62,790 nt of DNA, taken from Rhodanobacter lindaniclasticus. GTDB lineage: Bacteria; Pseudomonadota; Gammaproteobacteria; Xanthomonadales; Rhodanobacteraceae. Of the stretch, positions 1-62,790 are shown one piece after another (position 1 is the stretch's first letter; each line of letters starts with the position of its first letter). The notes under the pieces were generated by a model. That model worked only from the letters and a program-made list of their open reading frames with translations. It did no database searches and was not told the DNA's origin. The DNA is taken from the NCBI RefSeq assembly GCF_004799035.1, contig NZ_MWIO01000019.1, forward strand, positions 1 to 62,790. The letters are read 5' to 3'. A program made the position numbers and the translations under genes.

Positions 1-4
1 TAAA

Positions 5-388
5 TCTTCCGCTTGCTCCGCGTGCGACATCAAGACAGCGCGATGTGGCGCGGCCTGCTGGACGAGGCAAAGCAGCGCGCCGAGCCCGGCGTGGGCGCGC
101 TACGTCCGTGCATCGTCGGCAGCGACGCCGACCCGCGCATGGCGAAGACGGCCAACCGCATCGCGCAGTCGGCGGGCGGGGCGGGATTCGTCACCCTGGA
201 CAAGCAGGGGATGGCGCCCGCCGCCTGCGCGTTGCGTTTGGCCGTCTGCACCATGCGCGGGTCGGCGTCGCTGCCGAAGAAGCACGGACGCAGCGCGCGC
301 AGGCCGGTCTCGGCGCGCTGCTTTGCCTCGTCCAGCAGGCCGCGCCACAGCGCGATGTCGTGCTGCTGCCAGCCGAGGAAGCCGAAGT
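5..388. repeat. Imperfect fold-back inverted repeat at the window edge (rlmL fragment)
   Basis: Bases about 5-178 on the plus strand repeat, with many substitutions and small indels, the sequence read on the minus strand from about 388 back to 215. Both carry the same part of rlmL (residues like LLDEAKQRAE, GSDADPRM). The bases between the arms (about 179-213) read on the plus strand as AGFVTLDKQ, the natural continuation of the RlmL methyltransferase domain, so the plus strand holds the sense copy and the sequence then turns back on itself near 213. The left arm is clearly the degraded one. Inference: a hairpin or fold-back read artefact at a contig end, not a natural palindrome. Confidence 0.85.
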
Positions 389-1064
389 ATTCGCGGCGCA
401 GGCCGGGCGCCACGTCGGCGGCCATCAGCGCGCCTTCGATCAGCAAGGTGCCGGAACCGCACATCGGATCGAGCAGCGCGCCGCCAGCTGCGTAGACCTC
501 GGGCCAGCGCGCGCGCAGCAGCATGGCGGCGGCAAGGTTTTCCTTCAGTGGCGCCTCGCCCTGTTCCTCGCGCCAGCCGCGGCGATGCAGCGGTGAACCT
601 GCGAGATCAAGCGACACGGTGGCGCGGTCGCGACGCAGGCGCAGATTGATGCGGATGTCCGGCTCGTCGGTGTCGATGTCCGGGCGCGAGCCGTCGCGCT
701 GACGGAACTGGTCGACCACCGCATCCTTGGTGCGCAGGCCGATGAACTGGCTGTGGTTGAGCTTGCTCAGCGCGGTGCCGGCGTCTACCGCGAAGGTGGC
801 ATGCGCGGCCAGGTGACGGCTCCAGTCGATATCCTGCACGCCGCGATACAGCGCATCGTCGTCGGCCGCGTCGAACTCGGCCAGCGGCAGCAGGATGCGG
901 CTGGCCAGGCGCGACCACAGGCAGGCGCGGTAGGCGGTTTCCAGGGTGCCGGAAAAGTGCGCGCCGGCCAGCGCCTCGCGCACGTCGAGCGCGCCGAGCG
1001 CGACCAGTTCGTCACGCAGCAGGTATTCCATGCCTTTCGGGCAGGTGGCGAAGTAGTGGTTCAT
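213..1064 (-). CDS. rlmL: 23S rRNA (guanine-N2) methyltransferase RlmL, N-terminal part, truncated by the window edge
   Basis: About 284 residues of the THUMP plus Rossmann methyltransferase region of RlmL, the enzyme that makes m2G2445 in 23S rRNA; in many gammaproteobacteria it is fused to RlmK. The N-terminus MNHYFATCPKGMEYLLRDEL, the central stretch LDLAGSPLHRRGW, the SAM-site motif LLDPMCGSGTLLIEGA and GSDADPRM follow E. coli RlmL closely. The start at 1064 overlaps the stop of the upstream hydrolase gene as ATGA, suggesting translational coupling. The frame breaks into the fold-back repeat near 213, so the missing rest (catalytic NPPY-type motif and any RlmK half) reflects the sequence end rather than a pseudogene. 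Confidence 0.9.
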
Positions 1065-1588
1065 GCAGCGACGGCCAGTTGATCGAGCATGCTGCGGAAT
1101 TGCGTCGCGATCATGTCCATGCTGGAACCCAGCCGGTGGTCGTCGTCCAGCACAAGCAGCGGCAGCCGGCGCTTCGCGGCGAACGCCTGCACGCCGGCCA
1201 GCGGGCACACCTCGTCGCGCCAGCCGTGGATCAGCATCGTCGGCACCCCGGGACGCAGGTCGAACGCCCGCGCGTACCCCGGGATTTCGCTGGGCGTGGC
1301 GAGCAGCAACAGCCCGGCGACCGGCACGTCCAGCGAGACCAACCCGGAGACGAAGGCGCCCATGCTGGAGCCGACCAGCAGCGGCGGCGCCTCCAGCGAT
1401 TCGATGGTGGCGCGCAGACGCGCGATCCGCGGCGCCACCGAGCCGGCATGGCCACGCGCGTCGTCGCTGCGGTAATCCGGCCGCTGCGTTTGCCAGCCCA
1501 GCGCCTCGGCCTGCGCGGCCAGCGCGCTGACCTTGGTCGCCTCCGGCGCGGAGTCCGAGCCGTGCGAAAGAATGATCTGGCCGCGCAT
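1061..1588 (-). CDS. Small alpha/beta hydrolase (YqiA/UPF0227-like)
   Basis: A 175-residue single-domain alpha/beta hydrolase. It opens with MRGQIILSHGSDSAPEATK, has the nucleophile elbow GSSMGAF, an acidic position in HGWRDEVCP and a late histidine in LDDDHRLGS, giving a plausible Ser-Asp-His triad. There is no signal peptide, so it is cytoplasmic. The ATG at 1588 was chosen because a GGAG lies about 7 bases upstream; earlier in-frame ATGs at 1627 and 1690 lack one and would run into the divergent amidase gene. Its stop overlaps the rlmL start. The substrate cannot be told; small esterases of this size are usually annotated only as hydrolases. Confidence 0.8.
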   Translation of the reverse strand: MRGQIILSHGSDSAPEATKVSALAAQAEALGWQTQRPDYRSDDARGHAGSVAPRIARLRATIESLEAPPLLVGSSMGAFVSGLVSLDVPVAGLLLLATPSEIPGYARAFDLRPGVPTMLIHGWRDEVCPLAGVQAFAAKRRLPLLVLDDDHRLGSSMDMIATQFRSMLDQLAVAA

Positions 1589-1676
1589 GGCGGTCTCCAC
1601 GAAAGGCGCCGAAAGCAAGGCGTGCATGGTAACAGGCGCCGTTTCCGCCCCGCCCGCCGCGTGCGAGACTTGGTCG

Positions 1677-2231
1677 ATGCCCCTGACCATCCGCCACCTG
1701 CCGCTGCCCTACGTCGACCTGCTGCCCGAGCGCCCGGCCGAGGCGGTCGAGCTGGTGGTGATCCACTGCACCGAACTGCCCGACCTGGCCATGGCGCGCG
1801 AATACGGCGAACGCGTGCTGCACGCCAGCGGCACCGGCAACAGCGGCCACTACTACATCGACCGCGACGGCACGGTCCTGCGTTATGTGCCAGGCACCCG
1901 CATCGCCCATCACGTGCGCGGGCACAATCCGAATTCCATCGGCATCGAGCTGGTGAACACGGGCCGCTACCCCGACTGGTTCGACACGCGTCGCCAGGTC
2001 ATGACCGAGCCCTATCCCGTCGCGCAGGTCGATGCCCTGCTCGCCCTGCTGGCGCAGCTGCGCGACGAGTTTCCCAAGCTGCACCAGATCGCCGGTCATG
2101 AAGACCTGGACACCGACATGATCCCGGCCAGCGACGATCCCGCGCGGCAGGTCCGCCGCAAGCTCGACCCCGGCGTGCGCTTTCCGTGGGATGCCATCGT
2201 GCCGGCCTGCGGCCTGCAACGGCTGCGCTAG
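1677..2231 (+). CDS. N-acetylmuramoyl-L-alanine amidase, AmpD-like (Amidase_2)
   Basis: A 184-residue zinc amidase of the Amidase_2/AmpD family, which cleaves the bond between N-acetylmuramic acid and L-alanine in peptidoglycan fragments. Likely zinc ligands are the His in VVIHCTEL (residue 30), the His in IAGHEDLD and the Asp in DPGVRFPW; HYYIDRDGTV and NSIGIELVNTG are the usual core strands. No signal peptide is visible, fitting cytoplasmic cell-wall recycling, but whether it is the true AmpD or a paralogue cannot be decided. It is divergent from the hydrolase/rlmL pair. The start is set where homology to the family begins; no strong ribosome site precedes it. Confidence 0.85.
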   Translation: MPLTIRHLPLPYVDLLPERPAEAVELVVIHCTELPDLAMAREYGERVLHASGTGNSGHYYIDRDGTVLRYVPGTRIAHHVRGHNPNSIGIELVNTGRYPDWFDTRRQVMTEPYPVAQVDALLALLAQLRDEFPKLHQIAGHEDLDTDMIPASDDPARQVRRKLDPGVRFPWDAIVPACGLQRLR

Positions 2232-2261
2232 ACTGCAGACCTGTCTCCCCCGGCCCGCGCC

Positions 2262-3098
2262 ATGTCGGAGTTCACCGTCCAGCCGCTGCTGCAAACGCCG
2301 CTCGTCGCGGCGCACGACGTGCACTGCCGCGGCGAGTGCCGTCATCGCAGCGCGGAGGAATGCGCGACCGCGACGCACCTGGTGTTTCCGTATCGCGGCC
2401 TGTTCCTGCGCCACGTCGGCAGCACGCAGTCGGTGGCCGATGCCAACCACGTGCTGCTGTTCAATGCGGCCCAGGACTACCAGGTCAGCCATCCGGCGAG
2501 CGGCGGCGATGCCTGCCTGTCGCTGTCGATCTCGCAGCCGCTGCTGCGCGAGCTGGCGCCGGCGGAACTGCTGCAGCGTCGCGACGAACCGGTATTCCAC
2601 GCCCAGTCGCTGCGCATCGACGAACGCGCCCAGGTGCTGGTGGCCTTGCTGCGGCACAGCCTGGGCCACGGCAGCATCGAGCCGCTGGAGGCCGAGAGCC
2701 TGGCGCTGACCCTGGTCTGCCGCAGCCTCGGCCCGCGCACCACCCACGCGCCCGGCGCCACCCGCGCACGCCAGCGGCTGGTGGACCGGGCCAAGCTGCT
2801 GCTGGCCAGCGACCTCACCCGACGCTGGACGCTGGCGGAGATCGCGGCGGAGATCGGCGGCTCGCCGGTCTATCTCACCCAGGCTTTCCAGCAGGTCGAA
2901 GGCATGCCGCTGTACCGCTATCACCTGCGCCTGCGGCTGGCGCATGCGCTGGACCGGATCGCCGATTGCGAGGATGTCGCCGCGCTGGCGCTGGACCTGG
3001 GCTTCTCCAGCCACAGCCACTTCAGCGCCGCCTTCCGCCAAGCCTACGGCCGCACCCCCAGCGCGTTCCGCCAGGCCGCCCTGACCTGCGCATCGTGA
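2262..3098 (+). CDS. AraC-family transcriptional regulator
   Basis: A 278-residue protein with an AraC-type double helix-turn-helix at the C-terminus (about residues 175-272): WTLAEIAAEIGGSPVYLTQ is the first HTH and LALDLGFSSHSHFSAAFR the second, with the typical ending GRTPSAFRQ. The N-terminal ~150 residues form a cupin-like sensor region (HLVFPYRGLFLRHVG) of unknown ligand. It follows the amidase by 30 bases and precedes a small Cys-rich gene, so its target is not evident from context. Start at MSEFTVQP. Confidence 0.88.
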   Translation: MSEFTVQPLLQTPLVAAHDVHCRGECRHRSAEECATATHLVFPYRGLFLRHVGSTQSVADANHVLLFNAAQDYQVSHPASGGDACLSLSISQPLLRELAPAELLQRRDEPVFHAQSLRIDERAQVLVALLRHSLGHGSIEPLEAESLALTLVCRSLGPRTTHAPGATRARQRLVDRAKLLLASDLTRRWTLAEIAAEIGGSPVYLTQAFQQVEGMPLYRYHLRLRLAHALDRIADCEDVAALALDLGFSSHSHFSAAFRQAYGRTPSAFRQAALTCAS

Positions 3099-3182
3099 GT
3101 CGCTAAAGATCCTGACAGCCGCGCAATCCGCGGCGTGGTCTCCTGTGCTTGCCCGATCCCGGGCAGCCCACGGAGAACCCCC

Positions 3183-3320
3183 ATGAACGAGAAAACCTGC
3201 GCCGCCTGCGACTACCCGCTGGACGACAACGCGATCGAAGTGACCATCGGCGGCCGCACCGTCGAAGTGTGTTGCGAGGACTGCGCCCAGAAGCTGCGTG
3301 AGGCGGCAGCGCAGGCGTGA
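3183..3320 (+). CDS. Small four-cysteine zinc-ribbon-like protein
   Basis: A 45-residue protein with two CxxC pairs (CAACDYPL near the N-terminus, CCEDCAQKL near the C-terminus), very likely a zinc knuckle. A good ribosome site (GGAG, about 7 bases before the ATG) supports the start. No signal peptide. A strong hairpin lies just downstream. Function unknown; such TRASH-like miniature proteins are often metal sensors or accessory proteins, but nothing here shows which. Confidence 0.7.
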   Translation: MNEKTCAACDYPLDDNAIEVTIGGRTVEVCCEDCAQKLREAAAQA

Positions 3321-3343
3321 GCGGCGGAACCTTCTTCGCCTCC

Positions 3344-3378
3344 GATGACGGCGCCGGGCACGACCCGGCGCCGTCATC
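3344..3378. terminator. Perfect 15-bp stem-loop between the zinc-ribbon gene and the next gene
   Basis: Arms 3344-3358 and 3364-3378 are exact reverse complements with a 5-base loop. Only two T residues sit in the flanking bases, so it lacks the U-tract of a classic intrinsic terminator; it may still end transcription or protect the 3' end of the small upstream mRNA. Confidence 0.5.
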
Positions 3379-3441
3379 CTGTCCGGGGGAACGCCCCCTC
3401 GCGATGGCCGACAAGGCCCGCAAATCCGGGAGAACGACCCC

Positions 3442-4476
3442 ATGACTACCCATCGCATCGCCGTGTACGGCGCCTACGGCCATACCGGCCGCTTCGTGCT
3501 GGACGAGCTTCGCCGGCGCGGCTTCGTGCCGGTCGCCTGCGGCCGCGACGCGGCCAGACTGCAGCAACTGGCCGCGGCCACCGGCGTGGAAGTGCACGCG
3601 GCATCCGTCGACGATCCCGCGGCATTGGACGCCGCCTTCGCCGGCACCGCCGCCGTGCTGCATTGCGCCGGCCCCTTTCTCGACACCGCCGTGCCGGTGC
3701 TGGACGCCGCGTTGCGCGCACGCATCCATTATCTGGACGTGGCGGCGGAACAGCGCGCCGTGCTCGACACGTTCGCACGCGACGCGGCGGCGAAAGCAGC
3801 CGGCGTGACGGCGCTGCCGGCGATGGCGTTCTATGGTGGCCTCGCCGACCTGCTCGCCAGCGCCGCGCTCGCCGACGCCACCGAGGCCGATGCAGTGGAC
3901 ATCGCCGTGGCGCTCGACGGCTGGCATCCCACCCGCGGCACCCGCCTCACCGGCGAGCGCAATCATTACCCACGCACCTACATCGAGCATGGCCTCAACC
4001 GCACCGTGCCCGATCCCGCGCCGCTGCGCGAGACGGATTTCCCGGCCCCGTTCGGACGGCTGGAAACGGTGCTGCTGCCCTTGTCCGAAACCGTCGTGCT
4101 GCCGCACCACCTTGCCTGCCGGAACCTGCATTCGTGGATGAACCAGGCCCCGCTGCGCGACCTGCGCGATCCGTCCACGCCGGCACCGGTGGCCGCCGAC
4201 GACAGCGGACGATCCGCGCAACGCTTCGTGGTCGACGTGCGCGTACGCCAGGCCCAGCGCCACCTGCGCGCCACGGCCAGCGGCCGCGACATCTACGCGG
4301 TGACTGCGCCGCTGCTGGTGGAGGCGTTGCAGCGCATCCTGGACGGCCGCGTCAGCGGCGCCGGCGCGCTTGCCCCGGGCCAGGCTTTCGATGCCGGCGA
4401 GTTCCTGGCCGCGCTCGATCCCCAGCAGATCGCCGTCACCTTCGACCGCGGCGAGGCATCGGCGTCCGCGTGCTGA
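3442..4476 (+). CDS. Saccharopine dehydrogenase-like NAD(P)-binding protein
   Basis: A 344-residue Rossmann-fold protein of the saccharopine dehydrogenase / trans-acting enoyl reductase group. The N-terminus IAVYGAYGHTGRFVLDEL is a GxxGxxG-type dinucleotide site; AVLHCAGPFLDTAVPVL and YLDVAAEQ continue the pattern of this family. The ribosome site GGGAG precedes the ATG. The family is heterogeneous (lysine metabolism, lipid enoyl reduction, many unknowns), and the neighbours (zinc-ribbon protein, acyl-CoA thioesterase) do not settle a substrate. Confidence 0.78.
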   Translation: MTTHRIAVYGAYGHTGRFVLDELRRRGFVPVACGRDAARLQQLAAATGVEVHAASVDDPAALDAAFAGTAAVLHCAGPFLDTAVPVLDAALRARIHYLDVAAEQRAVLDTFARDAAAKAAGVTALPAMAFYGGLADLLASAALADATEADAVDIAVALDGWHPTRGTRLTGERNHYPRTYIEHGLNRTVPDPAPLRETDFPAPFGRLETVLLPLSETVVLPHHLACRNLHSWMNQAPLRDLRDPSTPAPVAADDSGRSAQRFVVDVRVRQAQRHLRATASGRDIYAVTAPLLVEALQRILDGRVSGAGALAPGQAFDAGEFLAALDPQQIAVTFDRGEASASAC

Positions 4477-4528
4477 GCGGGGATCGCGGGCGCCGCCGCT
4501 ATACTGGCGCCCCCTGCAAGGATCCCCC

Positions 4529-5410
4529 ATGAGCGAAGACCACGTCGCCGAACTCGTCGAACTGCTGCACCTCGAACAGCTGGAAGACAACCTGTTCCGC
4601 GGCCAGAGCCGCGACATCGGCACGCGTTTCGTGTTCGGCGGCCAGGTGCTGGGACAGGCCTTGTCGGCGGCGCAGCAGACGGTGGAGCCCTCGCGCGAGG
4701 CGCATTCGCTGCACGCCTATTTCCTGCGCGCCGGCGACATCCGCGCGCCGATCGTCTACAACGTGGAACGCACCCGCGACGGCGGCTCGTTTTCCTCGCG
4801 GCGGGTGGTGGCGATCCAGCACGGCCAGCCGATCCTCAACGGCTCGATCTCGTTCCAGCTCGCCGAGCACGGCGTGGAGCACCAGACCTCGATGCCCGAA
4901 GTGCCCGCGCCGGAAGACATCGAGCCGATGCATCCGCTGCCGGCCGACGAACTGGCGCGACTGCCGGTGAAGCTGCAGCGCTGGCTCGGCATCGACGGCC
5001 CGTTCGAGTTCCGCCAGGTGTGGCCGCGCGACGAGCTGCACCCGGTCAAGCGCCCGCCGATCCAGCACATCTGGTTCCGGCTCACCGCGCCGATCGACGA
5101 TTCGCCGATCCTGCATCGCGCGCTGCTGGCCTACGCGTCGGATTTCCACCTGATCGGCACCGCCACCTTGCCGCATGGCATCTCCTACATGACGCAGAAC
5201 GTGCAGATGGCCAGCCTCGACCACGCGCTGTGGTTCCATCGCCCTTTCCGCGTCGACGAATGGTTGCTGTATTCGTTCGACAGCCCCACCGCCCAGGGCG
5301 GGCGCGGCCTGGCGCGCGGGCAGATCTTCAACCGTGACGGCGTCCTGGTCGCCTCCAGCGCGCAGGAAGGGCTGATCCGCGTGCGCAACGGTGTGGCCGG
5401 CGGCGACTGA
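4529..5410 (+). CDS. tesB: Acyl-CoA thioesterase II
   Basis: A 293-residue double-hotdog thioesterase hydrolysing medium- and long-chain acyl-CoA to fatty acid and CoA; length fits E. coli TesB (286). Conserved blocks are FRGQSRDIGTRFVFGGQVLG at the N-terminus, HSLHAYFLRAG, and in the second hotdog YASDFHL (catalytic Asp), SLDHALWFHRPFR and GLARGQIFNRDG (catalytic Gln region). AAGGA stands before the ATG at 4529; the frame is open further upstream but that part overlaps the previous gene. Cytoplasmic. Confidence 0.93.
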   Translation: MSEDHVAELVELLHLEQLEDNLFRGQSRDIGTRFVFGGQVLGQALSAAQQTVEPSREAHSLHAYFLRAGDIRAPIVYNVERTRDGGSFSSRRVVAIQHGQPILNGSISFQLAEHGVEHQTSMPEVPAPEDIEPMHPLPADELARLPVKLQRWLGIDGPFEFRQVWPRDELHPVKRPPIQHIWFRLTAPIDDSPILHRALLAYASDFHLIGTATLPHGISYMTQNVQMASLDHALWFHRPFRVDEWLLYSFDSPTAQGGRGLARGQIFNRDGVLVASSAQEGLIRVRNGVAGGD

Positions 5411-5446
5411 ACACCCGGTTCAAGGCTGTTCGCGTAAACTGGCTGC

Positions 5447-5839
5447 ATGCGCCAGATCTATACCTCCCCCCGCCAGGAAAACATCGATTCGGTGGTCGCG
5501 CTGATGGCCGAGCACGGCATCCGGGCGACGGTGTCCAACCGCTCCAACTACAACCGCCAGAGCTGGCAGCGGCACAGCTACTCCCCGCGCCGGCAGGACC
5601 GCAGCCGCTGGCCGCAGGTGTGGATCACCCACGCCGACGATTACAGCAAGGCGCGCGAGTTGCTGATGGGACTTGGCATCGAGCCGGTGGTCCGCCACGG
5701 CGAGGAACTGGCCGCCGCACGCAACGCCTCGCCGCTGGAACGCCGCGCCCGCGTCGCCACACGCGTGCGCCGCGTGCTGCTGCTGGCGGTGCTGGTGGTG
5801 TTCACGGTGCAGATGCTGCATTACCTGCGCGTGTTCTGA
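5447..5839 (+). CDS. DUF2007-like protein with a C-terminal membrane anchor
   Basis: A 130-residue protein. The N-terminal ~85 residues (MRQIYTSPRQENIDSVVALM to about residue 85) resemble the DUF2007 alpha/beta fold, called in some annotations a putative signal-transducing or pathogenicity-like protein in xanthomonads. After a basic linker (RRARVATRVRRV) one hydrophobic helix, VLLLAVLVVFTVQMLHYL, closes the protein, predicting an inner-membrane tail anchor with the domain in the cytoplasm. Function unknown. It lies between tesB and bpt on the same strand with short gaps, so it may be cotranscribed. Confidence 0.7.
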   Translation: MRQIYTSPRQENIDSVVALMAEHGIRATVSNRSNYNRQSWQRHSYSPRRQDRSRWPQVWITHADDYSKARELLMGLGIEPVVRHGEELAAARNASPLERRARVATRVRRVLLLAVLVVFTVQMLHYLRVF

Positions 5840-5889
5840 CCCGGGGCGTTCGCTGGAACGGCGCCACGACACCGGCATAGAATCGGCCC

Positions 5890-6597
5890 ATGCGCCGCTC
5901 CGATCCCGTCCGCCTGTTCCAGACCCTGCCGCACGCCTGCGGCTACTACGCCGAGCGCACCGCGCAGAACCTGGTGCTGGACCCGGCCGCGCCGCAACTG
6001 GATCAGCTGTACGGCCCCGCGCTGGAGCGCGGCTTCCGCCGCGCCGGCGGCCACCTCTACTATCCGCACTGCCCGCAGTGCCGCGCCTGCACACCGTGCC
6101 GCATCGACGTGGAGCACTTCCAGCCGGATCGCGCGCAGAAGCGCTGCCTGAAGCGCAACGCCGACCTGACGATCGTCGAGTGCATGCCCGGCTACAACCG
6201 CGAGCGCCACGCGCTGTACGAACGCTACCTGCGCACGCGTCATCCCGGGGGCGGCATGGACGATGCCGACGCCAGTGACTTCCGCCGCTTCCTCACCGCG
6301 CCATGGAGCCCCACGCTGTTCCTCGAGCTGCGCCTGGGCACGCACCTGCTGGCGGTGGCGGTGACCGACGTGTGCGTCAACGGGATCTCCGCCGTCTACA
6401 CGTTCTACGACCCTGCCGAGACCGCGCGCAGCCTGGGCACCTGCGCGATCCTGCAGCAGATCGAACTGGCCCGCCGCCGCGGCATGCCCTGGCTGTACCT
6501 GGGCTTCTGGATCGACGGCCACCCGAAGATGGATTACAAACGCCGCTTCAAGCCGCTGCAGGTGCGCGGCGCCGATGGCTGGCGCGAACTGGCGTAG
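5890..6597 (+). CDS. bpt: Aspartate/glutamate leucyl-tRNA-protein transferase
   Basis: A 235-residue bacterial homologue of eukaryotic Ate1. Bpt adds leucine from Leu-tRNA to N-terminal Asp or Glu, creating N-degrons for ClpS/ClpAP. The N-terminal ATE domain carries the cysteine cluster YYPHCPQCRACTPCR (about residues 55-70) and the C-terminal GNAT-like domain has GISAVYTFYDP, SLGTCAILQQI and WIDGHPKMDYKRRF. Length is normal for Bpt. The stop codon TAG lies inside the first arm of a palindromic repeat. Confidence 0.93.
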   Translation: MRRSDPVRLFQTLPHACGYYAERTAQNLVLDPAAPQLDQLYGPALERGFRRAGGHLYYPHCPQCRACTPCRIDVEHFQPDRAQKRCLKRNADLTIVECMPGYNRERHALYERYLRTRHPGGGMDDADASDFRRFLTAPWSPTLFLELRLGTHLLAVAVTDVCVNGISAVYTFYDPAETARSLGTCAILQQIELARRRGMPWLYLGFWIDGHPKMDYKRRFKPLQVRGADGWRELA

Positions 6598-6661
6598 GGC
6601 GGGCACTGCCCGCCGCTCCTGGCGGACACGTTGAAAAGCCGGCGGGCAGTGCCCGCCCTAC
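6594..6661. repeat. REP-like inverted repeat, GTAGGGCGGGC family
   Basis: Two exact 21-base arms (6594-6614 and 6641-6661) beginning GTAGGGCGGGCACTGCCC, separated by 26 bases. A second member with one base change sits at 38972-39043. The bpt stop codon is in the left arm, so the element also provides the 3' structure of the bpt mRNA. Paired, outward-facing repeats of this kind are typical of extragenic palindromic elements in xanthomonads and pseudomonads. Confidence 0.9.
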
Positions 6662-6703
6662 GGCGTCGGTGCCGGTTGCAGCGCGGACAGTCGCAGCGGG
6701 TGC

Positions 6704-8218
6704 CTACAACGGCGGGTTGCCGGCCTTCGGATACGGATAGAGCTTTTCCAGCGGCATCGAGATGCCGTCGTCACCGACCACGCGGCAATGGCTGCGGTCG
6801 AGCTGGCGCGGGTCCTCGACGCCGCAGCTGTGCGCGATGATGCCCACTTCGTGCATCACGTTCCTCGCGTAATGGGCGACCTTCTCGCTCTTGTCGGTGA
6901 CCACCAGGCCGCGCTGCAGCTTCGGGTTCTGCGTGGTGATGCCGGTGGGACAGGTGTTGCGGTTGCATTGCAGCGACTGGATGCAGCCCAGCGCCAGCAT
7001 GAAGCCCCGTGCCGAGTTGACGAAATCCGCGCCGGTCGACATCGCGCGCGCCACGTCGTAGGCGGTGATGCACTTGCCCGAGCAGATCACCTTGATGCGC
7101 TGGCGCAGGCCGCGCCGGATCAGCACGTTCAGCAATTCCGGCAGCGCCTCGTGCAGCGGCAGGCCGACGCCTTCCATCAGCGTCTGCGGCGCCGCGCCGG
7201 TGCCGCCTTCGGAGCCGTCGACGATGATGAAGTCGGGCGCGCTCTCGATGCCGCGCAACTCGACCTCGTCGCACAGCTGCTCGATCCAGTCCATGCCGCC
7301 GAACACCGCCTTGAAGCCGGTCGGCTTGCCGGTGAGCTCGCGGATGTGCGCAATCGCGTCCATCAGCTGCGGCACGTTGGCGATGTCCAGGTGGCGGTTC
7401 GGGCTTTGCGAATCCTCGCCGACCGGGATGCCGCGGATCGCCGCGATCTCCTCGGTGACCTTGGCGCCCGGCAGCAGCCCGCCCATGCCAGGCTTGGCGC
7501 CCTGGCCGAGCTTGATGCTGACCATCTTGACCTGCTGGTGCGCGCAGATCGCCAGCAGCTTGTCGTCGTCGAGCTTGCCGTCGCTGGTGCGCACGCCGTA
7601 CTTGGCGGTGCCGATCTCGAACACGATGTCGCAGCCGCCCTCCAGGTGATACGGCGCCAGCCCGCCCTCCCCGGTGTCCAGCCAGATGCCGGCCTTGGCC
7701 GCGCCGATCGACAGCGCGCGTACCGCCGGCGCCGACAGCGCACCGAAACTCATCGCCGAGATGTTGAAGAATGCTGCATGGTCATACGGCTCGCGCGCGT
7801 ACGGCCCGATGCGCACGGGCTTGGCATCCACATGGTGGTCGCCCAGCGCCGGAAACGGCGCGTTGACGAAGAACGGCACACCCTCGCCGCGCAGGTCGCG
7901 GGTGGAACCGAACGCATTGGTGTTCTCGGCATTCTTCGCGGCGCGGTAGACCCAGACGCGCTGCGCGCGGTTGAACGGCAGCTCCTCGCGATCGCTCGAA
8001 TACAGGTACTGGCGGAAGAACTCGCCCAGGTGCAGGAACCAGTAGCGGAAGTGGCCGATCACCGGGAAGTTGCGCAATACCGCGTTGGCGGTCTGGTTGC
8101 GGTCGATCACCCAGGTGGCCAGCGTCACCAGCACCGCCACCGCCAGCAACATCAGCGCCAGCAGCGCGAACGTCTCGACCAGCACCACCAGCCAATGCGA
8201 AAAACCCGTCGATTGCAT
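6704..8218 (-). CDS. FMN-binding glutamate synthase family protein, membrane-anchored
   Basis: 504 residues. An N-terminal hydrophobic segment (about residues 8-38, WLVVLVETFALLALMLLAVA) anchors a domain matching the alpha-subunit core of glutamate synthase: FNISAMSFGALSAPAVRAL, GTGEGGL-like DTGEGGLAPYH, IKLGQGAKPGMGGLLPG, SEGGTGAAP, and the cysteine group GCIQSLQCNRNTCPTGI for an iron-sulfur cluster. It lacks the glutaminase and central domains of GltB, so it is not the standard enzyme; stand-alone homologues have no firmly assigned reaction. ATG at 8218 is preceded by GGGAGG. It follows purT on the minus strand with a 66-base gap. Confidence 0.85.
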   Translation of the reverse strand: MQSTGFSHWLVVLVETFALLALMLLAVAVLVTLATWVIDRNQTANAVLRNFPVIGHFRYWFLHLGEFFRQYLYSSDREELPFNRAQRVWVYRAAKNAENTNAFGSTRDLRGEGVPFFVNAPFPALGDHHVDAKPVRIGPYAREPYDHAAFFNISAMSFGALSAPAVRALSIGAAKAGIWLDTGEGGLAPYHLEGGCDIVFEIGTAKYGVRTSDGKLDDDKLLAICAHQQVKMVSIKLGQGAKPGMGGLLPGAKVTEEIAAIRGIPVGEDSQSPNRHLDIANVPQLMDAIAHIRELTGKPTGFKAVFGGMDWIEQLCDEVELRGIESAPDFIIVDGSEGGTGAAPQTLMEGVGLPLHEALPELLNVLIRRGLRQRIKVICSGKCITAYDVARAMSTGADFVNSARGFMLALGCIQSLQCNRNTCPTGITTQNPKLQRGLVVTDKSEKVAHYARNVMHEVGIIAHSCGVEDPRQLDRSHCRVVGDDGISMPLEKLYPYPKAGNPPL

Positions 8219-8284
8219 GCCGCCTCCCCGCCGCCATCCGATTCGATGCCGCAAGGGTAACCCAACGACGGTCCGCGGCTGCCC

Positions 8285-9466
8285 TCACAACTCGATGCGC
8301 AGCGCCTCCTTCGCGCGCACCGCCTTGGCCACTGCCGCCTCCAGCGTGTCGGCCCGCGCCAGCGTCACCGCCATGCGCCGACGGCCGCTCACCGTGGGCT
8401 TGCCGAACAGGCGCAGCTGCGTGTCCGGCTCGCCCAGCGCCGCGGCCACGCCGTGATAGCGCGGACCCGCGCCGTGGCCTTCCAGCAGCACCGCGCAGGA
8501 CGCCGACGGACCGTACTGGTGGATCACCGGGATCGGCAGGCCCAGGATCGCCCGCGCATGCAGCGCGAACTCGGAGAACTCCTGCGAGATCAGGGTGACC
8601 AGGCCGGTGTCGTGCGGTCGCGGGCTGACCTCGGAGAAGATCACCCGATCGCCCTTGACGAAAAACTCCACGCCGAACACGCCCCAGCCGCCCAGCGCCG
8701 CGGTAACCGCCGCAGCCTGCCGCTGTGCTTCGGCCAGCGCGGCTTCGCTCATCGGCTGCGGCTGCCACGATTCGCGGTAATCGCCGTCCTCCTGCCGATG
8801 GCCGATCGGTGCGCAGAAGCTGACGCCATCGACGTGGCGCACGGTGAGCATGGTGATCTCGTAATCGAAATCGACGAAACCCTCGACGATCACCCGCCCT
8901 TTGCCCGCGCGCCCGCCGGACTGCGCGTACTCCCACGCGTGCTGCAGCTCGTCGGCACCGTGCACCACGCTCTGGCCCTTGCCCGATGAACTCATCACCG
9001 GCTTGATCACGAACGGGTAGCCGATCGCGGCCACCGCTTCGCGGTATTGCGCTTCGTCGTCGCAGAAGCGGTACGGCGAGGTCGGCAGCTGCAGCTCCTC
9101 GGCCGCCAGCTTGCGGATGCCTTCGCGGTCCATGGTCAGCCATGCCGCACGGGCGGTGGGGATCACCCGCTGGCCCTCTTTCTCCAGCTCCAGCAGGGTC
9201 GGCGTGTGGATCGCCTCGATTTCCGGCACCACCAGGTCGGGCCGCTCGGCCTCGATCACCGCACGCAACGCGGCGCCGTCGAGCATGTCGATCACGTGGC
9301 TGCGATGGGCCACCTGCATCGCCGGCGCGTCGGCGTAGCGATCCACCGCAATCACCTCCACCGCGTAGCGCTGCAGCTCGATCGCCACTTCCTTGCCGAG
9401 CTCGCCGGCGCCCAGCAGCATCACGCGCAGGGCATGGTCGGTATGAGGCGTGCCGAATGGCTTCAT
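8285..9466 (-). CDS. purT: Formate-dependent phosphoribosylglycinamide formyltransferase
   Basis: 393 residues, the same length as E. coli PurT. It uses formate and ATP to formylate GAR, the folate-independent alternative to PurN in purine synthesis. Signature blocks: [20 protein letters not shown] (pre-ATP-grasp Rossmann part), [16 protein letters not shown], the ATP-grasp region [32 protein letters not shown], and [23 protein letters not shown] at 9466 has GGAG 8 bases upstream; the frame remains open beyond but without family resemblance. Confidence 0.95.
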
Positions 9467-9552
9467 CGGGTTCTCCGGTGCGGGCAAACCGGCATTGTAT
9501 GCGGCCGCGCGGGGCGTCCGGCGACGGCGCGCGCGACATGCCGAAAGCCCAC

Positions 9553-9581
9553 TTGCACTAGATATCACTTTGATATCTAAT
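9553..9581 (+). promoter_or_regulatory. Promoter with a palindromic operator filling its spacer
   Basis: A -35 element TTGCAC (9553-9558), 17-base spacer and -10 element TCTAAT (9576-9581) drive the SPFH gene 25 bases downstream. The spacer is occupied by a 9+9 inverted repeat with a 3-base centre (TAGATATCA, 9559-9567; TGATATCTA, 9571-9579). A protein on this site would exclude RNA polymerase, so repression is predicted. The ribbon-helix-helix protein encoded in the same cluster is a candidate binder, but that is inference. Confidence 0.7.
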
Positions 9582-9605
9582 CATCACACCTCTGGGAGAC
9601 TGCTC

Positions 9606-10481
9606 ATGAACGAACATCAAGGTTTTTCCGTCGCCGGCATTCCCTTCGTCGGCTTCTGTCTGGCGCTGGCCGCCATCGGCGTGTGGCTGGTGGTTGGCGC
9701 CATCCACGGCCAGCCGGACGCGCCGCCCCTGGTGCGATTGTTCGGCGGCGTACTGCTGCTGGCGATCGACGGCTTCCTGCTCAAGGGCTTCTTCCAGGTC
9801 GCGCCGAACGAGGGCCAGGTACTGCAGCTGTTCGGCAAGTACGCCGGCACCGTGCGCGTCGAGGGCCTGCGCTGGACCAACCCGTTCTATTCGCGCCAGC
9901 GCATCTCGCTGCGCGTGCGCAACTTCGAGAGCGGCAAGCTCAAGGTCAACGACAACGACGGCAACCCGATCGAGATCGGCGCGGTGGTGGTGTGGCAGGT
10001 GCTGGATACCGCCGAGGCGGTGTTCTGCGTCGACGACTACGAGGACTTCGTGCACATCCAGAGCGAATCCGCGCTGCGGCAGATGGCACAGAGCTACCCC
10101 TACGACGCCCACGACGACGGCAAGCCCTCGCTGCGCAGCCACGGCGAGGTGATCAACAACCATCTGCGCGACGAGATCCAGGCGCGACTGGAGAAGGCCG
10201 GCGTGCAGGTGATCGAGGCGCGCATCAGCCACCTCGCCTACGCCCAGGAAATCGCCCAGGCGATGCTGCAGCGGCAGCAGGCCGGCGCGATCATCGCGGC
10301 ACGCACCCGCATCGTGGAAGGTGCGGTCAGCATGGTCGGCATGGCGCTGGAGCAATTGCGTGCACAGGGCGTCGTGGAACTGGACGAGGAGCGCAAGGCG
10401 ACGATGGTCAGCAACCTGCTGGTGGTGCTCTGCGGCGAACGCGGCACCCAGCCCGTGCTGAACACCGGCACCTTGTACTGA
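9606..10481 (+). CDS. SPFH/stomatin-domain membrane protein
   Basis: 291 residues. Two hydrophobic stretches (about 10-33 and 45-62) form a membrane hairpin; then an SPFH/band-7 domain follows ([60 protein letters not shown]). SPFH proteins oligomerise in membranes and scaffold or regulate proteases. Here the next two genes encode a ribbon-helix-helix protein and a CPBP membrane protease on the same strand with tiny gaps, so a functional trio is likely. GGGAG precedes the ATG. Confidence 0.88.
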
Positions 10482-10484
10482 CCC

Positions 10485-10676
10485 GTGGCCGGCGAGAAAA
10501 AAGCCTACCCCCTGCGCATCAGCGCGGCCGTGCTCGACGCCATGCAACGCTGGTCGGACGACGAGCTGCGCAGCGTCAACGCCCAGATCGAGTACGTGCT
10601 GCGCGAGGCATTGCGCAAGGCCGGCCGGCTCAAGGCCGGCCCGACCCGGCCGACGCCGGACGACGACACGGACTGA
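10485..10676 (+). CDS. Arc-like ribbon-helix-helix protein
   Basis: A 63-residue protein with GTG start 3 bases after the SPFH stop. The sequence [20 protein letters not shown] followed by [15 protein letters not shown] is a classic MetJ/Arc ribbon-helix-helix: a short beta strand contacting DNA and two helices for dimerisation. Such proteins are small repressors or antitoxins. With the palindrome in the promoter just upstream of the cluster, autoregulation is the simplest guess; there is no recognisable toxin gene beside it. Confidence 0.78.
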
Positions 10677-10700
10677 CCCCACCCGTCACCGGAGCGCCCC

Positions 10701-11474
10701 ATGTCCACCCATCCGACCAACCCGTCGGCCAGCGGCCCGCACCTGAAACTCGCCGCGTTGTTCGGCATCGCCGGCGCACTGGCCACGCTGGCACTGATGC
10801 CATATCTGCTGGCGCTGGTGCCGACACAGCTCGCCGCGCTGCACTGGCCGCAGCCGGCCCTCGTGCTGACGCAGGTGGGAGCGACCGGCGTGCTGTGCTG
10901 GTTGCTCGGCTGGGCGGGTCTGCGCCTGGGCGCGCCGTACGGGCTCGACGCGCCGTGGCTGCGCGCCTGGGTATACCGGCAGCCGCACGATCCGGCGCGG
11001 CGTTCGCGCTGGTCACTGGCCGCGCTGCTTGGCGTACTTGCGGCGCTGGGCGTGAGCGGCCTGTCGCTGCTCGGCCCGCAGCCCGCCCACACCGAGACCA
11101 CCATTGCGGCGTGGCGCGGTGCGCTGGCGCTGCTCTACGGCGGCGTGGTGGAGGAAGTGCTGTGCCGCCTGTTCCCGATCGGCGCCCTGGTCTGGCTGCT
11201 GGCACGCGGCAACAGACGCGTGGCGCCGCCGTGGATGTTCATGCTGGCGATCGTGCTAGCCGCGCTGCTGTTCGGCGCCGGCCACCTGCCCGCCGCACAC
11301 GCCGCCGGCATGCTCGGCACCCCGCTGCTGGTGGCGCGCATCGTGCTGCTCAACGCCGTGATCGGCATCGTCAACGGCAGTCTGTTCTGGAAATACGGAC
11401 TGGAGCACGCGATGCTCGCGCACTTCTGCGCCGACGTGGTGCTGCACGTAGCCCTTCCGCTGATCGGCACCTGA
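10701..11474 (+). CDS. CPBP-family intramembrane glutamic protease
   Basis: 257 residues with about 7-8 hydrophobic segments. The CAAX-protease/bacteriocin-processing (Abi/CPBP, Rce1-like) motifs are present: EEVLCRLFPI (tandem Glu and Arg), LLFGAGHLPA (His) and HAMLAHFCADVVLH (His and Asn/Asp region). These residues form the intramembrane catalytic site. Bacterial members process membrane proteins or are linked to bacteriocin immunity. Third gene of the SPFH cluster, 24 bases after the ribbon-helix-helix gene; ends 3 bases before a convergent gene. Confidence 0.85.
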   Translation: MSTHPTNPSASGPHLKLAALFGIAGALATLALMPYLLALVPTQLAALHWPQPALVLTQVGATGVLCWLLGWAGLRLGAPYGLDAPWLRAWVYRQPHDPARRSRWSLAALLGVLAALGVSGLSLLGPQPAHTETTIAAWRGALALLYGGVVEEVLCRLFPIGALVWLLARGNRRVAPPWMFMLAIVLAALLFGAGHLPAAHAAGMLGTPLLVARIVLLNAVIGIVNGSLFWKYGLEHAMLAHFCADVVLHVALPLIGT

Positions 11475-11477
11475 CGA

Positions 11478-11897
11478 TCAACGCGTGTTGGCGGTGACCG
11501 GCTGCAACTGCGGCAGCTTCAGCAGGCGCACCTTCGGATGTTGCCCGCCCATCACGAACAGCCACGGCCCCTGCAGCACGATCGATTGCACAGGCGGCAC
11601 GCCGTCTTCGGCGCCGAGACGTTGCAGCGGCCGGCCGTCGCTGGCGTCGTAGACGACCAGCTCGCGCGTCTGCGGATCGACCACCAGCAGCCAGTCGTGT
11701 CCGGCGCCCTGCCAGTGCACCAGCTGGTTTGCCGCGGGAAGTTCCGTCGTTTCATCGGACGCCGGCAGCCACGACCACAGCAGGATCGCCGACAGCACGA
11801 CCAGCAGCACGATGCCGGGCCGGCGCAGACGCTGCAGCAAGCGCCCGGGCCACACGGCCGTTCCGGATGAATGGCGAAGGGCTATGCGCATGTCCAT
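11478..11897 (-). CDS. Hypothetical single-pass membrane protein
   Basis: About 139 residues, not recognised. A basic N-terminus is followed by one hydrophobic helix (PGIVLLVVLSAILLWSWLP, about residues 27-45) and a soluble C-terminal part with beta-rich repeats reminiscent of a single propeller-like blade (DWLLVVDPQTRELVVYDA, QSIVLQGPWLFVMGG), likely periplasmic. Start uncertain: ATG at 11897 or the in-frame ATG at 11891. Convergent with the CPBP gene and 49 bases downstream of the DUF423 gene on the same strand. Confidence 0.6.
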   Translation of the reverse strand: MDMRIALRHSSGTAVWPGRLLQRLRRPGIVLLVVLSAILLWSWLPASDETTELPAANQLVHWQGAGHDWLLVVDPQTRELVVYDASDGRPLQRLGAEDGVPPVQSIVLQGPWLFVMGGQHPKVRLLKLPQLQPVTANTR

Positions 11898-11946
11898 GCC
11901 GCCACCATCGCCGTCGACGATGACCGCCGCATGACACTTGCCGACA

Positions 11947-12324
11947 CTATTCGTGACGCGGACGCAGCGCCCAGCCCAGCGCCAGCCAGCCGACCACGAA
12001 GGCCAGCCCGCCGAACGGCGTGATGATCCCGACCCAGCGCGGCGCCCCCAGTGCGAGCGCGTACAGGCTGCCACTGAACAGCACGATGCCCGCGGCAAAC
12101 GCCGCCCTCGCCACGCGCGCGCCGCGGCCGCGGCCGAGCGCCACGGCGAGCGCCAAGGCCAGCGCGTGCCAGGCGTGGTATTCCACCGCGGTATGCCACA
12201 GCTCGACGGTGCGGGCGTCCAGCACGCCACGCAAGGCATGCGCGCCGAACGCGCCCAGCAGCACTGCGCTGGCGCCGGCGATACCGACCAGCAAGGCCGT
12301 GGCGAGGTGGGCAGGTTGTCGCAT
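11947..12324 (-). CDS. DUF423 family membrane protein (YgdD-like)
   Basis: A 125-residue protein with four hydrophobic helices. The N-terminal motif LVGIAGASAVLLGAFGAHAL and the middle segment WHTAVEYHAWHALALALA are characteristic of DUF423 (E. coli YgdD), whose function is not established. GGGAG lies before the ATG at 12324. It is divergent from the sco gene across 82 bases. Confidence 0.88.
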   Translation of the reverse strand: MRQPAHLATALLVGIAGASAVLLGAFGAHALRGVLDARTVELWHTAVEYHAWHALALALAVALGRGRGARVARAAFAAGIVLFSGSLYALALGAPRWVGIITPFGGLAFVVGWLALGWALRPRHE

Positions 12325-12406
12325 CGGCGGCGAATCTCCCGCACCGTCGGCGCGGTGGCGCGGCCGGTGTCGTATGCTTGAACGGATGAAGCTGCAGGAT
12401 TCTCGC

Positions 12407-13021
12407 ATGAAGTCACCCCGCACCCGCCTTGCCGCCCTGCTCGCGCTGCTGGTCGCCGGCGTGCTGCTCGCCGGTTGCCACGGCGCGACGCCGCTGCCGT
12501 TCCGCCTGACCGACCTCACCGGCCACATGCCGCAGCTCGAGTTCAACCTGACCAGCGACGAGAACAAGCCGGTGTCCGCCGTGGACTACCGCGGCAAGGT
12601 GGTGTTGCTGTTCTTCGGCTATACCCATTGCCCGGACGTCTGCCCGCTGACCATGGCCCAGCTGCACGTGGTGATGAAGAAGCTGGGCGCACAGGCTGAC
12701 GGCGCGCGCATACTGTTCGTCAGCGTCGACCCGGCGCGGGACACGCCGGCCGTGCTGCACGGCTACGTCAACGCCTTCGACAAGCACGCGATCGGCCTCA
12801 CCGGCACGCCGCGCGCGGTCGAGGCGCTGGTCAAGCGCTACCGTTCCGCGTTCACCCGCGAGCCGTCCGGCAAGGACGGCAACTACGAGGTGAGCCACAG
12901 CTCGGCGATCTACGTGTTCGACCGCGACGGCAACCCGCGCGTGCTGTATACCCCTGCCGACAAGCAGGACGATCTGGTGCACGACCTGCAACTGCTGCTC
13001 GACCAGGGAGCACCGACATGA
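12407..13021 (+). CDS. SCO1/SenC copper chaperone lipoprotein
   Basis: 204 residues with a lipoprotein signal (hydrophobic helix ending LLAGC, Cys at residue 24) and a thioredoxin-like SCO domain: LLFFGYTHCPDVCPLTM contains the CxxxC copper site and VSHSSAIYVFD provides the third ligand His. SCO proteins deliver or reduce copper for the CuA site of cytochrome c oxidase. The next gene overlaps by ATGA and encodes another periplasmic copper chaperone. ATG 12407 was chosen because the signal begins there; ATGs at 12374 and 12386 are possible. Confidence 0.9.
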   Translation: MKSPRTRLAALLALLVAGVLLAGCHGATPLPFRLTDLTGHMPQLEFNLTSDENKPVSAVDYRGKVVLLFFGYTHCPDVCPLTMAQLHVVMKKLGAQADGARILFVSVDPARDTPAVLHGYVNAFDKHAIGLTGTPRAVEALVKRYRSAFTREPSGKDGNYEVSHSSAIYVFDRDGNPRVLYTPADKQDDLVHDLQLLLDQGAPT

Positions 13022-13494
13022 AGCACGCCCGCCTGTTCGCCCTGCTCGCCGGACTGTCGCTGGCCGCCGGCGTGCATGCCGCGGCCGCCGACCAGGTGCA
13101 CGCCAGCCACGCCTGGATTCGCGTGTTGCCCGGCGCGTTGCCGGCCGGCGGTTACGTCACGCTGGAAAACCGCGGCGACCAGCCGGTTGCGCTGACCGGC
13201 GCGCGCAGCACGGCATACGCGGAAGTGATGTTGCACCACAGCTCGACCCAGGGCGGCGTGAGCCGCATGGCGATGGTCGAGTCGTTGCCGATTCCCGCGC
13301 ACGGCAGTGTCGTGCTGGCTCCCGGTGGCTACCACCTGATGCTGATGAAACCGGCCGCGGCGGTGTTGCCCGGCAATCAGGTGCAACTGCAACTGCAATT
13401 CGACGACGGCAGCAGCCTGCCGGTCGACTTTCTCGCCCGCCCCGCCAATGCGCTGGGCGACGAGGCACCCGCACCCGCCCATTCCGGGCACTGA
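13018..13494 (+). CDS. PCu(A)C periplasmic copper chaperone
   Basis: 158 residues with a Sec signal peptide (LFALLAGLSLAAGVHAAAA) and the PCuAC fold. The copper-binding pattern H-x10-M-x21-H-x-M is matched by MLHHSSTQGGVSRMAMV and GGYHLMLMKP. PCuAC proteins hold Cu(I) in the periplasm and work with SCO to assemble the CuA centre of cytochrome oxidase. Overlap with the sco stop codon indicates coupled translation. The tail ends in a His-containing AHSGH. Confidence 0.9.
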   Translation: MKHARLFALLAGLSLAAGVHAAAADQVHASHAWIRVLPGALPAGGYVTLENRGDQPVALTGARSTAYAEVMLHHSSTQGGVSRMAMVESLPIPAHGSVVLAPGGYHLMLMKPAAAVLPGNQVQLQLQFDDGSSLPVDFLARPANALGDEAPAPAHSGH

Positions 13495-13504
13495 CCGAAC
13501 CGGC

Positions 13505-14368
13505 TCAGTCGTGCGCGCTGCCGGCAATCACCGCCGACTGCAGCGGCTTGCGCGGGAGGCGCCCGTTGCGTGACAGCCGCATCCAGTGGCGCAGCGCGAT
13601 CAGGCCGCCGACCGATTCGATCAGCGCCGCCGGCACCCAGGTGATCAGGCCGCCCACCATCTGCCCGGTCAACACGTTGAAGGTGAACGCGCGGCCGCAG
13701 ATCTCGAAGATCGGGTAGAGATCCGTGCGCGAGAACGTGATGATCGCGCCGGCCAGGATCTGCGGCGTCATGGTGATCGCCGGCGACAGCACGCGCATGC
13801 CCGCCACCATCCGCCCCGGCGGATGCGGGCGGTGATCGAGCACCAGCGCCCAGTAGCTGAAGCCGCTGAGCAGCATCGTCCAGTTCATGAAGCGGTATAC
13901 GCGCCAGTCCAGCATCGCCAGCGTCTGCAGGCTCGGGATCAGCCAGATCAGCACGAACACCACGAACAGCACGGTGACGATCGTGGGGTTCAGCAGCACG
14001 CCCATCACCGACCGCCAAGGCCACGACTGCTGCAGCGGCCGCAGCCATCGCGTTCGCCACGCCAGCGGCAGGCCGGCGCGCAGCGCGCTGGCCGGATAGG
14101 CGATGACGATCAGCAGCGGCGCCAGATGATGCAGCAGCAACTGCTGCAGGCGATGCATGAAGAACTCATGCTCGGCGTAGTAATCAAGATAGGTGTGCAG
14201 CGACAGGTAGATGATCGCCATGCCGATCCAGAACGCCAGCCGGCGGCTGAGCGGCACCTGCAAGCGGCGGCTGCCACGCCAGTACAGCACGCAGGCCAGC
14301 ACGAACGTGGCCAGGAACAGCCACGAAAACTCCCAAGGCACCACCCATTTCAACAGCGTTGCAATCAC
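13505..14368 (-). CDS. CtaG-like (caa3-type) cytochrome c oxidase assembly protein
   Basis: About 287 residues with roughly seven membrane helices. It matches the CtaG_Caa3 family (TYLDYYAEHEFFMHRLQQLLLH region, HLAPLLIVIAYP, WALVLDHRPHPPG, MTPQILAGAIITFSRTDLYP), membrane proteins needed for cytochrome oxidase biogenesis and linked to copper. It is convergent with the sco-PCuAC pair, so three copper/oxidase assembly genes sit together. Only GTG starts are available: 14368, preceded by a purine-rich GGAAGCAGG, is preferred over 14416. Confidence 0.82.
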   Translation of the reverse strand: MIATLLKWVVPWEFSWLFLATFVLACVLYWRGSRRLQVPLSRRLAFWIGMAIIYLSLHTYLDYYAEHEFFMHRLQQLLLHHLAPLLIVIAYPASALRAGLPLAWRTRWLRPLQQSWPWRSVMGVLLNPTIVTVLFVVFVLIWLIPSLQTLAMLDWRVYRFMNWTMLLSGFSYWALVLDHRPHPPGRMVAGMRVLSPAITMTPQILAGAIITFSRTDLYPIFEICGRAFTFNVLTGQMVGGLITWVPAALIESVGGLIALRHWMRLSRNGRLPRKPLQSAVIAGSAHD

Positions 14369-14488
14369 GATCGGCCTGCTTCCACGTCCGTCAGCGCCGG
14401 CATGACCGGCGACCACCGCCCAGCATAGTGCGCCGCACCGGTGACGTCTGCCCTGCCGCGGACGGCCGCTTGCGGCAGATTGCCGCCA

Positions 14489-16405
14489 TCAGCGTCGACG
14501 CCGGCTGTGGCGGGTGCGGCGCCAGCCGTACAGCAGACCGATCAGCACCACCAGCGCAGGCACCAGCACGATGTTGATCACCTTCACGCGCAGGCCCAGC
14601 GCGTCGATCTCGGCGTTGAGCTGGTGCTGCACGTCGCGCAGCTCCTTGTTGATGGCAAGCTGGCGCTGGCGGAACTGCTCGATCTCGCGGCGCTGTTCGG
14701 GGGTGACCGTGCTCGAGCGCACGCCCTTGGCCGGCTGCAGTTCGTCCAGTCGGCGGCGGGTATCGGCCAGCTCCTTCTCCAGCTCCTGTTCCTTCTGCAG
14801 GAACTTCTGGTCCGCCACGTTGCGCAGCGCCTGCACCCGGGTGAACGGTCGTTGCGAGGTGGAGCGCGCGCGGATCGACAGCAGCGCCGAGGAGCCGCTG
14901 AGGTTGTCCACCAGATTGGTGATGAAATCCCCGTTGTTGGCGAAGATCCGCACCATGGCCTGGCCCAGCATGGTCTGCGGCTCCACCCACAGTCGGTCGC
15001 TGAGCACGTCGGTGTCGGCGATCAGCACTACCTCGGCGTCGGGCGCCGAATGGGCGCGATGACCCGGTTCGTTCGCCTTCTCCGGGAAGGCGCTGGCGAA
15101 GGTGCCGCGCAGCCGCGCTGCCAGCACGTAGTGCACGTTGTCCGCCTTGTAACCTTCGAGCAGGCTGGTGGGGTCGCTGCTGGCATCGGTGACCCGCTGG
15201 ACCGGCACCTGCTCGGCGTCGGCGCTGCTCTGCAACAGCGGGATCAGGCGCGTGCGGGCGGTGCGCGCGAGATCGAAATGGCCGATGCTGGAAACGTTGA
15301 TGCGCTGCAGGCTGGCGGTCACCGGGTCGTTGCGGTTGAGCTCCTGGTCGCCCAGCCCGAGCATCGCCGGATGGTTGAGGCTGCTGCCGGCCAGCTCGAT
15401 CTGCAGGCCACGGCTGCGATCCAGTACCACCTGCCCCGGCTGGTATTCCACGCCCCACGCGGCGAACAGCCGAGGCAGGTCCGACGCGTGGGCGGGCAAG
15501 CCGCTGATCCCGGGGGTGAACGGCGTGGCGTCGAGCTCGGCATCCGGGTCGACGAACACGACCAGGTGGCCGCCACGCATCACATACTGGTCGATCGCGT
15601 ATTGCGCCGCTTGCGGCAGCTCCTTGGGGTGGATCAGCAGCAACACCTTCAATTGGTCATCCACGTGCTGCAGCGTCGTCGCGTCGAGCGTCTTCAGCTC
15701 GAACAGCTGGCTCAGCTGCTGCATCACCGCCCATGGCTGTTCGCCCAGCGCCAGGTCGCCCTGCACCGGCAGCGAACCGAGCACGCCGATCGCCGGCTTG
15801 CGCACCTGGTTCAGCTCGTACAGCAGCTTGGCGATGTCGTATTCGAGAAAGGTCTCGCGCGAGGGATCGAAGAACGCGATCGAGAGCGATTTTTCCGCCG
15901 CGGCCTCGTCTTCCGCACCATGCGGCTCGCCCGGCGGCATGACGCTGCCGGCCAGTCCGAAGAACACCCGCTCGCCGTTGCTGCCGCCATTGGCGGCAAT
16001 CAGCCCGCTGCCCTCCGCACCGGCCTCGTCGTCCGAATAGGGCACCGGGTCGATGACGCGCAGGCGGATGCGCCCGTGCGAGCGCGCCACCATCTCCTGC
16101 AGCATCTCGTTGACGCGCTGCTCGTAGCTGCGCAGCTTGGGCAGGTCGCGGGTAGCGTGTTCGGAGAAGTACAGGGTCAGCTGCAGCGGCCGTTGCAGGC
16201 TGTCGACAATGTGCCGCGTGCCTGGCGTGAGCGTGTAGAGCTGGTCGGCGGTCAGGTCGATCCGCGTGGCATGCAGCCAGCGGCTGCTGGCCACCACCAG
16301 TGGCACCATCACCAGCACCAGCGTCACCAGGCCGGCGTACAGCCAGCTGCTGCGGGTCAGGTGCAGGGGCGTGGTGAACGACCGGGGCAGGCGCAGGCGG
16401 GGCAT
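14489..16405 (-). CDS. GldG-family ABC exporter component
   Basis: 638 residues. One N-terminal membrane helix (about residues 23-42), a large periplasmic region with the ABC_transp_aux/GldG pattern (RIDLTADQLYTLTPGTRHIV at the start, YVMRGGHLVVFVDPDAE, VVLIADTDVLSDRLW), a long coiled coil (KEQELEKELADTRRRLDELQ) and a C-terminal helix. GldG is the auxiliary subunit of Gld-type ABC systems, known from gliding Bacteroidetes but widespread with unknown cargo. Third gene of a three-gene operon, 3 bases after the permease. Confidence 0.85.
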   Translation of the reverse strand: MPRLRLPRSFTTPLHLTRSSWLYAGLVTLVLVMVPLVVASSRWLHATRIDLTADQLYTLTPGTRHIVDSLQRPLQLTLYFSEHATRDLPKLRSYEQRVNEMLQEMVARSHGRIRLRVIDPVPYSDDEAGAEGSGLIAANGGSNGERVFFGLAGSVMPPGEPHGAEDEAAAEKSLSIAFFDPSRETFLEYDIAKLLYELNQVRKPAIGVLGSLPVQGDLALGEQPWAVMQQLSQLFELKTLDATTLQHVDDQLKVLLLIHPKELPQAAQYAIDQYVMRGGHLVVFVDPDAELDATPFTPGISGLPAHASDLPRLFAAWGVEYQPGQVVLDRSRGLQIELAGSSLNHPAMLGLGDQELNRNDPVTASLQRINVSSIGHFDLARTARTRLIPLLQSSADAEQVPVQRVTDASSDPTSLLEGYKADNVHYVLAARLRGTFASAFPEKANEPGHRAHSAPDAEVVLIADTDVLSDRLWVEPQTMLGQAMVRIFANNGDFITNLVDNLSGSSALLSIRARSTSQRPFTRVQALRNVADQKFLQKEQELEKELADTRRRLDELQPAKGVRSSTVTPEQRREIEQFRQRQLAINKELRDVQHQLNAEIDALGLRVKVINIVLVPALVVLIGLLYGWRRTRHSRRRR

Positions 16406-16408
16406 CGG

Positions 16409-17143
16409 TCAGCGCGTCCGTTTGAGGTCGAGCAGCAACACGCCGGCGATCAGCCAGCCCAACGTGCTGAGCACGAAGTACAGCAGGTCGCGCAGGTCGA
16501 GCACGCCGCGCGAGATCGCCTCGAAATGGCGCAGCATCGAAAGATGCGCCACGGCGTTGATCAGGCGCCGGGGCAGCGCACCCTGGAAGAAGTCCAGCAC
16601 CTGCGGCTGACCGGCCAGGATCAGCAGCACGCAGACCAGCGCGGTCAGGATGAAGGCCACCACCTGGCTGCGCGTCAGCGCCGACAGGCACGCCCCGATG
16701 GCGATGAAGTTGCCGGCCATCAGCCAGCTGCCCAGGTAGCCGGCCAGGATCACGCCGTTGTCCGGCGCGCCCAGGTAGTTGACGGTGATCCAGATCGGGA
16801 AGGTCAGCCCCAACGCCAGCCCGATGAACAGCCAGGCGGCGAGGAACTTGCCCAGCATCGCCTGCCACAGCGTCAGCGGCAGGGTCAGCAGCAGCTCCAG
16901 CGTGCCGCCCTTGGCCTCCTCGGCCCACATGCGCATGGTGATCGCGGGCACCAGGATCAGGTACAGCCACGGATGCATCACGAAGAACGGCTGCAGGTCG
17001 GCCTGCCCCCGTTCGTAGAAATCGCCGACGTAGAAGGTGAGGATGCCCGCGAGCACCAGGAAGATCACCAGGAAGACGTAGGCCACCGGCGTCACGAAGT
17101 AACTGCCCAGCTCGCGTCGCATGACCGCGCCGACGGGGCTCAT
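16409..17143 (-). CDS. ABC transporter permease (GldF/ABC-2 type)
   Basis: 244 residues with six hydrophobic helices, starting with VMRRELGSYFVTPVAYVFLV, a common opening of GldF/NosY-type ABC-2 permeases, and containing MRMWAEEAKGGTLELLLTLP, a diagnostic block. It should form the membrane channel of the exporter with the ATPase encoded immediately upstream (ATGA overlap at 17140-17143) and the GldG-like subunit downstream. Confidence 0.88.
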   Translation of the reverse strand: MSPVGAVMRRELGSYFVTPVAYVFLVIFLVLAGILTFYVGDFYERGQADLQPFFVMHPWLYLILVPAITMRMWAEEAKGGTLELLLTLPLTLWQAMLGKFLAAWLFIGLALGLTFPIWITVNYLGAPDNGVILAGYLGSWLMAGNFIAIGACLSALTRSQVVAFILTALVCVLLILAGQPQVLDFFQGALPRRLINAVAHLSMLRHFEAISRGVLDLRDLLYFVLSTLGWLIAGVLLLDLKRTR

Positions 17144-18084
17144 GCAGCCACCCCGCGGCTGGCGTCGTCGCCGCTGGTGATCTGGCGGAACACCTCGTCG
17201 AGGCGGCCGCGTTCGAGCTGGATCTCGGAGACCTCAAGCCCCTGCTCGCGCAACAGCCGCTCGACCGGTTCGAGGATGCGTGCGCCCGGCTTGGGGAACA
17301 CCGTGATGCGCCCGTCCAGCGGATCGATCTCGACTCCGGCCACCTGCGGCAGCCGGCCCAGCATTTCCTGCGACATGCCGCTGCCCGGCGCACTGAACGA
17401 CACCGCGCCGTGATAGCGCGAGCGCGCCTCCAGTTCGGCCGGCGTGGCATCCGCCAGCAGCTTGCCGCGGGCGATGATCACCACCCGGTTGCACAGCGCG
17501 TGCACCTCTTCCAGCAGGTGGGTGGAGATCAGGATCGTGCGGTCGCGCGCCATCATGTCGATCAGCTGGCGCACCGCGTGTTTCTGGTTCGGATCGAGGC
17601 CGTCGGTGGGCTCGTCCAGCATCAGCACCGGCGGGTCATGCAGGATCGCCTGGGCCAGGCCCACGCGTCGGCGCAGCCCCTTGGACAGCGTGTCGATGCC
17701 CAACCCCAGCACCTCGTCGAGCTGCAGTTGCTGCACCACCGCGTCCATGCGCCGATAGCCCGCCTCGCCGCGCAGCCCGCGGATGCGCACGATGAACTGC
17801 AGGAACTCGCGCACGGTCATCTCGCCGTAACTGGGCGCGCCCTCGGGCAGGTAGCCCAGCGCGCGCTTGGCCTTGAGCGGTTCGCGCATCGCGTCGTAGC
17901 CGCACACCCGCGCGCTGCCCGAGGTCGGCACCAGGAAGCCGGCGATCATGCGCATGGCGGTGGATTTGCCGGCGCCGTTGGGGCCCAGCAGCCCCAGCAC
18001 CTGGCCCGGCTCGACGCGGATGCTCAATGCATCCACCGCCGTGAGGTTGCCGTAGCATCGGGTGAGCTTGTCGGTTTCGATCAT
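17140..18084 (-). CDS. ABC transporter ATP-binding protein (GldA-like)
   Basis: 314 residues. Walker A GPNGAGKST (about residue 37), signature LSKGLRRRVGLAQ, Walker B VLMLDEPTDGLDP and the switch His in LISTHLLEE are complete. The C-terminal ~80 residues are the DUF4162-like extension of exporter ATPases. ATG at 18084 begins MIETDKLTRCYGNLTAVDAL, the usual family start; the frame is open further up but without similarity. First gene of the gld-type operon. Confidence 0.92.
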   Translation of the reverse strand: MIETDKLTRCYGNLTAVDALSIRVEPGQVLGLLGPNGAGKSTAMRMIAGFLVPTSGSARVCGYDAMREPLKAKRALGYLPEGAPSYGEMTVREFLQFIVRIRGLRGEAGYRRMDAVVQQLQLDEVLGLGIDTLSKGLRRRVGLAQAILHDPPVLMLDEPTDGLDPNQKHAVRQLIDMMARDRTILISTHLLEEVHALCNRVVIIARGKLLADATPAELEARSRYHGAVSFSAPGSGMSQEMLGRLPQVAGVEIDPLDGRITVFPKPGARILEPVERLLREQGLEVSEIQLERGRLDEVFRQITSGDDASRGVAA

Positions 18085-18220
18085 GTCCGCGGGCGGGCTG
18101 GGGCCAGGCTGGCGACGCGCTGGCCGCCGGCCAGTCGGGGCGCCGGAGTGTCCGGGCAATGTACCGCAAGACCGGCGCGACCGGGCGCCGGCCCGCCGCG
18201 CCATGCCGATGTCGTGCAAG

Positions 18221-18251
18221 AAAAAGGCCCTCTCGTCACGAAAGGGCCTTT
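18221..18251 (-). terminator. Rho-independent terminator of the SRPBCC gene
   Basis: On the minus strand a 9-bp stem (AAAGGCCCT, bases 18251-18243, with 18231-18223) closes an 11-base loop and is followed by TTTTTCTT. It lies about 20 bases beyond the stop of the SRPBCC gene and separates it from the downstream ABC operon. Confidence 0.9.
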
Positions 18252-18272
18252 CATCGAGCCACCACGCGTGGC

Positions 18273-19640
18273 TTATTCGCCGGCGGAAGCGGGCTCGGCG
18301 GGTGCGCTGGAACCGGCCGGTGCCGGTGCCGAGGCGCCGGCCGCCGGTGCGCCGTTCTGCTCGGACGGCAACAGGCCGGCTTCCTGCTCCGGCGTCTGCG
18401 CCGGCGCATTGGTCAGCGGCAGCGACACCTGGTGGCGTGCGTAGCTGGTGATCGCACCGGTGGAATCCTTCACCTCCGGCGTGACCACGATGTCGTACGG
18501 CGGATTCACCGTGCTGTCGAACTGGTAGCCGTGCGTCTGCGCATAGGCGGTGAGCATCTTCACGGTCTGCGGCACGCCGTTGAAGGTGCCTTCCCAGACG
18601 CCCTGCAGCGTGGCACCACCGAAGGCCATCATCGCGCGCACGTCACCTTCCACCACCAGGTTGCCGAAGCGGTCGCGGGTACCGGCCGTGGCCGCGGCGG
18701 CGGCCGCAGCAGCGGCGGAAGCCGACGGTGCCGGCTCCGCGGCGGCGGCGGCGTCCAGCGAAGGCGCAACCGGGGCGGTCAGCTGCTCGCTCTGGCCGTT
18801 GATGGTCAACGTGCTGGAATCGATCGGCAGCGCCACGTCGAAATCGAAATCCGGATCGCCGTAGTTGGTGATGAACAGGATCGACGGGCCAGTGACGTTC
18901 ACGCCCAGCTTCTTGGCCTGCGCCCTCAGCTCGGCATCCGACTGGGCCAGGATGTCGTCAAGCACTTCGGAGCCGCCCTTGCTGCGGTCGATGTGGCGCG
19001 TGACGAACAGCACCGGGGTTGGCTGCGACTGGGCGATGCGCGGCATCAGGTCGCTGTAGTCGACGTTGGCCACACCGGCCAGCACGTTCTGCAGGTTGTT
19101 CAGGCTGAACTGGATGAACGAGTCCGGGTCGCCGTGGATGTACAGGTTGGCGAAGCGGTTGATCAGGTTCCAGCCGTACTGCACGTCGTACGACCAAGTG
19201 ATCTGGGTCAGGCGGCCATGGCCCTGGCGCTCGAGGTCGAGCGTGAAATGCTTGTCCAGCCCGCGCCAGTTGTTGTCCAGGTTCCAGATGATCGCGGCGT
19301 CCTGGGTGTTGCTGTCGATCTGGTCGAACTGCGGCGTGGCGCTGGCGATGGTCAGGCCGCCGTCACCCAGCTTGGGATCGGTGCTGGTCCAGCTGATCTC
19401 GGCGCCCGGGCCGTATGCCTTGCCGGAGAACTTGAACTGCACGCCGCTGTCCTGCGAACGCAGCACTGAGTAATCCGGGAAGCGCCGGAAGTTGTTCAGC
19501 AGGTCGTACACCTGACGCATGTCCTTGCCGACGACCTGCGAGCGCTCGACGTGCCCGCTGGAGGGCATGACCACCCCCGCCACCACGCCAATCACCGCGA
19601 CGATGACCAGGGCAACCAGAAATTCAAAGACACGCATCAT
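18273..19640 (-). CDS. SRPBCC/polyketide-cyclase-like protein with effector-binding-like C-terminus
   Basis: 455 residues. An N-terminal helix (FEFLVALVIVAVIGVVAGVV) anchors the protein or acts as signal. About residues 30-170 resemble an SRPBCC ligand-binding domain (MRQVYDLLNNFRRFPDYSVL, TSTDPKLGDGGLTIAS). Two later segments (TPVLFVTRHIDRSKGGSEVL to DFDVALPI; and VRAMMAFGGATLQGVWEGTF to SLPL) look like GyrI/AraC effector-binding halves, separated by a poly-alanine linker around residues 300-320; the C-terminus is Ala/Pro-rich. Ligand and role unknown. ATG could be 19640 or 19637. A strong terminator follows. Confidence 0.7.
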   Translation of the reverse strand: MMRVFEFLVALVIVAVIGVVAGVVMPSSGHVERSQVVGKDMRQVYDLLNNFRRFPDYSVLRSQDSGVQFKFSGKAYGPGAEISWTSTDPKLGDGGLTIASATPQFDQIDSNTQDAAIIWNLDNNWRGLDKHFTLDLERQGHGRLTQITWSYDVQYGWNLINRFANLYIHGDPDSFIQFSLNNLQNVLAGVANVDYSDLMPRIAQSQPTPVLFVTRHIDRSKGGSEVLDDILAQSDAELRAQAKKLGVNVTGPSILFITNYGDPDFDFDVALPIDSSTLTINGQSEQLTAPVAPSLDAAAAAEPAPSASAAAAAAAAATAGTRDRFGNLVVEGDVRAMMAFGGATLQGVWEGTFNGVPQTVKMLTAYAQTHGYQFDSTVNPPYDIVVTPEVKDSTGAITSYARHQVSLPLTNAPAQTPEQEAGLLPSEQNGAPAAGASAPAPAGSSAPAEPASAGE

Positions 19641-19842
19641 TCCAGAGTTCTCCGAAGCGTCTGTACGCCATACCTTGAGTGTGCCCCAACAGCCGCGCGG
19701 GCCCAGAGGGCAGCAGCGGGGGTCGGCAAACGCCGAAGCCGCCGATGTTACTTGCTCGCGAGCTCGAACGCTATCCGCCCGCTACAGCTTCTGCCACGCC
19801 CGCCAGAGCGCCCCCGCGCAGGCCCCGCAGCGTTTGCGCGGC

Positions 19843-20484
19843 TCACACGATCCCCAATTCCAGCGCCTTCAGCACGGCCCGGGTGCGATCACGCACGCCA
19901 AGCTTGGAAAGGATGTTGGAGACGTGGTTCTTGACCGTACCCTCGGCCACCTTCAGCGAGTTGGCGATCTCCTTGTTGCTGTAGCCGCCGGACAGCAGGC
20001 GCAGGATCTCGGTCTCGCGCTCGGTCAGCGGGTCGGGCTGTTCGAGGCTGGTGAACTGGTTCTGCATCCGCGCCACGCCGGCCATCAGGCGCTGGGTGAC
20101 CATCGGCGCCACCAGCGAACCGCCGGCGGCCACCGTGCGCACCGCCTCGACCAGCTGCTCCAGCGAAACGTCCTTCAGCAGATAGCCGCGCGCACCGGCC
20201 TTGAGGCCCTGCAGCACCAGCTGATCGTCGTCGAAGGTGGTCAGGATGATGGTGGGCGGCAATTCGTTGCGCGCCGACAGCGCCTGCAGCACTTCCAGCC
20301 CGCTCATGTTCGGCATGCGCAGGTCCAGCAGCATCACGTCGGGCTTGATCCGCGGGACTTCCAGCAGGGCCTGGGCGCCGTCGGCACATTCGGCCACCAC
20401 GCGGATGTCCTCGGCCAGGTCCAGCAGCGAGCGGACGCCCTGCCGCACCAGGTTCTGATCGTCGACGAGACAAATGGAGATCAT
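19843..20484 (-). CDS. NarL/LuxR-type response regulator
   Basis: 213 residues. Receiver domain with acidic pocket (ICLVDDQNLVRQG), phosphoacceptor Asp in VMLLDLRMPNMSG, and conserved Thr/Lys (IILTTFDDD, GYLLKDVSL). The C-terminal LuxR helix-turn-helix is PLTERETEILRLLSGGYSNK through VAEGTVKNHVSNIL. GAGGAT precedes the ATG at 20484; the open frame upstream is not conserved. It pairs with the HisKA_3 kinase encoded 132 bases upstream on the same strand. Confidence 0.95.
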   Translation of the reverse strand: MISICLVDDQNLVRQGVRSLLDLAEDIRVVAECADGAQALLEVPRIKPDVMLLDLRMPNMSGLEVLQALSARNELPPTIILTTFDDDQLVLQGLKAGARGYLLKDVSLEQLVEAVRTVAAGGSLVAPMVTQRLMAGVARMQNQFTSLEQPDPLTERETEILRLLSGGYSNKEIANSLKVAEGTVKNHVSNILSKLGVRDRTRAVLKALELGIV

Positions 20485-20616
20485 CGGGGATCCTCGGTCA
20501 TGGTTGACTGACGGCTGGCTGGGTGGTGCCCCTGGGGAAGAGCCGTATTGTTGCACGGCTCCGGCCGCCGGCGACCGGAGCCGCGCGGCAGGATCGGCGG
20601 CGACTGCCGTGGCCGC

Positions 20617-21840
20617 CTACGAAACATCCAGCGCCGGCGGCTCGAACCGCGAAGGCGTGTGGGCCAGCGCATCCTGCTCGCCCAGTGGCAGCCGTACGGT
20701 AAGCGCGAAGCCGCGGCTCAGGCCGGCGTCCAGCGACACGCTGCCACCGAACTCGGCCAGGCGCTCGCGCATGCCGGACAGGCCGTTGCCCTCGGCCACG
20801 TTGTCGGCACCGCGACCATCGTCGCGCGCGTGCAGCCCCAGCTGGCCGGCGTCGGCGTAGGCAAAATTCAGCCACAGGTTGCGCGCGCCCGCGTGGCGCG
20901 CGGTATTGGTGACGATTTCCTGGGCGCAACGCAGCAGCACCTGGGCGCGCTGCGGATCTTCCACGCTGAAGCGCGGCGGCATCGCCACGTGCACGTTCAG
21001 GCCGGGCACGCCCTCGGTCAGGCCACGCAGTGCCTGGGTCAGGTCGATCGAGTCGTCCTGGCGCAACTCGCTGACCACCTCGCGCACGTCGGCCAGCAGC
21101 AGCTTGGCCGTGCTCTGCGCCTTGCGCACATGCGCCGCGGCCGCCTCGTTGGTGAGGTGGCAGGCCACTTCCAGGTTCAGGCTGAGCGCGGTGAGGTGAT
21201 GGCCGATCAGGTCGTGCAGGTCACGCGCGATGCGCATGCGCTCGGCGATGCGGCTGGATTCGGCCAGCAGCGCCCGCGTAGTGCGCAGCTCGGAATTCAG
21301 CCGGCGCTGCACGTCGCTCTGCTCGGCCTGCTGGCTGGTGGCCAGCGAGGCGATGTAGGTCAGCGCCGAGATGCCCAGGTAGATGCTGGTCTGCAGAAAG
21401 GCCAGACCGACGCTGTGGTCGTATTCGGGGAAGTTCACGAACACCGCGACCAGGCTCAGGTTCTGCAGCACGATGCACAGCACGCCCAGCCACACCGGCA
21501 GCAGCCACGGCAGCGCCACCGCGCTGATCGCCATCAGCATCGCCGACAGGCCGCTGTGGCTGTACCAGCCCACCGCCATCGCGAAGATGCTCATCGCCAC
21601 CAGTCCGGTCAGGCGCAGGCCCTGGTAACGGCGCTGGCCGAGGTTGCTGGTGACCGCCCAGTACAGCAGCCCGAACAGCAAGTAGCACAGCGTCCACATC
21701 AGCAGCGCCAGGTTCGGCCGGTGCAGCAGGCTCACCCGCTCGGCCGCCCAGCTGGTGATCAGCGGCGTACCCACGCACAGGTAGGTGAACAGGCCGGCGT
21801 AGCGCAGCAGCCGCACGTGGTTGAAGTTGGACAGTTGCAT
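20617..21840 (-). CDS. NarL-type sensor histidine kinase
   Basis: 407 residues. The N-terminal half has about five hydrophobic helices with no large periplasmic loop (MQLSNFNHVRLLRYAGLFTY onward), suggesting a membrane or small-molecule stimulus. HisKA_3 box ERMRIARDLHDLIGHHLTAL gives the phosphorylated His; the ATPase part shows QEIVTNTARHAGA (N box), ARDDGRGADN and GNGLSGMRERLAEFGG (G boxes). Partner of the adjacent LuxR-type regulator. Start may instead be at 21849 or 21852 (MMPVMQ); none has a good ribosome site. Resembles DesK/YdfH-type kinases; the signal is unknown. Confidence 0.9.
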   Translation of the reverse strand: MQLSNFNHVRLLRYAGLFTYLCVGTPLITSWAAERVSLLHRPNLALLMWTLCYLLFGLLYWAVTSNLGQRRYQGLRLTGLVAMSIFAMAVGWYSHSGLSAMLMAISAVALPWLLPVWLGVLCIVLQNLSLVAVFVNFPEYDHSVGLAFLQTSIYLGISALTYIASLATSQQAEQSDVQRRLNSELRTTRALLAESSRIAERMRIARDLHDLIGHHLTALSLNLEVACHLTNEAAAAHVRKAQSTAKLLLADVREVVSELRQDDSIDLTQALRGLTEGVPGLNVHVAMPPRFSVEDPQRAQVLLRCAQEIVTNTARHAGARNLWLNFAYADAGQLGLHARDDGRGADNVAEGNGLSGMRERLAEFGGSVSLDAGLSRGFALTVRLPLGEQDALAHTPSRFEPPALDVS

Positions 21841-22035
21841 GACCGGCATCATAGGGGAGCACGAAGCCCGCGCAATGCGCGGGAAGTCACCCCCGGCAGA
21901 ACCATCCCGACATCGCTTTACACCGGCTTTACATGTGCCGGCACTGATGCCAGCACGATGACCGCATGGCATAATGCGCCGTCCCGGGGTCGAGTCATCG
22001 GTCCCCGTCCTGATTCCACCATTGCGGAGCAACGA

Positions 22036-22653
22036 ATGGCCCTTGCCATCCGCGACGTGCGCGAGCACGACCTGGATGCCGTGCTGGCGCTCAACAACGC
22101 CGCCGGTCGCTCCATCCTCACCCTCGATGCCGGCCAGTTGCGCTACTTCTTCGAGCACGCGAACTACTTCCGCGTCGCCGAGATCGACGGCAACATGGCC
22201 GGTTTCCTGATCGCCCTGCGCGAAGGGCTCGACTACGACAGCCCGAACTACCGCTGGTTCTCGGCGCATTACCCGCAATTCGTCTACATCGACCGCATCG
22301 TGATCGCCAACGCCTACCGGCGCCACGGCCTGGGCCGCATCTTCTACAGCGACGTGCACAGCTACGCCGAAGTGCGCGTGCCGCTGCTGACCTGCGAGGT
22401 GTTCCTGGAGCCGCGCGACGACGTGGTGGTGCTGTTCCACGGCACCTACGGCTTCCAGGAGGTCGACCAGCAGAAGATGGGACCCGACGGTCCGCAGGTC
22501 AGCCTGCTGGCGAAGGACCTGCCCAGCTTTGCCTACGTCCGCGACACCTGGCTGGAGCACGGCGGCCTGCCCGACGCGCCCTGGCTGGCCGAACGCGAAC
22601 TGCCGCACGGCAGCGGCAGTCAGCGCCGCGCTGTCGGGGAGCGCCGTTCGTGA
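22036..22653 (+). CDS. GNAT-family N-acetyltransferase
   Basis: 205 residues with one GNAT domain: AIRDVREHDLDAVLALNNAA at the start, FVYIDRIVIANAYRRHGLG containing the acetyl-CoA pyrophosphate loop (RRHGLGR), and HGTYGFQEV near the end. It is of the type annotated as GNAT superfamily with unknown substrate. GGAGCAACG stands before the ATG. The stop overlaps the GTG start of minC (22650-22653), so it appears cotranscribed with the min genes. Confidence 0.88.
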   Translation: MALAIRDVREHDLDAVLALNNAAGRSILTLDAGQLRYFFEHANYFRVAEIDGNMAGFLIALREGLDYDSPNYRWFSAHYPQFVYIDRIVIANAYRRHGLGRIFYSDVHSYAEVRVPLLTCEVFLEPRDDVVVLFHGTYGFQEVDQQKMGPDGPQVSLLAKDLPSFAYVRDTWLEHGGLPDAPWLAERELPHGSGSQRRAVGERRS

Positions 22654-23405
22654 ACGCCCGCGCCGAAACCACCGACGCCTGCGACCTGCGCTTCGGCCAG
22701 GTCGGCATCGCCTGCGTGCGCGTGCGTCGGGTCGACGCCGCCGCGCTGTGCGACGAACTCGAACGCCGCGTGCGCGCCGCGCCGCAGATGTTCGCCCGCG
22801 CCGCCGTGGTGCTGGACCTGAGCCATCTGTCGAGCCTGCCCGACGACGGCGCGGTCGACGCCCTGCTCGAAGCCGTGCGCAGCGCCGGCATGCTGCCGGT
22901 GGGCCTGGCCTACGGCACCAGCGAGACCGAGGCGCTGGCCAAGCGCATGGGCCTGCCGCTGATCGCCAAGTTCCGCGCGGCGTACGAGCCGGCCGCGGCC
23001 GCGGTGACCCAGCCGGCGCGCACCGAACCGGCGCCGCCGCCCGAGCCGATCCTCTCCGCCCCTGCCGCCGGCAACCGGCAAAGCACCGAGCACCACATCG
23101 GCGCGGTGCGCTCCGGCCAGCAGGTCTACGCGCGCGACTGCGACCTGATCGTCACCGGTACCGTCGCCAACGGCGCGGAGGTGATCGCCGACGGCAACAT
23201 CCATATCTACGGGGGCCTGCGCGGGCGCGCCATGGCTGGCGCGCAAGGCGACGAGAAGGCGCGCATCTTCGTCTCCGGCTTCCGTGCCGAACTGGTCGCG
23301 ATCGCCGGGCAATACCGCGTGTTCGAGCAGATTCCGCCCGAACTCGAAGGTCAATCCGTGCAATGCTGGCTGGAAGGCGAAAAGCTGCTGATCGCCAGGC
23401 TGTGA
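22650..23405 (+). CDS. minC: Septum site-determining protein MinC
   Basis: 251 residues. N-terminal domain (about 1-110, FtsZ antagonist) and a C-terminal beta-helix domain with the hallmark NRQSTEHHIGAVRSGQQVYA, DLIVTGTVANGAEVIADGNI, HIYGGLRGRAMAGAQG. It inhibits FtsZ polymerisation away from midcell, brought to the membrane by MinD. GTG start at 22650 overlaps the previous gene. A Pro/Ala-rich linker joins the two domains. Confidence 0.95.
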   Translation: MNARAETTDACDLRFGQVGIACVRVRRVDAAALCDELERRVRAAPQMFARAAVVLDLSHLSSLPDDGAVDALLEAVRSAGMLPVGLAYGTSETEALAKRMGLPLIAKFRAAYEPAAAAVTQPARTEPAPPPEPILSAPAAGNRQSTEHHIGAVRSGQQVYARDCDLIVTGTVANGAEVIADGNIHIYGGLRGRAMAGAQGDEKARIFVSGFRAELVAIAGQYRVFEQIPPELEGQSVQCWLEGEKLLIARL

Positions 23406-23456
23406 TCGTTCACCACACGTCCTGTACAACAAGAACAACCACGCGGAGATGGGCCC

Positions 23457-24272
23457 TTGACTGCTGAGATTATCGTTGTCACCTCCGGCAAAGGCGGCGT
23501 CGGCAAGACGACGACCAGCGCCTCGCTCGCCACCGGCCTGGCCATGGCCGGCAAGAAAGTCGCGGTGATCGACTTCGACGTCGGCTTGCGCAACCTCGAC
23601 CTGATCATGGGCTGCGAACGGCGCGTGGTGTACGACTTCGTCAACGTCGTGCACGGCGAGGCCACGCTCAAGCAATCGCTGATCAAGGACAAGCGCTACG
23701 ACAACCTCTACGTGCTGGCGGCCAGCCAGACCCGCGACAAGGACGCGCTGACCCAGGAAGGCGTCGAGAAGGTGCTCGAGGGCCTGTCCGAGGAGGGCTT
23801 CGACTACGTGGTGTGCGACTCCCCCGCCGGCATCGAGAAGGGCGCCCACCTGGCGATGTACTTCGCGGACCACGCGGTGGTGGTGGTCAACCCGGAAGTG
23901 TCCTCGGTGCGCGATTCGGATCGCATCCTCGGCCTGCTGGCCAGCAAGACCCGGCGCGCCGAGAAAGGCGAGCCGCCGATCACCCAGCACCTGTTGCTGA
24001 CCCGCTACAACCCCGCACGCGTGGCCATCGGCGAGATGCTCAGCGTGAAGGACGTGGAGGAAATCCTCGGCATCGAGGTGGTCGGCGTGATCCCGGAATC
24101 GGAGAACGTGCTGACCGCCTCCAACAACGGCATCCCGGTGATCGTCGACGCCAACTCGCAGGCCGGCCAGGCCTACAGCGACACCGTCGCCCGCATTCTC
24201 GGCGAGGAGCGCCCGCTGCGCTTCGTCGACGTGCCGAAGAAGGGCTTTCTCCAGCGCGTGTTCGGAGGCTGA
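23457..24272 (+). CDS. minD: Septum site-determining ATPase MinD
   Basis: 271 residues, normal for MinD. Deviant Walker A VVTSGKGGVGKTTTSASLA, DFDVGLRNLDLIMGCERRVV, and a C-terminal amphipathic membrane-targeting helix (KKGFLQRVFGG). Dimeric ATP-MinD binds the inner membrane, recruits MinC and is released by MinE. The start is TTG at 23457, supported by GGAGATG upstream; no ATG stands at the expected position. 51 bases after minC. Confidence 0.97.
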   Translation: MTAEIIVVTSGKGGVGKTTTSASLATGLAMAGKKVAVIDFDVGLRNLDLIMGCERRVVYDFVNVVHGEATLKQSLIKDKRYDNLYVLAASQTRDKDALTQEGVEKVLEGLSEEGFDYVVCDSPAGIEKGAHLAMYFADHAVVVVNPEVSSVRDSDRILGLLASKTRRAEKGEPPITQHLLLTRYNPARVAIGEMLSVKDVEEILGIEVVGVIPESENVLTASNNGIPVIVDANSQAGQAYSDTVARILGEERPLRFVDVPKKGFLQRVFGG

Positions 24273-24277
24273 TCACG

Positions 24278-24574
24278 ATGGGCATACTCGATTTCCTGAA
24301 GCGCAAACCCGAAGCCACCGCCAGCGTGGCGCGCGAGCGCCTGCGCATCATCGTGGCGCAGGAGCGCTCCACCCGTGGCGCGCCGGACTACCTGCCGATG
24401 ATGCGCAACGAGCTGCTCGAGGTGATCAAGAAATACGTCCACGTCGACCTCGATGCGATCAACATCAATTTCGAGCGCGACAGCGGCCACGAGATCCTGG
24501 AGCTCTCGGTCACCCTGCCGGAGGGCAAGCAGGCGGCCAAGGGCGACAACAAGGACGAAGCCAAGACCGGCTGA
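24278..24574 (+). CDS. minE: Cell division topological specificity factor MinE
   Basis: 98 residues. MGILDFLKRKPEATASVARE is the N-terminal membrane-binding part, RLRIIVAQERSTRGAPDYLP the MinD-binding helix/strand, and KYVHVDLDAININFERD the topological-specificity domain. MinE stimulates MinD ATPase and drives pole-to-pole oscillation. Its GGAGG ribosome site lies in the last codons of minD. The stop codon is inside the operon terminator. Confidence 0.97.
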   Translation: MGILDFLKRKPEATASVARERLRIIVAQERSTRGAPDYLPMMRNELLEVIKKYVHVDLDAININFERDSGHEILELSVTLPEGKQAAKGDNKDEAKTG

Positions 24575-24596
24575 GCCGCGGCCAGCCGGTTTTTTT
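24566..24596 (+). terminator. Rho-independent terminator of the minCDE operon
   Basis: Exact 8-bp arms ACCGGCTG (24566-24573) and CAGCCGGT (24583-24590), 9-base loop, followed by an uninterrupted T run to 24596. The stem begins within the last minE codons. Confidence 0.93.
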
Positions 24597-24654
24597 CGCA
24601 TTGCCGCACCTGCGGCCCCATCCCGCGACAACCGCCCGCGCCTCGCGCACGATC

Positions 24655-25152
24655 ATGCATCCCGACACTCCGTCACCTCCCGGCGACCCGACCCGCAGCG
24701 TGCTGCGCATGGCCGACGTCGGATTCGACGCGCCTGCGGCGCTGCTCGATCGCTTCGGCCTGCAGCTCCGGCACGTGGCACCAGGCGAAGCGATCCCCGG
24801 CAGCTTCTGGGGTGACGAGGAGGCCGGCATCATCGGTACTACCGTCTACGCCCGCGACGACACCCCGGTACACTCGCTGCTGCACGAGGCCGGCCACCTG
24901 ATCGTGCTGCCGGCAAACAGACGTCCGGACGTCCACACCGACGCCACCGATTCGATCGAGGAAGAAGACGCCACCTGCTACCTGCAGATCGTGCTGGCCG
25001 ACGGACTGCCCGGCGTGGGCCGCGAGCGCCTGATGCGCGACATGGACGCCTGGGGCTATTCGTTCCGGCTGGGTTCCACCCGCGCGTGGTTCGAGCACGA
25101 CGCCGAAAATGCGCGCGACTTCCTCAAGTCACGCAACCTGCCCCACGCCTGA
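24655..25152 (+). CDS. Small HExxH putative metallopeptidase-like protein
   Basis: 165 residues, no signal peptide. The segment HSLLHEAGHLIVLP (about residues 74-87) contains HEAGH, a zinc-metallopeptidase HExxH motif, and an acidic stretch EEEDATCYLQIVLAD about 30 residues later could give the third ligand, as in gluzincin or ImmA/IrrE-like folds. A proteolytic role is inferred from motif alone; conserved proteins of this type in xanthomonads are annotated as hypothetical. ATG 24655 is tentative; MADVGFDAP further in is an alternative start. It follows the min terminator and is convergent with the glycosylase gene. Confidence 0.65.
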   Translation: MHPDTPSPPGDPTRSVLRMADVGFDAPAALLDRFGLQLRHVAPGEAIPGSFWGDEEAGIIGTTVYARDDTPVHSLLHEAGHLIVLPANRRPDVHTDATDSIEEEDATCYLQIVLADGLPGVGRERLMRDMDAWGYSFRLGSTRAWFEHDAENARDFLKSRNLPHA

Positions 25153-25195
25153 GCCGCGAATCCCGGACCCGTGTCCGCGGCCGCAATCGCGCCCC

Positions 25196-25786
25196 TCAAC
25201 GGCGCGAGACGTGCGGGTCGCCCGGCACGTACCAGCGCCACGGCTCGTCGACCGCACGGGTGATGCCGACGCGCGTCGTGGCCACGGGTGCAAGCGGTGG
25301 CGGCACGCCATCGTCGACGATGCTGAAGCCGCCGGCGCCATCGACGAGGTCGATCCCGTCCTGCGCCCGGTCGATGCCCATCGCCTGGCACAGCCGCGCC
25401 GGCCCACGGCACAAGTCGCGATCGCTGCGGCAAGCGGGGCGCGCCGCGCGCATCGCGGCCAGTCCGTCCAGCGGCGCCAACGCCCGCAGCAACACCGCCA
25501 CGCCCTCGCCCTCCTCGCCGCAGACCGGGTTGCAGCACCAGTGCATGCCGTAGGTGAAGTACACATAGAGCAACCCCGGCCGGCCGAACATCGTCGCATT
25601 GCGTGCGGTGCGGCCGCGCCAGGAATGCGCGGCCGGATCGGTCGGGCCGCAGTAGGCCTCGGTTTCCACGATGCGACCGCTGCGGCCGTCGGCATGCCGC
25701 AGCACCTTGTTCAGCAGATCCGGTGCAACCATGCGCGGATCGCGCCGGTAGAACGCGCGATCCAGCACCGCGGCACGCTCAGCCAT
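25196..25786 (-). CDS. DNA-3-methyladenine glycosylase (AAG/MPG type)
   Basis: 196 residues of the alkyladenine glycosylase family, which removes alkylated and deaminated purines in base-excision repair. Diagnostic blocks: VAPDLLNKVLRHADGRSGRI, ETEAYCGPTDPAAHSWRG (catalytic Glu region and Tyr), RPGLLYVYFTYGMHWCCNPV, and CRGPARLCQAMGID. Length agrees with bacterial AAGs. ATG 25786 is preferred over the GTG two codons upstream. Last gene of a probable minus-strand group with the two genes above it. Confidence 0.93.
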   Translation of the reverse strand: MAERAAVLDRAFYRRDPRMVAPDLLNKVLRHADGRSGRIVETEAYCGPTDPAAHSWRGRTARNATMFGRPGLLYVYFTYGMHWCCNPVCGEEGEGVAVLLRALAPLDGLAAMRAARPACRSDRDLCRGPARLCQAMGIDRAQDGIDLVDGAGGFSIVDDGVPPPLAPVATTRVGITRAVDEPWRWYVPGDPHVSRR

Positions 25787-25849
25787 GCGCACGCAGCCAC
25801 GTCGCGGAACCCTGCATCCGCATTCGACGCGAGGTTGCCCGCTTCACGC

Positions 25850-26311
25850 TCAAGCCGCCGGCTGCGGCTGGTAGCTGCCGACATCCGCGCGGAAACCGAT
25901 CGCCAGCCGGTTCCAGCCGTTGATCGTGATGATCGCCAGGGTGAGGTCGACCATGGCCTTGTCGTCGAACTGCGCGCGCACCTCGTCATACAGGGCGTCG
26001 GGCAAGTCGTTGGTCGACACCAGGGTGACCGCCTCGGCCCAGGCCAGCGCGGCACGCTCGCGCGCCGAATAGAACGGCGCCTCGCGCCACGCCGCCAGCA
26101 CGTGCAGGCGCTGCTCCGTCTCGCCGGCGGCACGCGCATCCTTGCTGTGCATGTCCAGGCAGTACGCGCAGCCGTTGATCTGCGACACGCGCATCTTCAC
26201 CAACTCGATCAGCGAATGCTCCAGGCCGCTGTGGCGAACCTGGGTTTCCATTGCCAGCATGGCCTTGAAGGCAGCCGGCGATGCCATCCTGTAATCGATG
26301 CGTTCACTCAT
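25850..26311 (-). CDS. Carboxymuconolactone decarboxylase / AhpD-like protein
   Basis: 153 residues of the CMD superfamily. The AhpD-type redox motif is present as INGCAYCLDMHSKDARAAGE (CxxC-xx-H), indicating a peroxidase-linked or disulfide activity rather than lactone decarboxylation. Segment SLIELVKMRVSQINGC and WAEAVTLVS complete the fold. ATG 26311 has GAGGTGAAAGGA just upstream. It lies 15 bases after the PEP-mutase-like gene, so the two are likely cotranscribed. Confidence 0.88.
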   Translation of the reverse strand: MSERIDYRMASPAAFKAMLAMETQVRHSGLEHSLIELVKMRVSQINGCAYCLDMHSKDARAAGETEQRLHVLAAWREAPFYSARERAALAWAEAVTLVSTNDLPDALYDEVRAQFDDKAMVDLTLAIITINGWNRLAIGFRADVGSYQPQPAA

Positions 26312-26326
26312 TCCTTTCACCTCTCG

Positions 26327-27172
26327 TCAGTTTGAACCAGGCTCGAACAGTTGCTGCGCATCGGCATAGCCGAAGTCGGCAACCAGTCCCTCGAAATTTC
26401 CGCTTGCCTGCACACCTGCCAGCGCGCGGTCGACCGCTCCCAGCGCCAGCGTGGTCAGCCGCGTGGCGGTGCTGACCCGGGCCACGCCGAGCCGCGCCAG
26501 CTCGGCCAGGCCGGGCATGCCGGCGCCGGCCGCCACGTTGACCGGCGCATCGAGCGCGCGCACCAGCGCGGCCAGCGTAGCCGGCTCGGCCAGTCCGATC
26601 GGATAGATGCAGTCGGCGCCCGCGGCGAGGTAGGCACGGCCACGCTCGATGGCGTCGGCCAGGCGCGCGGCCGGCTCGGCGCCGTCATGCTGCATCCAGT
26701 GATCGACCCGCGCGTTGATCACGATCGGCACGCCGGCGGTGTCGGCCGCCGCCCGCGCCGCGCGCACGCGCGCCGCCGCTTCCGATGTCTCGCGCAGCGG
26801 GCCGTGGCCCGGCATGCCGTCCTCGAGGTTGATGCCCACGACGCCGGTGGCGATCACCGCCCGCACCGTCGCGGCCACCTCTTCCGGCGTCTCGCCGTAG
26901 CCCGTCTCGATGTCCGCCGTCACCGGCACCGCCGCCGCACGCACGATGCGGGCAGTCGCCGCCAGCACCTCGTCCAGCGGTGCCTGCTCGCCATCGGCAT
27001 AGCCCAGCGACCACGCCACGCCGGCGCTGGTGGTGGCCAGCGCAGCAAAGCCCCGCTGCGCGAACAATCGCGCGCTGAGCGCGTCCCAGGCATTGGGCAG
27101 CAACAGCACCCGGGTACGGTCATGCATGCGCCGGAACGTCTGCGCCAGCTCGATCTGTTCCTGCCGTTCCAT
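26327..27172 (-). CDS. Isocitrate lyase / PEP mutase family protein
   Basis: 281 residues, a TIM-barrel of the PEPM/ICL superfamily, which make or break C-C or P-C bonds on 2-oxo acids. Motifs: LLLPNAWDALSARLFAQRGF at the start, PVTADIETGYGETPEEVAAT with the metal-binding Asp, GVVGINLEDGMPGHG and VINARVDHW. The KKCGH catalytic signature of isocitrate lyase is not seen, so it is a subgroup of unknown substrate (oxaloacetate decarboxylase or phosphonopyruvate-hydrolase like). Start at 27172 is uncertain; an in-frame ATG at 27187 is possible. Confidence 0.85.
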   Translation of the reverse strand: MERQEQIELAQTFRRMHDRTRVLLLPNAWDALSARLFAQRGFAALATTSAGVAWSLGYADGEQAPLDEVLAATARIVRAAAVPVTADIETGYGETPEEVAATVRAVIATGVVGINLEDGMPGHGPLRETSEAAARVRAARAAADTAGVPIVINARVDHWMQHDGAEPAARLADAIERGRAYLAAGADCIYPIGLAEPATLAALVRALDAPVNVAAGAGMPGLAELARLGVARVSTATRLTTLALGAVDRALAGVQASGNFEGLVADFGYADAQQLFEPGSN

Positions 27173-27306
27173 CGTTGCGCATCGCCTCATCTTGCGGGTT
27201 GACCTTGCAGGATACGCCGGCGCCAGCACCGGCGCATGGCGCCTGCTACAGTCGGCGCCGATCGACCCGAAGCTGTCGCGCCACGCCCACCGCGATGGAG
27301 GAAGCC

Positions 27307-28428
27307 ATGGCGATTCGCCGACTGGTGCTGCTGTTCGACGGCACCTGGAACAAGCCGGAATCGGATACCAACGTGGAGCGCCTGCGCCGGCTGATCGCGT
27401 CGCGCGACGCACTGGGCACCGCGCAACTGGTCAACTACATCCCCGGCGTGGGAGTGAAACGCGGCATCACCCACCTGCTCGGCGGCGCGTTCGGCTATGG
27501 CCTCTCGGGCAACGTGCTGGATGGCTACCGCTGGCTGTGCGACACGTGGCAAGCGGGCGACCAGATCTACCTGTTCGGTTTCAGCCGCGGCGCCTATACC
27601 GCGCGCAGCCTGGGCGGCCTGATCCGCAAGTGCGGCCTGCTCAGGCGGGAGGCTGGCGGCAAACTGTCCCGCAACGACGCGAATCACGCCTACGATTTCT
27701 ACCGCGACGTGGAGACCAGGCCCGACGACCCGGCCGCGCGGGCGTTCCGCAAGCAGCACTCGACCGAGGTGGACATCCATTTCATCGGCGTGTGGGACAC
27801 GGTGGGTTCGCTCGGCATCCCCGACACCGCCTCGTGGTTTCCGTTTGCGCGCTCGCGCTACCGCTTCCACGACACCGAGCTGAGCAAGATCGTCAAGCAC
27901 GCCTACCAGGCACTGGCGCTGGACGAGCATCGCGGCGATTTCCAGCCTGCGGTGTGGACGCGCAATCCGTACACGATCAAGCCCGGCGAATCGCTGACCT
28001 CCAAGAAGCGCGAGCAGATCGACGTCGAGCAGCGCTGGTTCATCGGCTCGCACTCCGATGTGGGCGGCGGCAACGACTGCGACGGCGCCGGCCGCAAGCC
28101 CGACCCGCTGCCCGACCTCAGCCTGGCTTGGCTGCAGGCCAAGGCGATCAAGGCCGGCCTCGCCTGCGACGAGCTGCTGGCCCCGACCGGCAACGCGGCC
28201 ATGGGCGTGCCGCGCAACTCCTACAAGGAGTTCATGGACGGCATCTACAAGGAGTTCAAGCCGCCGTTCGATCGCACCCTGGGCAGCGGCGTCAACGAGA
28301 AGGTGGACGAATCGGTATGGCGCCGCTGGCTGGCCGACCCGAGCTACCGCTCGCCCACCCTGGTCCGCGCGCTGGCCACCGCGACCGTGCTGATGTCGGT
28401 GGACGACGGGACGGCACGGCCGGCGTAG
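27307..28428 (+). CDS. DUF2235 (Tle1-like) alpha/beta hydrolase
   Basis: 373 residues. The DUF2235 domain spans most of the protein: RRLVLLFDGTWNKPESDTNV at the start, the nucleophile elbow LFGFSRGAYTARSLGG (GxSxG), VDIHFIGVWDTVGSLGIP and WFIGSHSDVGGG (Asp and His of the triad). This family includes type VI secretion phospholipase effectors, but no VgrG, PAAR or immunity gene is nearby and many members are cytoplasmic enzymes of unknown role. GGAGG lies 5 bases before ATG 27307. Confidence 0.85.
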   Translation: MAIRRLVLLFDGTWNKPESDTNVERLRRLIASRDALGTAQLVNYIPGVGVKRGITHLLGGAFGYGLSGNVLDGYRWLCDTWQAGDQIYLFGFSRGAYTARSLGGLIRKCGLLRREAGGKLSRNDANHAYDFYRDVETRPDDPAARAFRKQHSTEVDIHFIGVWDTVGSLGIPDTASWFPFARSRYRFHDTELSKIVKHAYQALALDEHRGDFQPAVWTRNPYTIKPGESLTSKKREQIDVEQRWFIGSHSDVGGGNDCDGAGRKPDPLPDLSLAWLQAKAIKAGLACDELLAPTGNAAMGVPRNSYKEFMDGIYKEFKPPFDRTLGSGVNEKVDESVWRRWLADPSYRSPTLVRALATATVLMSVDDGTARPA

Positions 28429-28440
28429 CGCCCCGATCGG

Positions 28441-29709
28441 TCAGCGCGGTTCGGCGATTTCCGCCTGGATTGGCGCGCCGGGGTCGGCGGGCGGCAGGTC
28501 CCGTCCCGGCGTGCGCCGGGCCAGCGTGCCGTAGCGCCACCAGGCCAGCGCGCCCGCCGCGGTGAGCGCCGAGGCACCCAGCGCCAGGCCGAGCATGCTG
28601 GTGGACAGCAGCGGCGAGAAGAGCCCGGCCACCACACTGCACAGCAACAGGCTGGCGAACGCCTGCACCGAGGAAATCCCGCCGCGCCGTTGCGGAAAGC
28701 GGTCCAGCAGCAGCAAGGTCAGCGTGGGGAATGCCAGTTGCACGCCGATGCCGTGCAGGATCAGCGGCAGCATCGACCAGGGCAGCCGCGGTTGCGGCAG
28801 CGCGATCGCCAGTGCCAGGTGCAAGGTGCAAGCCAGGCCCATCGAGACGTAGCCCAGATTCACCGTGACACGCACGCTGGCACGTTCGGCCAGTCGGCCG
28901 GAGCACCACGCGCCGGTGACCATGCCGGCCACCACCGGCACGAACAGCCAGGGGAATCCCTGCGCCGACAGGTGCAGCAGCTCGCGCACGATGCGCGGCG
29001 CCGAGGCGATGTACAGGAACAGGCCGGCAAAGTTCACCGAGCTGGCCGCCAGCAAGGGCCAGAACAACGTATCGCGCCCGAACGACACGTAACCGGCCAG
29101 CAACGGGCGCAACGCGAACGCGGTGCGCCGCGATGGCGGGTGCGTCTCGTCCAGCAGCCATCCCAGGGCCAGCGCCAGTGCGACGCTGAAACCGCTCAGC
29201 AGCCAGAAGATGCCGTGCCAGCCGCCCAGCGGCAACAGCAGCGCGCCGACCATCGGCGCGATCACCGGCGCCACGCCGAAGATCATCATCACCTGCGACA
29301 TCAGCCGTTGCGCGGCGGCGCCCTCCAGGCTGTCGCGGATCAGCGCGCGACCCACCACCAGCCCCGCGCCGGCGCACGCGCCCTGCAGGCCGCGGCAGGC
29401 GAGCAGCATGGCGAATGAAGTAGACAACGCCGCACCCACCGAGGCCAGCGCATACAACAGCATGCCTGCGATCATCACCGGCTTGCGCCCCAGCGCATCG
29501 GACACGGCGCCATGGAACAGGCTCATCACCGCATAGGTGACCAGGTACATGCTGATCAACTGCTGCAACGCCGCGTCGTCCACCGCAAAGCGCAAGCCGA
29601 TCGCGGGGAACGCAGGAAACACCGCGTCGATGGAGAACGGGCCGATCATCGACAACGCGGCAAGCAGCCATGGCAGGCTGCGCTGCACGGCGCGCGGGGT
29701 GGGGTTCAT
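28441..29709 (-). CDS. MFS multidrug efflux transporter (Bcr/CflA type)
   Basis: 422 residues with about 12 hydrophobic helices. The Bcr/CflA signature appears as IDAVFPAFPAIGLRF in helix 1 and GAVSDALGRKPVMIAGMLLY for motif A, then CRGLQGACAGAGLVVGRALI. Family members export bicyclomycin, chloramphenicol or related compounds by proton antiport; the substrate here is unknown. Convergent with the DUF2235 gene (12-base gap) and divergent from the fluoride locus. Confidence 0.9.
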   Translation of the reverse strand: MNPTPRAVQRSLPWLLAALSMIGPFSIDAVFPAFPAIGLRFAVDDAALQQLISMYLVTYAVMSLFHGAVSDALGRKPVMIAGMLLYALASVGAALSTSFAMLLACRGLQGACAGAGLVVGRALIRDSLEGAAAQRLMSQVMMIFGVAPVIAPMVGALLLPLGGWHGIFWLLSGFSVALALALGWLLDETHPPSRRTAFALRPLLAGYVSFGRDTLFWPLLAASSVNFAGLFLYIASAPRIVRELLHLSAQGFPWLFVPVVAGMVTGAWCSGRLAERASVRVTVNLGYVSMGLACTLHLALAIALPQPRLPWSMLPLILHGIGVQLAFPTLTLLLLDRFPQRRGGISSVQAFASLLLCSVVAGLFSPLLSTSMLGLALGASALTAAGALAWWRYGTLARRTPGRDLPPADPGAPIQAEIAEPR

Positions 29710-29751
29710 GGCAGCCAATGGCGTCTGGTGGCCCGGCAGTATATGGCGCGC

Positions 29752-29782
29752 TTGACGACGGGGCGTCACCTTCCACTACGAT
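29752..29782 (+). promoter_or_regulatory. Candidate promoter of the fluoride-responsive crcB operon
   Basis: TTGACG (29752-29757) and TACGAT (29777-29782) fit -35 and -10 elements with a rather long 19-base spacer. A start about 7 bases after the -10 would fall at 29789-29790, exactly where the riboswitch begins, which supports the assignment. Confidence 0.5.
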
Positions 29783-29790
29783 GACGGCCC

Positions 29791-29884
29791 GGGAGATGGC
29801 ATGCCTCCCGTTCCGGCAGCGCCCCGCGCTTCCGGGACAAACCACTTCGGGCGATCCCGCGTTGAAGTTGATGATGCCTGCACC
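29791..29884 (+). ncRNA. Fluoride riboswitch (crcB motif)
   Basis: The 5' part GGGAGATGGCATGCCTCCC (29791-29809) folds as the P1 hairpin whose loop GGCAT can form the pseudoknot with ATGCC in TTGATGATGCCTG (29869-29881), the two most conserved pieces of the crcB motif. Between them is an extended P2 region with CGGGA/TCCCG arms. Fluoride binding stabilises the pseudoknot and turns on the downstream fluoride exporter. After the aptamer, a strong hairpin (29896-29920, one bulge) lies before the ribosome site and may be the expression platform. Position directly upstream of crcB makes the call secure. Confidence 0.9.
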
Positions 29885-29954
29885 ACCGGCTTCCGGCGGC
29901 GCAGGCGTGCCTGCCGCCGCGGCAGCCGGACACATCCACGGTCAGGAGGCACGC

Positions 29955-30341
29955 ATGGGTTTGAACGGGTTTGTGGCCATCGGCATCGGCGGCGCACTGG
30001 GCTGCTGGTTGCGCTGGGGATTGGGCGTGCTGCTCAACCCCGTATTCCCCACCCTGCCGCTGGGCACCCTGGCCGCGAACCTCGCCGGCGGCCTGCTGAT
30101 GGGCGTGGCGATCGGCCTGTTCCGCGGTTTCCAGGCGGTGTCGCCGGAGCTGCAGTTGTTCGTGATGACCGGCTTCCTCGGCGGGCTCACCACCTTCTCC
30201 ACGTTTTCCGGTGAAGCGGCGACCCTGCTGCTGCGCCAGCAGTACCTGTGGTTCAGTGGCCACGTGCTGACCCACCTCGTCGGCTCGCTCGGCATGACCG
30301 TGCTCGGCCTTGCCATCACGCGCAGCGTGCTGCGCCACTGA
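29955..30341 (+). CDS. crcB: Fluoride ion channel CrcB/Fluc
   Basis: 128 residues, four membrane helices. Fluc signatures: GGALGCWLRWGLG in helix 1, GTLAANLAGGLLMGVAIGLF with the conserved Asn, and GFLGGLTTFSTFSGEA in the broken third helix that lines the pore. Dual-topology dimers let fluoride leave the cell. AGGAGG stands 5 bases before the ATG, and a fluoride riboswitch lies upstream. The DUF190 gene follows after 12 bases. Confidence 0.96.
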   Translation: MGLNGFVAIGIGGALGCWLRWGLGVLLNPVFPTLPLGTLAANLAGGLLMGVAIGLFRGFQAVSPELQLFVMTGFLGGLTTFSTFSGEAATLLLRQQYLWFSGHVLTHLVGSLGMTVLGLAITRSVLRH

Positions 30342-30353
30342 ACGGGAGGCCGC

Positions 30354-30692
30354 ATGGACAACGAATCCCTGCAACACGGCGTGCTGCTGAACTTCTACTG
30401 CCATTCGCGCGCACGCCACGATGGCGTGCTGTTGTCCGAGTGGATGCTGGCGCAGGCGCGACGACTGGGTATCGGCGGCGGCTCGGTATTCCGCGCGATC
30501 GCCGGCTACGGCCGCCACGGCGTGCTGCATGAGGAACAGTTCTTCGAACTGGCGGACGACCTGCCGCTGCGCATCGAGTTCCTGCTGCGGGACGAGCAGG
30601 CCGAAGCACTGCTGCAACGGGTGCGCGAGGCGCATGTCGACATCACGTATGCACGCATTGCGGCAAGCTTCGCTGCTCTCGGCACGCACTGA
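30354..30692 (+). CDS. DUF190 family protein
   Basis: 112 residues. QHGVLLNFYCHSRARHDGVL, GGGSVFRAIAGYGRHGVLHE and ADDLPLRIEFLLRDEQAEAL are the DUF190 pattern, a PII-like ferredoxin fold. DUF190 genes are frequent partners of crcB, and the shared transcript here (12-base gap, same riboswitch) suggests a part in fluoride resistance, possibly regulatory; the biochemical role is not established. Confidence 0.9.
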   Translation: MDNESLQHGVLLNFYCHSRARHDGVLLSEWMLAQARRLGIGGGSVFRAIAGYGRHGVLHEEQFFELADDLPLRIEFLLRDEQAEALLQRVREAHVDITYARIAASFAALGTH

Positions 30693-30726
30693 ATCCCACC
30701 GCCGCACCCCACGCACGAGGTAGCGC

Positions 30727-31845
30727 ATGAGCCAGGACGACCTCAAGAACCGCGCCAGCGAACTGCTTGCCCAAGCCGGCATCAACATCAACGGACCCGA
30801 TACCACCGACCTGCAGGTACATGACGAACGCCTCTACGCACGCGTCTTCGCACACGGTTCGCTGGGCCTTGGAGAGGCCTACATGGACGGCTGGTGGGAC
30901 GTCGGCGACCTGCCGGGCATGTGCACGCGCCTGCTCGCCGCAGGCCTGGACCAGGGCCTGAAAACCCTCGACACCCTGCTCGCCCACCTCAAGGCGCGCT
31001 TCATCAACCTGCAGCGCGGCGAGCGCGCATTCGAGATCGGCAAGGCGCACTACGACCTCGGCAACGACCTGTTCCACGCCATGCTGGGCAAGCGCCTGGT
31101 GTATTCCTGCGGCTACTGGACCAAGGCCGGCAACCTCGACGACGCCCAGGAAGCCAAGCTCGACCTGGTCTGCCGCAAGCTGCAACTGCAGACGGGCCAG
31201 CGCGTGCTCGACATCGGCTGCGGCTGGGGCGAGGCGCTGAAGTTCGCCGCCGAACGCTACGGCGTCGAAGGGGTGGGCATCACCGTGTCGCAGCAGCAGG
31301 CCGACTACGCCCGCGAGCTTTGCGCCGGCCTGCCGATCGAGATCCGCCTGCAGGACTACCGCGAGCTCAACGAGCAGTTCGACGCGATCTGGTCGATCGG
31401 CATGTTCGAGCACGTCGGCGGCAAGAACTACCGCAGCTATTTCGAAACCGTGCGCCGCTGCCTGAAGCAGGACGGCCTGTCCCTGCTGCATTGCATCGGC
31501 AGCAACGGTGCGCCGGCACAAACCGATCCATGGATCGAGAAATACATCTTCCCCAACTCGATGATCCCCGCCGCCAGCCAGGTCACCACCGCGCTGGAGG
31601 ATCTGTTCGTGGTCGAGGACTGGCACAACTTCGGCGCCGACTACGACCGCACCCTCACCGCGTGGCGAGCCAACGTCGAAGCCGCCTGGCCCAGCCTGCC
31701 GGAAAGCTACGACGAACGCTTCCGCCGCATGTGGCGTTACTACCTTGCCGTATCCGCCGCCGTCTTCCGCAGCCGCCGCGACCAGTTGTGGCAACTGGTG
31801 CTCAGTCCGCACGGGGTGCCGGGCGGCTACCGCGCGCCGCGCTGA
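30727..31845 (+). CDS. cfa: Cyclopropane-fatty-acyl-phospholipid synthase
   Basis: 372 residues, near E. coli Cfa (382). It transfers methylene from SAM to cis double bonds of membrane phospholipids, typically in stationary phase or acid stress. Motifs: LGEAYMDGWWDVGDLPGMCT, HYDLGNDLFHAMLGKRLVYS, SAM site VLDIGCGWGEALKFAA, and catalytic-site segments EHVGGKNYRSYFETV and YIFPNSMIPA. Cytoplasmic, membrane-associated. Starts 34 bases after the DUF190 gene, so some readthrough from the fluoride operon is possible. Confidence 0.95.
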   Translation: MSQDDLKNRASELLAQAGININGPDTTDLQVHDERLYARVFAHGSLGLGEAYMDGWWDVGDLPGMCTRLLAAGLDQGLKTLDTLLAHLKARFINLQRGERAFEIGKAHYDLGNDLFHAMLGKRLVYSCGYWTKAGNLDDAQEAKLDLVCRKLQLQTGQRVLDIGCGWGEALKFAAERYGVEGVGITVSQQQADYARELCAGLPIEIRLQDYRELNEQFDAIWSIGMFEHVGGKNYRSYFETVRRCLKQDGLSLLHCIGSNGAPAQTDPWIEKYIFPNSMIPAASQVTTALEDLFVVEDWHNFGADYDRTLTAWRANVEAAWPSLPESYDERFRRMWRYYLAVSAAVFRSRRDQLWQLVLSPHGVPGGYRAPR

Positions 31846-31941
31846 AGGGCGAGGCCATGTTCGCTTGTCCGTTGGCGCCGCCGTGATGCCGATTTCACCT
31901 GCACCACCTCATGGCGCGGGAAACCGACGGGAGTGACATCC

Positions 31942-32100
31942 ATGAAACTGAAGAACGAAGAATCGGCCGAACGTCGCAGAGACAACCGGAAACACGAGCA
32001 GGAAGCCATCGACTCGCGCGACCATGAAAAACAGCGCCAGGCCGCGGCGAGGAACACTGCGCCGAAGGCAAGGAGGCCGAGGAAATCCGGCGGTTCGTGA
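31942..32100 (+). CDS. Short highly charged protein, unknown
   Basis: A 52-residue frame starting ATG with GGGAG upstream. The product is almost entirely charged or polar (KLKNEESAERRRDNRKHEQE, then a basic tail KARRPRKSGGS), with no hydrophobic core, so it should be disordered or form one helix. Codon use resembles the neighbours. Not recognised; reality rests on ribosome site and position in an otherwise empty 350-base gap. Confidence 0.45.
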   Translation: MKLKNEESAERRRDNRKHEQEAIDSRDHEKQRQAAARNTAPKARRPRKSGGS

Positions 32101-32197
32101 CAATCCGGCCGCCACAGGCATCGCGATGCCATGCCGACTGACACATGGCGCCTGCCGCGCCATCGCGTAGGCTGCAGCCGAACCTTGGAGCATCGCG

Positions 32198-33175
32198 ATG
32201 ATCACGATATGGATGGCTGCCTTGGCGCTGGCCGGCGCCGCACCGGCGCAGACGCTGCCCACGCATGTCGAAGCCGGACACTTCTACGCCACGCCGCAGA
32301 CCGTGGATGGCGCCTCGTTGCGCCTGCTGGTGGATACCGGTGGCGGCGGCGTGGCCGGCATGTACTGGCTGTCGGCCAAAGCCACGCAACGCCTCGGCCT
32401 GAAAACCACCACCTGCACGGTCGACGGTGACGCCATCACTGTAGCCACGCCGCCCTCCTACCGACCGGGCCAGCAGTTGCCGCCGCCGAACGGGCCGTGC
32501 GCGGGCAAGCTGCTGGTGAACCCCGGTCCGTACCCGGACGACGGCCAGCTGGGCGCAGCCTACCTCGGCAACCGGGTCTGGACCTTCGACTATCCCGCAC
32601 GGCAACTGCGGGCCGAAGCCGGCGACTGGCGCCCCGACCCTGCCGCCCATCGCGCACCGCTGGGTTTCCAGACCGACGCGCACGGCAAGGTGGTGCAGCA
32701 CTTCCCGCGCATCGTGGTGCGCATCGACGGCAAGCCGCTGGACATGCTGCTGGACACCGGCGCCACCGCGCATCCCACGCCCGCCGGCAAGGCCGCCGCC
32801 GGCACCGAAACCGTGAACGGCTTCGGCGTCACCAGCTACATCACCACCAGCATGCTCGAACACTGGCACAAGGCGCATCCCGAATGGACCATCGTGGAAA
32901 ACGGCGATGACCTCATGGCGCCGCGCTTCAAGGCACGGCTGATCGAGGTACCCGAGTTGGAGATCGCCGGATGGTCCGTGGGTCCGGTGTGGTTCACCGA
33001 ACGGCCGGACCGAGCCTTCCACGGCATGATGGCCAGCATCATGGATGCCTCGCCCGAAGGCGCGATCGGCGCCAACGTGCTCGCCCGCTTCAGCATGACG
33101 ATCGACTACCCGCACGCCACCGCCTGGCTCCGTTGCGCCGGCGACTGCACGGCCGCGGCCCCGCCGCAGGATTGA
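32198..33175 (+). CDS. Exported aspartyl-protease-like protein with two DTG motifs
   Basis: 325 residues with a signal peptide (ITIWMAALALAGAAPAQT). Two catalytic-type motifs occur, LRLLVDTGGGGVAG (about residue 45) and PLDMLLDTGATAHP (about residue 187), spaced as in a two-lobed pepsin-like protein rather than a single-lobe retropepsin. The rest is not recognised. Periplasmic or secreted proteolysis is inferred from the motifs. GGAG precedes the ATG; the next gene, 31 bases on, is also exported. Confidence 0.7.
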   Translation: MITIWMAALALAGAAPAQTLPTHVEAGHFYATPQTVDGASLRLLVDTGGGGVAGMYWLSAKATQRLGLKTTTCTVDGDAITVATPPSYRPGQQLPPPNGPCAGKLLVNPGPYPDDGQLGAAYLGNRVWTFDYPARQLRAEAGDWRPDPAAHRAPLGFQTDAHGKVVQHFPRIVVRIDGKPLDMLLDTGATAHPTPAGKAAAGTETVNGFGVTSYITTSMLEHWHKAHPEWTIVENGDDLMAPRFKARLIEVPELEIAGWSVGPVWFTERPDRAFHGMMASIMDASPEGAIGANVLARFSMTIDYPHATAWLRCAGDCTAAAPPQD

Positions 33176-33206
33176 ATCCGCCGCCGCTTGCCGTGACACT
33201 GCCGAC

Positions 33207-34082
33207 ATGACACTCAGCCGATTTGTCCGCACCTTCGTTGCCTGCTTGCTGCTGTTCGCCAGCGCCGCGGCATGGGCGAAACCCGCGCTGTGGGTGGTGA
33301 AGGATGCCGACACCACGATCTACCTGTTCGGCACCGTGCACCTGCTGCCGAACGACACCGACTGGCGCTACCCCGCCCTGGACCAGGCGCTCGCCGCCAG
33401 CGACTCGCTGACCATCGAGATCACCGACGACGATCCGGTGCGCATGCAGGCGCTGGTGCTGCAGTACGGGCTGGATCCCGCCCATCCGCTGTCGGGAAAA
33501 CTCAGCGCCGCCGAGAACGCCACCCTGGCCAAAGCTGCACAAACCGTCGGCGTGCCCGGCGGCGTGAACACCTTGCAGATGATGCGGCCGTGGCTGGCCG
33601 GGCTGACGCTGGCGGTGGCGCCGCTGCTGAAGGCCGGCCTCGATCCGGCGCACGGCGTCGACAAGCTGCTCAAGGCGCAGATGCTCGCCGCCGGCAAGCC
33701 GGTCAACGGGCTGGAAACCGCCGAGCAGCAGATCCGCTTCCTCGCCGACCTGCCCGCCGGCGTCGAACTGGAATTCCTGCGCTCCACCCTGCGCGACATC
33801 GACAAGGGCAGCGCCGAACTCACCACGCTGATCGATGCGTGGAAGCACGGCGACGTCGCCGCCATCGCCCGTATCGAAGACGAAGACCTGGCCCAGCACG
33901 CCCCTGAGCTGTACCAACGCCTGCTGGTACAACGCAATCAGGCCTGGGCGACGAAGATCATCGCGATGCTGCAGAAACCCGGCACCTTCTTCATCGCGGT
34001 GGGCGCCGCCCACCTGGCCGGACCGGACAGCGTGCAGGCCCAACTGGAAACACGCGGCACATCAGTCAAACGGCTGCCTTGA
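33207..34082 (+). CDS. TraB/GumN family protein
   Basis: 291 residues with signal peptide (FVACLLLFASAAAWA). The TraB/GumN (Tiki-like) pattern is clear: TTIYLFGTVHLLPND near the N-terminus, VNGLETAEQQIRFLADLP in the middle and FFIAVGAAHLAGPDSV near the end; the conserved GTVH, Glu and GxxH residues may form a metal site. GumN lies in xanthan clusters of Xanthomonas but is not needed for xanthan itself; a metalloprotease-like role is only suggested. Its stop directly abuts the convergent aldo/keto reductase stop. Confidence 0.88.
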   Translation: MTLSRFVRTFVACLLLFASAAAWAKPALWVVKDADTTIYLFGTVHLLPNDTDWRYPALDQALAASDSLTIEITDDDPVRMQALVLQYGLDPAHPLSGKLSAAENATLAKAAQTVGVPGGVNTLQMMRPWLAGLTLAVAPLLKAGLDPAHGVDKLLKAQMLAAGKPVNGLETAEQQIRFLADLPAGVELEFLRSTLRDIDKGSAELTTLIDAWKHGDVAAIARIEDEDLAQHAPELYQRLLVQRNQAWATKIIAMLQKPGTFFIAVGAAHLAGPDSVQAQLETRGTSVKRLP

Positions 34083-35069
34083 TCAAACGATGCCGGCAAC
34101 GGCATGCGGCAAATACGGCGCCTCCAGTGCATCGAGTTCGCTCGCGGGCAACTCGACCGCCAGCGCCGCCACCGCCTCTTCCAGGTGATGCGGTTTGGTC
34201 ACGCCGACGATCGGCGCGGTGACCACAGGTTGGTGCAACAGCCACGCCAACGCTACCTGTGGCCGCGGCACACCGAGGCGCTCGGCCACTTCGCCGACGC
34301 GATCCACCACCGCCTTGTCCGCCGCCTTGCTCGCGGCATACACGCCATCGCCCCAAGGATCGGAGCCGCCGCGCAGCGTGCTGGGCTTCTCCTCCCACGG
34401 CCGCGCCAGGCGACCGCGCGCCAGCGGGCTCCACGGCACCACGCCGATGCCCTGGTCCGCGCACAACCCCAGCATCTCGCGCTCCTCCTCGCGGTACAGC
34501 AGGTTGTAGTGCGGCTGCATCGACACGAAGCGGGTCCAGCCGTGCAGGTCGGCGGTGTACAACGCCTTGGCGAACTGCCAGGCCATCATCGACGAGGCGC
34601 CGATGTAACGCGCCTTGCCCGACTTCACTACGTCGTGCAGCGCCTCCAGCGTTTCCTCGATCGGCGTGGCGTGGTCCCAGCGGTGGATCTGGTAGAGATC
34701 GACGTAGTCGGTGCCGAGTCGGCGCAGGCTGGCGTCGATCTCGGTCATGATGGCCTTGCGCGACAGGCCGCCGCCGTTGGCATCCTCGCGCATCGGGTAG
34801 AACACCTTGGTCGCGATCACGACCTCCTCGCGCCGAGCGAAATCGCGCAAGGCACGCCCCAGCACCAGCTCGCTGCCACCGGCGGAGTACATGTTCGCGG
34901 TGTCGAAATAGTTGATGCCCAGTTCGAGCGCGCGCCGGATGAACGGCCGGCTGTGCTCCTCGTCCAGCGTCCATGGCCTCGCCCTGGTGGGCGCTTCCGA
35001 ATAGCTCATGCAGCCCAGGCAGATGCGCGAGACCTTGAGGCCAGTCTTGCCGAGTCGTACGTAATCCAT
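34083..35069 (-). CDS. Aldo/keto reductase
   Basis: 328 residues, a TIM-barrel NADPH oxidoreductase. FDTANMYSAGGSELVLGRAL holds the catalytic Asp and Tyr, VVIATKVF the Lys, and VDLYQIHRWDHATPIEETLE the His; the cofactor site is in PIVGVTKPHHLEEAVAAL. Substrates of this YajO/Tas-like subgroup are small aldehydes and ketones. ATG at 35069 has GAGAGGTGA upstream and lies 5 bases after the EamA transporter stop, so the pair forms an operon. Confidence 0.93.
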   Translation of the reverse strand: MDYVRLGKTGLKVSRICLGCMSYSEAPTRARPWTLDEEHSRPFIRRALELGINYFDTANMYSAGGSELVLGRALRDFARREEVVIATKVFYPMREDANGGGLSRKAIMTEIDASLRRLGTDYVDLYQIHRWDHATPIEETLEALHDVVKSGKARYIGASSMMAWQFAKALYTADLHGWTRFVSMQPHYNLLYREEEREMLGLCADQGIGVVPWSPLARGRLARPWEEKPSTLRGGSDPWGDGVYAASKAADKAVVDRVGEVAERLGVPRPQVALAWLLHQPVVTAPIVGVTKPHHLEEAVAALAVELPASELDALEAPYLPHAVAGIV

Positions 35070-35074
35070 GGAGA

Positions 35075-35983
35075 TCACCTCTCTAGTCGTTGCGTGAAAT
35101 CAGTCCGGCCCTGTCGCCGTGCCTCGCGATGGATGGCGATGCCGGCGGCAACCAGCGCGATGCCGGTCGTTTCCGCCCGACCAGGCAGCTGGTGCAGCAC
35201 GACGGCGCCGACCAGGCAGGCCGTGGCGGGCAGCAAGGCCAGCAGCATGGCAAAGGTGGCCCGCGGCAACCGCGCCATCGCCAGCTGGTCGCACACGTAA
35301 GGGATGACCGATGATGTCACGCCGACGCCAATGCCTGCGGCGAGCAGCGGCAGGCTGAGCAGCGCCGGCGTGGCCGGGCGAATGCCGATCAGGGTAACCA
35401 CAACCAGCGCCACCAGCATCGCGGCGGCCAGGCCATCGATGGCGTTGCCGCCGCCATCGTTCGCGACTCGATGGCCGAGCACGATGTACAGCGTGAACAG
35501 CGCGCAATTGGCAAACGCGAACGCGAAACCGAGCGGCGCGCCGGCAAGGCGCAGATGGGTCAGGAACCACACGCCGGCGATCACCAGGGCCAGCGCCACG
35601 CTATTGCGTTGCGTGCGCAGCCCTGCCAGCGCCAGGGCGATCGGACCGAGAAACTCGATCGCGCCAACCGTCGCCAGTGGCAGGCGATCGATCGCCAGGT
35701 AGAAGCAGGCATTCATGCCTCCGAGCACCACGCCCAGTCCCGCGATGTTCCATCGTGCCGCCGGGGTCAGCTGCAGAAAGTGGCGCCACGGCCGCCGCCA
35801 TGCCGCGAAGATCAGCGCCGCGCTGCCGATCCGCAGCCAGGCGACGCCGAGCGGTTCGACCCGGGCGAACAACAGCACGGCAAAGGCCGGGCCGAGGTAG
35901 TGGAAGATCGCACTGACCACGAAATACAGCTGCGGCGGCGGCGCGAACTCTGGTTTCGCAGGGGTGGAAAGCTGCCCGTTCAT
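35075..35983 (-). CDS. EamA/DMT-family exporter (RhtA-like)
   Basis: 302 residues with about ten hydrophobic helices in two EamA repeats (LGPAFAVLLFARVEPLGVAW; LPLATVGAIEFLGPIALALA; SVIPYVCDQLAMARLPRATF). RhtA-like members export threonine, homoserine and other amino acids. ATG 35983 was chosen for the GGGAGG just upstream; a longer start (36055) would add a non-membrane stretch. The divergent Lrp/AsnC regulator makes amino-acid responsive control likely. Confidence 0.85.
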   Translation of the reverse strand: MNGQLSTPAKPEFAPPPQLYFVVSAIFHYLGPAFAVLLFARVEPLGVAWLRIGSAALIFAAWRRPWRHFLQLTPAARWNIAGLGVVLGGMNACFYLAIDRLPLATVGAIEFLGPIALALAGLRTQRNSVALALVIAGVWFLTHLRLAGAPLGFAFAFANCALFTLYIVLGHRVANDGGGNAIDGLAAAMLVALVVVTLIGIRPATPALLSLPLLAAGIGVGVTSSVIPYVCDQLAMARLPRATFAMLLALLPATACLVGAVVLHQLPGRAETTGIALVAAGIAIHREARRQGRTDFTQRLER

Positions 35984-36077
35984 GGCCTCCCATTTTCCAT
36001 GGAGTTGGCGCATGATCCATGCGTAATCCAAGGTAAATACTTCCAGTTTTTTCATTTTTACAGGTGTCAAGAGCGAT

Positions 36078-36554
36078 ATGCCTCAGATTTCCAGCCTCGT
36101 CTCCGACCCGCGCAATGTCGAATTGCTGAGGGCACTGCAGGAAGACCCGCGCCAGCCGGTCAGCAAGCTCGCCAGCCGCATCGGCATGTCCGCGCCAGCG
36201 GTGAAGGAGCGCCTCACCCGCCTGGAGGAAACCGGCGTGATCCGCGGCTACCGGATCGATCTCGACCCGAAGGCACTGGGCTGGCCGATCACCGCGTACG
36301 TACGCGTGCGCCCGGCGCCCGGGCAGTTGTCGAAGATCGCCGAGCTCGCGCAGAAGATGCCGCAGGTCGTCGAATGCCACCGCGTCACCGGCGAGGACTG
36401 CTTCATCATCAAGGTGTACCTGGATGCACTGGAAAATCTCGACCTGATCCTCGACCGCTTCCTGCGCTACGGCCAGACCACCACGTCGATCGTGCAGTCC
36501 ACTCCGGTGCCGCTGCGCGCGCCGCCACTGCCGGACAACGGCGGCAGCCCGTAG
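36078..36554 (+). CDS. Lrp/AsnC-family transcriptional regulator
   Basis: 158 residues. N-terminal winged HTH (ALQEDPRQPVSKLASRIGMS, APAVKERLTRLEETGVIRGY) and C-terminal RAM ligand-binding domain (ITAYVRVRPAPGQLSKIAEL, CHRVTGEDCFIIKVYLDALE). Family members sense amino acids as octamers. It is divergent from the EamA exporter across about 95 bases, an arrangement typical of a local regulator of the exporter. Confidence 0.93.
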   Translation: MPQISSLVSDPRNVELLRALQEDPRQPVSKLASRIGMSAPAVKERLTRLEETGVIRGYRIDLDPKALGWPITAYVRVRPAPGQLSKIAELAQKMPQVVECHRVTGEDCFIIKVYLDALENLDLILDRFLRYGQTTTSIVQSTPVPLRAPPLPDNGGSP

Positions 36555-36635
36555 GCGCGCTACAAGAGCCTGCCGCTTTCTGGCACCATCGACCGGTTAT
36601 CCGCGCCGCGCGCGCCACTTTCCAAGATCCAATCC

Positions 36636-38873
36636 ATGAACCTGCAAGCCAATTACGAACAGATCCCGCTGAAGGAATACGCCGAGCGGGCCTATCTCGA
36701 TTACTCGATGTACGTGGTGCTGGACCGCGCGCTGCCGTTCGTGGGTGACGGCTTGAAGCCGGTGCAGCGGCGCATCATCTACGCGATGAGCGAGCTGGGC
36801 CTGAACGCCACGGCCAAGCCGAAGAAATCCGCGCGCACCATCGGTGACGTGATCGGCAAGTTCCACCCGCATGGCGACAGTTCCAGCTATGAAGCGATGG
36901 TGCTGATGGCGCAGCCGTTCTCGTACCGCTACCCGCTGGTCAACGGCCAAGGCAACTTCGGTTCGCCGGACGACCCGAAAAGCTTCGCCGCGATGCGCTA
37001 CACCGAATCGAAGCTGAGCCCGATCGCCGAGGCCTTGCTGGGTGAACTGGGCCACGGCACGGTGGACTGGGTGCCGAACTTCGACGGCACGCTGGAAGAA
37101 CCAAGCTGGCTGCCGGCGCGCGTGCCGCACGTGCTGCTGAACGGTTCGATGGGCATCGCGGTGGGCATGGCCACCGACATCCCGCCGCACAACCTGCGCG
37201 AACTGGCCACCGCGTGCATCCGCCTGCTGGATGAGCCGAACGCCACCGTCGCCGAACTGTGCGAACACGTGCCTGGCCCGGACTACCCGACCGAGGCGGA
37301 GATCATCACTCCGCGCGCCGACCTGCTGGCGATCTACCAGACCGGTGGCGGTTCGGTGCGCGCCCGCGCCGTGTATCGGCGCGAGGAGGGCAACATCGTG
37401 ATCACCGCGCTGCCGCACCAGGTCAGCCCATCGAAGATCCTCGAACAGATCGCCGCGCAGATGCGCGCGAAGAAATTGCCGATGATCGAGGACTTGCGCG
37501 ACGAATCCGATCACGAGAATCCGATCCGGCTGGTGATCGTGCCGCGCTCCAACCGCGTGGACGCGGACGAGACCATGCAGCACCTGTTCGCCACCACGGA
37601 CATGGAGAAGAGCTTCCGCGTCAACCTCAACATGATCGGCCTCGACGGCCGGCCGCAGGTGAAGGACCTCAAGCGCATCCTCACCGAGTGGCTGAGCTTC
37701 CGCACCAGCACCGTCACCCGCCGACTGGAAAACCGGCTGGCCAAGGTCGACCGCCGCCTGCACCTGCTCGAAGGCCTGCACACCGCCTACCTCAACCTCG
37801 ATGAAGTGATCCGCATCGTGCGCACCGAGGACGAGCCCAAACCGGTGCTGATGGCGCGCTTCCGGCTCAGCGAGGAGCAGACCGACTACATCCTCGAAAC
37901 TCGCCTGCGCCAGCTGGCCCGCCTCGAGGAAATGAAGATCAACGCCGAGCGCGACCAGCTCGAAGAGGAGCGCGCGAAGATCAACGTGCTGCTGAAATCG
38001 CCGGCCAAGCTGAAGGGCCTGATCAAGGAAGAGCTGCGCGCCGACGCCGAGAAATTCGGCGACGCGCGCCGCTCGCCGCTGGTCGAGCGCGAAGTCGCCC
38101 AGGCGCTGGACGAAAGCGCGCTGGTGGCCAGCGAGCCGGTCACTGTGGTGCTCTCGCAGAAGGGCTGGGCGCGCGCGGCGAAGGGCCACGATGTGGACGC
38201 CGAAGGCCTGAACTACCGCGAAGGCGACGGCCTGCTCGCCGCGGTGAAGGCGCGCACCACGCAGCAGGTCGCCTTCATCGACTCCACCGGCCGCGCCTAC
38301 TCCACGCCCGCGCACACGCTGCCCTCGGCGCGCGGCAACGGCGAGCCGCTGACCGGCCGCTTCAGCCCCGCCGGCGGCGCCAGCTTCGACGCGGTGATCG
38401 CCGGCGACAACGACACCCGGCTGATCCTCGCCACCGACTTCGGCTACGGCTTCGTCAACCGCTTCGAATCACTCACCGGCCGCAACAAGGCCGGCAAGCA
38501 GATCATCTCGCTCAGCGACGGCGCGAAAGTGCTGGCGCCGCAAATCAGCGCCGATCCGGCGCGCGACCGCATCGTGGTGGTCACCAGCGAAGGTCACTTG
38601 CTGATGTTCTCGGTGGCCGAATTGCCGGAACTCGACAAGGGCAAGGGCAACAAGCTGATCGAGATCCCGAAGAAGCAGCTGGCCGAGGGCGAGCGCGTGG
38701 CCGGCGTGGCCGTGGTCAGCGAGGGCAAGGGCGAAGTGACGATGTACGCCGGCGCGCGCAAGCTCACCCTGAAATGGGCCGATCTGGTCGAATACGGCGG
38801 CAACCGCGCCACTCGCGGCAACCTGCTGCCACGCGGCCTGCGCCGCGTCGAGCGGATCGAAACCACGGCTTGA
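36636..38873 (+). CDS. parC: DNA topoisomerase IV subunit A
   Basis: 745 residues, as expected for ParC (E. coli 752) and shorter than GyrA. Breakage-reunion domain with catalytic Tyr in [13 protein letters not shown] and the C-terminal beta-pinwheel ([36 protein letters not shown]). It lacks the GyrA-box, supporting ParC. The quinolone-resistance region reads [20 protein letters not shown]: Ser at the E. coli 80 position and Glu at 84 are the sensitive-type residues. ParC with ParE decatenates daughter chromosomes. parE is not in this window. Confidence 0.96.
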
Positions 38874-38882
38874 GCGGAACCC

Positions 38883-38960
38883 CTGTAGGAGCGCACCCTG
38901 TGCGCGATGCCTTTCGTCACGCCCAACGAAGAGCATCGCGCACAGGGTGCGCTCCTACAG
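38883..38960. repeat. Extragenic inverted repeat, GTAGGAGCGCACCCTG family
   Basis: Exact 28-base arms 38883-38910 and 38933-38960 (core GTAGGAGCGCACCCTGTGCG) with a 22-base loop, right after parC. A degenerate pair of the same core occurs at 39751-39869. This is a repeated family widespread between genes in xanthomonads and pseudomonads; here it may also end the parC transcript. Confidence 0.9.
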
Positions 38961-38971
38961 GTTCAGGTACC

Positions 38972-39043
38972 GTAGGGCGGGCACGGCCCGCCGGCTCTTC
39001 GACAAGATACGCGGCCAACGGCGGCGGGCAGTGCCCGCCCTAC
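38972..39043. repeat. REP-like inverted repeat, second GTAGGGCGGGC copy
   Basis: Arms 38972-38992 and 39023-39043 match with one mismatch and belong to the family seen after bpt at 6594-6661. It stands only 11 bases from the preceding palindrome, so two different repeat families are stacked in one gap. Confidence 0.9.
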
Positions 39044-39137
39044 GTTCTCGGAACTTGTCGCCATTGCGCCTTTCCAACAGGGATGTACACCCCGACGCGA
39101 CTTCGCGCGTTGGACAGGTGACAACCCCGGAGTCCGC

Positions 39138-39641
39138 ATGAACGTCCCCCGCTTTCTTCCCGCCTTGCTGGCCACCCTGCTGGCCGCGCCGGCATGGGCG
39201 CAGAGCACGACCCAGCCGCTGAACCTGAAACTGCCACCCGGCGAGCTGCCGGCCGCCAGCAGCACGGCGGCGGTGCCTGCCCGCGACGCGACAGCAACCG
39301 CTGCCGGCGTCGCGCCCGCCGCAAGTTCGGCCAGAACAGGCGCTGCCACGAACCCGCGGCGCGATCCGCCGGGTGTCTATTACGGCGACACCAGCGGACG
39401 CATGGGCAACACCGAGGTCGCCCGCGACGCGCGGCCCGAGTGCGACGACTCCACTTACAACCAGCCGCAGGTGCACGGCAGCGTGGGCATGGGCGTGGTC
39501 GGCGGCAGCCGTTTCAGCGGCAACTACCAGACCGGCACGGTGAACGTCACCAAGGCCTTCGGCAGCTGCGACGATCCGGGTGGCGGCATGAGCATCTCGA
39601 TCGGCGCGGGTACCGGTCGCTTTCACGGTCGCGGGCATTGA
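39138..39641 (+). CDS. Exported hypothetical protein
   Basis: 167 residues, not recognised. A Sec signal peptide (FLPALLATLLAAPAWA, cleavage after AWA-Q) is followed by an Ala/Pro/Thr-rich disordered part to about residue 75 and a C-terminal part with two cysteines that could pair (ARPECDDS, FGSCDDPGG) and glycine-rich beta-like repeats (SVGMGVVGGSRFSGNY, GTVNVTKAFG). Likely periplasmic. No operon partner on this strand. Confidence 0.7.
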   Translation: MNVPRFLPALLATLLAAPAWAQSTTQPLNLKLPPGELPAASSTAAVPARDATATAAGVAPAASSARTGAATNPRRDPPGVYYGDTSGRMGNTEVARDARPECDDSTYNQPQVHGSVGMGVVGGSRFSGNYQTGTVNVTKAFGSCDDPGGGMSISIGAGTGRFHGRGH

Positions 39642-39654
39642 ATCCGGCGTGGCG

Positions 39655-39961
39655 CTTCGACTTCGTTCGCTGGCGCGAACTACGCTCAGCGTGATCGGTT
39701 TGGAGCGGGCGCATTTTGACCCCGCTCACGCCACGGCATGCATCAATTGCAGGAGCGCACCCTGTCCACAAGGGACTTCCTTCGTCGTGCGGGTGCCCTC
39801 GCTTTTGCGAATCCCTAATCCCGAATCCCCAATCCCGGCAAAAGGACATCGCGCACAGGGTGCGCTCCTACACGTATGCGGAAGTCGGCGGGAGCCGGAA
39901 TTTACCTGCCGCCACCCCACCCGTTCGGGCTGAGCGTAGCCGCGCAGCGGCGAAGTCGAAG
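39655..39961. repeat. Composite repeat-filled intergenic region (39,642-40,061)
   Basis: No gene is seen in these 420 bases. An outer broken inverted repeat has matching ends CTTCGACTTCG / CGAAGTCGAAG (39655-39665 and 39951-39961) and inner ends TACGCTCAGC / GCTGAGCGTA (39681-39690 and 39929-39938). Nested inside is a degenerate pair of the AGGAGCGCACCCTGT repeat (39751-39765 and 39855-39869), and between those a short tandem motif resembling AATCCCTAATCCCGAATCCC. The layering suggests insertion of one repeat family into another. Confidence 0.7.
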
Positions 39962-40061
39962 CCCACGCGCGACCGCATCAATCCACGCTCGCCCTCACCT
40001 TCAGCCCCACCCGTTACCCCTGAGCGCAGGCCGCAAGGCCGGAGTCGAAGGGCGCCTCGCC

Positions 40062-41408
40062 TCAATCCACACTCGGCCCCCAGCAAAACTCGACCTTCAA
40101 CCCGCCCAAGGTGGCCCGCGACATCGTGATCGTGCCGCCGGTGGCTTCAGTCAGTTCGCGAGCAATCGCCAAACCGAGCCCGCTGCCTTCGTTGGCCTCG
40201 TCCAGCCGGCCGCCGCGCGCCAAGGCATCGCGCGCATGTTCGGCGGCGATGCCGGGGCCGTCGTCCTCGATGCTCACCCGCGCCCACTGAGGCCCGGCAC
40301 TTGCGCTAACGCGCACCTGGCGACGGGCGTAACGCACGGCGTTCTCCAGCACCGCGCCCAGGATTTCGGAGAGATCATCCGGCTGCAACGCCAGCTGCAG
40401 GCCGGCGGGGATGTCCAGGGTGAAGGCCAGCTCGCCGCCGCGGTCGGTCTGCTCCAGCACGGTGAGCAGGCGCTCGACGGTGTTGCGCACCGCGGCGTTG
40501 CCACCGGGCTGGCGGCGGATCACGGCAATGCGCGCCCGCGCCAGCTCGGCCTCGATCGCCCGGCGAATCGCCGCGATCGCGCGATCCATGCCTTCGGCGG
40601 CCTGCTGCGCGCCGGCTTCGCGCGCGCGGCGGGTCTGCGCCACCATTGCCGCCAGCGGGGTTTTCAGGCCGTGGGCCAGATCCGCCGCGCGTTGGCGAGC
40701 CACTGCCAGGTCGCGCTCGCGCGCATCGGCCAGCGCGTTGATCGAATCCACCAGCGGTTGCACTTCGCGCAGATGCGATTCCGGCAGCCGCGCGCTGGCG
40801 CTCTCGCGCAGTGCCGCCAGTTCGCGGCGCACGCGGCCGAGCGGGCGCAAGCCAAGTCTCACCTGCAGCCAGGCGGCGGCGGACAGCACCAGCCACAGCA
40901 CCGCCAGGAACGCACCGAGCTCGCGGCCGAACTCGGCCCGGGCGGTGGCCAGCGGCGCGGCGTCCAGCGCCAGTTGCACCAGCGCCTGCGGCCCATCGGC
41001 CAGTTCCACCCGGCGTTCGAGGATCGACACCTGCTGCCCGTATGGCCCGGCCGCACGCTGCAGGCGCCAGTGATCGCTCGGCACATCGACCGGGCGACGC
41101 AGGTCCGCATCCCACAGCGAGCGCGAGCGCAGCGCACCGGACGCGGTCGACACTTCCCAGTAGTAGCCGCCGGCCGGCGTCTCCAGCCGCGAATCCACCG
41201 GCGGCCGCTCGATCTGCGGCGCGCCACCGGGCTCGATCACCAGCCCCGCCACCAGGCGCAACCCGTCGCGCGTCATCTCCGCTTCCAGCCGGCGTTCCAG
41301 GTGGCGTTCGAACAGCAGTGTCATGAACAGCCATGCCACCGCCAGCGCCAGCAGGATCGCCGCCATCGCGCCGACCAGCAGTCGCCAGTGCAGCGAGCGG
41401 GTGATCAC
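40062..41408 (-). CDS. PhoQ-like sensor histidine kinase
   Basis: 448 residues. Two membrane helices (about 10-32 and 165-187) bracket a periplasmic sensor of ~130 residues; then a HAMP-like linker, HisKA with DLAHGLKTPLAAMVAQTRR (phospho-His), and HATPase_c (ILGAVLENAVRYARRQVRV, SIEDDGPGIAAEH, EGSGLGLAIARELTEATGG). It overlaps the regulator gene by 4 bases and is the third gene of a pepSY-regulator-kinase operon. The signal is unknown; PhoQ-like kinases often sense cations or antimicrobial peptides. Confidence 0.93.
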   Translation of the reverse strand: MITRSLHWRLLVGAMAAILLALAVAWLFMTLLFERHLERRLEAEMTRDGLRLVAGLVIEPGGAPQIERPPVDSRLETPAGGYYWEVSTASGALRSRSLWDADLRRPVDVPSDHWRLQRAAGPYGQQVSILERRVELADGPQALVQLALDAAPLATARAEFGRELGAFLAVLWLVLSAAAWLQVRLGLRPLGRVRRELAALRESASARLPESHLREVQPLVDSINALADARERDLAVARQRAADLAHGLKTPLAAMVAQTRRAREAGAQQAAEGMDRAIAAIRRAIEAELARARIAVIRRQPGGNAAVRNTVERLLTVLEQTDRGGELAFTLDIPAGLQLALQPDDLSEILGAVLENAVRYARRQVRVSASAGPQWARVSIEDDGPGIAAEHARDALARGGRLDEANEGSGLGLAIARELTEATGGTITMSRATLGGLKVEFCWGPSVD

Positions 41409-42067
41409 GTGGTGGTTTCCAGCAGATAGCCGAAGCCGCGGCGGGTGGCGATGATGTCGGCGCCGAACTTGCGCCGCAGCCGCGCCACGATCGCCTCGAT
41501 CGCATTGGTGTCGCCGTCTTCGGCGGCGCCGTAGAGATGGTCGGCCAGCTCGCCGGCGGAGACGGCGCGGCCATCCTGGTGCGAGAGGTAATCCAGCAGG
41601 CGGAATTCCAGCGGCGACAGCCGCGCTGGCGCGCCGTCGAACGAGGCACTCATGCGCGCGGTGTCCAGCCGCAGCCGGCCGATGGCGACCACGTTGGACA
41701 GCCGTCCCGCGCCGCGCCGGATCAGCCCGCGCACGCGCGCGATCAGCTCGCCCATCTCGAACGGCTTGGCCATGTAGTCGTCGGCGCCTGCCTCGATGCC
41801 CTCGACCTTCTCGGTCCAGTCGCCGCGCGCAGACACCACGATCACCGGAAACGCGCGGCCCGCCGCGCGCCAGCGGCGCAATACCGAAAGACCGTCGAGT
41901 TGCGGCAGGCCGAGGTCGAGCACGGCCGCGTCGTAGTCTTCCACGTCGCCGCGATACCAGGCGCTTTCGCCGTCGCCGCTGACGTCCACGGTGAACCCCG
42001 CCGCTTCCAGCGCGCGGGCAAGGTCGGCCTGGATATCGGGGTTGTCCTCGACGACGAGGCAGCGCAT
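41405..42067 (-). CDS. OmpR/PhoP-type response regulator
   Basis: 220 residues. Receiver: MRCLVVEDNPDIQADLARAL (acidic pair), phospho-Asp in AAVLDLGLPQLDGLSVLRRW, Lys in GADDYMAKPFEMGELIARV. C-terminal winged HTH (LSPLEFRLLDYLSHQDGRAV, GDTNAIEAIVARLRRKFGA, IATRRGFGYLL). Start overlaps the PepSY stop (TGATG) and the stop overlaps the kinase start, so all three are coupled. Likely target: the direct-repeat site in the intergenic region before the PepSY gene and the divergent receptor. Confidence 0.95.
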   Translation of the reverse strand: MRCLVVEDNPDIQADLARALEAAGFTVDVSGDGESAWYRGDVEDYDAAVLDLGLPQLDGLSVLRRWRAAGRAFPVIVVSARGDWTEKVEGIEAGADDYMAKPFEMGELIARVRGLIRRGAGRLSNVVAIGRLRLDTARMSASFDGAPARLSPLEFRLLDYLSHQDGRAVSAGELADHLYGAAEDGDTNAIEAIVARLRRKFGADIIATRRGFGYLLETTT

Positions 42068-42414
42068 CAGTCGTCCTCGACCTTGCGCACCTCGCCGGTG
42101 CGCGCGTTGAGTTTCACCTCGCGCACGCGGCCCTGCGCGGTGAGCACCTTCACCTCGTACTCCCAGCCGTGGTGCTTGCCGTGCTCCAGCTCCACCTCCA
42201 CCACATCGCCCGGCACGCGCTGCTGGACGACGGCGAGGATGCGGCTGAGCGGCAGGATCTCGCCCCGCTGCAGCAACGCGCGAGCCTCGACGTGGTCGTC
42301 GTGGTCGTGGCTGCCGGCCAGCGCGCTCGAGGACAGGCCCAGCGCGGATGCACCCAGCAACAACGCGGCGAGCGAGAAGGGAATGGCGATGCGGCGGATC
42401 AGATGCGTATTCAT
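42067..42414 (-). CDS. PepSY-domain periplasmic protein
   Basis: 115 residues with a signal peptide (IAIPFSLAALLLGASALGLS...SSALA). A His/Asp-rich stretch (AGSHDHDDHVEARALL) follows the cleavage site and may bind metal. The rest is a PepSY domain: ILPLSRILAVVQQRVPGDVV, EVELEHGKHHGWEYEVKVLT, VREVKLNARTGEVRKVEDD. PepSY proteins are small inhibitors or regulators outside the cytoplasm, and are frequent partners of PhoPQ-like systems. AGGAT lies before the ATG. First gene of the operon. Confidence 0.9.
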   Translation of the reverse strand: MNTHLIRRIAIPFSLAALLLGASALGLSSSALAGSHDHDDHVEARALLQRGEILPLSRILAVVQQRVPGDVVEVELEHGKHHGWEYEVKVLTAQGRVREVKLNARTGEVRKVEDD

Positions 42415-42437
42415 GGGATCGATCCTGCGACAACCGC

Positions 42438-42478
42438 GCTGACAACAAGCTGACATCGGGCGTGCCGCGGATGTCAGC
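42438..42478. promoter_or_regulatory. Putative OmpR-family binding site between pepSY and the TonB receptor
   Basis: Two direct GCTGACA copies (42438-42444 and 42449-42455) start 11 bases apart, the helical-turn spacing favoured by OmpR/PhoB-type dimers. The second also forms a 9-bp inverted repeat with GATGTCAGC at 42470-42478. The site lies in the 109-base divergent gap, so one regulator could control both operons. Binding by the encoded regulator is inferred. Confidence 0.55.
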
Positions 42479-42523
42479 GGCGCCGGCACAGACTGCGGGG
42501 AACTCCTGCGGATTGAAGTCTCC

Positions 42524-44578
42524 ATGTCCATCGCTTCGCGTGCAAGCTGGTTCGCCCTGGTCACCATCGCCGGGCTGTCGATCGCCACCCGCGTCCAGGC
42601 GCAACAGCCGCCCACCGCACGCGGCGGCGACGTCACCATTTACTCGCCCGCCGACTTCGCCGACAACGCGCCGGCCAACGCGTGGGACATGCTCTCGCGC
42701 CTGCCCGGCTTCGTCACCGTGGATGCCGACGAGGACGTGCGCGGCTACGCCGGCGCCCGCGGCAACGTGCTGATCGACGGCGCGCGCCCCACCAGCAAGC
42801 ACGAAGACACCAAGACCCTGCTCAAGCGCATCCCGGCCAGCGCGGTGGCACGCATCGAGCTGATCCGCGGCGGCGTGCCCGGCATCGACATGGCCGGCTA
42901 CGCCCTGCTCGCCAACGTGGTGCGCCGGCACGAGGCCACCAGCCAGTCCGCCATCGAGGCCGGCATGATGGCCGCCACCGACGGCTGGCTCGCGCCGAAG
43001 GGCCAGTGGGAATACGGCCGCCGCTGGGACGGCCACACGCTGGACCTGGCCGTGAAGCTCGATCCCGAACTGGACGACGACACCGGCCGCGGCCACATCG
43101 ACACCTTCGCACCCGACGGCACGCGGCAGCAGCGCGAGCGGCTGGACACGCGCACCATCAAGAACAAGGCCGAAGCCAGCGCCAGCTGGCGCCAGCCGCT
43201 GGCCGGCGGACAACTCACCCTCACCGGCGCAGCCCGCGGCGAACGCGCGCGCACCGACACCCGCATCGACGCGCTGGCCCCCGCCGAGGGCAGCGAGCGC
43301 GTGCACGAAAACGAGGACACCGACGAAGCCGAGGCCGGCGCGCGCTACGTGCGCGAGTTCGGCGAACGCACGCGGCTGGAACTGATGGCCACCCGCCACC
43401 AGGCCTGGCTGGACGATCGCGAGCGCTCGCACGAAGACTTTGATGACGAAACCTTCGATGAGCACACCCGCACCGCCGAAAGCATCGGCCGTATCGACCT
43501 CACCCACGCCTGGTCCGATGCGCTCACCCTCAACGGCTCGTTCGAAGGCGCGCGCAACACCCTGCGCAGCACCACCCGCCTGCAGCAGGACGGCATCGAC
43601 GTCGCCTTGCCCGGCTCCGACGTGCAGATCGCCGAGCGCCGCAGCGAAGCCGCCGCCGGCGCCACCTGGAAACCCGCGCCCGGCTGGATGCTCGACGCCG
43701 ACCTGAGGCTGGAACAATCCACCATCGCGCAAACCGGCGACTCGCCGCGCCAGCGCCACTTCACCTACCCCAAGCCGCGCCTGTCCGTGCAATGGGACGT
43801 GGACCCCAACGACCAGCTGCGGCTGGCGCTGTCGCGCGAAGTCGGCCAGCTCGACTTCGAAGACTTCGTCGCCTCCGCCTCGCTGGAAACCGACCGCATC
43901 AGCGCCGGCAACGCCGAACTCAAACCCGACCGCACCTGGCGCAGTGCCCTCACCTGGGAACACCAGCTCTGGCGCGACGCCGCCTTCACCCTGAGCTGGA
44001 CCCACGAGCGCATCAGCGACGTCGTCGACCGCGTCCTGGTGATCACCGACGACGACATCTTCGACGCCCCCGGCAACATCGGCAGCGGCCGCCGCGACAC
44101 CCTGTCGGTGGACGTATCGCTTCCGCTCGACGGCATCGGCTTCCACGGCGGCCGCCTCACCTCATCCATGCAATGGCGCCGCAGCCGCGTCACCGACCCC
44201 ACCACCGGCCAGCCCCGCCCCATCTCCGAGGAAAAGCCCGTCGAAGGCAGCATCGAACTCACCCAGGACCTGCCGGCCCTGCGCACCCACTGGGGCATCG
44301 AACTCGAACACATCGCCGAACGCAAGACCGAATACCGCTACGACGAGATCAAGCGCGAGTCGGAAGGCATGGGCTGGACTCTGTTCGTCGAACGGGAACT
44401 GGGCACGCACTGGCGCGTGCGGGCCGAGGCAACCGACCTGTTCGGACGGTGGTTCAGCGAAACAAAGAAGAAGTACGATGGACCGCGGTCAGTTGAGCCG
44501 CTGGAGGAGATCGAGCGACGCCGGCGGCGCTCGCCGGGGTTCGTGAGTCTGACGTTTCGGCGGAGCGTGGGGGGTTAG
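42524..44578 (+). CDS. TonB-dependent outer-membrane receptor
   Basis: 684 residues with signal peptide (SWFALVTIAGLSIATRVQA). A plug domain follows: PANAWDMLSRLPGFVTVDAD, NVLIDGARPTSKHEDTKTLL, RIPASAVARIELIRGGVPG. The remainder is a beta-barrel rich in alternating segments, with the usual late pattern LRLALSREVGQLDFEDF, KPDRTWRSALTWEHQLW and an aromatic/Arg end. Short for a siderophore receptor and missing the N-terminal signalling extension. Substrate unknown; divergent PepSY-two-component operon suggests metal or peptide responsive control. Confidence 0.88.
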   Translation: MSIASRASWFALVTIAGLSIATRVQAQQPPTARGGDVTIYSPADFADNAPANAWDMLSRLPGFVTVDADEDVRGYAGARGNVLIDGARPTSKHEDTKTLLKRIPASAVARIELIRGGVPGIDMAGYALLANVVRRHEATSQSAIEAGMMAATDGWLAPKGQWEYGRRWDGHTLDLAVKLDPELDDDTGRGHIDTFAPDGTRQQRERLDTRTIKNKAEASASWRQPLAGGQLTLTGAARGERARTDTRIDALAPAEGSERVHENEDTDEAEAGARYVREFGERTRLELMATRHQAWLDDRERSHEDFDDETFDEHTRTAESIGRIDLTHAWSDALTLNGSFEGARNTLRSTTRLQQDGIDVALPGSDVQIAERRSEAAAGATWKPAPGWMLDADLRLEQSTIAQTGDSPRQRHFTYPKPRLSVQWDVDPNDQLRLALSREVGQLDFEDFVASASLETDRISAGNAELKPDRTWRSALTWEHQLWRDAAFTLSWTHERISDVVDRVLVITDDDIFDAPGNIGSGRRDTLSVDVSLPLDGIGFHGGRLTSSMQWRRSRVTDPTTGQPRPISEEKPVEGSIELTQDLPALRTHWGIELEHIAERKTEYRYDEIKRESEGMGWTLFVERELGTHWRVRAEATDLFGRWFSETKKKYDGPRSVEPLEEIERRRRRSPGFVSLTFRRSVGG

Positions 44579-44605
44579 GAGGAAGCTGGTTCTTCGCCTC
44601 CTTGC

Positions 44606-45085
44606 CCGTCATCCCGGCGAAGGCACAATGCTGTCCGGACAAGTCCACGCCGTACGTCCATGGTGCCCCATTCCCATACTTCCCCCGGCCGTCATTCCCG
44701 CGAAAGCGCACTGCTGTCCGGAATAAATTTGAGGGTCCGTGGTTCCGGGGTTTCGATAACCTTCCCCGTCGTCATTCCTGCGAAGGCCGGAATCGCACTT
44801 GAACGACGAAAGGCGGCGCCACGTCTGGATCGCCCGACCAACGACCTTGGCTGGCCCTATGCTTTGCCGCATGGTCGAAGTGCGATTCCTGCCTTCGCAG
44901 GAATGACGAGCGGGAACAAGTGGATTTTTCGAGTCGGGATGGCCGGTTGCGGGTCGCGCGGCCTTGCGCCGCAATGTCGCCAACGCCAAGTGCCGGTTTA
45001 CTCCGGACAGCAGTGCGCGAAACGGGAATCCATGTTGCGGTGCTCCCGGCGAGCCACAATGGATTCCCGCTCTCGCGGGGATGAT
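44606..45085. repeat. Nested inverted-repeat block in a gene-free 570-base gap
   Basis: Between the receptor and the first toxin gene no coding region is supported. The area holds mirrored repeat units: 44771-44800 pairs with 44878-44907 (30 bases, one mismatch), and 44707-44727 pairs with 44997-45017 (21 bases, one mismatch). All carry variants of GTCATTCCCGCGAAAGC / GCTGTCCGGA. Outer, more degenerate units lie at about 44606-44640 and 45030-45085. Concentric pairing suggests repeated insertion or duplication of a REP-like unit; it could fold into one large cruciform. Confidence 0.8.
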
Positions 45086-45113
45086 GAGCACAGGCTTGAC
45101 CAGAACATCCTCA

Positions 45114-45142
45114 TTGACTGTGTGAAAACCACAGTTTACACT
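45114..45142 (+). promoter_or_regulatory. Promoter/operator of toxin-antitoxin pair 1
   Basis: TTGACT (45114-45119), 17-base spacer, TACACT (45137-45142). An inverted repeat ACTGTG/CACAGT (45117-45122, 45130-45135, 7-base centre) overlaps the -35 and spacer and fits an antitoxin operator. The -10 ends 6 bases before the toxin ATG, so the transcript would start at or next to the ATG, i.e. leaderless or nearly so. Confidence 0.7.
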
Positions 45143-45148
45143 CGGTCC

Positions 45149-45451
45149 ATGTTCGAGCTGGTCAAATCCGCGACCTTCGACACCTGGTTTCGAGGCCTGC
45201 GCGACGTTCGGGCCAGGGCCCGCATCGCGGCGCGACTCGATCGCATGGCCGATGGAAACTTTGGTGATGTCAAACCGGTTGGCCATGGCATCAGTGAATT
45301 GCGGATCGACTACGGACCCGGGTATCGGGTGTATTTCATCCTGCGTGGTTCGATCCTTGTAGTCGTGCTGGCGGGTGGCGACAAGCGTACCCAGCACGCA
45401 GACATCCAGACCGCCCGACGCATGGCATCCGATTGGGAGCGTGAATCATGA
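45149..45451 (+). CDS. RelE/ParE-superfamily toxin (HigB-like, Gp49 type)
   Basis: 100 residues of the DUF891/Gp49-like RelE group: FELVKSATFDTWFRGLRDVR, ARIAARLDRMADGNFGDVKP, GISELRIDYGPGYRVYFILR, VVLAGGDKRTQHADIQTARR. RelE-like members are ribosome-dependent mRNA endonucleases; Arg and Lys residues in RIDYGPGYRVYF and GGDKRTQ are the expected active-site area. The gene order is toxin first, and the stop overlaps the antitoxin start (ATGA). Repressed with its antitoxin at the palindrome upstream (inferred). Confidence 0.9.
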   Translation: MFELVKSATFDTWFRGLRDVRARARIAARLDRMADGNFGDVKPVGHGISELRIDYGPGYRVYFILRGSILVVVLAGGDKRTQHADIQTARRMASDWERES

Positions 45452-45753
45452 AAGGTGTGCGAGAGAATTTTTCCCGTTACGACACAGCCGACTACCTGAA
45501 GACCGAGGCTGACATCGCGGCCTACCTTGAAGCTTGCGCCGAGGAAGCACCCAACGATGCGACCTTCATGCTCAAGGCCTTGGGCACGGTGGCACGTGCG
45601 CGGAACATGAGCCAGTTGGCCGAAGCCACCGGCATGACCCGCGCGGGTCTCTACAAGGCGTTGTCCGGCGAGGGCAACCCGAGTCTGGCCAACACGATGA
45701 AGGTGGCGAAGGCGTTGGGGTATCGGCTGGCTTTGGTGCCGGATCACGATTGA
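45448..45753 (+). CDS. HigA-like addiction module antidote, XRE-type HTH
   Basis: 101 residues. N-terminal YDTADYLKTEADIAAYLEAC probably wraps the toxin; the C-terminal HTH is MSQLAEATGMTRAGLYKALS, EGNPSLANTMKVAKALGYRL, typical of putative addiction module antidote proteins paired with Gp49-like toxins. It neutralises the toxin and binds the operator. Four-base overlap with the toxin gene. Confidence 0.92.
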   Translation: MKGVRENFSRYDTADYLKTEADIAAYLEACAEEAPNDATFMLKALGTVARARNMSQLAEATGMTRAGLYKALSGEGNPSLANTMKVAKALGYRLALVPDHD

Positions 45754-45911
45754 GGCCGGATGGCACTCGACCTCAAGACGTCCATTTTCGACCCGAAGGT
45801 CACTTGGAATGCACTCTGACCCAGGTATCGGGATTTCATCCAGTCCGGGTTTCCGTCAAGGTTGTCCCCGATACGGATGGAGACCTCCATGCAGTGATCG
45901 CCTATGACGAT

Positions 45912-45940
45912 TTGCGTCATATAACGTTAAACGTTATAGT
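45912..45940 (+). promoter_or_regulatory. Promoter/operator of toxin-antitoxin pair 2
   Basis: TTGCGT (45912-45917), 17-base spacer, TATAGT (45935-45940). A perfect palindrome ATAACGTT-A-AACGTTAT (45921-45937) fills the spacer and touches the -10, as expected for HigA autorepression. The -10 ends 6 bases before the ATG at 45947 with no ribosome site, the same leaderless-type layout as pair 1. Confidence 0.8.
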
Positions 45941-45946
45941 TCTCCC

Positions 45947-46228
45947 ATGATCAGGAACTTTGCCGACAAGGAAGCGGAAAGAATCTGGCACGGCACGCCT
46001 TCGCGGCGTCTGCCCGCCGATATTCAATCCGTGGCACGTCGCAAACTGCGCATGCTCGGGAATGCCTCCGTGCTGGACGACCTGCGCGTTCCACCGGCTA
46101 ATCGTCTCGAAGCCCTCAAGGGCAATCGAAAAGGCCAGTACAGCATCCGGATCAATGATCAATGGCGTATCTGCTTCCGATGGATCGACGGTGACGCCCA
46201 CGACGTGGAAATCGTCGACTACCACTGA
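45947..46228 (+). CDS. higB: HigB-type RelE-family toxin
   Basis: 93 residues, the usual HigB size. MIRNFADKEAERIWHGTPSR, LPADIQSVARRKLRMLGNAS, PPANRLEALKGNRKGQYSIR and NDQWRICFRWIDGDAHDVEI are classic HigB; the conserved LEALKG, QYSIRINDQWRICF and final VEIVDYH hold the active-site His and Arg. Ribosome-dependent mRNA cleavage is known for this family. Toxin-first order with higA 16 bases downstream. No relation at sequence level to pair 1 beyond the fold. Confidence 0.94.
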   Translation: MIRNFADKEAERIWHGTPSRRLPADIQSVARRKLRMLGNASVLDDLRVPPANRLEALKGNRKGQYSIRINDQWRICFRWIDGDAHDVEIVDYH

Positions 46229-46244
46229 GACGAGCGGATTGACC

Positions 46245-46535
46245 ATGAAAACCCTGCCCAACATCCATCCCGGTGAAGTGCTGCTTGAGGAGTTCCTGGT
46301 ACCCATGGGCATCAGTCAGAACGCCTTGGCGCGTGCTGCCGGCGTGCCGCCGCGTCGCATCAACGAGATCGTGCTCGGCAAGCGCGGTGTCACGGCGGAT
46401 ACCGCGGTTCGGCTATCTGCCGCCCTGGGGACGAGCGAGCGATTCTGGCTCGGTCTGCAAGCGGACTTCGATCTGGAGGAAGCGCATCGCGTGCTTGGCA
46501 AGACGATCGAGCAGATCGAGCGCATTGCAGCGTAA
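46245..46535 (+). CDS. higA: HigA-type antitoxin
   Basis: 96 residues. NIHPGEVLLEEFLVPMGISQ is the diagnostic HigA N-terminus; NALARAAGVPPRRINEIVLG and RGVTADTAVRLSAALGTSER form the XRE helix-turn-helix; FWLGLQADFDLEEAHR completes the fold. HigA inhibits HigB and represses the operon. An earlier in-frame start in another frame overlapping higB is not supported. Confidence 0.94.
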   Translation: MKTLPNIHPGEVLLEEFLVPMGISQNALARAAGVPPRRINEIVLGKRGVTADTAVRLSAALGTSERFWLGLQADFDLEEAHRVLGKTIEQIERIAA

Positions 46536-46561
46536 AAGTCCGGGAACCAGGGAAGACAAAG

Positions 46562-46718
46562 GTCATTGGATCGAATGGCACTTACTTTAAGCCAAAACCT
46601 TCACTTCTCGTCATTCCCGCGAAAGCGGGAATCCAGTGCCTTTCAGGTTGCCAAGGGCGCTGGATCCCCGCTTTCGCGGGGATGACGAGCTTAAGTAAGT
46701 GCCATTCGTCATTGGATC
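46562..46718. mobile_element. MITE-like palindromic element with 11-bp direct duplication
   Basis: Terminal inverted repeats GAATGGCACTTACTTTAAGC (46573-46592) and GCTTAAGTAAGTGCCATTC (46689-46707) match apart from one extra T. Exact direct copies of GTCATTGGATC flank them (46562-46572, 46708-46718), looking like a target-site duplication. The interior is a REP hairpin (GTCATTCCCGCGAAAGCGGG and its mirror). No reading frame; mobility would need a transposase acting in trans. An 11-bp duplication is in the range known for IS4-type elements; the parent element is not in the window. Confidence 0.75.
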
Positions 46719-46778
46719 CTAACCATTCCTCCGTCCCATTTGGGTCCGCTCTGACCCGGGCTTCTCGGCTGGAACCGG

Positions 46779-48830
46779 TTATTTTGCGGTCGCTTCCCGC
46801 TTGCCCAGATACCAGTCGAACTTCATCGTGTCGTCCCAGTTCCTTCCCATTTTCGCGAGGATGGCTTCGCGCTGGATCGGCAGCAGGAATCGCTTCGCGA
46901 TCGCGTTGTCGATGGACGCGGCGGCGGCCTTCATGAAACCGTCGCGATTGCCGTAGCGTTCCTCGATCGACAGCCTGGGATCGTGTGCGGCCAGGCGTTC
47001 GGCACGCGTGTGGGCGAACGGGATGAAGGCACCGTAGAGGCTGGAAATGAAGCCGAAACGCGCGAGCTGCGGCGACGTCCAGTTCCAGGCGGTGTAGGTG
47101 CCGAGCGGCACCGAAGACATCGCGCCGCGCCAGCCGCCCAGCTCGTTGCCGTCGGCATCGACGGCCGGCACCAGCAGCGGATATCTCGCGCCCACGTGCA
47201 CCGGCTCGGTGATGATGCCCTCACGCGCAAAGTCGGGCCCCATGCGGATCTGCCACAGCGGCGGCGGACGGTCCGGCACGCGGATGCCCGGAATCGCCGG
47301 GAACTTCAGCTCGTCCGCGGGGACGAGCGTGACGCCCGGCACCGGGGCCGTCGTCGGCGGCGGCGCGATATCGTCGACCACCCACTTGCGAAGGTTCTCG
47401 AGCTGGGCATTCATGCCGTCGGCCAGGTCGACGTTGGCATTGTAGGGATAAGCCGCCTCCCTGCCCTTTTCGGTGAACTGGCCCGGAAACCTCAGCGCAT
47501 GCGCCACGCCGGCAAAGTAGTAAAGCTGGCTGTCCGCTCCCAGCGCGACCGGCTGCTTGCCGTCGGTGGTCGTCTGCAGCAGCGATGCGTTGCGTGCCCA
47601 GTATCCGGAGCTGCTGAGGATGTACATGATCTTCGGCACGGTGTGGTCCCGCGCCGCACGGTCCAGCAGACCGGCGTGGCCCTTGCCGTCGATATCCGGC
47701 GTCGGGACATCCGCGAAGGGATACAGGTCCACGGCGCGCAGGTTGCTCATCACCGAGTTGCCCGCCTCGCCAGGCAGCGCGTAACGGTGGTCGAAGGAGC
47801 CGCGACCCGAGCCGGCGGTGGTGATGAGCATGCCGTCGAACACGCGCTGGCCGTCCGGTCCGGTATTGAAGCCGTGGTAGACGAAGTCGCGCAGGAAGCG
47901 TCCGCCCTGCGAATAACCGAACGCGAAGACCGCAGTGGCGTCGCCGGGACGATCGTTGATGGCAGAGGGAATGTTCTTCGTCTTCAGATGCACCGCGAAA
48001 TCACGAAAGGCCGCCTCGCCAAGGCCCATCACCGCCGCATCCTCACCCTCGTAGACGAGGCTGAAGTACGCATCCGCAGCCGCAGGTTTATCCAGCACGA
48101 TGGCGCAGCGCGCGTCGTTCTTCTGTTCGACCGAAGCGGCCGCAAAATGCCACGACTTGCGTGGCACCACGGTGCCCGGATCGTCGAAGGTATTCAGCAA
48201 ACGAAGCACGGCCCTGGGCTGCTTGGCGTCGTGCGCGCAGTAAAAGCCGTTGTGCGGCAGATCGAAGGTCCTGCGGTCCGGCATCATTTCGTCTGCGGCG
48301 AAGGTGGCGCGCGCGGCGCTGTGCACGTGCGCAACGGGAACCTGGAGGCCGAACTTGCCGGGCTCCATCCGGGCCTGCCAACCCACCCACGCCAGCGAAT
48401 AGCCAAGCTTGAAGAAGGTCGGATCCGTCAGCTTCGTGACCTTGCCGGGCGACATCAGGTCAAGCCCGTCCTCGGTCTCGAAGAACATGCCGTCCATCTC
48501 CGTCCGCCCACGGTTCGCCACCTCGACCAACGTCGTGTGGTTGCCGCGAGCGGCATCGACGGGGCGAATGATCACGAACGGCCCGGAATACTCGACCAGG
48601 CCGCGCGCGTCGACCGGCGCAAAACGAATGTCGACGACATCGCGCGCCGAAGCGCTGCGCGGATCGATCGCGTAGTGGACGGTGCCACGCAGTACCTCAT
48701 ACGCGCCCGCCTTGCCAAAGGACTGCCCGCCCACCCAGGGCTGCCGGCTCGTGACCTCGACCGACGTGACCTCGGCGAGTGATGGCGAAGAGGCGAGAAA
48801 GCAGGCAAGCAGCAGAAAGTATTTGCGCAT
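46779..48830 (-). CDS. Exported alpha/beta hydrolase domain protein
   Basis: 683 residues with signal peptide (KYFLLLACFLASSPSLAE). The N-terminal ~230 residues are beta-rich (VTSVEVTSRQPWVGGQSFGK) and the catalytic part has the nucleophile elbow VFAFGYSQGGRFLRDFVYHG, with LYYFAGVAHALRFPG giving a likely His. This is the large uncharacterised group annotated alpha/beta hydrolase domain-containing (Abhydrolase_10); esterase activity in the periplasm is plausible. AAGGTG precedes the ATG. No obvious partner; the MITE lies just beyond its 3' end. Confidence 0.82.
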   Translation of the reverse strand: MRKYFLLLACFLASSPSLAEVTSVEVTSRQPWVGGQSFGKAGAYEVLRGTVHYAIDPRSASARDVVDIRFAPVDARGLVEYSGPFVIIRPVDAARGNHTTLVEVANRGRTEMDGMFFETEDGLDLMSPGKVTKLTDPTFFKLGYSLAWVGWQARMEPGKFGLQVPVAHVHSAARATFAADEMMPDRRTFDLPHNGFYCAHDAKQPRAVLRLLNTFDDPGTVVPRKSWHFAAASVEQKNDARCAIVLDKPAAADAYFSLVYEGEDAAVMGLGEAAFRDFAVHLKTKNIPSAINDRPGDATAVFAFGYSQGGRFLRDFVYHGFNTGPDGQRVFDGMLITTAGSGRGSFDHRYALPGEAGNSVMSNLRAVDLYPFADVPTPDIDGKGHAGLLDRAARDHTVPKIMYILSSSGYWARNASLLQTTTDGKQPVALGADSQLYYFAGVAHALRFPGQFTEKGREAAYPYNANVDLADGMNAQLENLRKWVVDDIAPPPTTAPVPGVTLVPADELKFPAIPGIRVPDRPPPLWQIRMGPDFAREGIITEPVHVGARYPLLVPAVDADGNELGGWRGAMSSVPLGTYTAWNWTSPQLARFGFISSLYGAFIPFAHTRAERLAAHDPRLSIEERYGNRDGFMKAAAASIDNAIAKRFLLPIQREAILAKMGRNWDDTMKFDWYLGKREATAK

Positions 48831-49076
48831 CGCGGCACCTTGAGTGGGAGACGAAGGAGGTGGGCGAGATTGCGGCTCGACCTGCGTCGACCCGCGACGG
48901 GCGACGTGCCTGGACTCAACCCCGCTGCACGAGGCTGGGCACCTGGGAGGGGTTGGTCAATCGGGATGCGACGAAGCGGGTGGAATAGCGGATCAAGCGG
49001 CGGATACGGCGATGAACGCGGGCACGACCTGGCGCTTCCGGTAATGACGTCCCCTGACGTGTCACACGGGGAAGGC
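48831..49076. other. Gene-free interval upstream of the exported hydrolase
   Basis: 246 bases holding the hydrolase promoter region and the 3' flank of the SDR gene. A GGAGG-containing purine stretch and a TGACG direct repeat (around 49048-49060) are visible, but no coding region, RNA or clear terminator. Confidence 0.5.
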
Positions 49077-49817
49077 TCAGACCATGCCCCCATTGGCGCG
49101 CAGCACCTGGCCGTTGATCCACGCACCATCGGGACCGGTGAGGAAGGCGACCGTCGCCGCAATGTCCTCGGGCGTGCCGAGACGTTCGAGCGGATTCATC
49201 TTCGACATGCGTTCGACCAGTTCCGGCGACTTGCCGTCCAGGAAAAGGGCGGTCGCGGTGGGCCCGGGCGCGACGGCATTGACGGTGATGTTGCGGCCCC
49301 GCAGTTCCTTGGCGAGGATGCCGGTCAGCGTCTCGACGGCAGCCTTCGTGGCGGCATAGACACCGTAGGTTTCGAGCTTGAGCCCGACGACGCTGGTCGA
49401 GAAGTTGACGATCCGGCCACCGTCGCGCAGACGCTTTGCGGCCTGGCGCAACGTGTTGACGGTACCCTTGAGGTTGACGGCGATCTGAGAGTCAATGAAG
49501 GCGTCATCGGCATCGGCCATCGGTGCCAGCCGCATGATGCCGGCGTTGTTGACCAGGACATCGATCCCGCCGAACGCGGCTTCCGTTTCGTCGAACAGCC
49601 GCGCCACCGCCGCTGCATCACTCACATCAGCCTGCGCGGCGAGGGCCGTGCCGCCGGCGGCCTTGATCTTGCCGACGATCTGTTCGGCCTCCCCGGCGCG
49701 CCCCGTGTAGTTCACGACCACCGCGAAGCCGTCCCTCGCCAGGCGCTGGGCGACTGCTGCGCCGATGCCGCGCGAGGCTCCGGTGACGATGGCAACCTTT
49801 CGGGAGATGTTGTTCAT
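49077..49817 (-). CDS. SDR-family oxidoreductase
   Basis: 246 residues, a classical short-chain dehydrogenase: KVAIVTGASRGIGAAVAQRL (TGxxxGIG cofactor site), DVLVNNAGIMRLA (NNAG), Ser in RIVNFSTSVVGLK, and YGVYAATKAAVE (YxxxK). Arg/Tyr after the first strand (VVVNYTGR) suggests NADP(H). Substrate unknown. Divergent from a LysR regulator across 126 bases, a common pairing in which the regulator controls the reductase. Confidence 0.93.
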   Translation of the reverse strand: MNNISRKVAIVTGASRGIGAAVAQRLARDGFAVVVNYTGRAGEAEQIVGKIKAAGGTALAAQADVSDAAAVARLFDETEAAFGGIDVLVNNAGIMRLAPMADADDAFIDSQIAVNLKGTVNTLRQAAKRLRDGGRIVNFSTSVVGLKLETYGVYAATKAAVETLTGILAKELRGRNITVNAVAPGPTATALFLDGKSPELVERMSKMNPLERLGTPEDIAATVAFLTGPDGAWINGQVLRANGGMV

Positions 49818-49943
49818 GGGGAAAACTCCTGTATTCGATCATGGGAACGGGATGGACGGGGGCATTGTCGTCATTCAAAGCGACTGGATAAATGCCTTGA
49901 ATTGGTTTGCAAATTCAATATCCATCAATAATCATCCATTCCC

Positions 49944-50861
49944 ATGGACCACCTCGATGCGCTCCACCTGTTTACGCGGATCGTCGAGCAACGCAGCTTC
50001 GGCCGTGCTGCCGATCAGCTGGACATTCCCCGCGCCACCGCCACCCACGCGATAAAGCAACTGGAAGCGCGGCTCGGCACCCGCTTGCTCGAACGCAGCA
50101 CGCGCCACGTCCGCCCGACGCCGGATGGCGAGGCCTTCTACGAGCGGTGCGTGCATGTATTGAGCGAACTGGACGACGCCGAGGCCTCGCTGCGCCACGC
50201 CGCATCCAACCCGCGCGGCATCCTGCGCGTGGACATGCATGGCACCCATGCGACCGGGATCGTCTTGCCGCGTATCCGCGAGTTTCGCGAGCGCTACCCC
50301 AACATCGACATCGTGATCAGCAGCGAAGACCGCCTGGTCGATCTGGTGCGCGAAGGCATCGACTGCGCCATCCGCGGCGGCACCGTGCGCGACTCGAGCC
50401 TCGTCGCGCGGCGATTGGCCGTCATCCCCGAAGTCACCTGCGCCAGCCCCGACTACCTGGCACGCTTCGGCACGCCGCGACACCCGTCGGAACTTGCCTC
50501 GCATCAGGCCGTGCAGTTCTTCAACTCCAGCGGCGGCCGCGCCTACCCGTTCGAATTCACCATCGACGGCAAATTACGCGAGGTCGAGCTCAAGGGCTGG
50601 CTCACCGTCAATTACGCCGAGAGCTACGTGGTTGCCGCGCGAAACGGCTGCGGCCTGATCCAGCTCCCGCGATACCACGTCGAAGACGACCTCCGCAGCG
50701 GCCACCTGATCGAGGTACTTGCCGACTTCAGCGGACCAGGCTTTCCAATCACCGCGCTCTACCCGCACCGCCGCCAGCTGTCACCACGCGTGCGCATCTT
50801 TCTTGATTGGGTCGGCCAGCTGTACGAAGAAGCCTTCGGACCAACGCAAGCGTCGACCTGA
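49944..50861 (+). CDS. LysR-family transcriptional regulator
   Basis: 305 residues. N-terminal winged HTH MDHLDALHLFTRIVEQRSFG, RAADQLDIPRATATHAIKQL; C-terminal effector domain (GILRVDMHGTHATGIVLPRI onward) of the CrgA/AaeR-like group. Divergent from the SDR gene. The intergenic region contains ATTCAA ... TTGAAT (49873-49878 and 49897-49902), a possible binding site. Confidence 0.93.
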   Translation: MDHLDALHLFTRIVEQRSFGRAADQLDIPRATATHAIKQLEARLGTRLLERSTRHVRPTPDGEAFYERCVHVLSELDDAEASLRHAASNPRGILRVDMHGTHATGIVLPRIREFRERYPNIDIVISSEDRLVDLVREGIDCAIRGGTVRDSSLVARRLAVIPEVTCASPDYLARFGTPRHPSELASHQAVQFFNSSGGRAYPFEFTIDGKLREVELKGWLTVNYAESYVVAARNGCGLIQLPRYHVEDDLRSGHLIEVLADFSGPGFPITALYPHRRQLSPRVRIFLDWVGQLYEEAFGPTQAST

Positions 50862-50954
50862 TGTCGCGGCCTGAAGCAACGTCATCAACTGCGATTGACG
50901 GAGAAACGATGCGTCTTCCCTGGATGCAGGAAGTGCCATTCGCCAGAGGCCAGG

Positions 50955-51025
50955 CTTCTCCGAGAAGCTCCACCAACCGCGCCTCGCACGGCGAGAGATC
51001 ATGCCCGCCGCTGTGAAATCGCGAA
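50955..51025 (-). pseudogene. Remnant of a LysR regulator 3' end
   Basis: Read on the minus strand this stretch gives GHDLSPCEARLVELLGE, close to the last residues of the LysR gene at 53,228 (GHDLSACEGRLVELLGKG). At DNA level it aligns with 53234-53305 in the same orientation, with six mismatches and one 2-base gap over about 65 bases by eye; the gap shifts the frame. No upstream part of the gene remains. The rest of the gap 50,862-51,275 contains no other gene I can support. With the intact copy it forms direct repeats around the OLD-family gene. Confidence 0.75.
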
Positions 51026-51275
51026 AAGGGCCAGCTCACTCCGACCCTTTGGCTATGTCCGCGTAACAGACAGCATGCGATGCAGGTTCTTGCTGGGCGC
51101 TTGGAGGCCGAGCCGGAACCGCGACATCCCGCGCCTGCCCCGAATCCGACGTCCCATTAATCCCGTCCCCATTAATCCGAAATGAGCATTTCTGTTGCTA
51201 CGCCAGTTGCTCCAAGGCATCATCGAACAGCAATCGGCTTGGCTGTTGGACAGACGCTCAGGGGGGAGCGACCAC

Positions 51276-53102
51276 ATGCGCTTGGAAGCAGTCAGCATCA
51301 CTAACTTCCGATGCTACGATGAAGAAGTTCGGATCGAACTGGGCGACCTGACCACCTTTGTCGGTCGCAACGACATCGGCAAATCGGCCATCCTAGAAAC
51401 CTTGGAAATCTTCTTCAACGGGGACTTGGTCTCCATGGAGCAAGGGGACGCGAGCGTCCACAACGCCGACAAAACCGTCTCCATCACCTGCGAATTCTCG
51501 GAGCTCCCATCCACGCTGACACTGGATGCGGGAGCCGAAACTACGCTGGCCGACGAATATTTGTTGGCCCAGGACGGGCGGCTAAAGATCCGGAAGACCT
51601 TCGATTGCACGAGCAAGAAGCCGTCCGCAGAAGTCTTGGTCATCGCCAATCATCCCACTGCGGACGACTGCGCCAACCTGTTGGAGCTCAAGGAGAAAGA
51701 CCTTCAGAAGCGCGTGAAAGATCTCGGGCTGGACGTCGCCCTGAAGGGCAACCCCGGGATGCGACGGGCGATCTGGGCGGCCGCCGGCGACCTGCGACTC
51801 CGAGAGGTCGCTATTCCCGTGGGTAAGCCCAAGGAAGATGTGAAGCGGATATGGGAGCAGATCGAGCCGCACCTACCCATGTTCGCGCTGTTCCAAAGTG
51901 ATCGGAGTAGCAGGGATTCCGATGACGAGGTGCAAAGCCCCATGAAGGCCGCCGTAGCTGCGGCGATCGCGGAGGTTCAGGAGGACATTGCACGCATCCA
52001 AGCCAAGGTGCGTGAGAAGGCGGAGGAGATTGCGCAGAATACGCACGCCGCGCTGGCCACGATCGACCCGAACCTTGCCAGTGAACTGACGCCCGAGTTC
52101 AGCCCGCCCACCGCGGCCAAATGGCAGGGCCTGTTCTCCCTTGGCTTGAACACCGATGACGGTATCCCCCTGAATAAGCGGGGTAGTGGCGTGCGGCGAC
52201 TGGTCTTGGTGAGTTTCTTCAAGGCCGAGGCGGAGCGTCGCCTCAAGACCAGCGCCAAGCGCAGCATCATCTACGCCATCGAGGAACCGGAAACTGCGCA
52301 GCATCCGAACAACCAACGCATCCTCATCGACTCGTTCAAGGCGTTGTCAGATGACCCAGGATGCCAAGTGATCCTGACCACCCATAGCCCTGGTTTCGCC
52401 TCCTCGCTGCCCCAGGACAGCATCCGCTACATTTCGCGCCATGCCGAAACCAGAAAACCCCACATCCAATCTGGGGTCGATGTGTTTGGCCAAGTTGCAG
52501 AGGCGCTCGGTGTGACTCCGGACAGCCGCGTTCAAGTCTTGGTGTGCGTTGAGGGACCTACCGACGTTTTGGCGTTGAAGGCCCTAGCCAGTGCACTGCA
52601 CCAAGCTGACGCAACGCTGCCGAATATCGCAGCTGACGAGCGCGTGGCTTTCATAGTTCTCGGCGGTGGAACGCTAGAGCATTGGGTCAATCAGCATTAC
52701 TTGCGAGGCCTCAACAAACGTGAGGTGCACATTTATGACCGTGACGTACCTGGTTATGCGGAGTCTGCAAGGCGGGTCAATGAGCGGCAAGATGGCTCTT
52801 GGGCGGTTATCACCGCCAAACACGAGATTGAGAGTTACCTGCACAAGGACGCGATTTCGATGGCGTTTGGCTTTGATATTGAGGTCACCGACCACCCAGT
52901 GGAGGGCAAAGCAACACCCAAGATCTTTGGCGAAGCGTTCGCAGCCCACACCGGCCATGGCAAGCCTCTCAAAGACTCCAATGCGAAAAGAAAGCTTGCT
53001 CAGCAAGCCTTCCCTTGCATGACAGCGGAAATGCTGGCTGAGCGCGATCCGGACGGAGAGGTTCGCGGCTGGCTCCGCCGCTTAGGCGAAATGCTGAACT
53101 GA
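51276..53102 (+). CDS. OLD-family ATPase with TOPRIM nuclease domain
   Basis: 608 residues. N-terminal ABC/SMC-like ATPase: MRLEAVSITNFRCYDEEVRI, Walker A GRNDIGKSAILETLE, signature-like KRGSGVRRLVLVSFF, Walker B IIYAIEEPETAQHP and switch His in VILTTHSPGFAS. C-terminal TOPRIM: VLVCVEGPTDVLALKAL (metal-binding Glu) and VHIYDRDVPGYAES (DxD). OLD nucleases, named after phage P2 Old, act in antiphage defence alone (class 1) or with a UvrD-like helicase as in Gabija; no helicase gene is adjacent, so it looks solitary. Base composition is visibly less GC-rich than the surroundings, implying transfer. GGGGGAG precedes the ATG. Confidence 0.93.
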   Translation: MRLEAVSITNFRCYDEEVRIELGDLTTFVGRNDIGKSAILETLEIFFNGDLVSMEQGDASVHNADKTVSITCEFSELPSTLTLDAGAETTLADEYLLAQDGRLKIRKTFDCTSKKPSAEVLVIANHPTADDCANLLELKEKDLQKRVKDLGLDVALKGNPGMRRAIWAAAGDLRLREVAIPVGKPKEDVKRIWEQIEPHLPMFALFQSDRSSRDSDDEVQSPMKAAVAAAIAEVQEDIARIQAKVREKAEEIAQNTHAALATIDPNLASELTPEFSPPTAAKWQGLFSLGLNTDDGIPLNKRGSGVRRLVLVSFFKAEAERRLKTSAKRSIIYAIEEPETAQHPNNQRILIDSFKALSDDPGCQVILTTHSPGFASSLPQDSIRYISRHAETRKPHIQSGVDVFGQVAEALGVTPDSRVQVLVCVEGPTDVLALKALASALHQADATLPNIAADERVAFIVLGGGTLEHWVNQHYLRGLNKREVHIYDRDVPGYAESARRVNERQDGSWAVITAKHEIESYLHKDAISMAFGFDIEVTDHPVEGKATPKIFGEAFAAHTGHGKPLKDSNAKRKLAQQAFPCMTAEMLAERDPDGEVRGWLRRLGEMLN

Positions 53103-53227
53103 ACTAAAGGGGACGTGACCAATATGCATGACCCCAGGCACTCAGCCCACGGAGGACATGTAAGCGTTCCCCTGCGGACGTTCGCCCATGCGCGACAACC
53201 ACACAGACAACTACGCTTCGCTCGAAG

Positions 53228-54118
53228 CTAGCCCTTCCCGAGCAGCTCCACCAACCGCCCCTCGCACGCCGACAGATCATGCCCCCGCCGCTGTGAAACC
53301 ACGAACGTCAGCGAGCGAATGTGCCACGCACGCCGCTCAAGCTCGACAAGCTGCCCACCGGCCAGATCCTCGACCACGAGATGCCGCGGCAAGTGCCCCC
53401 ACCCCAGCCCGGCTTTCAGCAGATCGCGTTTCGCACCGAGATCATTGACCAGCCACTGGCGCTTGCCGGCGACGCCCTGCTGGGTCTTTTCCGCGCCGGG
53501 CTGGTTGTCGGTGACGACGATCTGGGGGTGGCGGCCGAACTCGTCCGCGGGGATGGGCTTGGGGGTCGAGGCGAGCGGATGGTTCGGCGCGCAGGCGGTC
53601 ACCATCTCCTCCTCGCGCAGCCAGTGGCGTTCGATCGCCTGCGGGTTCACTTCCGGCACGTCGTTGATGGTGACGGCCAGCGCGCACACTTTTTCCAGCA
53701 CCAGCTTTTCGCCGCCCTGCATGGTGGTGATGCGCAGGTTGATCGCGGCGGTGGGGCATTCTTCCTGCAGCGTGCGCAGGCAGTCGATCAGGTGGGCGCG
53801 CGGAAAATAGGCATCGACCGCCACCGACACCTGCGGCACGCCGGCCTTGGCGATCGCGCCGGCGCGGTTCTTCATTTCCTCCGTACGCGAGATCACCGCC
53901 CGTGCGTCGGGCAAGAGGCTGCGCCCCGCCGCGGTGAGCTGCGCCTTGCGCGTGTTGCGCTCGAACAGCTCGACGTCGAACGCGCTTTCCAGCGCCTTGA
54001 TCGCGTGGCTGATGGCCGACTGCGCCCGTGCGAGCTTGCGCGCCGCGCCCGAGAAGCTGCCCTGGTCGCACACCGCCACGAACGCCCGCAGCTGGTTGAT
54101 GGTGACGTTGTCGAGCAT
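53228..54118 (-). CDS. LysR-family transcriptional regulator
   Basis: 296 residues. HTH: MLDNVTINQLRAFVAVCDQG, SGAARKLARAQSAISHAIKA; effector domain starts at PQVSVAVDAYFPRAHLIDCL. The last ~20 residues match the remnant at 50,955. It is divergent from the NAD(P)-binding oxidoreductase across 127 bases; in that gap ATCGTATCAAGCGAT (54137-54151) has the T-N11-A shape of LysR boxes, and TCAAGCGA recurs at 54175-54182. Confidence 0.93.
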   Translation of the reverse strand: MLDNVTINQLRAFVAVCDQGSFSGAARKLARAQSAISHAIKALESAFDVELFERNTRKAQLTAAGRSLLPDARAVISRTEEMKNRAGAIAKAGVPQVSVAVDAYFPRAHLIDCLRTLQEECPTAAINLRITTMQGGEKLVLEKVCALAVTINDVPEVNPQAIERHWLREEEMVTACAPNHPLASTPKPIPADEFGRHPQIVVTDNQPGAEKTQQGVAGKRQWLVNDLGAKRDLLKAGLGWGHLPRHLVVEDLAGGQLVELERRAWHIRSLTFVVSQRRGHDLSACEGRLVELLGKG

Positions 54119-54245
54119 CAGTTATCCAGAAAATAGATCGTATCAAGCGATGTTTCGTCAATTGGATTGATGCGTCAAGCGACCCAGATTGGTTGGGCAC
54201 CGGCTCGAACGGGCCGGATCACTCCACTCAAGAAGGATCATCCCC

Positions 54246-54836
54246 ATGAGCTACGCCATCATCGGTTTCGGTTCCATCGGCCAGGCCCTCGCCCGCGCTT
54301 TCGCCCGCAACAACATCGAAGTCACGGTCGCCAGTCGGCGGCCGCCCGAGGCCCTGTTGCCGCAGGCGCAGGCGATCGGCCCCAGGGTCATCCCCGGGAC
54401 ATTGCAGGAAGCGGTCCAGGCGGACGTGATCATCCTGGCGGTGCTGTTCGAGGGGCACCGTGACATCGGCAAGCTGCTTGCGGACTGGAAGGGCAAGACG
54501 ATCATCGACGCGATGAACACGAATGACCCGGTCGAAACGCTCGACAACCTCCCTTCCTCCGCCTTCGCCGCCAGGTCGTTCCCGGGCGCCAGGTTCGTGA
54601 AGGGCTTCAATCACCTGCTGGCGCGCACGCTGGCCTCCGACCCCAGGGTCCAGGGCGGCCACCGGGTCGTGTTCCTGTCCAGCGACGACGAAGCGGCCAC
54701 GGCGCAAGTGGCGGACCTTGCGAAGCGACTCGGCTTCGCCCCCGTCAACCTCGGCAAGTTCGACGAGGGCGGCAGCCTGGTGCAGGCACGCGGCCGCGCG
54801 TGGGGCCCGCTGATTTTCCAGGACCTGTTCAAGTAG
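54246..54836 (+). CDS. NADPH-dependent F420 reductase-like oxidoreductase
   Basis: 196 residues. SYAIIGFGSIGQALARAFAR is a GxGxxG Rossmann start and VTVASRRPPEA supplies basic residues for NADPH phosphate; KTIIDAMNTNDPVETL and GARFVKGFNHLLARTL follow the F420-dependent NADP reductase/NADP-oxidoreductase family. Since F420 is not general in gammaproteobacteria, the true electron partner is unclear. AAGGA precedes the ATG. With the SDR gene downstream it forms a LysR-controlled pair. Confidence 0.85.
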   Translation: MSYAIIGFGSIGQALARAFARNNIEVTVASRRPPEALLPQAQAIGPRVIPGTLQEAVQADVIILAVLFEGHRDIGKLLADWKGKTIIDAMNTNDPVETLDNLPSSAFAARSFPGARFVKGFNHLLARTLASDPRVQGGHRVVFLSSDDEAATAQVADLAKRLGFAPVNLGKFDEGGSLVQARGRAWGPLIFQDLFK

Positions 54837-54938
54837 CAGCCGTGAGCGCGTACGGCCATCACGACAAGGACCGCGATCGGCGCGCCATCCACATCACTGC
54901 TTCGGCAGTTGCAACCCCTCCAATCCAGGATTCATGAC

Positions 54939-55673
54939 ATGAGCAAGTTGAATGGAAAGACCGCCGTCATCACCGGCGGCGCCACCGGCATCGGCCTCGC
55001 AGCGGCAGAGCGCTTCATCGAGGAAGGCGCCTTCGTCTTCATCTACGGCCGTCGGCAGGAAGCGCTCGACGCCGCGCTGGCAAAGCTCGGCCCCAACGCC
55101 CGCGCGGTACAGGGCTCGGTCTCCGACCCGGCCGACCTCGACCGGCTCTACGCGGCGGTGAAGGCCGAACGCGGAACCCTCGACATCGTGTTCGCCAACG
55201 CCGGGACGGGCGGCCTGCTTCCGCTCGGCCAGATCACCGCCGAGCACATCGACGAAACCTTCGATACCAACGTGAAGGGCGCGATCTTCACGGTGCAGAA
55301 GGCGCTGCCGCTGATGGGCCCGGGTGGCTCGATCATCCTGACCGGATCGAGCGCGGGCACCACCGGCGCCCCGGCCTTCGGCGTCTACAGCGCGAGCAAG
55401 GCCGCCGTGCGCAACCTCGCCAAGACCTTTGCGGAGGACCTGAAGGGCACCGGCATCCGGGTCAACGTGCTGTCGCCGGGACCGACCGCGACCGAACTGG
55501 CGAAGGCCGCGGTGGGCGAGGAAGGCCTGAAGGCGTTCGCCTCGATGAACCCGCTGCAGCGCATGGCCGAGCCGGCGGAGATCGGGGCGGCGGCAGCCTT
55601 TCTGGCGTCACCGGACAGCAGCTTCATGACCGCCAGCGAGCTTGCCGTCGATGGTGGGCTGGCGCAGATCTGA
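54939..55673 (+). CDS. SDR-family oxidoreductase
   Basis: 244 residues. KTAVITGGATGIGLAAAERF (cofactor site), DIVFANAGTGGLLPLGQ (NAG), SIILTGSSAGTTGAPAFGVY with YSASKAAVRNL (Ser-Tyr-Lys). IYGRRQEALD after the second strand suggests NADP(H). Similar in layout to the SDR at 49,077 but on the opposite side of the OLD gene. Probably cotranscribed with the upstream oxidoreductase (102-base gap). Substrate unknown. Confidence 0.93.
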   Translation: MSKLNGKTAVITGGATGIGLAAAERFIEEGAFVFIYGRRQEALDAALAKLGPNARAVQGSVSDPADLDRLYAAVKAERGTLDIVFANAGTGGLLPLGQITAEHIDETFDTNVKGAIFTVQKALPLMGPGGSIILTGSSAGTTGAPAFGVYSASKAAVRNLAKTFAEDLKGTGIRVNVLSPGPTATELAKAAVGEEGLKAFASMNPLQRMAEPAEIGAAAAFLASPDSSFMTASELAVDGGLAQI

Positions 55674-55750
55674 CGCGCGGCGTATGGCGCTCCGTTTTGA
55701 TGGGGCGCCGCGCTGGTTGTTTAGCGTGTGCAGGTCGGACCCGCCACGAC

Positions 55751-56563
55751 TCACGAAGTCGGTGCTTCCAGCGCCCGACTGAGCTGCTCCATCAGCGCCC
55801 CCTGGATGTGCCCGTTGGACACGCAGACGTTGCCGCCGTGGATATCGAGCAGGCCGCCGGTGACCGAGCTGGCCACGCCGCCGGCTTCGCGTACCAGGAT
55901 CACGCCGGGCGCCATGTCCCAGGCGTTGAGGGCGCGTTCCCAGTAGGCGTCCCAGCGGCCGGCAGCGACGTAGGCCATGTCCACCGAACAGGCGCCGGTG
56001 CGGCGGATGCCGGCGGTCCTTTCGCTCAGCAGGGCCATTTCGCGGGCGAATACCGGGTGGTCTGGCTTGCCGGCGAACGGGATGCCGCACGAGATCACGC
56101 TGTCGACCAGGCGATGGCGGGCGGAGACGTGGATGGCTTCGCTGTTCAACCACGCGCCGCCGCCCTGCTCGGCCACGAACATTTCGCGCAGCGCCGGCAG
56201 CCAGGTGACACCGGCGACCACTTCGCCCTCGCGCGCAAGCGCCACGTTGATGCCCCACAGCGGCGTGCCGAACAGGAAGTTGGTGGTGCCGTCGAGCGGA
56301 TCGACGATCCAGTCCTGGGCGTCGTCGCTGCCGCGGCTGGTGCCGCCTTCCTCGCCGACGAAACCGAAGGATGGCCGCGCCTTGCCGAGGATCTCGCGCA
56401 CCGTGCGTTCGGCTTCCTCATCGGCGATCGAGACCAGGTCGGCCGGGCCGGTCTTGGTGCGCACGCCCAGCTCGCCGAGCTGGCCGAAACGTCGCAACAA
56501 GCCCTGCCCTGCGGCCTGCGCGGCCTGGATCATCACCTTGAGTTCGGAGGAAGCGTGCTGCAT
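55751..56563 (-). CDS. Inositol monophosphatase family protein
   Basis: 270 residues. Metal-site motifs of the IMPase family are complete: GFVGEEGGTSRGS (GEE), WIVDPLDGTTNFLFGTPLWG (DPLDGT) and LNAWDMAPGVILVREAGG (WDxAAG-like). It removes phosphate from inositol monophosphates or related sugar phosphates. The gene follows an OPA-type organophosphate transporter by 4 bases, next to inositol catabolism genes, so a role in feeding phosphorylated inositol into the pathway is likely (inference). A housekeeping suhB may exist elsewhere. Confidence 0.93.
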   Translation of the reverse strand: MQHASSELKVMIQAAQAAGQGLLRRFGQLGELGVRTKTGPADLVSIADEEAERTVREILGKARPSFGFVGEEGGTSRGSDDAQDWIVDPLDGTTNFLFGTPLWGINVALAREGEVVAGVTWLPALREMFVAEQGGGAWLNSEAIHVSARHRLVDSVISCGIPFAGKPDHPVFAREMALLSERTAGIRRTGACSVDMAYVAAGRWDAYWERALNAWDMAPGVILVREAGGVASSVTGGLLDIHGGNVCVSNGHIQGALMEQLSRALEAPTS

Positions 56564-56567
56564 GGAA

Positions 56568-57914
56568 TCAGTCCCTGCGCCGGGTACGCCACAGGCTCAG
56601 TGCCAGCAGCATGGAAAGTACGGACGAGCCGATCCAGAAACTGATCGCCGCGCCGAAGTTGTAGTGGCGCACGCCATCGACCATGGTCATGCCGTGCTGG
56701 ATCAGCGTGCCGGAAACCTGTTCCTGCACGCCCGCGCCGATGTAGCTGCAGATGCCGATCACGCCCATCGCCGCGCCGGCCACGCGCTTGGGCGCGATAT
56801 CGACGGCAAACAGGCCGCCCAGCGAGGTGACCAGGCCGGTCAAGCCCATGCCGAACAATACCATCGCGGTGATCAGCGACCAGAGATGGTTCGGCCCGTA
56901 GAAAAACAGGAACAGGCCTGCGAGTTCCAGCAAGGCGAACAGCAGGTTCACCGGCGGACGGTGCGCGTCGAACAGCTTGTCGGAAATGAAACCGAACGCG
57001 ACCGCGCCGGCCATGCCGGCCAGCGTGCTGATCATCAACAACGTGCCGGCCATGGTCAGCGAGTAGCCGTGCACCTCCTGCAGGTACAGCACGCCCCAGG
57101 AGTTGATCGCGTAGCGCGTCACGTAGGTGGTGGCCGAGGCCAGGCACAGGATCCAGATCGCCGGCATCTTCAGGATCGACAGTTGCAGCTTCAGCACCGA
57201 GGCGATCTTCGGCTTGGCCGCCTCGCCGAAGTTGTCGTTCTTCCAGTCGTTGACCGCGGGCAGGCCCAGCGTGGGCGGGCGGTCCTGCAGCAACAGGTAG
57301 GCACCGATGGCCGTGGCCACGCCGATCATGCCCGGCCCCCAGAACCCGAAGCGCCAGCCGAACGCGGCCACGGTGGCGCCCACCACGAGAAAGGTCAGGC
57401 CCTCGCCGATCGAGTGCGCCGTGCTCCAGATGCCGTAGGTGCGCCCGCGTTCGCGATTGGAGAACCACGCCGTCATCGCCACCACACCGCCGGGCGCACC
57501 GAAGCTCTGGAACCAGCCGTTGAGCCCCCACAGGATCACGGCAAGCCATACCGTGGTGACGAAGCCCATCGCCAGGTTGCACAGTGCGGTGGTGAGAAAG
57601 GCGAACGCCAGGAAGCGTTTCATGTTCGCGTGATCGGCGAGGAAGCCGTTGGTCAGCTTGCCGATCGCGTAGGTGTAAAAAAGAGCCGAACCAATCAGGC
57701 CCAGCTCCACAGGAGTAAAGATGCCGGCGTCGATGATCGGTTTCTTGACCACGCCGAGCGCCAGTCGGCAGGTGTAGATCAGGCCGTAACCCAGCGTGAT
57801 CGCCAGCATCACGCGCAAGCGATGCTTGCGGTACTGCCGGTCGATCTCGCTGCGGTCGGCGATCTCGGGCTGGTCAGCTCCGGTTGCGAAAAATGCCAGC
57901 CATCCACGCGCCAT
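56568..57914 (-). CDS. OPA/MFS organophosphate-type transporter
   Basis: 448 residues with 12 hydrophobic helices. The GlpT/UhpT/UhpC signature is visible: YTCRLALGVVKKPIIDAGIF in helix 1, ALFYTYAIGKLTNGFLADHA, WGLNGWFQSFGAPGGVVAMT, WFSNRERGRTYGIWSTAHSI. Such antiporters exchange phosphate for glycerol-3-phosphate, hexose-6-phosphate or phosphoglycerate. Coupled with the IMPase gene and beside iol genes, uptake of inositol phosphate is suggested. Preceded by a GGAA-N6-TTCC operator. Confidence 0.88.
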   Translation of the reverse strand: MARGWLAFFATGADQPEIADRSEIDRQYRKHRLRVMLAITLGYGLIYTCRLALGVVKKPIIDAGIFTPVELGLIGSALFYTYAIGKLTNGFLADHANMKRFLAFAFLTTALCNLAMGFVTTVWLAVILWGLNGWFQSFGAPGGVVAMTAWFSNRERGRTYGIWSTAHSIGEGLTFLVVGATVAAFGWRFGFWGPGMIGVATAIGAYLLLQDRPPTLGLPAVNDWKNDNFGEAAKPKIASVLKLQLSILKMPAIWILCLASATTYVTRYAINSWGVLYLQEVHGYSLTMAGTLLMISTLAGMAGAVAFGFISDKLFDAHRPPVNLLFALLELAGLFLFFYGPNHLWSLITAMVLFGMGLTGLVTSLGGLFAVDIAPKRVAGAAMGVIGICSYIGAGVQEQVSGTLIQHGMTMVDGVRHYNFGAAISFWIGSSVLSMLLALSLWRTRRRD

Positions 57915-57987
57915 GCGGATCCCCCTCGGTCGGCCGGCGCGGGCGGCGGCGGCCTCGTTTCAGCAATCCTATTTCATTTAGACATAT

Positions 57988-58007
57988 ATTGGAAGAATTA
58001 TTCCAAT
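57988..58007. promoter_or_regulatory. Putative IolR-type operator upstream of the transporter-phosphatase operon
   Basis: ATTGGAAGAATTATTCCAAT is a 7+7 inverted repeat with 6-base centre and contains GGAA-N6-TTCC, the pattern I recall for RpiR-type IolR repressors of inositol catabolism in rhizobia. It stands about 75 bases before the transporter start in an AT-rich pocket suited to a promoter. The remainder of the 271-base gap towards iolA carries a repeat resembling GTCATCCTGAGCGTAGCG. No iolR gene is in the window. Confidence 0.65.
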
Positions 58008-58185
58008 TTATGCTCGATGGGCTACGTCCAGCGGGATCGGCTTGGGCAGATGAAGGGACCCCAACCCGTCATCCTGAGCGTAGCGCTGAAGCGCGGAATC
58101 GAAGAGCTCGGACCTTCCGCATCACCAAATGATCCGCGCCCGCTACGCGGGCTACGCCCGGCGGGAACGGATTGGAAAAGCGGCG

Positions 58186-59682
<1,497 letters not shown>

Positions 59683-59764
59683 GACTCACTCCTGGATGAT
59701 GTTTTCTGGTGGTGCCGAATCTCCGGCTCAAAACCCCGCCCCCATGAGACCGTGAAATCTTTTG

Positions 59765-59886
59765 CTTCCCCCGCGTGCAGCGGGGGAAGCTGCCCGGAGG
59801 GCTGATGGGGGCGCTTTTGCGTGAGAGCAGATCAAGAGCGCACCCCCATCCGCCTTCGGCACCTTCCCCCGCATGGCGGGGGAAGG
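59765..59886. repeat. Pair of CTTCCCCCGC hairpins between iolB and iolA
   Basis: Two near-identical stem-loops: 59765-59789 (10-bp stem, 5-base loop) and 59862-59886 (11-bp stem, 3-base loop). Between them GATGGGGGCGC and its mirror GCGCACCCCCATC add an outer fold. No T-run, so they look like REP elements that may stabilise the upstream part of the iol transcript rather than end it. Confidence 0.85.
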
Positions 59887-59905
59887 AAGATCCGGGTCGT
59901 GCGGG

Positions 59906-60718
59906 TCAGCCAGGGGGGCGCCGCGCGATCCAGTCGTGGGCCGGGTCGTTGCGGAAAATCCACTGGCGGTGCGGGCCCGCCATCACGTTGAGGTAGTACA
60001 GGTCGTAGCCGTGCGGCGTGCCGACCGGGTGGTAGCCGCGCGGCACCATCACCACGTCGCCGTCTTCCACGCAGACGGTTTCGTCGAGCGAGCGGTCGTC
60101 GGTGTAGACGCGCTGGAAGGCGAAACCCTGCGGCGGATTGAGCCGGTGATAGTAGGTTTCCTCCAGCGCGGTTTCCGCGCCCGCCGCGGCGGTGTCGTGC
60201 TTGTGCGGCGGATAGCTGGACCAGTGCCCGCCGGGCGTGATCACCTCCACCACCAGCAGGCCGTCGGCCGGCTCGGTCTGCGGCAGGATGTTGCGCACGT
60301 AGCGCGTGTTGGTGCCTTCGCCGCGCACCTCGCGGCTCATCATCGATTCGGCGATCAACCGCGGTTCGCCCTGCCCCGTGCCGGGCGCCGTGCACACGGC
60401 AAGCTCCACCGGCCCGCTGGCGATCACCTCCCAGGCAATCCCCGCCGGCACGTAGACCGCGCCGGGTGCGCGATCCTCGAACGGACTGCTGCGGCCGCCG
60501 ACATGCATGAAGCGGCGCCCGCCGGCATCGACATCCGCCAGCCCTGAGATGATCACCAGGCAGGCCTCGCGCCCCGCCTCGCCGCCGGCGTGACGCTGGC
60601 CGGCGGCGAGTTTCACGAGCTTGAAACCGACGTGCTCCCAGCCGGCGCTGGCGGGAGTGACCTCGAGCACGGTGCCGTCGGCGCCGGCCGCGTGCGGGCG
60701 AACGCGCAGGCCGGCCAT
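59906..60718 (-). CDS. iolB: 5-deoxy-glucuronate isomerase
   Basis: 270 residues of the IolB/KduI cupin type, which turns 5-deoxyglucuronate into 2-deoxy-5-keto-gluconate. Metal-site residues are in SSYPPHKHDTAAAGAETALE and EETYYHRLNPPQGFAFQRVY; DGDVVMVPRGYHPVGTPHGY and the ending YLNVMAGPHRQWIFRNDP are diagnostic. GAGGT lies before the ATG at 60718; the frame runs on upstream through a repeat without similarity. Confidence 0.95.
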   Translation of the reverse strand: MAGLRVRPHAAGADGTVLEVTPASAGWEHVGFKLVKLAAGQRHAGGEAGREACLVIISGLADVDAGGRRFMHVGGRSSPFEDRAPGAVYVPAGIAWEVIASGPVELAVCTAPGTGQGEPRLIAESMMSREVRGEGTNTRYVRNILPQTEPADGLLVVEVITPGGHWSSYPPHKHDTAAAGAETALEETYYHRLNPPQGFAFQRVYTDDRSLDETVCVEDGDVVMVPRGYHPVGTPHGYDLYYLNVMAGPHRQWIFRNDPAHDWIARRPPG

Positions 60719-60740
60719 CAGCGGGTACCTCGGATTTTTT

Positions 60741-60817
60741 TTGTCACCCCAGCGAAAGCTGGGGTCCAGTGACTTGAGCCGCGAAGGCGCTGGGTCCCGG
60801 CTTTCGCTGGGACGACG
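60741..60817. repeat. REP hairpin pair between iolE and iolB
   Basis: CCCCAGCGAAAGCTGGGG (60747-60764) is a 7-bp stem closed by a GAAA tetraloop, mirrored by CCCGGCTTTCGCTGGG at 60796-60811; both belong to the GTCACCCCAGCGAAAGC repeat family. A run of eight T lies at 60735-60742 on the plus strand. The element sits inside the iol operon. Confidence 0.85.
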
Positions 60818-60842
60818 GCGGAGAGCGTCATCAGCACGTCCA

Positions 60843-61733
60843 TCACTGCAACCCCGCAGCCGCGGCGCGCTCCCTGAGCGTGCCGAGGCCCAACTGCGCA
60901 TAGGTGCGCGGATCGGCCAGGGCCGGGTCCTGCTCGGCCTCGATCACGATCCAGCCGCTGTAGTGGATCTTCGCCAACGCGGCCATCAGCTGCCTGTAAT
61001 CCAGCCCGCCGTCGCCCGGCACGGTGAACATGCCGGCGAGCACGCCGTCGAGGAAGCTCGCGCCGGATGCGCGCAGTTTGTCGAACACCTCGCGGCGCAC
61101 GTCCTTGCAATGCACGTGGGCGATGCGCGCGGGGTGCTCGGCGATCAGCGCCAGCGCGTCGATGCCGCCCAGCGCGGCATGGCCGGTATCCAGGGTCAGC
61201 CCGACCGATGCGCCGGTATGGTGCAGGAAGGCCTGCAGATCCGACGCGCGCTCGACCACCGTGCCGAGATGATGGTGGTAGGCGAAGCGGATGCCTTGCG
61301 CCTGGATGTAGTCGGCTACTTCGGTCAGGCGCTGGCCGAACACCGGCCATTCGTCCGTACCCAGTTGCGGCGTGTCGCGCATGGCGGTGCCGCGCTGGCC
61401 GTGGATTGCATTGCTGGTCTCGGCAAACACGAACACCGTGCTGCCCATCGCCTTGAGCAGCTCCAGATGCGGCTGCAGCGCCACGATCTCGTCGTGCGCG
61501 GACTGCGCCAGCAGCGAACCGCTGTACCAGCCGCCGATCAGGTCCAGTCGGTACTTCGCCAGCAGCGGCTTCAGCGCGGCCGCGGCACGCGGAAACTTGC
61601 CGCCCAGCTCGACGCCTTCGAAGCCCAGTTCCTGGATGTCGTGCAGGATGCTTTCCAGCGGCGTGTCACCGCCCAGCTCGGGCATGTCATCGTTGGCCCA
61701 GGCGATCGGGCTGACGCCGAAACGGATGCTCAT
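60843..61733 (-). CDS. iolE: Myo-inosose-2 dehydratase
   Basis: 296 residues, an AP-endonuclease-like TIM barrel. IolE dehydrates scyllo-inosose to a diketone in inositol degradation. Motifs: IRFGVSPIAWANDDMPELGG at the start, ELGFEGVELGGKFP, FAYHHHLGTVVERASDLQAF (His metal ligands), GLTLDTGHAALGG, ARIAHVHCKDVRREV and IVIEAEQDPALADPRTYA. Its ATG overlaps the iolD stop (ATGA), so iolD-iolE are coupled. Confidence 0.95.
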   Translation of the reverse strand: MSIRFGVSPIAWANDDMPELGGDTPLESILHDIQELGFEGVELGGKFPRAAAALKPLLAKYRLDLIGGWYSGSLLAQSAHDEIVALQPHLELLKAMGSTVFVFAETSNAIHGQRGTAMRDTPQLGTDEWPVFGQRLTEVADYIQAQGIRFAYHHHLGTVVERASDLQAFLHHTGASVGLTLDTGHAALGGIDALALIAEHPARIAHVHCKDVRREVFDKLRASGASFLDGVLAGMFTVPGDGGLDYRQLMAALAKIHYSGWIVIEAEQDPALADPRTYAQLGLGTLRERAAAAGLQ

Positions 61734-62680
61734 GACAAATCCTTCTTCTGTCGGATGCCCTGCTCGTAGGCGCGTCGCGCGGCCTCGACCTCGGGGCGTT
61801 CGGAAACCTCCGGCACCGCCACGTCCCACCACCAGCCGCCGGCTTCGGTGGCCTTCAGCGGATCGGTGTCGATCACCACCACGTAGCTGCGTTCGGCGGC
61901 GCGGGCGCGCCCCATCGCGGATTCCAGCTCGGCGATCGTGCCGACGTGCTCGGACAAGGCGCCGAGGCTGGCCGCGTGCGCGGCGAAGTCGATCGACGGC
62001 AGCACCGCGTGCGCGGCATCGACCAGCAGGTTGTTGAAGCCGGCGCCGCCGGTGGCGTGCTGCAGGCGGTTGATGCAGCCGTAGCCGCGGTTGTCCAGCA
62101 GCACCACGATCAATTTCCGGCCCAGCATCACCGAACTGGCCAGCTCGGAGTTCAGCATCAGGTAGCTGCCGTCGCCCACCATCACCACCACGTCGCGATC
62201 AGGCGCAGCCATCTTCACGCCGATGCCGCCGGCGATCTCGTAGCCCATGCACGAATAGCCGTACTCGACGTGGTAGCCGTCGCTACGCGATGTACGCCAC
62301 AGCTTGTGCAACTCGCCCGGCAGGCCGCCGGCCGCGCACACTACGATGGCGTCCTCGCCCACGCTGCGCTGCACCGCGCCGATGACCTGGGCATCGCTGG
62401 GCAGATTCTGCTTGGCCGGTGCCGCGGTGACGGCGTCCACCGCCGCGTTCCAAGCCTTCATTTCATCGGCGGCGATCGCCGGCGCGCGCCAGCCGGCCAG
62501 TGCGGCGCTCAACGCCTGCAGCACTGTGCGCGCATCGCCGACCACGGCCAGCGCATCGTGCTTGTGCGCGTCGAACGGCTGCACGTTGATCTGGAACTTC
62601 TGTGCCTGCTCGAACAGGCTGCGCGAGCCGGTGGTGAAATCCGCCAGCCGCGTGCCGATGCCGACGACGAGATCCGCGCG
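61730..62680 (-). CDS. iolD: 3D-(3,5/4)-trihydroxycyclohexane-1,2-dione hydrolase, C-terminal part
   Basis: About 316 residues of IolD, the ThDP-dependent ring-opening hydrolase of inositol catabolism (full length is about 620). The segment starts in the middle domain (ADLVVGIGTRLADFTTGSRS) and includes the C-terminal ThDP domain with MVGDGSYLMLNSELASSVML and LLDNRGYGCINRLQ. An internal GTG could be read as a start but the protein plainly continues upstream, where at about 62,680 the coding strand switches. See the plus-strand fragment next to it. Confidence 0.92.
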   Translation of the reverse strand, partial: RADLVVGIGTRLADFTTGSRSLFEQAQKFQINVQPFDAHKHDALAVVGDARTVLQALSAALAGWRAPAIAADEMKAWNAAVDAVTAAPAKQNLPSDAQVIGAVQRSVGEDAIVVCAAGGLPGELHKLWRTSRSDGYHVEYGYSCMGYEIAGGIGVKMAAPDRDVVVMVGDGSYLMLNSELASSVMLGRKLIVVLLDNRGYGCINRLQHATGGAGFNNLLVDAAHAVLPSIDFAAHAASLGALSEHVGTIAELESAMGRARAAERSYVVVIDTDPLKATEAGGWWWDVAVPEVSERPEVEAARRAYEQGIRQKKDLS

Positions 62681-62790
62681 GGCGGCGGCGTGCTCTACAG
62701 CGAGGCGGAAGACGCGCTGAAGGCGCTGTCCGAAGCCACCGGCCTCGCCGTGGCCGAGACGCAGGCCGGCAAGGGGGCGCTGGCCTGGAA
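62681..62790 (+). CDS. iolD: Inverted fragment of iolD (middle domain), cut by the window end
   Basis: The plus strand reads GGGVLYSEAEDALKALSEAT then GLAVAETQAGKGALAW, which is the IolD stretch that should lie roughly 40 residues before the ADLVVGIGTR part coded on the opposite strand. So iolD is split by an inversion junction around 62,670-62,685, within GC-rich GCGCGGGCGGCGGCG. Either a real rearrangement or, more likely, a chimeric contig end. Confidence 0.8.

Follow-up and report, generated by a model that had tools for sequence, protein, structure and literature searches.

A stand-alone Class 1-type OLD gene, predicted to be anti-phage, in a likely gene-turnover pocket 3′ of a LysR gene of Rhodanobacter lindaniclasticus

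The closest described systems are the OLD nucleases of Class 1, among them P2 Old, the Thermus scotoductus OLD protein (TsOLD, 6P74) and E. coli YbjD/OldB, in which an N-terminal ABC ATPase (Walker A/B, H-loop) and a C-terminal TOPRIM domain are encoded by a single gene without an adjoining helicase or reverse transcriptase. In the portions of the literature covered, one anti-phage example of this class is named in a review, with further ones in a later paper (PMC10568477, PMC13261556); no tested member of the branch described here was found in them. Related architectures occur in Gabija, which pairs the Class 2 OLD protein GajA with the UvrD-like helicase GajB, and in PARIS, where the AriA ATPase and the AriB TOPRIM are separate proteins. 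As for genomic location, core defence hotspots are described for Pseudomonas aeruginosa (PMC10250203). In hotspots of this sort, defence genes change between fixed neighbour genes.

Here, we analyzed a window of 62,790 nt from R. lindaniclasticus, in which a gene of the OLD family lies beside a LysR gene (LysR1). With moderate confidence, we favor the explanation that this is a stand-alone gene of the Class 1 kind, predicted to be anti-phage, which was likely captured into a pocket of gene turnover 3′ of LysR1, and that a repeat of the LysR end next to it is likely debris. The main features of the locus are as follows.

49077 to 50861: SDR2 (minus strand) and LysR2 (plus strand), neighbouring cargo; a similar pair lies near LysR1 in genome G003
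51194 to 51275, plus strand: OLD leader with a ribosome-binding site, conserved and common to homologues, probably non-coding
51276 to 53102, plus strand: OLD gene encoding 608 aa, with an ABC/AAA_15 ATPase (residues 1-375) and a TOPRIM-like domain at the C terminus
53160 to 53227: native LysR1 downstream flank, with 75-78% identity to its counterparts in G006, G021 and G020
53228 to 54118, minus strand: intact LysR1 gene (Pfam HTH_1 and LysR_substrate), right wall of the pocket

The OLD gene and its product

The open frame of the OLD gene comprises 635 aa when counted from TTG 51195, and ATG 51276 is most likely the start codon, as the same ATG is found in 5 close homologues with a GGGGAG-type ribosome site ahead of each. 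Homology to the loci L051-L055 sets in somewhere from 51194 to 51235 and runs to the stop codon or stops at most 21 nt short of it. In a seven-sequence alignment the leader is conserved but carries indels, which suggests that it is not translated. An Rfam search over 50850-53300 returned no match, and neither did a scan for a sigma-70 promoter and terminator.

The sequence-only reading had described an ATPase-TOPRIM gene of lower GC, and a check of GC and codon usage bears this out, with 58.5% GC for the gene against 67.5% for the window and a GC3 of 0.708 and a CAI of 0.437 that are both the lowest among the 20 window genes compared. Presence in all relatives was checked as well, and the gene was found in 2 of 233 family genomes, the other match being 44% identical over two thirds of its length. 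Named relatives of the protein, up to 90% identical, come from Pseudomonas, Stenotrophomonas and Xanthomonas, and an 85% homologue is carried on a Pseudomonas syringae plasmid; only two phage records hold a homologue, in both cases partial and below 40% identity. In its codon bias, its rarity in relatives and its homologues in other genera, the OLD gene looks foreign.

The encoded protein matches Pfam AAA_15 (E 2.1e-78), and both the ATPase motifs (G30/K36/S37, E336-E337, H370) and the TOPRIM acidic residues (E426, D430, D488, D490 and E519, in the pattern EGxxD, DxD, E) are invariant in the same set of 42 aligned sequences, the window protein included. The match to Pfam OLD-like_TOPRIM counts against the TOPRIM assignment, as its 13.9 bits lie under the cut-off of 23.2. 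The predicted structure (pLDDT 83) matches GajA and TsOLD over the full length, the best Foldseek match being GajA (8x5i_D, E 9.1e-18), and among the 50 VIA-align rows listed, alignments from residue 1-2 to 606-608 are confined to OLD nucleases. Many of these rows are SMC/Rad50 heads, which match the ATPase part only.

By anatomy, with both domains in this order in one gene and neither a helicase nor a reverse transcriptase beside it, the product of 51276-53102 fits the description of a Class 1 OLD nuclease, and anti-phage activity is predicted from sequence and model. Its identity to 6P74 is about 16-19%, and its own relatives are scattered across many phyla. GajA shares the fold, but the window has no adjoining GajB-like helicase, the neighbours are LysR genes, and no conserved operon partner was found at 80 loci of homologues, where the largest neighbour family occurs in 5 (ORFs inside the OLD gene excepted). 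Domain, codon and neighbour evidence agree with the earlier description of a solitary, foreign-looking gene of Class 1 type without adjoining helicase or integrase.

Profile searches returned Old, GajA and AriA-type ATPase models, and a fused PARIS-type system, with an AriA ATPase and an AriB TOPRIM in one chain, would be the alternative to a Class 1 OLD. The top PADLOC model is indeed AriA (E 6.4e-65, residues 1-374), but it spans the ATPase only, and solved AriA chains (E 0.23) rank far behind TsOLD (E 5.8e-11) and GajA (E 2.1e-6) in sequence matches. Unlike in PARIS, the TOPRIM stands in the same chain as the ATPase with no second gene, and searches with the C-terminal part and with the whole protein, run up to E 10 under HMMER filters that drop most weak matches, list no match to DUF4435 (the AriB TOPRIM). 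We hold a fused PARIS to be highly unlikely. By analogy with relatives, the OLD protein would be oligomeric, with its ATPase responding to a signal of infection, which for P2 Old is the loss of RecBC, and would then release the TOPRIM nuclease onto DNA or tRNA, which would stop phage growth, perhaps through harm to the host.

The repeated LysR end and other gene scraps

Four further features bear on how the OLD gene came to lie here.

50939 to 51027, minus strand: LysR1-type 3′-end fragment, frameshifted, recognized by its match to the intact LysR1 end
51066 to 51111, minus strand: fragment resembling an addiction-module antidote gene, reading LGLQAPSKNLHRMLS, with 81-89% matches in G008, G018, G036 and G013 (family name by eye)
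51119 to 51144, plus strand: scrap of 26 nt from an epoxide-hydrolase-like gene (named by eye), found at 100% identity within an open ORF, ~390-400 aa long, of both G008 and G003
53217 to 53305, minus strand: right, intact copy of the direct repeat

Two same-orientation copies of a LysR end around the OLD gene, the left one frameshifted, had been noted before, and they are real: 50939-51025 and 53217-53305 match at 82% over 89 columns with 86.9 bits (68 nt at 82% in the ungapped form), above the chance level of 29 bits, which was the best match among 100 swapped pairs of 2-kb flanks, although 40 bits or more were reached in 5 of 99 same-locus control pairs. The repeat takes in ~76 nt at the end of the LysR gene and ~11 nt past the stop. 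In the left copy, a C run is shorter by 2 nt and the stop codon is altered.

The proposal that this duplication records an integration is not supported. Site-specific integration would have brought an OLD element into the terminal 76 nt of LysR, with the element's own copy restoring the gene and the old end displaced to the left. The direct repeat has the orientation and place expected for such an event, a single foreign-looking gene lies between its copies, and the match of the remnant to G003 continues for ~30 nt beyond the gene (77%, gaps included), so that part of the left-hand flank may still be native. After an insertion within the gene end, the native flank would be expected next to the remnant, yet it is the intact copy that has it, and in a joint alignment the flank of the remnant is at most 50% identical to any relative. 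Moreover, two other gene scraps accompany the remnant beside the OLD gene, and the tail duplication was found in 1 of 26 LysR loci, namely the window, and not in the 25 others (22 of the 26 offer at least 3.8 kb of sequence, and 4 have less than 2 kb and are weak tests). Taken together, these three observations suggest that the duplicated end is probably not an integration scar. Gene calls over 44.6-54.2 kb also include no integrase (names partly by eye), and flanking repeats are atypical of the OLD family. We consider site-specific integration very unlikely, and the LysR-end repeat is likely debris of earlier turnover, not an insertion mark.

Two related ideas were rejected. Flanking direct repeats are not a general trait of the OLD family, as they occur at 3 of 50 loci, a subset of 80 that does not take in every locus with enough flank, compared with the above 5 of 99 same-locus controls. 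The LysR-tail duplication is not the joint of a hotspot either, given its presence at a single one of the 26 loci.

Regarding the source of the debris, a second LysR1 cassette or a detoxification cluster, arranged as in G003 (epoxide hydrolase-SDR2-LysR2-...-LysR1), may have joined by homologous recombination and decayed to the LysR1 tail and the hydrolase scrap, with the OLD gene arriving later and independently. In G003, all of these genes lie within 8 kb; besides its own LysR1 (82%), the remnant matches G042 (84%) and G137 from another genus (85% over 68 nt); and LysR1 itself has a patchy distribution and is 93% identical between genera. In G008, the epoxide-hydrolase-like ORF lies 3.1-4.3 kb downstream of LysR1. 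On the other side, a remnant of 76 nt is too short for tree placement, the SDR2-LysR2 pair of the window is only 77% identical to that of G003, and the antidote-like scrap in between is left unexplained. We regard this origin as a tentative but serious possibility, and it is compatible with capture of the OLD gene into the pocket.

The pocket beside LysR1 and its RAYT-like termini

LysR1 has an orthologue (E 1e-120) in 28 of the 233 family genomes, and in eight genomes the parC side and LysR1 form conserved walls around variable content. A search for empty sites found near-empty ones, with a gap of ~260-470 nt, in five genomes (G001, G028, G006, G021 and G032); the first two keep a piece of a histidine kinase gene in the gap and so may be deletions rather than never-filled sites. 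The neighbours of LysR1 differ between genomes, so that part of the variation reflects movement of the LysR1 cassette and not of the cargo.

Most pocket cargo looks metabolic (by eye), and candidate defence genes in other genomes comprise a STAND protein, PDC-S06 with a HipA-like pair, and AbiU (in G138), the convincing loci being G005, G016 and G138. PADLOC models matched at E 1e-20 in 5 of 19 LysR1 loci, three of them convincing, versus 0 of 12 control loci, a difference that is not significant in a one-sided Fisher test (0.07 for five loci, 0.22 for three). The scan omitted G001, G006, G021 and G028, where the first 6 kb are parC and its neighbours, and G032, G040, G041 and G042, with less than 1 kb beyond LysR. 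The 12 control loci were scanned out of 20, after two were dropped for size and six as by-eye copies of the same neighbourhood, and their starts were estimated from partial LysR matches; at E 1e-10 they gave three model matches (mad2 and two PDC-M08B models) in two or three proteins. Matches to mad2 (present in a control too), a TAP-like protein, 2OG, PbeA and a patatin/TIR cross-match were discounted. The suggestion of a defence hotspot is supported in part, in that the LysR 3′ side has differing cargo, candidate defence genes included, and near-empty sites, whereas its enrichment over controls is not significant. Like the core hotspots of P. aeruginosa, the pocket has fixed neighbours around changing content, but it is known from few genomes, its cargo is mixed with metabolic genes, and no integrase was seen.

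The termini of the REP/REPIN elements that go with RAYT transposases are commonly regarded as selfish extragenic repeats. Similar inverted terminal motifs surround some transposase-like genes in the genomes compared, and two termini of this kind, a clear one on the right and a diverged one on the left, flank the OLD gene.

51149 to 51178, minus strand: RAYT-type (B) terminus on the left, diverged and in double form, 16 nt ahead of the leader and 90% identical along 31 nt to part of a G008 tandem array
53103 to 53125, plus strand: right RAYT-type (B) terminus, abutting the OLD stop codon and inverted relative to the left one, with a B pattern at 53106 (1 mismatch)

The B pattern picks up the left terminus at 4 mismatches but not at 3. 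Transposase-like ORFs that resemble RAYT in their motifs occur in 7 of 12 genomes, that of the window included, and a search of PDB sequences gave no match for the protein. Among the 13 RAYT-like matches, 3 are flanked on both sides by the same motif, 1 has mixed motifs, 5 have a motif on one side and 4 have none. The termini around the OLD gene are oriented opposite to those around a RAYT gene, so that the OLD gene does not lie inside one such element. In G016 and G005, termini lie 12 and 96 nt after cargo stop codons; G005, G016 and G012 diverge exactly at a terminus, a three-way breakpoint, and in all three a short gene-less hairpin with such ends adjoins LysR1. The AbiU locus of G138 has no terminus at its border. 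The motif lies within 120 nt of the stop at 3 of the 4 defence cargo units here versus 4 of 235 gene ends in the sequences compared, although the motifs were chosen after being seen. The B core TTAAAGGGGACG has 9 matches versus 4 for its reversed control, and terminus density near LysR1 is 1.28 versus 0.09 per kb, an excess that would shrink against intergenic DNA only, as these repeats lie between genes. Extragenic repeats are common in the genus.

These termini can be read in two ways. Cargo may enter or leave the pocket by recombination or transposition at the flanking RAYT/REPIN-like termini, a role in moving defence cargo that we propose here. In its strongest form, the termini would act as joints for exchange, through which single-operon defence genes (OLD, STAND, PDC-S06/HipA-like and perhaps others) are loaded and swapped in a pocket beside one LysR, making an integrase-free defence hotspot; we find this doubtful, and a limited literature search found no link between RAYT/REPIN and defence hotspots. 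Alternatively, the OLD gene arrived by plain horizontal transfer into neutral intergenic space, with the termini being ordinary extragenic repeats that favor gene ends and no defence hotspot at all. The metabolic look of most neighbours, the non-significant control comparison, the abundance of such repeats in the genus and the few RAYT-like matches with the same motif on both sides speak for this, while the exact three-way breakpoint, the frequency of the motif after defence cargo (picked afterwards, as said) and the different candidate defence genes in G005, G016 and G138 speak against it. On balance, plain transfer seems somewhat unlikely, and we retain capture into a turnover pocket.

Beyond this locus, the gene indicates that Class 1-type OLD proteins of its family are widespread, as 6071 of 8000 scored candidates match at E 1e-10, a count that takes in distant relatives. 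Defence genes can stand alone on a chromosome with no integrase at hand, and for the way in which they arrive this locus offers a testable answer in breakpoints at RAYT-type termini, with different cargo, or hardly any, in related genomes.

The OLD gene and its protein

The sequence-only reading had called the OLD gene lower in GC, and codon usage agrees: its GC3 (0.708) and CAI (0.437, next-lowest 0.549) are the lowest of 20 window genes compared, which makes it look foreign. A search of 233 family genomes at E 1e-30 matched it in two, its own included; the other match, in another genus, is 44% identical and covers residues 2-393 only. The nearest protein relative is 92% identical, named relatives at 84-90% come from Pseudomonas, Stenotrophomonas and Xanthomonas, among others, and one of 85% identity is carried by a Pseudomonas syringae plasmid. 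Relatives at about 36% identity are common on enterobacterial plasmids. We also observed 562 plasmid records with an OLD match and, on a Salmonella plasmid (L172, NC_021819.1), an OLD-like gene of 36% identity close to a Tn7-like tnsD gene. A Desulfobulbus homologue (L105) has ~92-nt direct repeats, 91% identical, on either side, with weaker ones in loci L071 and L120.

The gene most likely starts at ATG 51276 and not at TTG 51195, because this ATG and a preceding GGGGAG-type site are common to five close homologues. The ~80 nt before it are conserved in nucleotides among homologues, yet with indels, which points to a leader. Nucleotide similarity with homologues sets in at 51194-51235 and runs to the stop codon or to a point up to 21 nt before it, so leader and gene together form the unit that different genera have in common.

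AAA_15 spans residues 1-375. The Walker A, Walker B and H-loop motifs and the TOPRIM acidic residues E426, D430, D488, D490 and E519 are invariant across 42 aligned sequences (the window protein and 41 homologues, 35-88% identical, selected among 80 homologue loci), while the Pfam TOPRIM models scored under their cut-offs. The structure model (pLDDT 83, pTM 0.57) first matched GajA and Thermus OLD. Among the 50 matches listed in a second comparison, only OLD nucleases (GajA, Thermus OLD and retron Eco8 OLD) aligned end to end, and SMC, Rad50 and PtuA-type heads matched the ATPase part alone; the rmsd of the end-to-end alignments is large (12-15), so they speak for the domain composition rather than the precise shape. 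The top PADLOC model was the AriA ATPase, as in PARIS, but no AriB-type DUF4435 match was listed in the profile search. No neighbour family occurred in more than 5 of the 80 loci with a homologue (not counting ORFs within the OLD gene; many contigs are short), the commonest, in at most five, being type I methylase-like genes named by eye. The window gene thus has Class 1 OLD anatomy, and its description as a solitary class-1-type gene holds.

The repeated LysR end and the possible RAYT-type borders

The features around the OLD gene are as follows.

50939-51025: remnant, a frameshifted copy of the LysR1 3′ end
51066-51111: antidote-gene-like piece (named by eye)
51119-51144: scrap of 26 nt, identical to part of an epoxide-hydrolase-like gene (named by eye)
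51149-51178, minus strand: double GATTAATGGGGACG, before the leader
51276-53102, plus strand: OLD gene, 608 aa
53217-53305: intact counterpart of the remnant
53228-54118, minus strand: LysR1, the intact LysR gene

The two LysR-end copies lie in the same orientation, as first described, and align at 82% over 89 columns. The left one lacks two bases, has an altered stop and is no working gene end. Their proposed origin as an integration trace fared less well, and sequence comparisons suggest that the repeat is probably debris. In an alignment of all tails, the 65 nt that follow the intact gene share 75-78% identity with G006, G021 and G020, whereas those behind the remnant reach at most 50% with any relative. 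The window alone has a second LysR1 tail among 26 loci with usable sequence (22 with at least 3.8 kb). The epoxide-hydrolase-like gene occurs in the same pocket, the variable region on the LysR1 3′ side, in G008, and in G003 beside SDR2 and LysR2, the neighbouring cargo at 49077-50861 in the window (names by eye); the G016 pocket also holds a truncated LuxR-like scrap, by eye. Some doubt comes from G003, where the remnant's local match extends ~30 nt beyond the gene end (77% with gaps).

The borders of the OLD gene carry motifs of the kind that bracket RAYT-like transposase genes. On the right, TAAAGGGGACGTG, a B motif with 1 mismatch, lies on the plus strand 4 nt past the OLD stop; on the left, the double GATTAATGGGGACG is 90% identical to an array in G008, yet has 4 mismatches to the B pattern. 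Compared with the motifs of a RAYT element, the two point outward. The core CGTCCCCWTTAA has two copies in this genome, one here and one beside a RAYT-like scrap. In G013, one RAYT-like gene is bracketed by the A motif (GTGTCAGGGACAATT) and another by the B motif, and in the genome of the window one more is flanked by a third motif; only 3 of 13 RAYT-like matches carry matching motifs on either side. The A motif has 38 copies in 7 of 10 genomes (reversed control, 0), and TTAAAGGGGACG has 9 in 3 of 10 (control, 4). A third RAYT-type motif was also seen 36 nt past the stop of the Stenotrophomonas ginsengisoli homologue (L054, 7863).

Starting at the LysR1 stop, G005, G016 and G012 share 93-100% identity as far as the outer edge of an A motif at -188, past which identity drops to chance level. 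A motif follows the cargo stop by 4 nt for OLD, 12 nt for the G016 pair and 96 nt for the G005 gene; the G138 cargo has no terminus motif there. By comparison, 4 of 235 gene ends in the sequence covered have a motif within 120 nt, OLD probably being one of these. Close to the LysR1 stop (up to 300 nt away) the count is 10 in 7.8 kb, against 20 in 223 kb farther out; the 10 come from 6 of 26 loci, three being one clade, the motifs were chosen after sight, and the counts cover all DNA, with extragenic repeats favouring intergenic DNA.

The pocket beside LysR1

A LysR1 orthologue (E 1e-120) occurs in 28 of 233 family genomes, 19 of them of the window's genus, as a single match each. In eight (G000, G001, G002, G006, G008, G021, G028 and G032), parC or a small gene after it lies on the 3′ side, and in five of these only ~260-470 nt separate the small gene and LysR1. 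The short gap of G001 and G028 holds a histidine kinase gene scrap, so these two may be deletions. The distance is ~4.4 kb of other genes in G002, ~11 kb in G008 and 13.6 kb in the window. Beyond these eight, LysR1 neighbours differ, so the cassette itself (window 53228-55673) seems to be mobile. Its apparent transfer also shows in the patchy presence of LysR1 and in identities of up to 93% across genera and 88% in Burkholderiaceae MAGs; the best named LysR matches are in Rhodanobacter and Frateuria.

The window's pocket also contains toxin-antitoxin-like genes (Gp49/DUF891 with an HI1420-type antidote, 45068-45753; HTH_3, 46239-46535) and, at 46572-46710, a dispersed ~140-nt repeat that has 17 matches in its own genome, recurs in 41 of 45 genomes of the genus and also lies directly downstream of LysR1 in G002 and G012. 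In L181 (G137), an NA37 nucleoid-associated protein gene and a 452-aa ORF with no Pfam match at E 1e-5 adjoin LysR1, at 9552-11941.

PADLOC was run on ORFs of at least 180 aa lying no more than 6 kb from the LysR1 stop: 89 from 10 genus loci and 58 from 9 loci in other genera, two of these latter loci being shorter than 2 kb. Convincing matches were a 758-aa nSTAND3 protein in G005 (PDC-S73, E 6e-27), an 875-aa PDC-S06 protein in G016 (E 5e-274), alongside a HipA_2 and DUF3037 pair (PDC-M66A/B), and AbiU/AIPR in G138 (E 2e-134). An HNH protein 3.5 kb off in G181 (E 1e-22) and a 2OG-type match in G195 (E 2e-22) were less convincing, and the remaining cargo looks mostly metabolic by eye. Flanks of LysR paralogues served as control (115 ORFs; 12 of 20 flanks): at E 1e-20 nothing matched, and at E 1e-10 there were three model matches. 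By locus, this is 5/19 against 0/12 for all matches (one-sided Fisher 0.07) and 3/19 against 0/12 for convincing ones (0.22), a suggestive excess that is not significant. The hotspot proposal is supported in part, by near-empty sites, different cargo and three convincing loci.

PMC13261556 describes P2 Old as sensing RecBC loss and cites tRNA cleavage by it, and PMC10568477 describes Thermus OLD as a 5′ to 3′ exonuclease. The former also describes the TOPRIM domain of YbjD as dispensable for its anti-phage phenotype, which leaves nucleic acid cleavage as the least certain part of the mechanism that we propose. Judging from its borders, the OLD gene may have entered at RAYT-type termini, and by analogy with its relatives its product would be a captured OLD nuclease, dormant until infection triggers it to cut nucleic acid.
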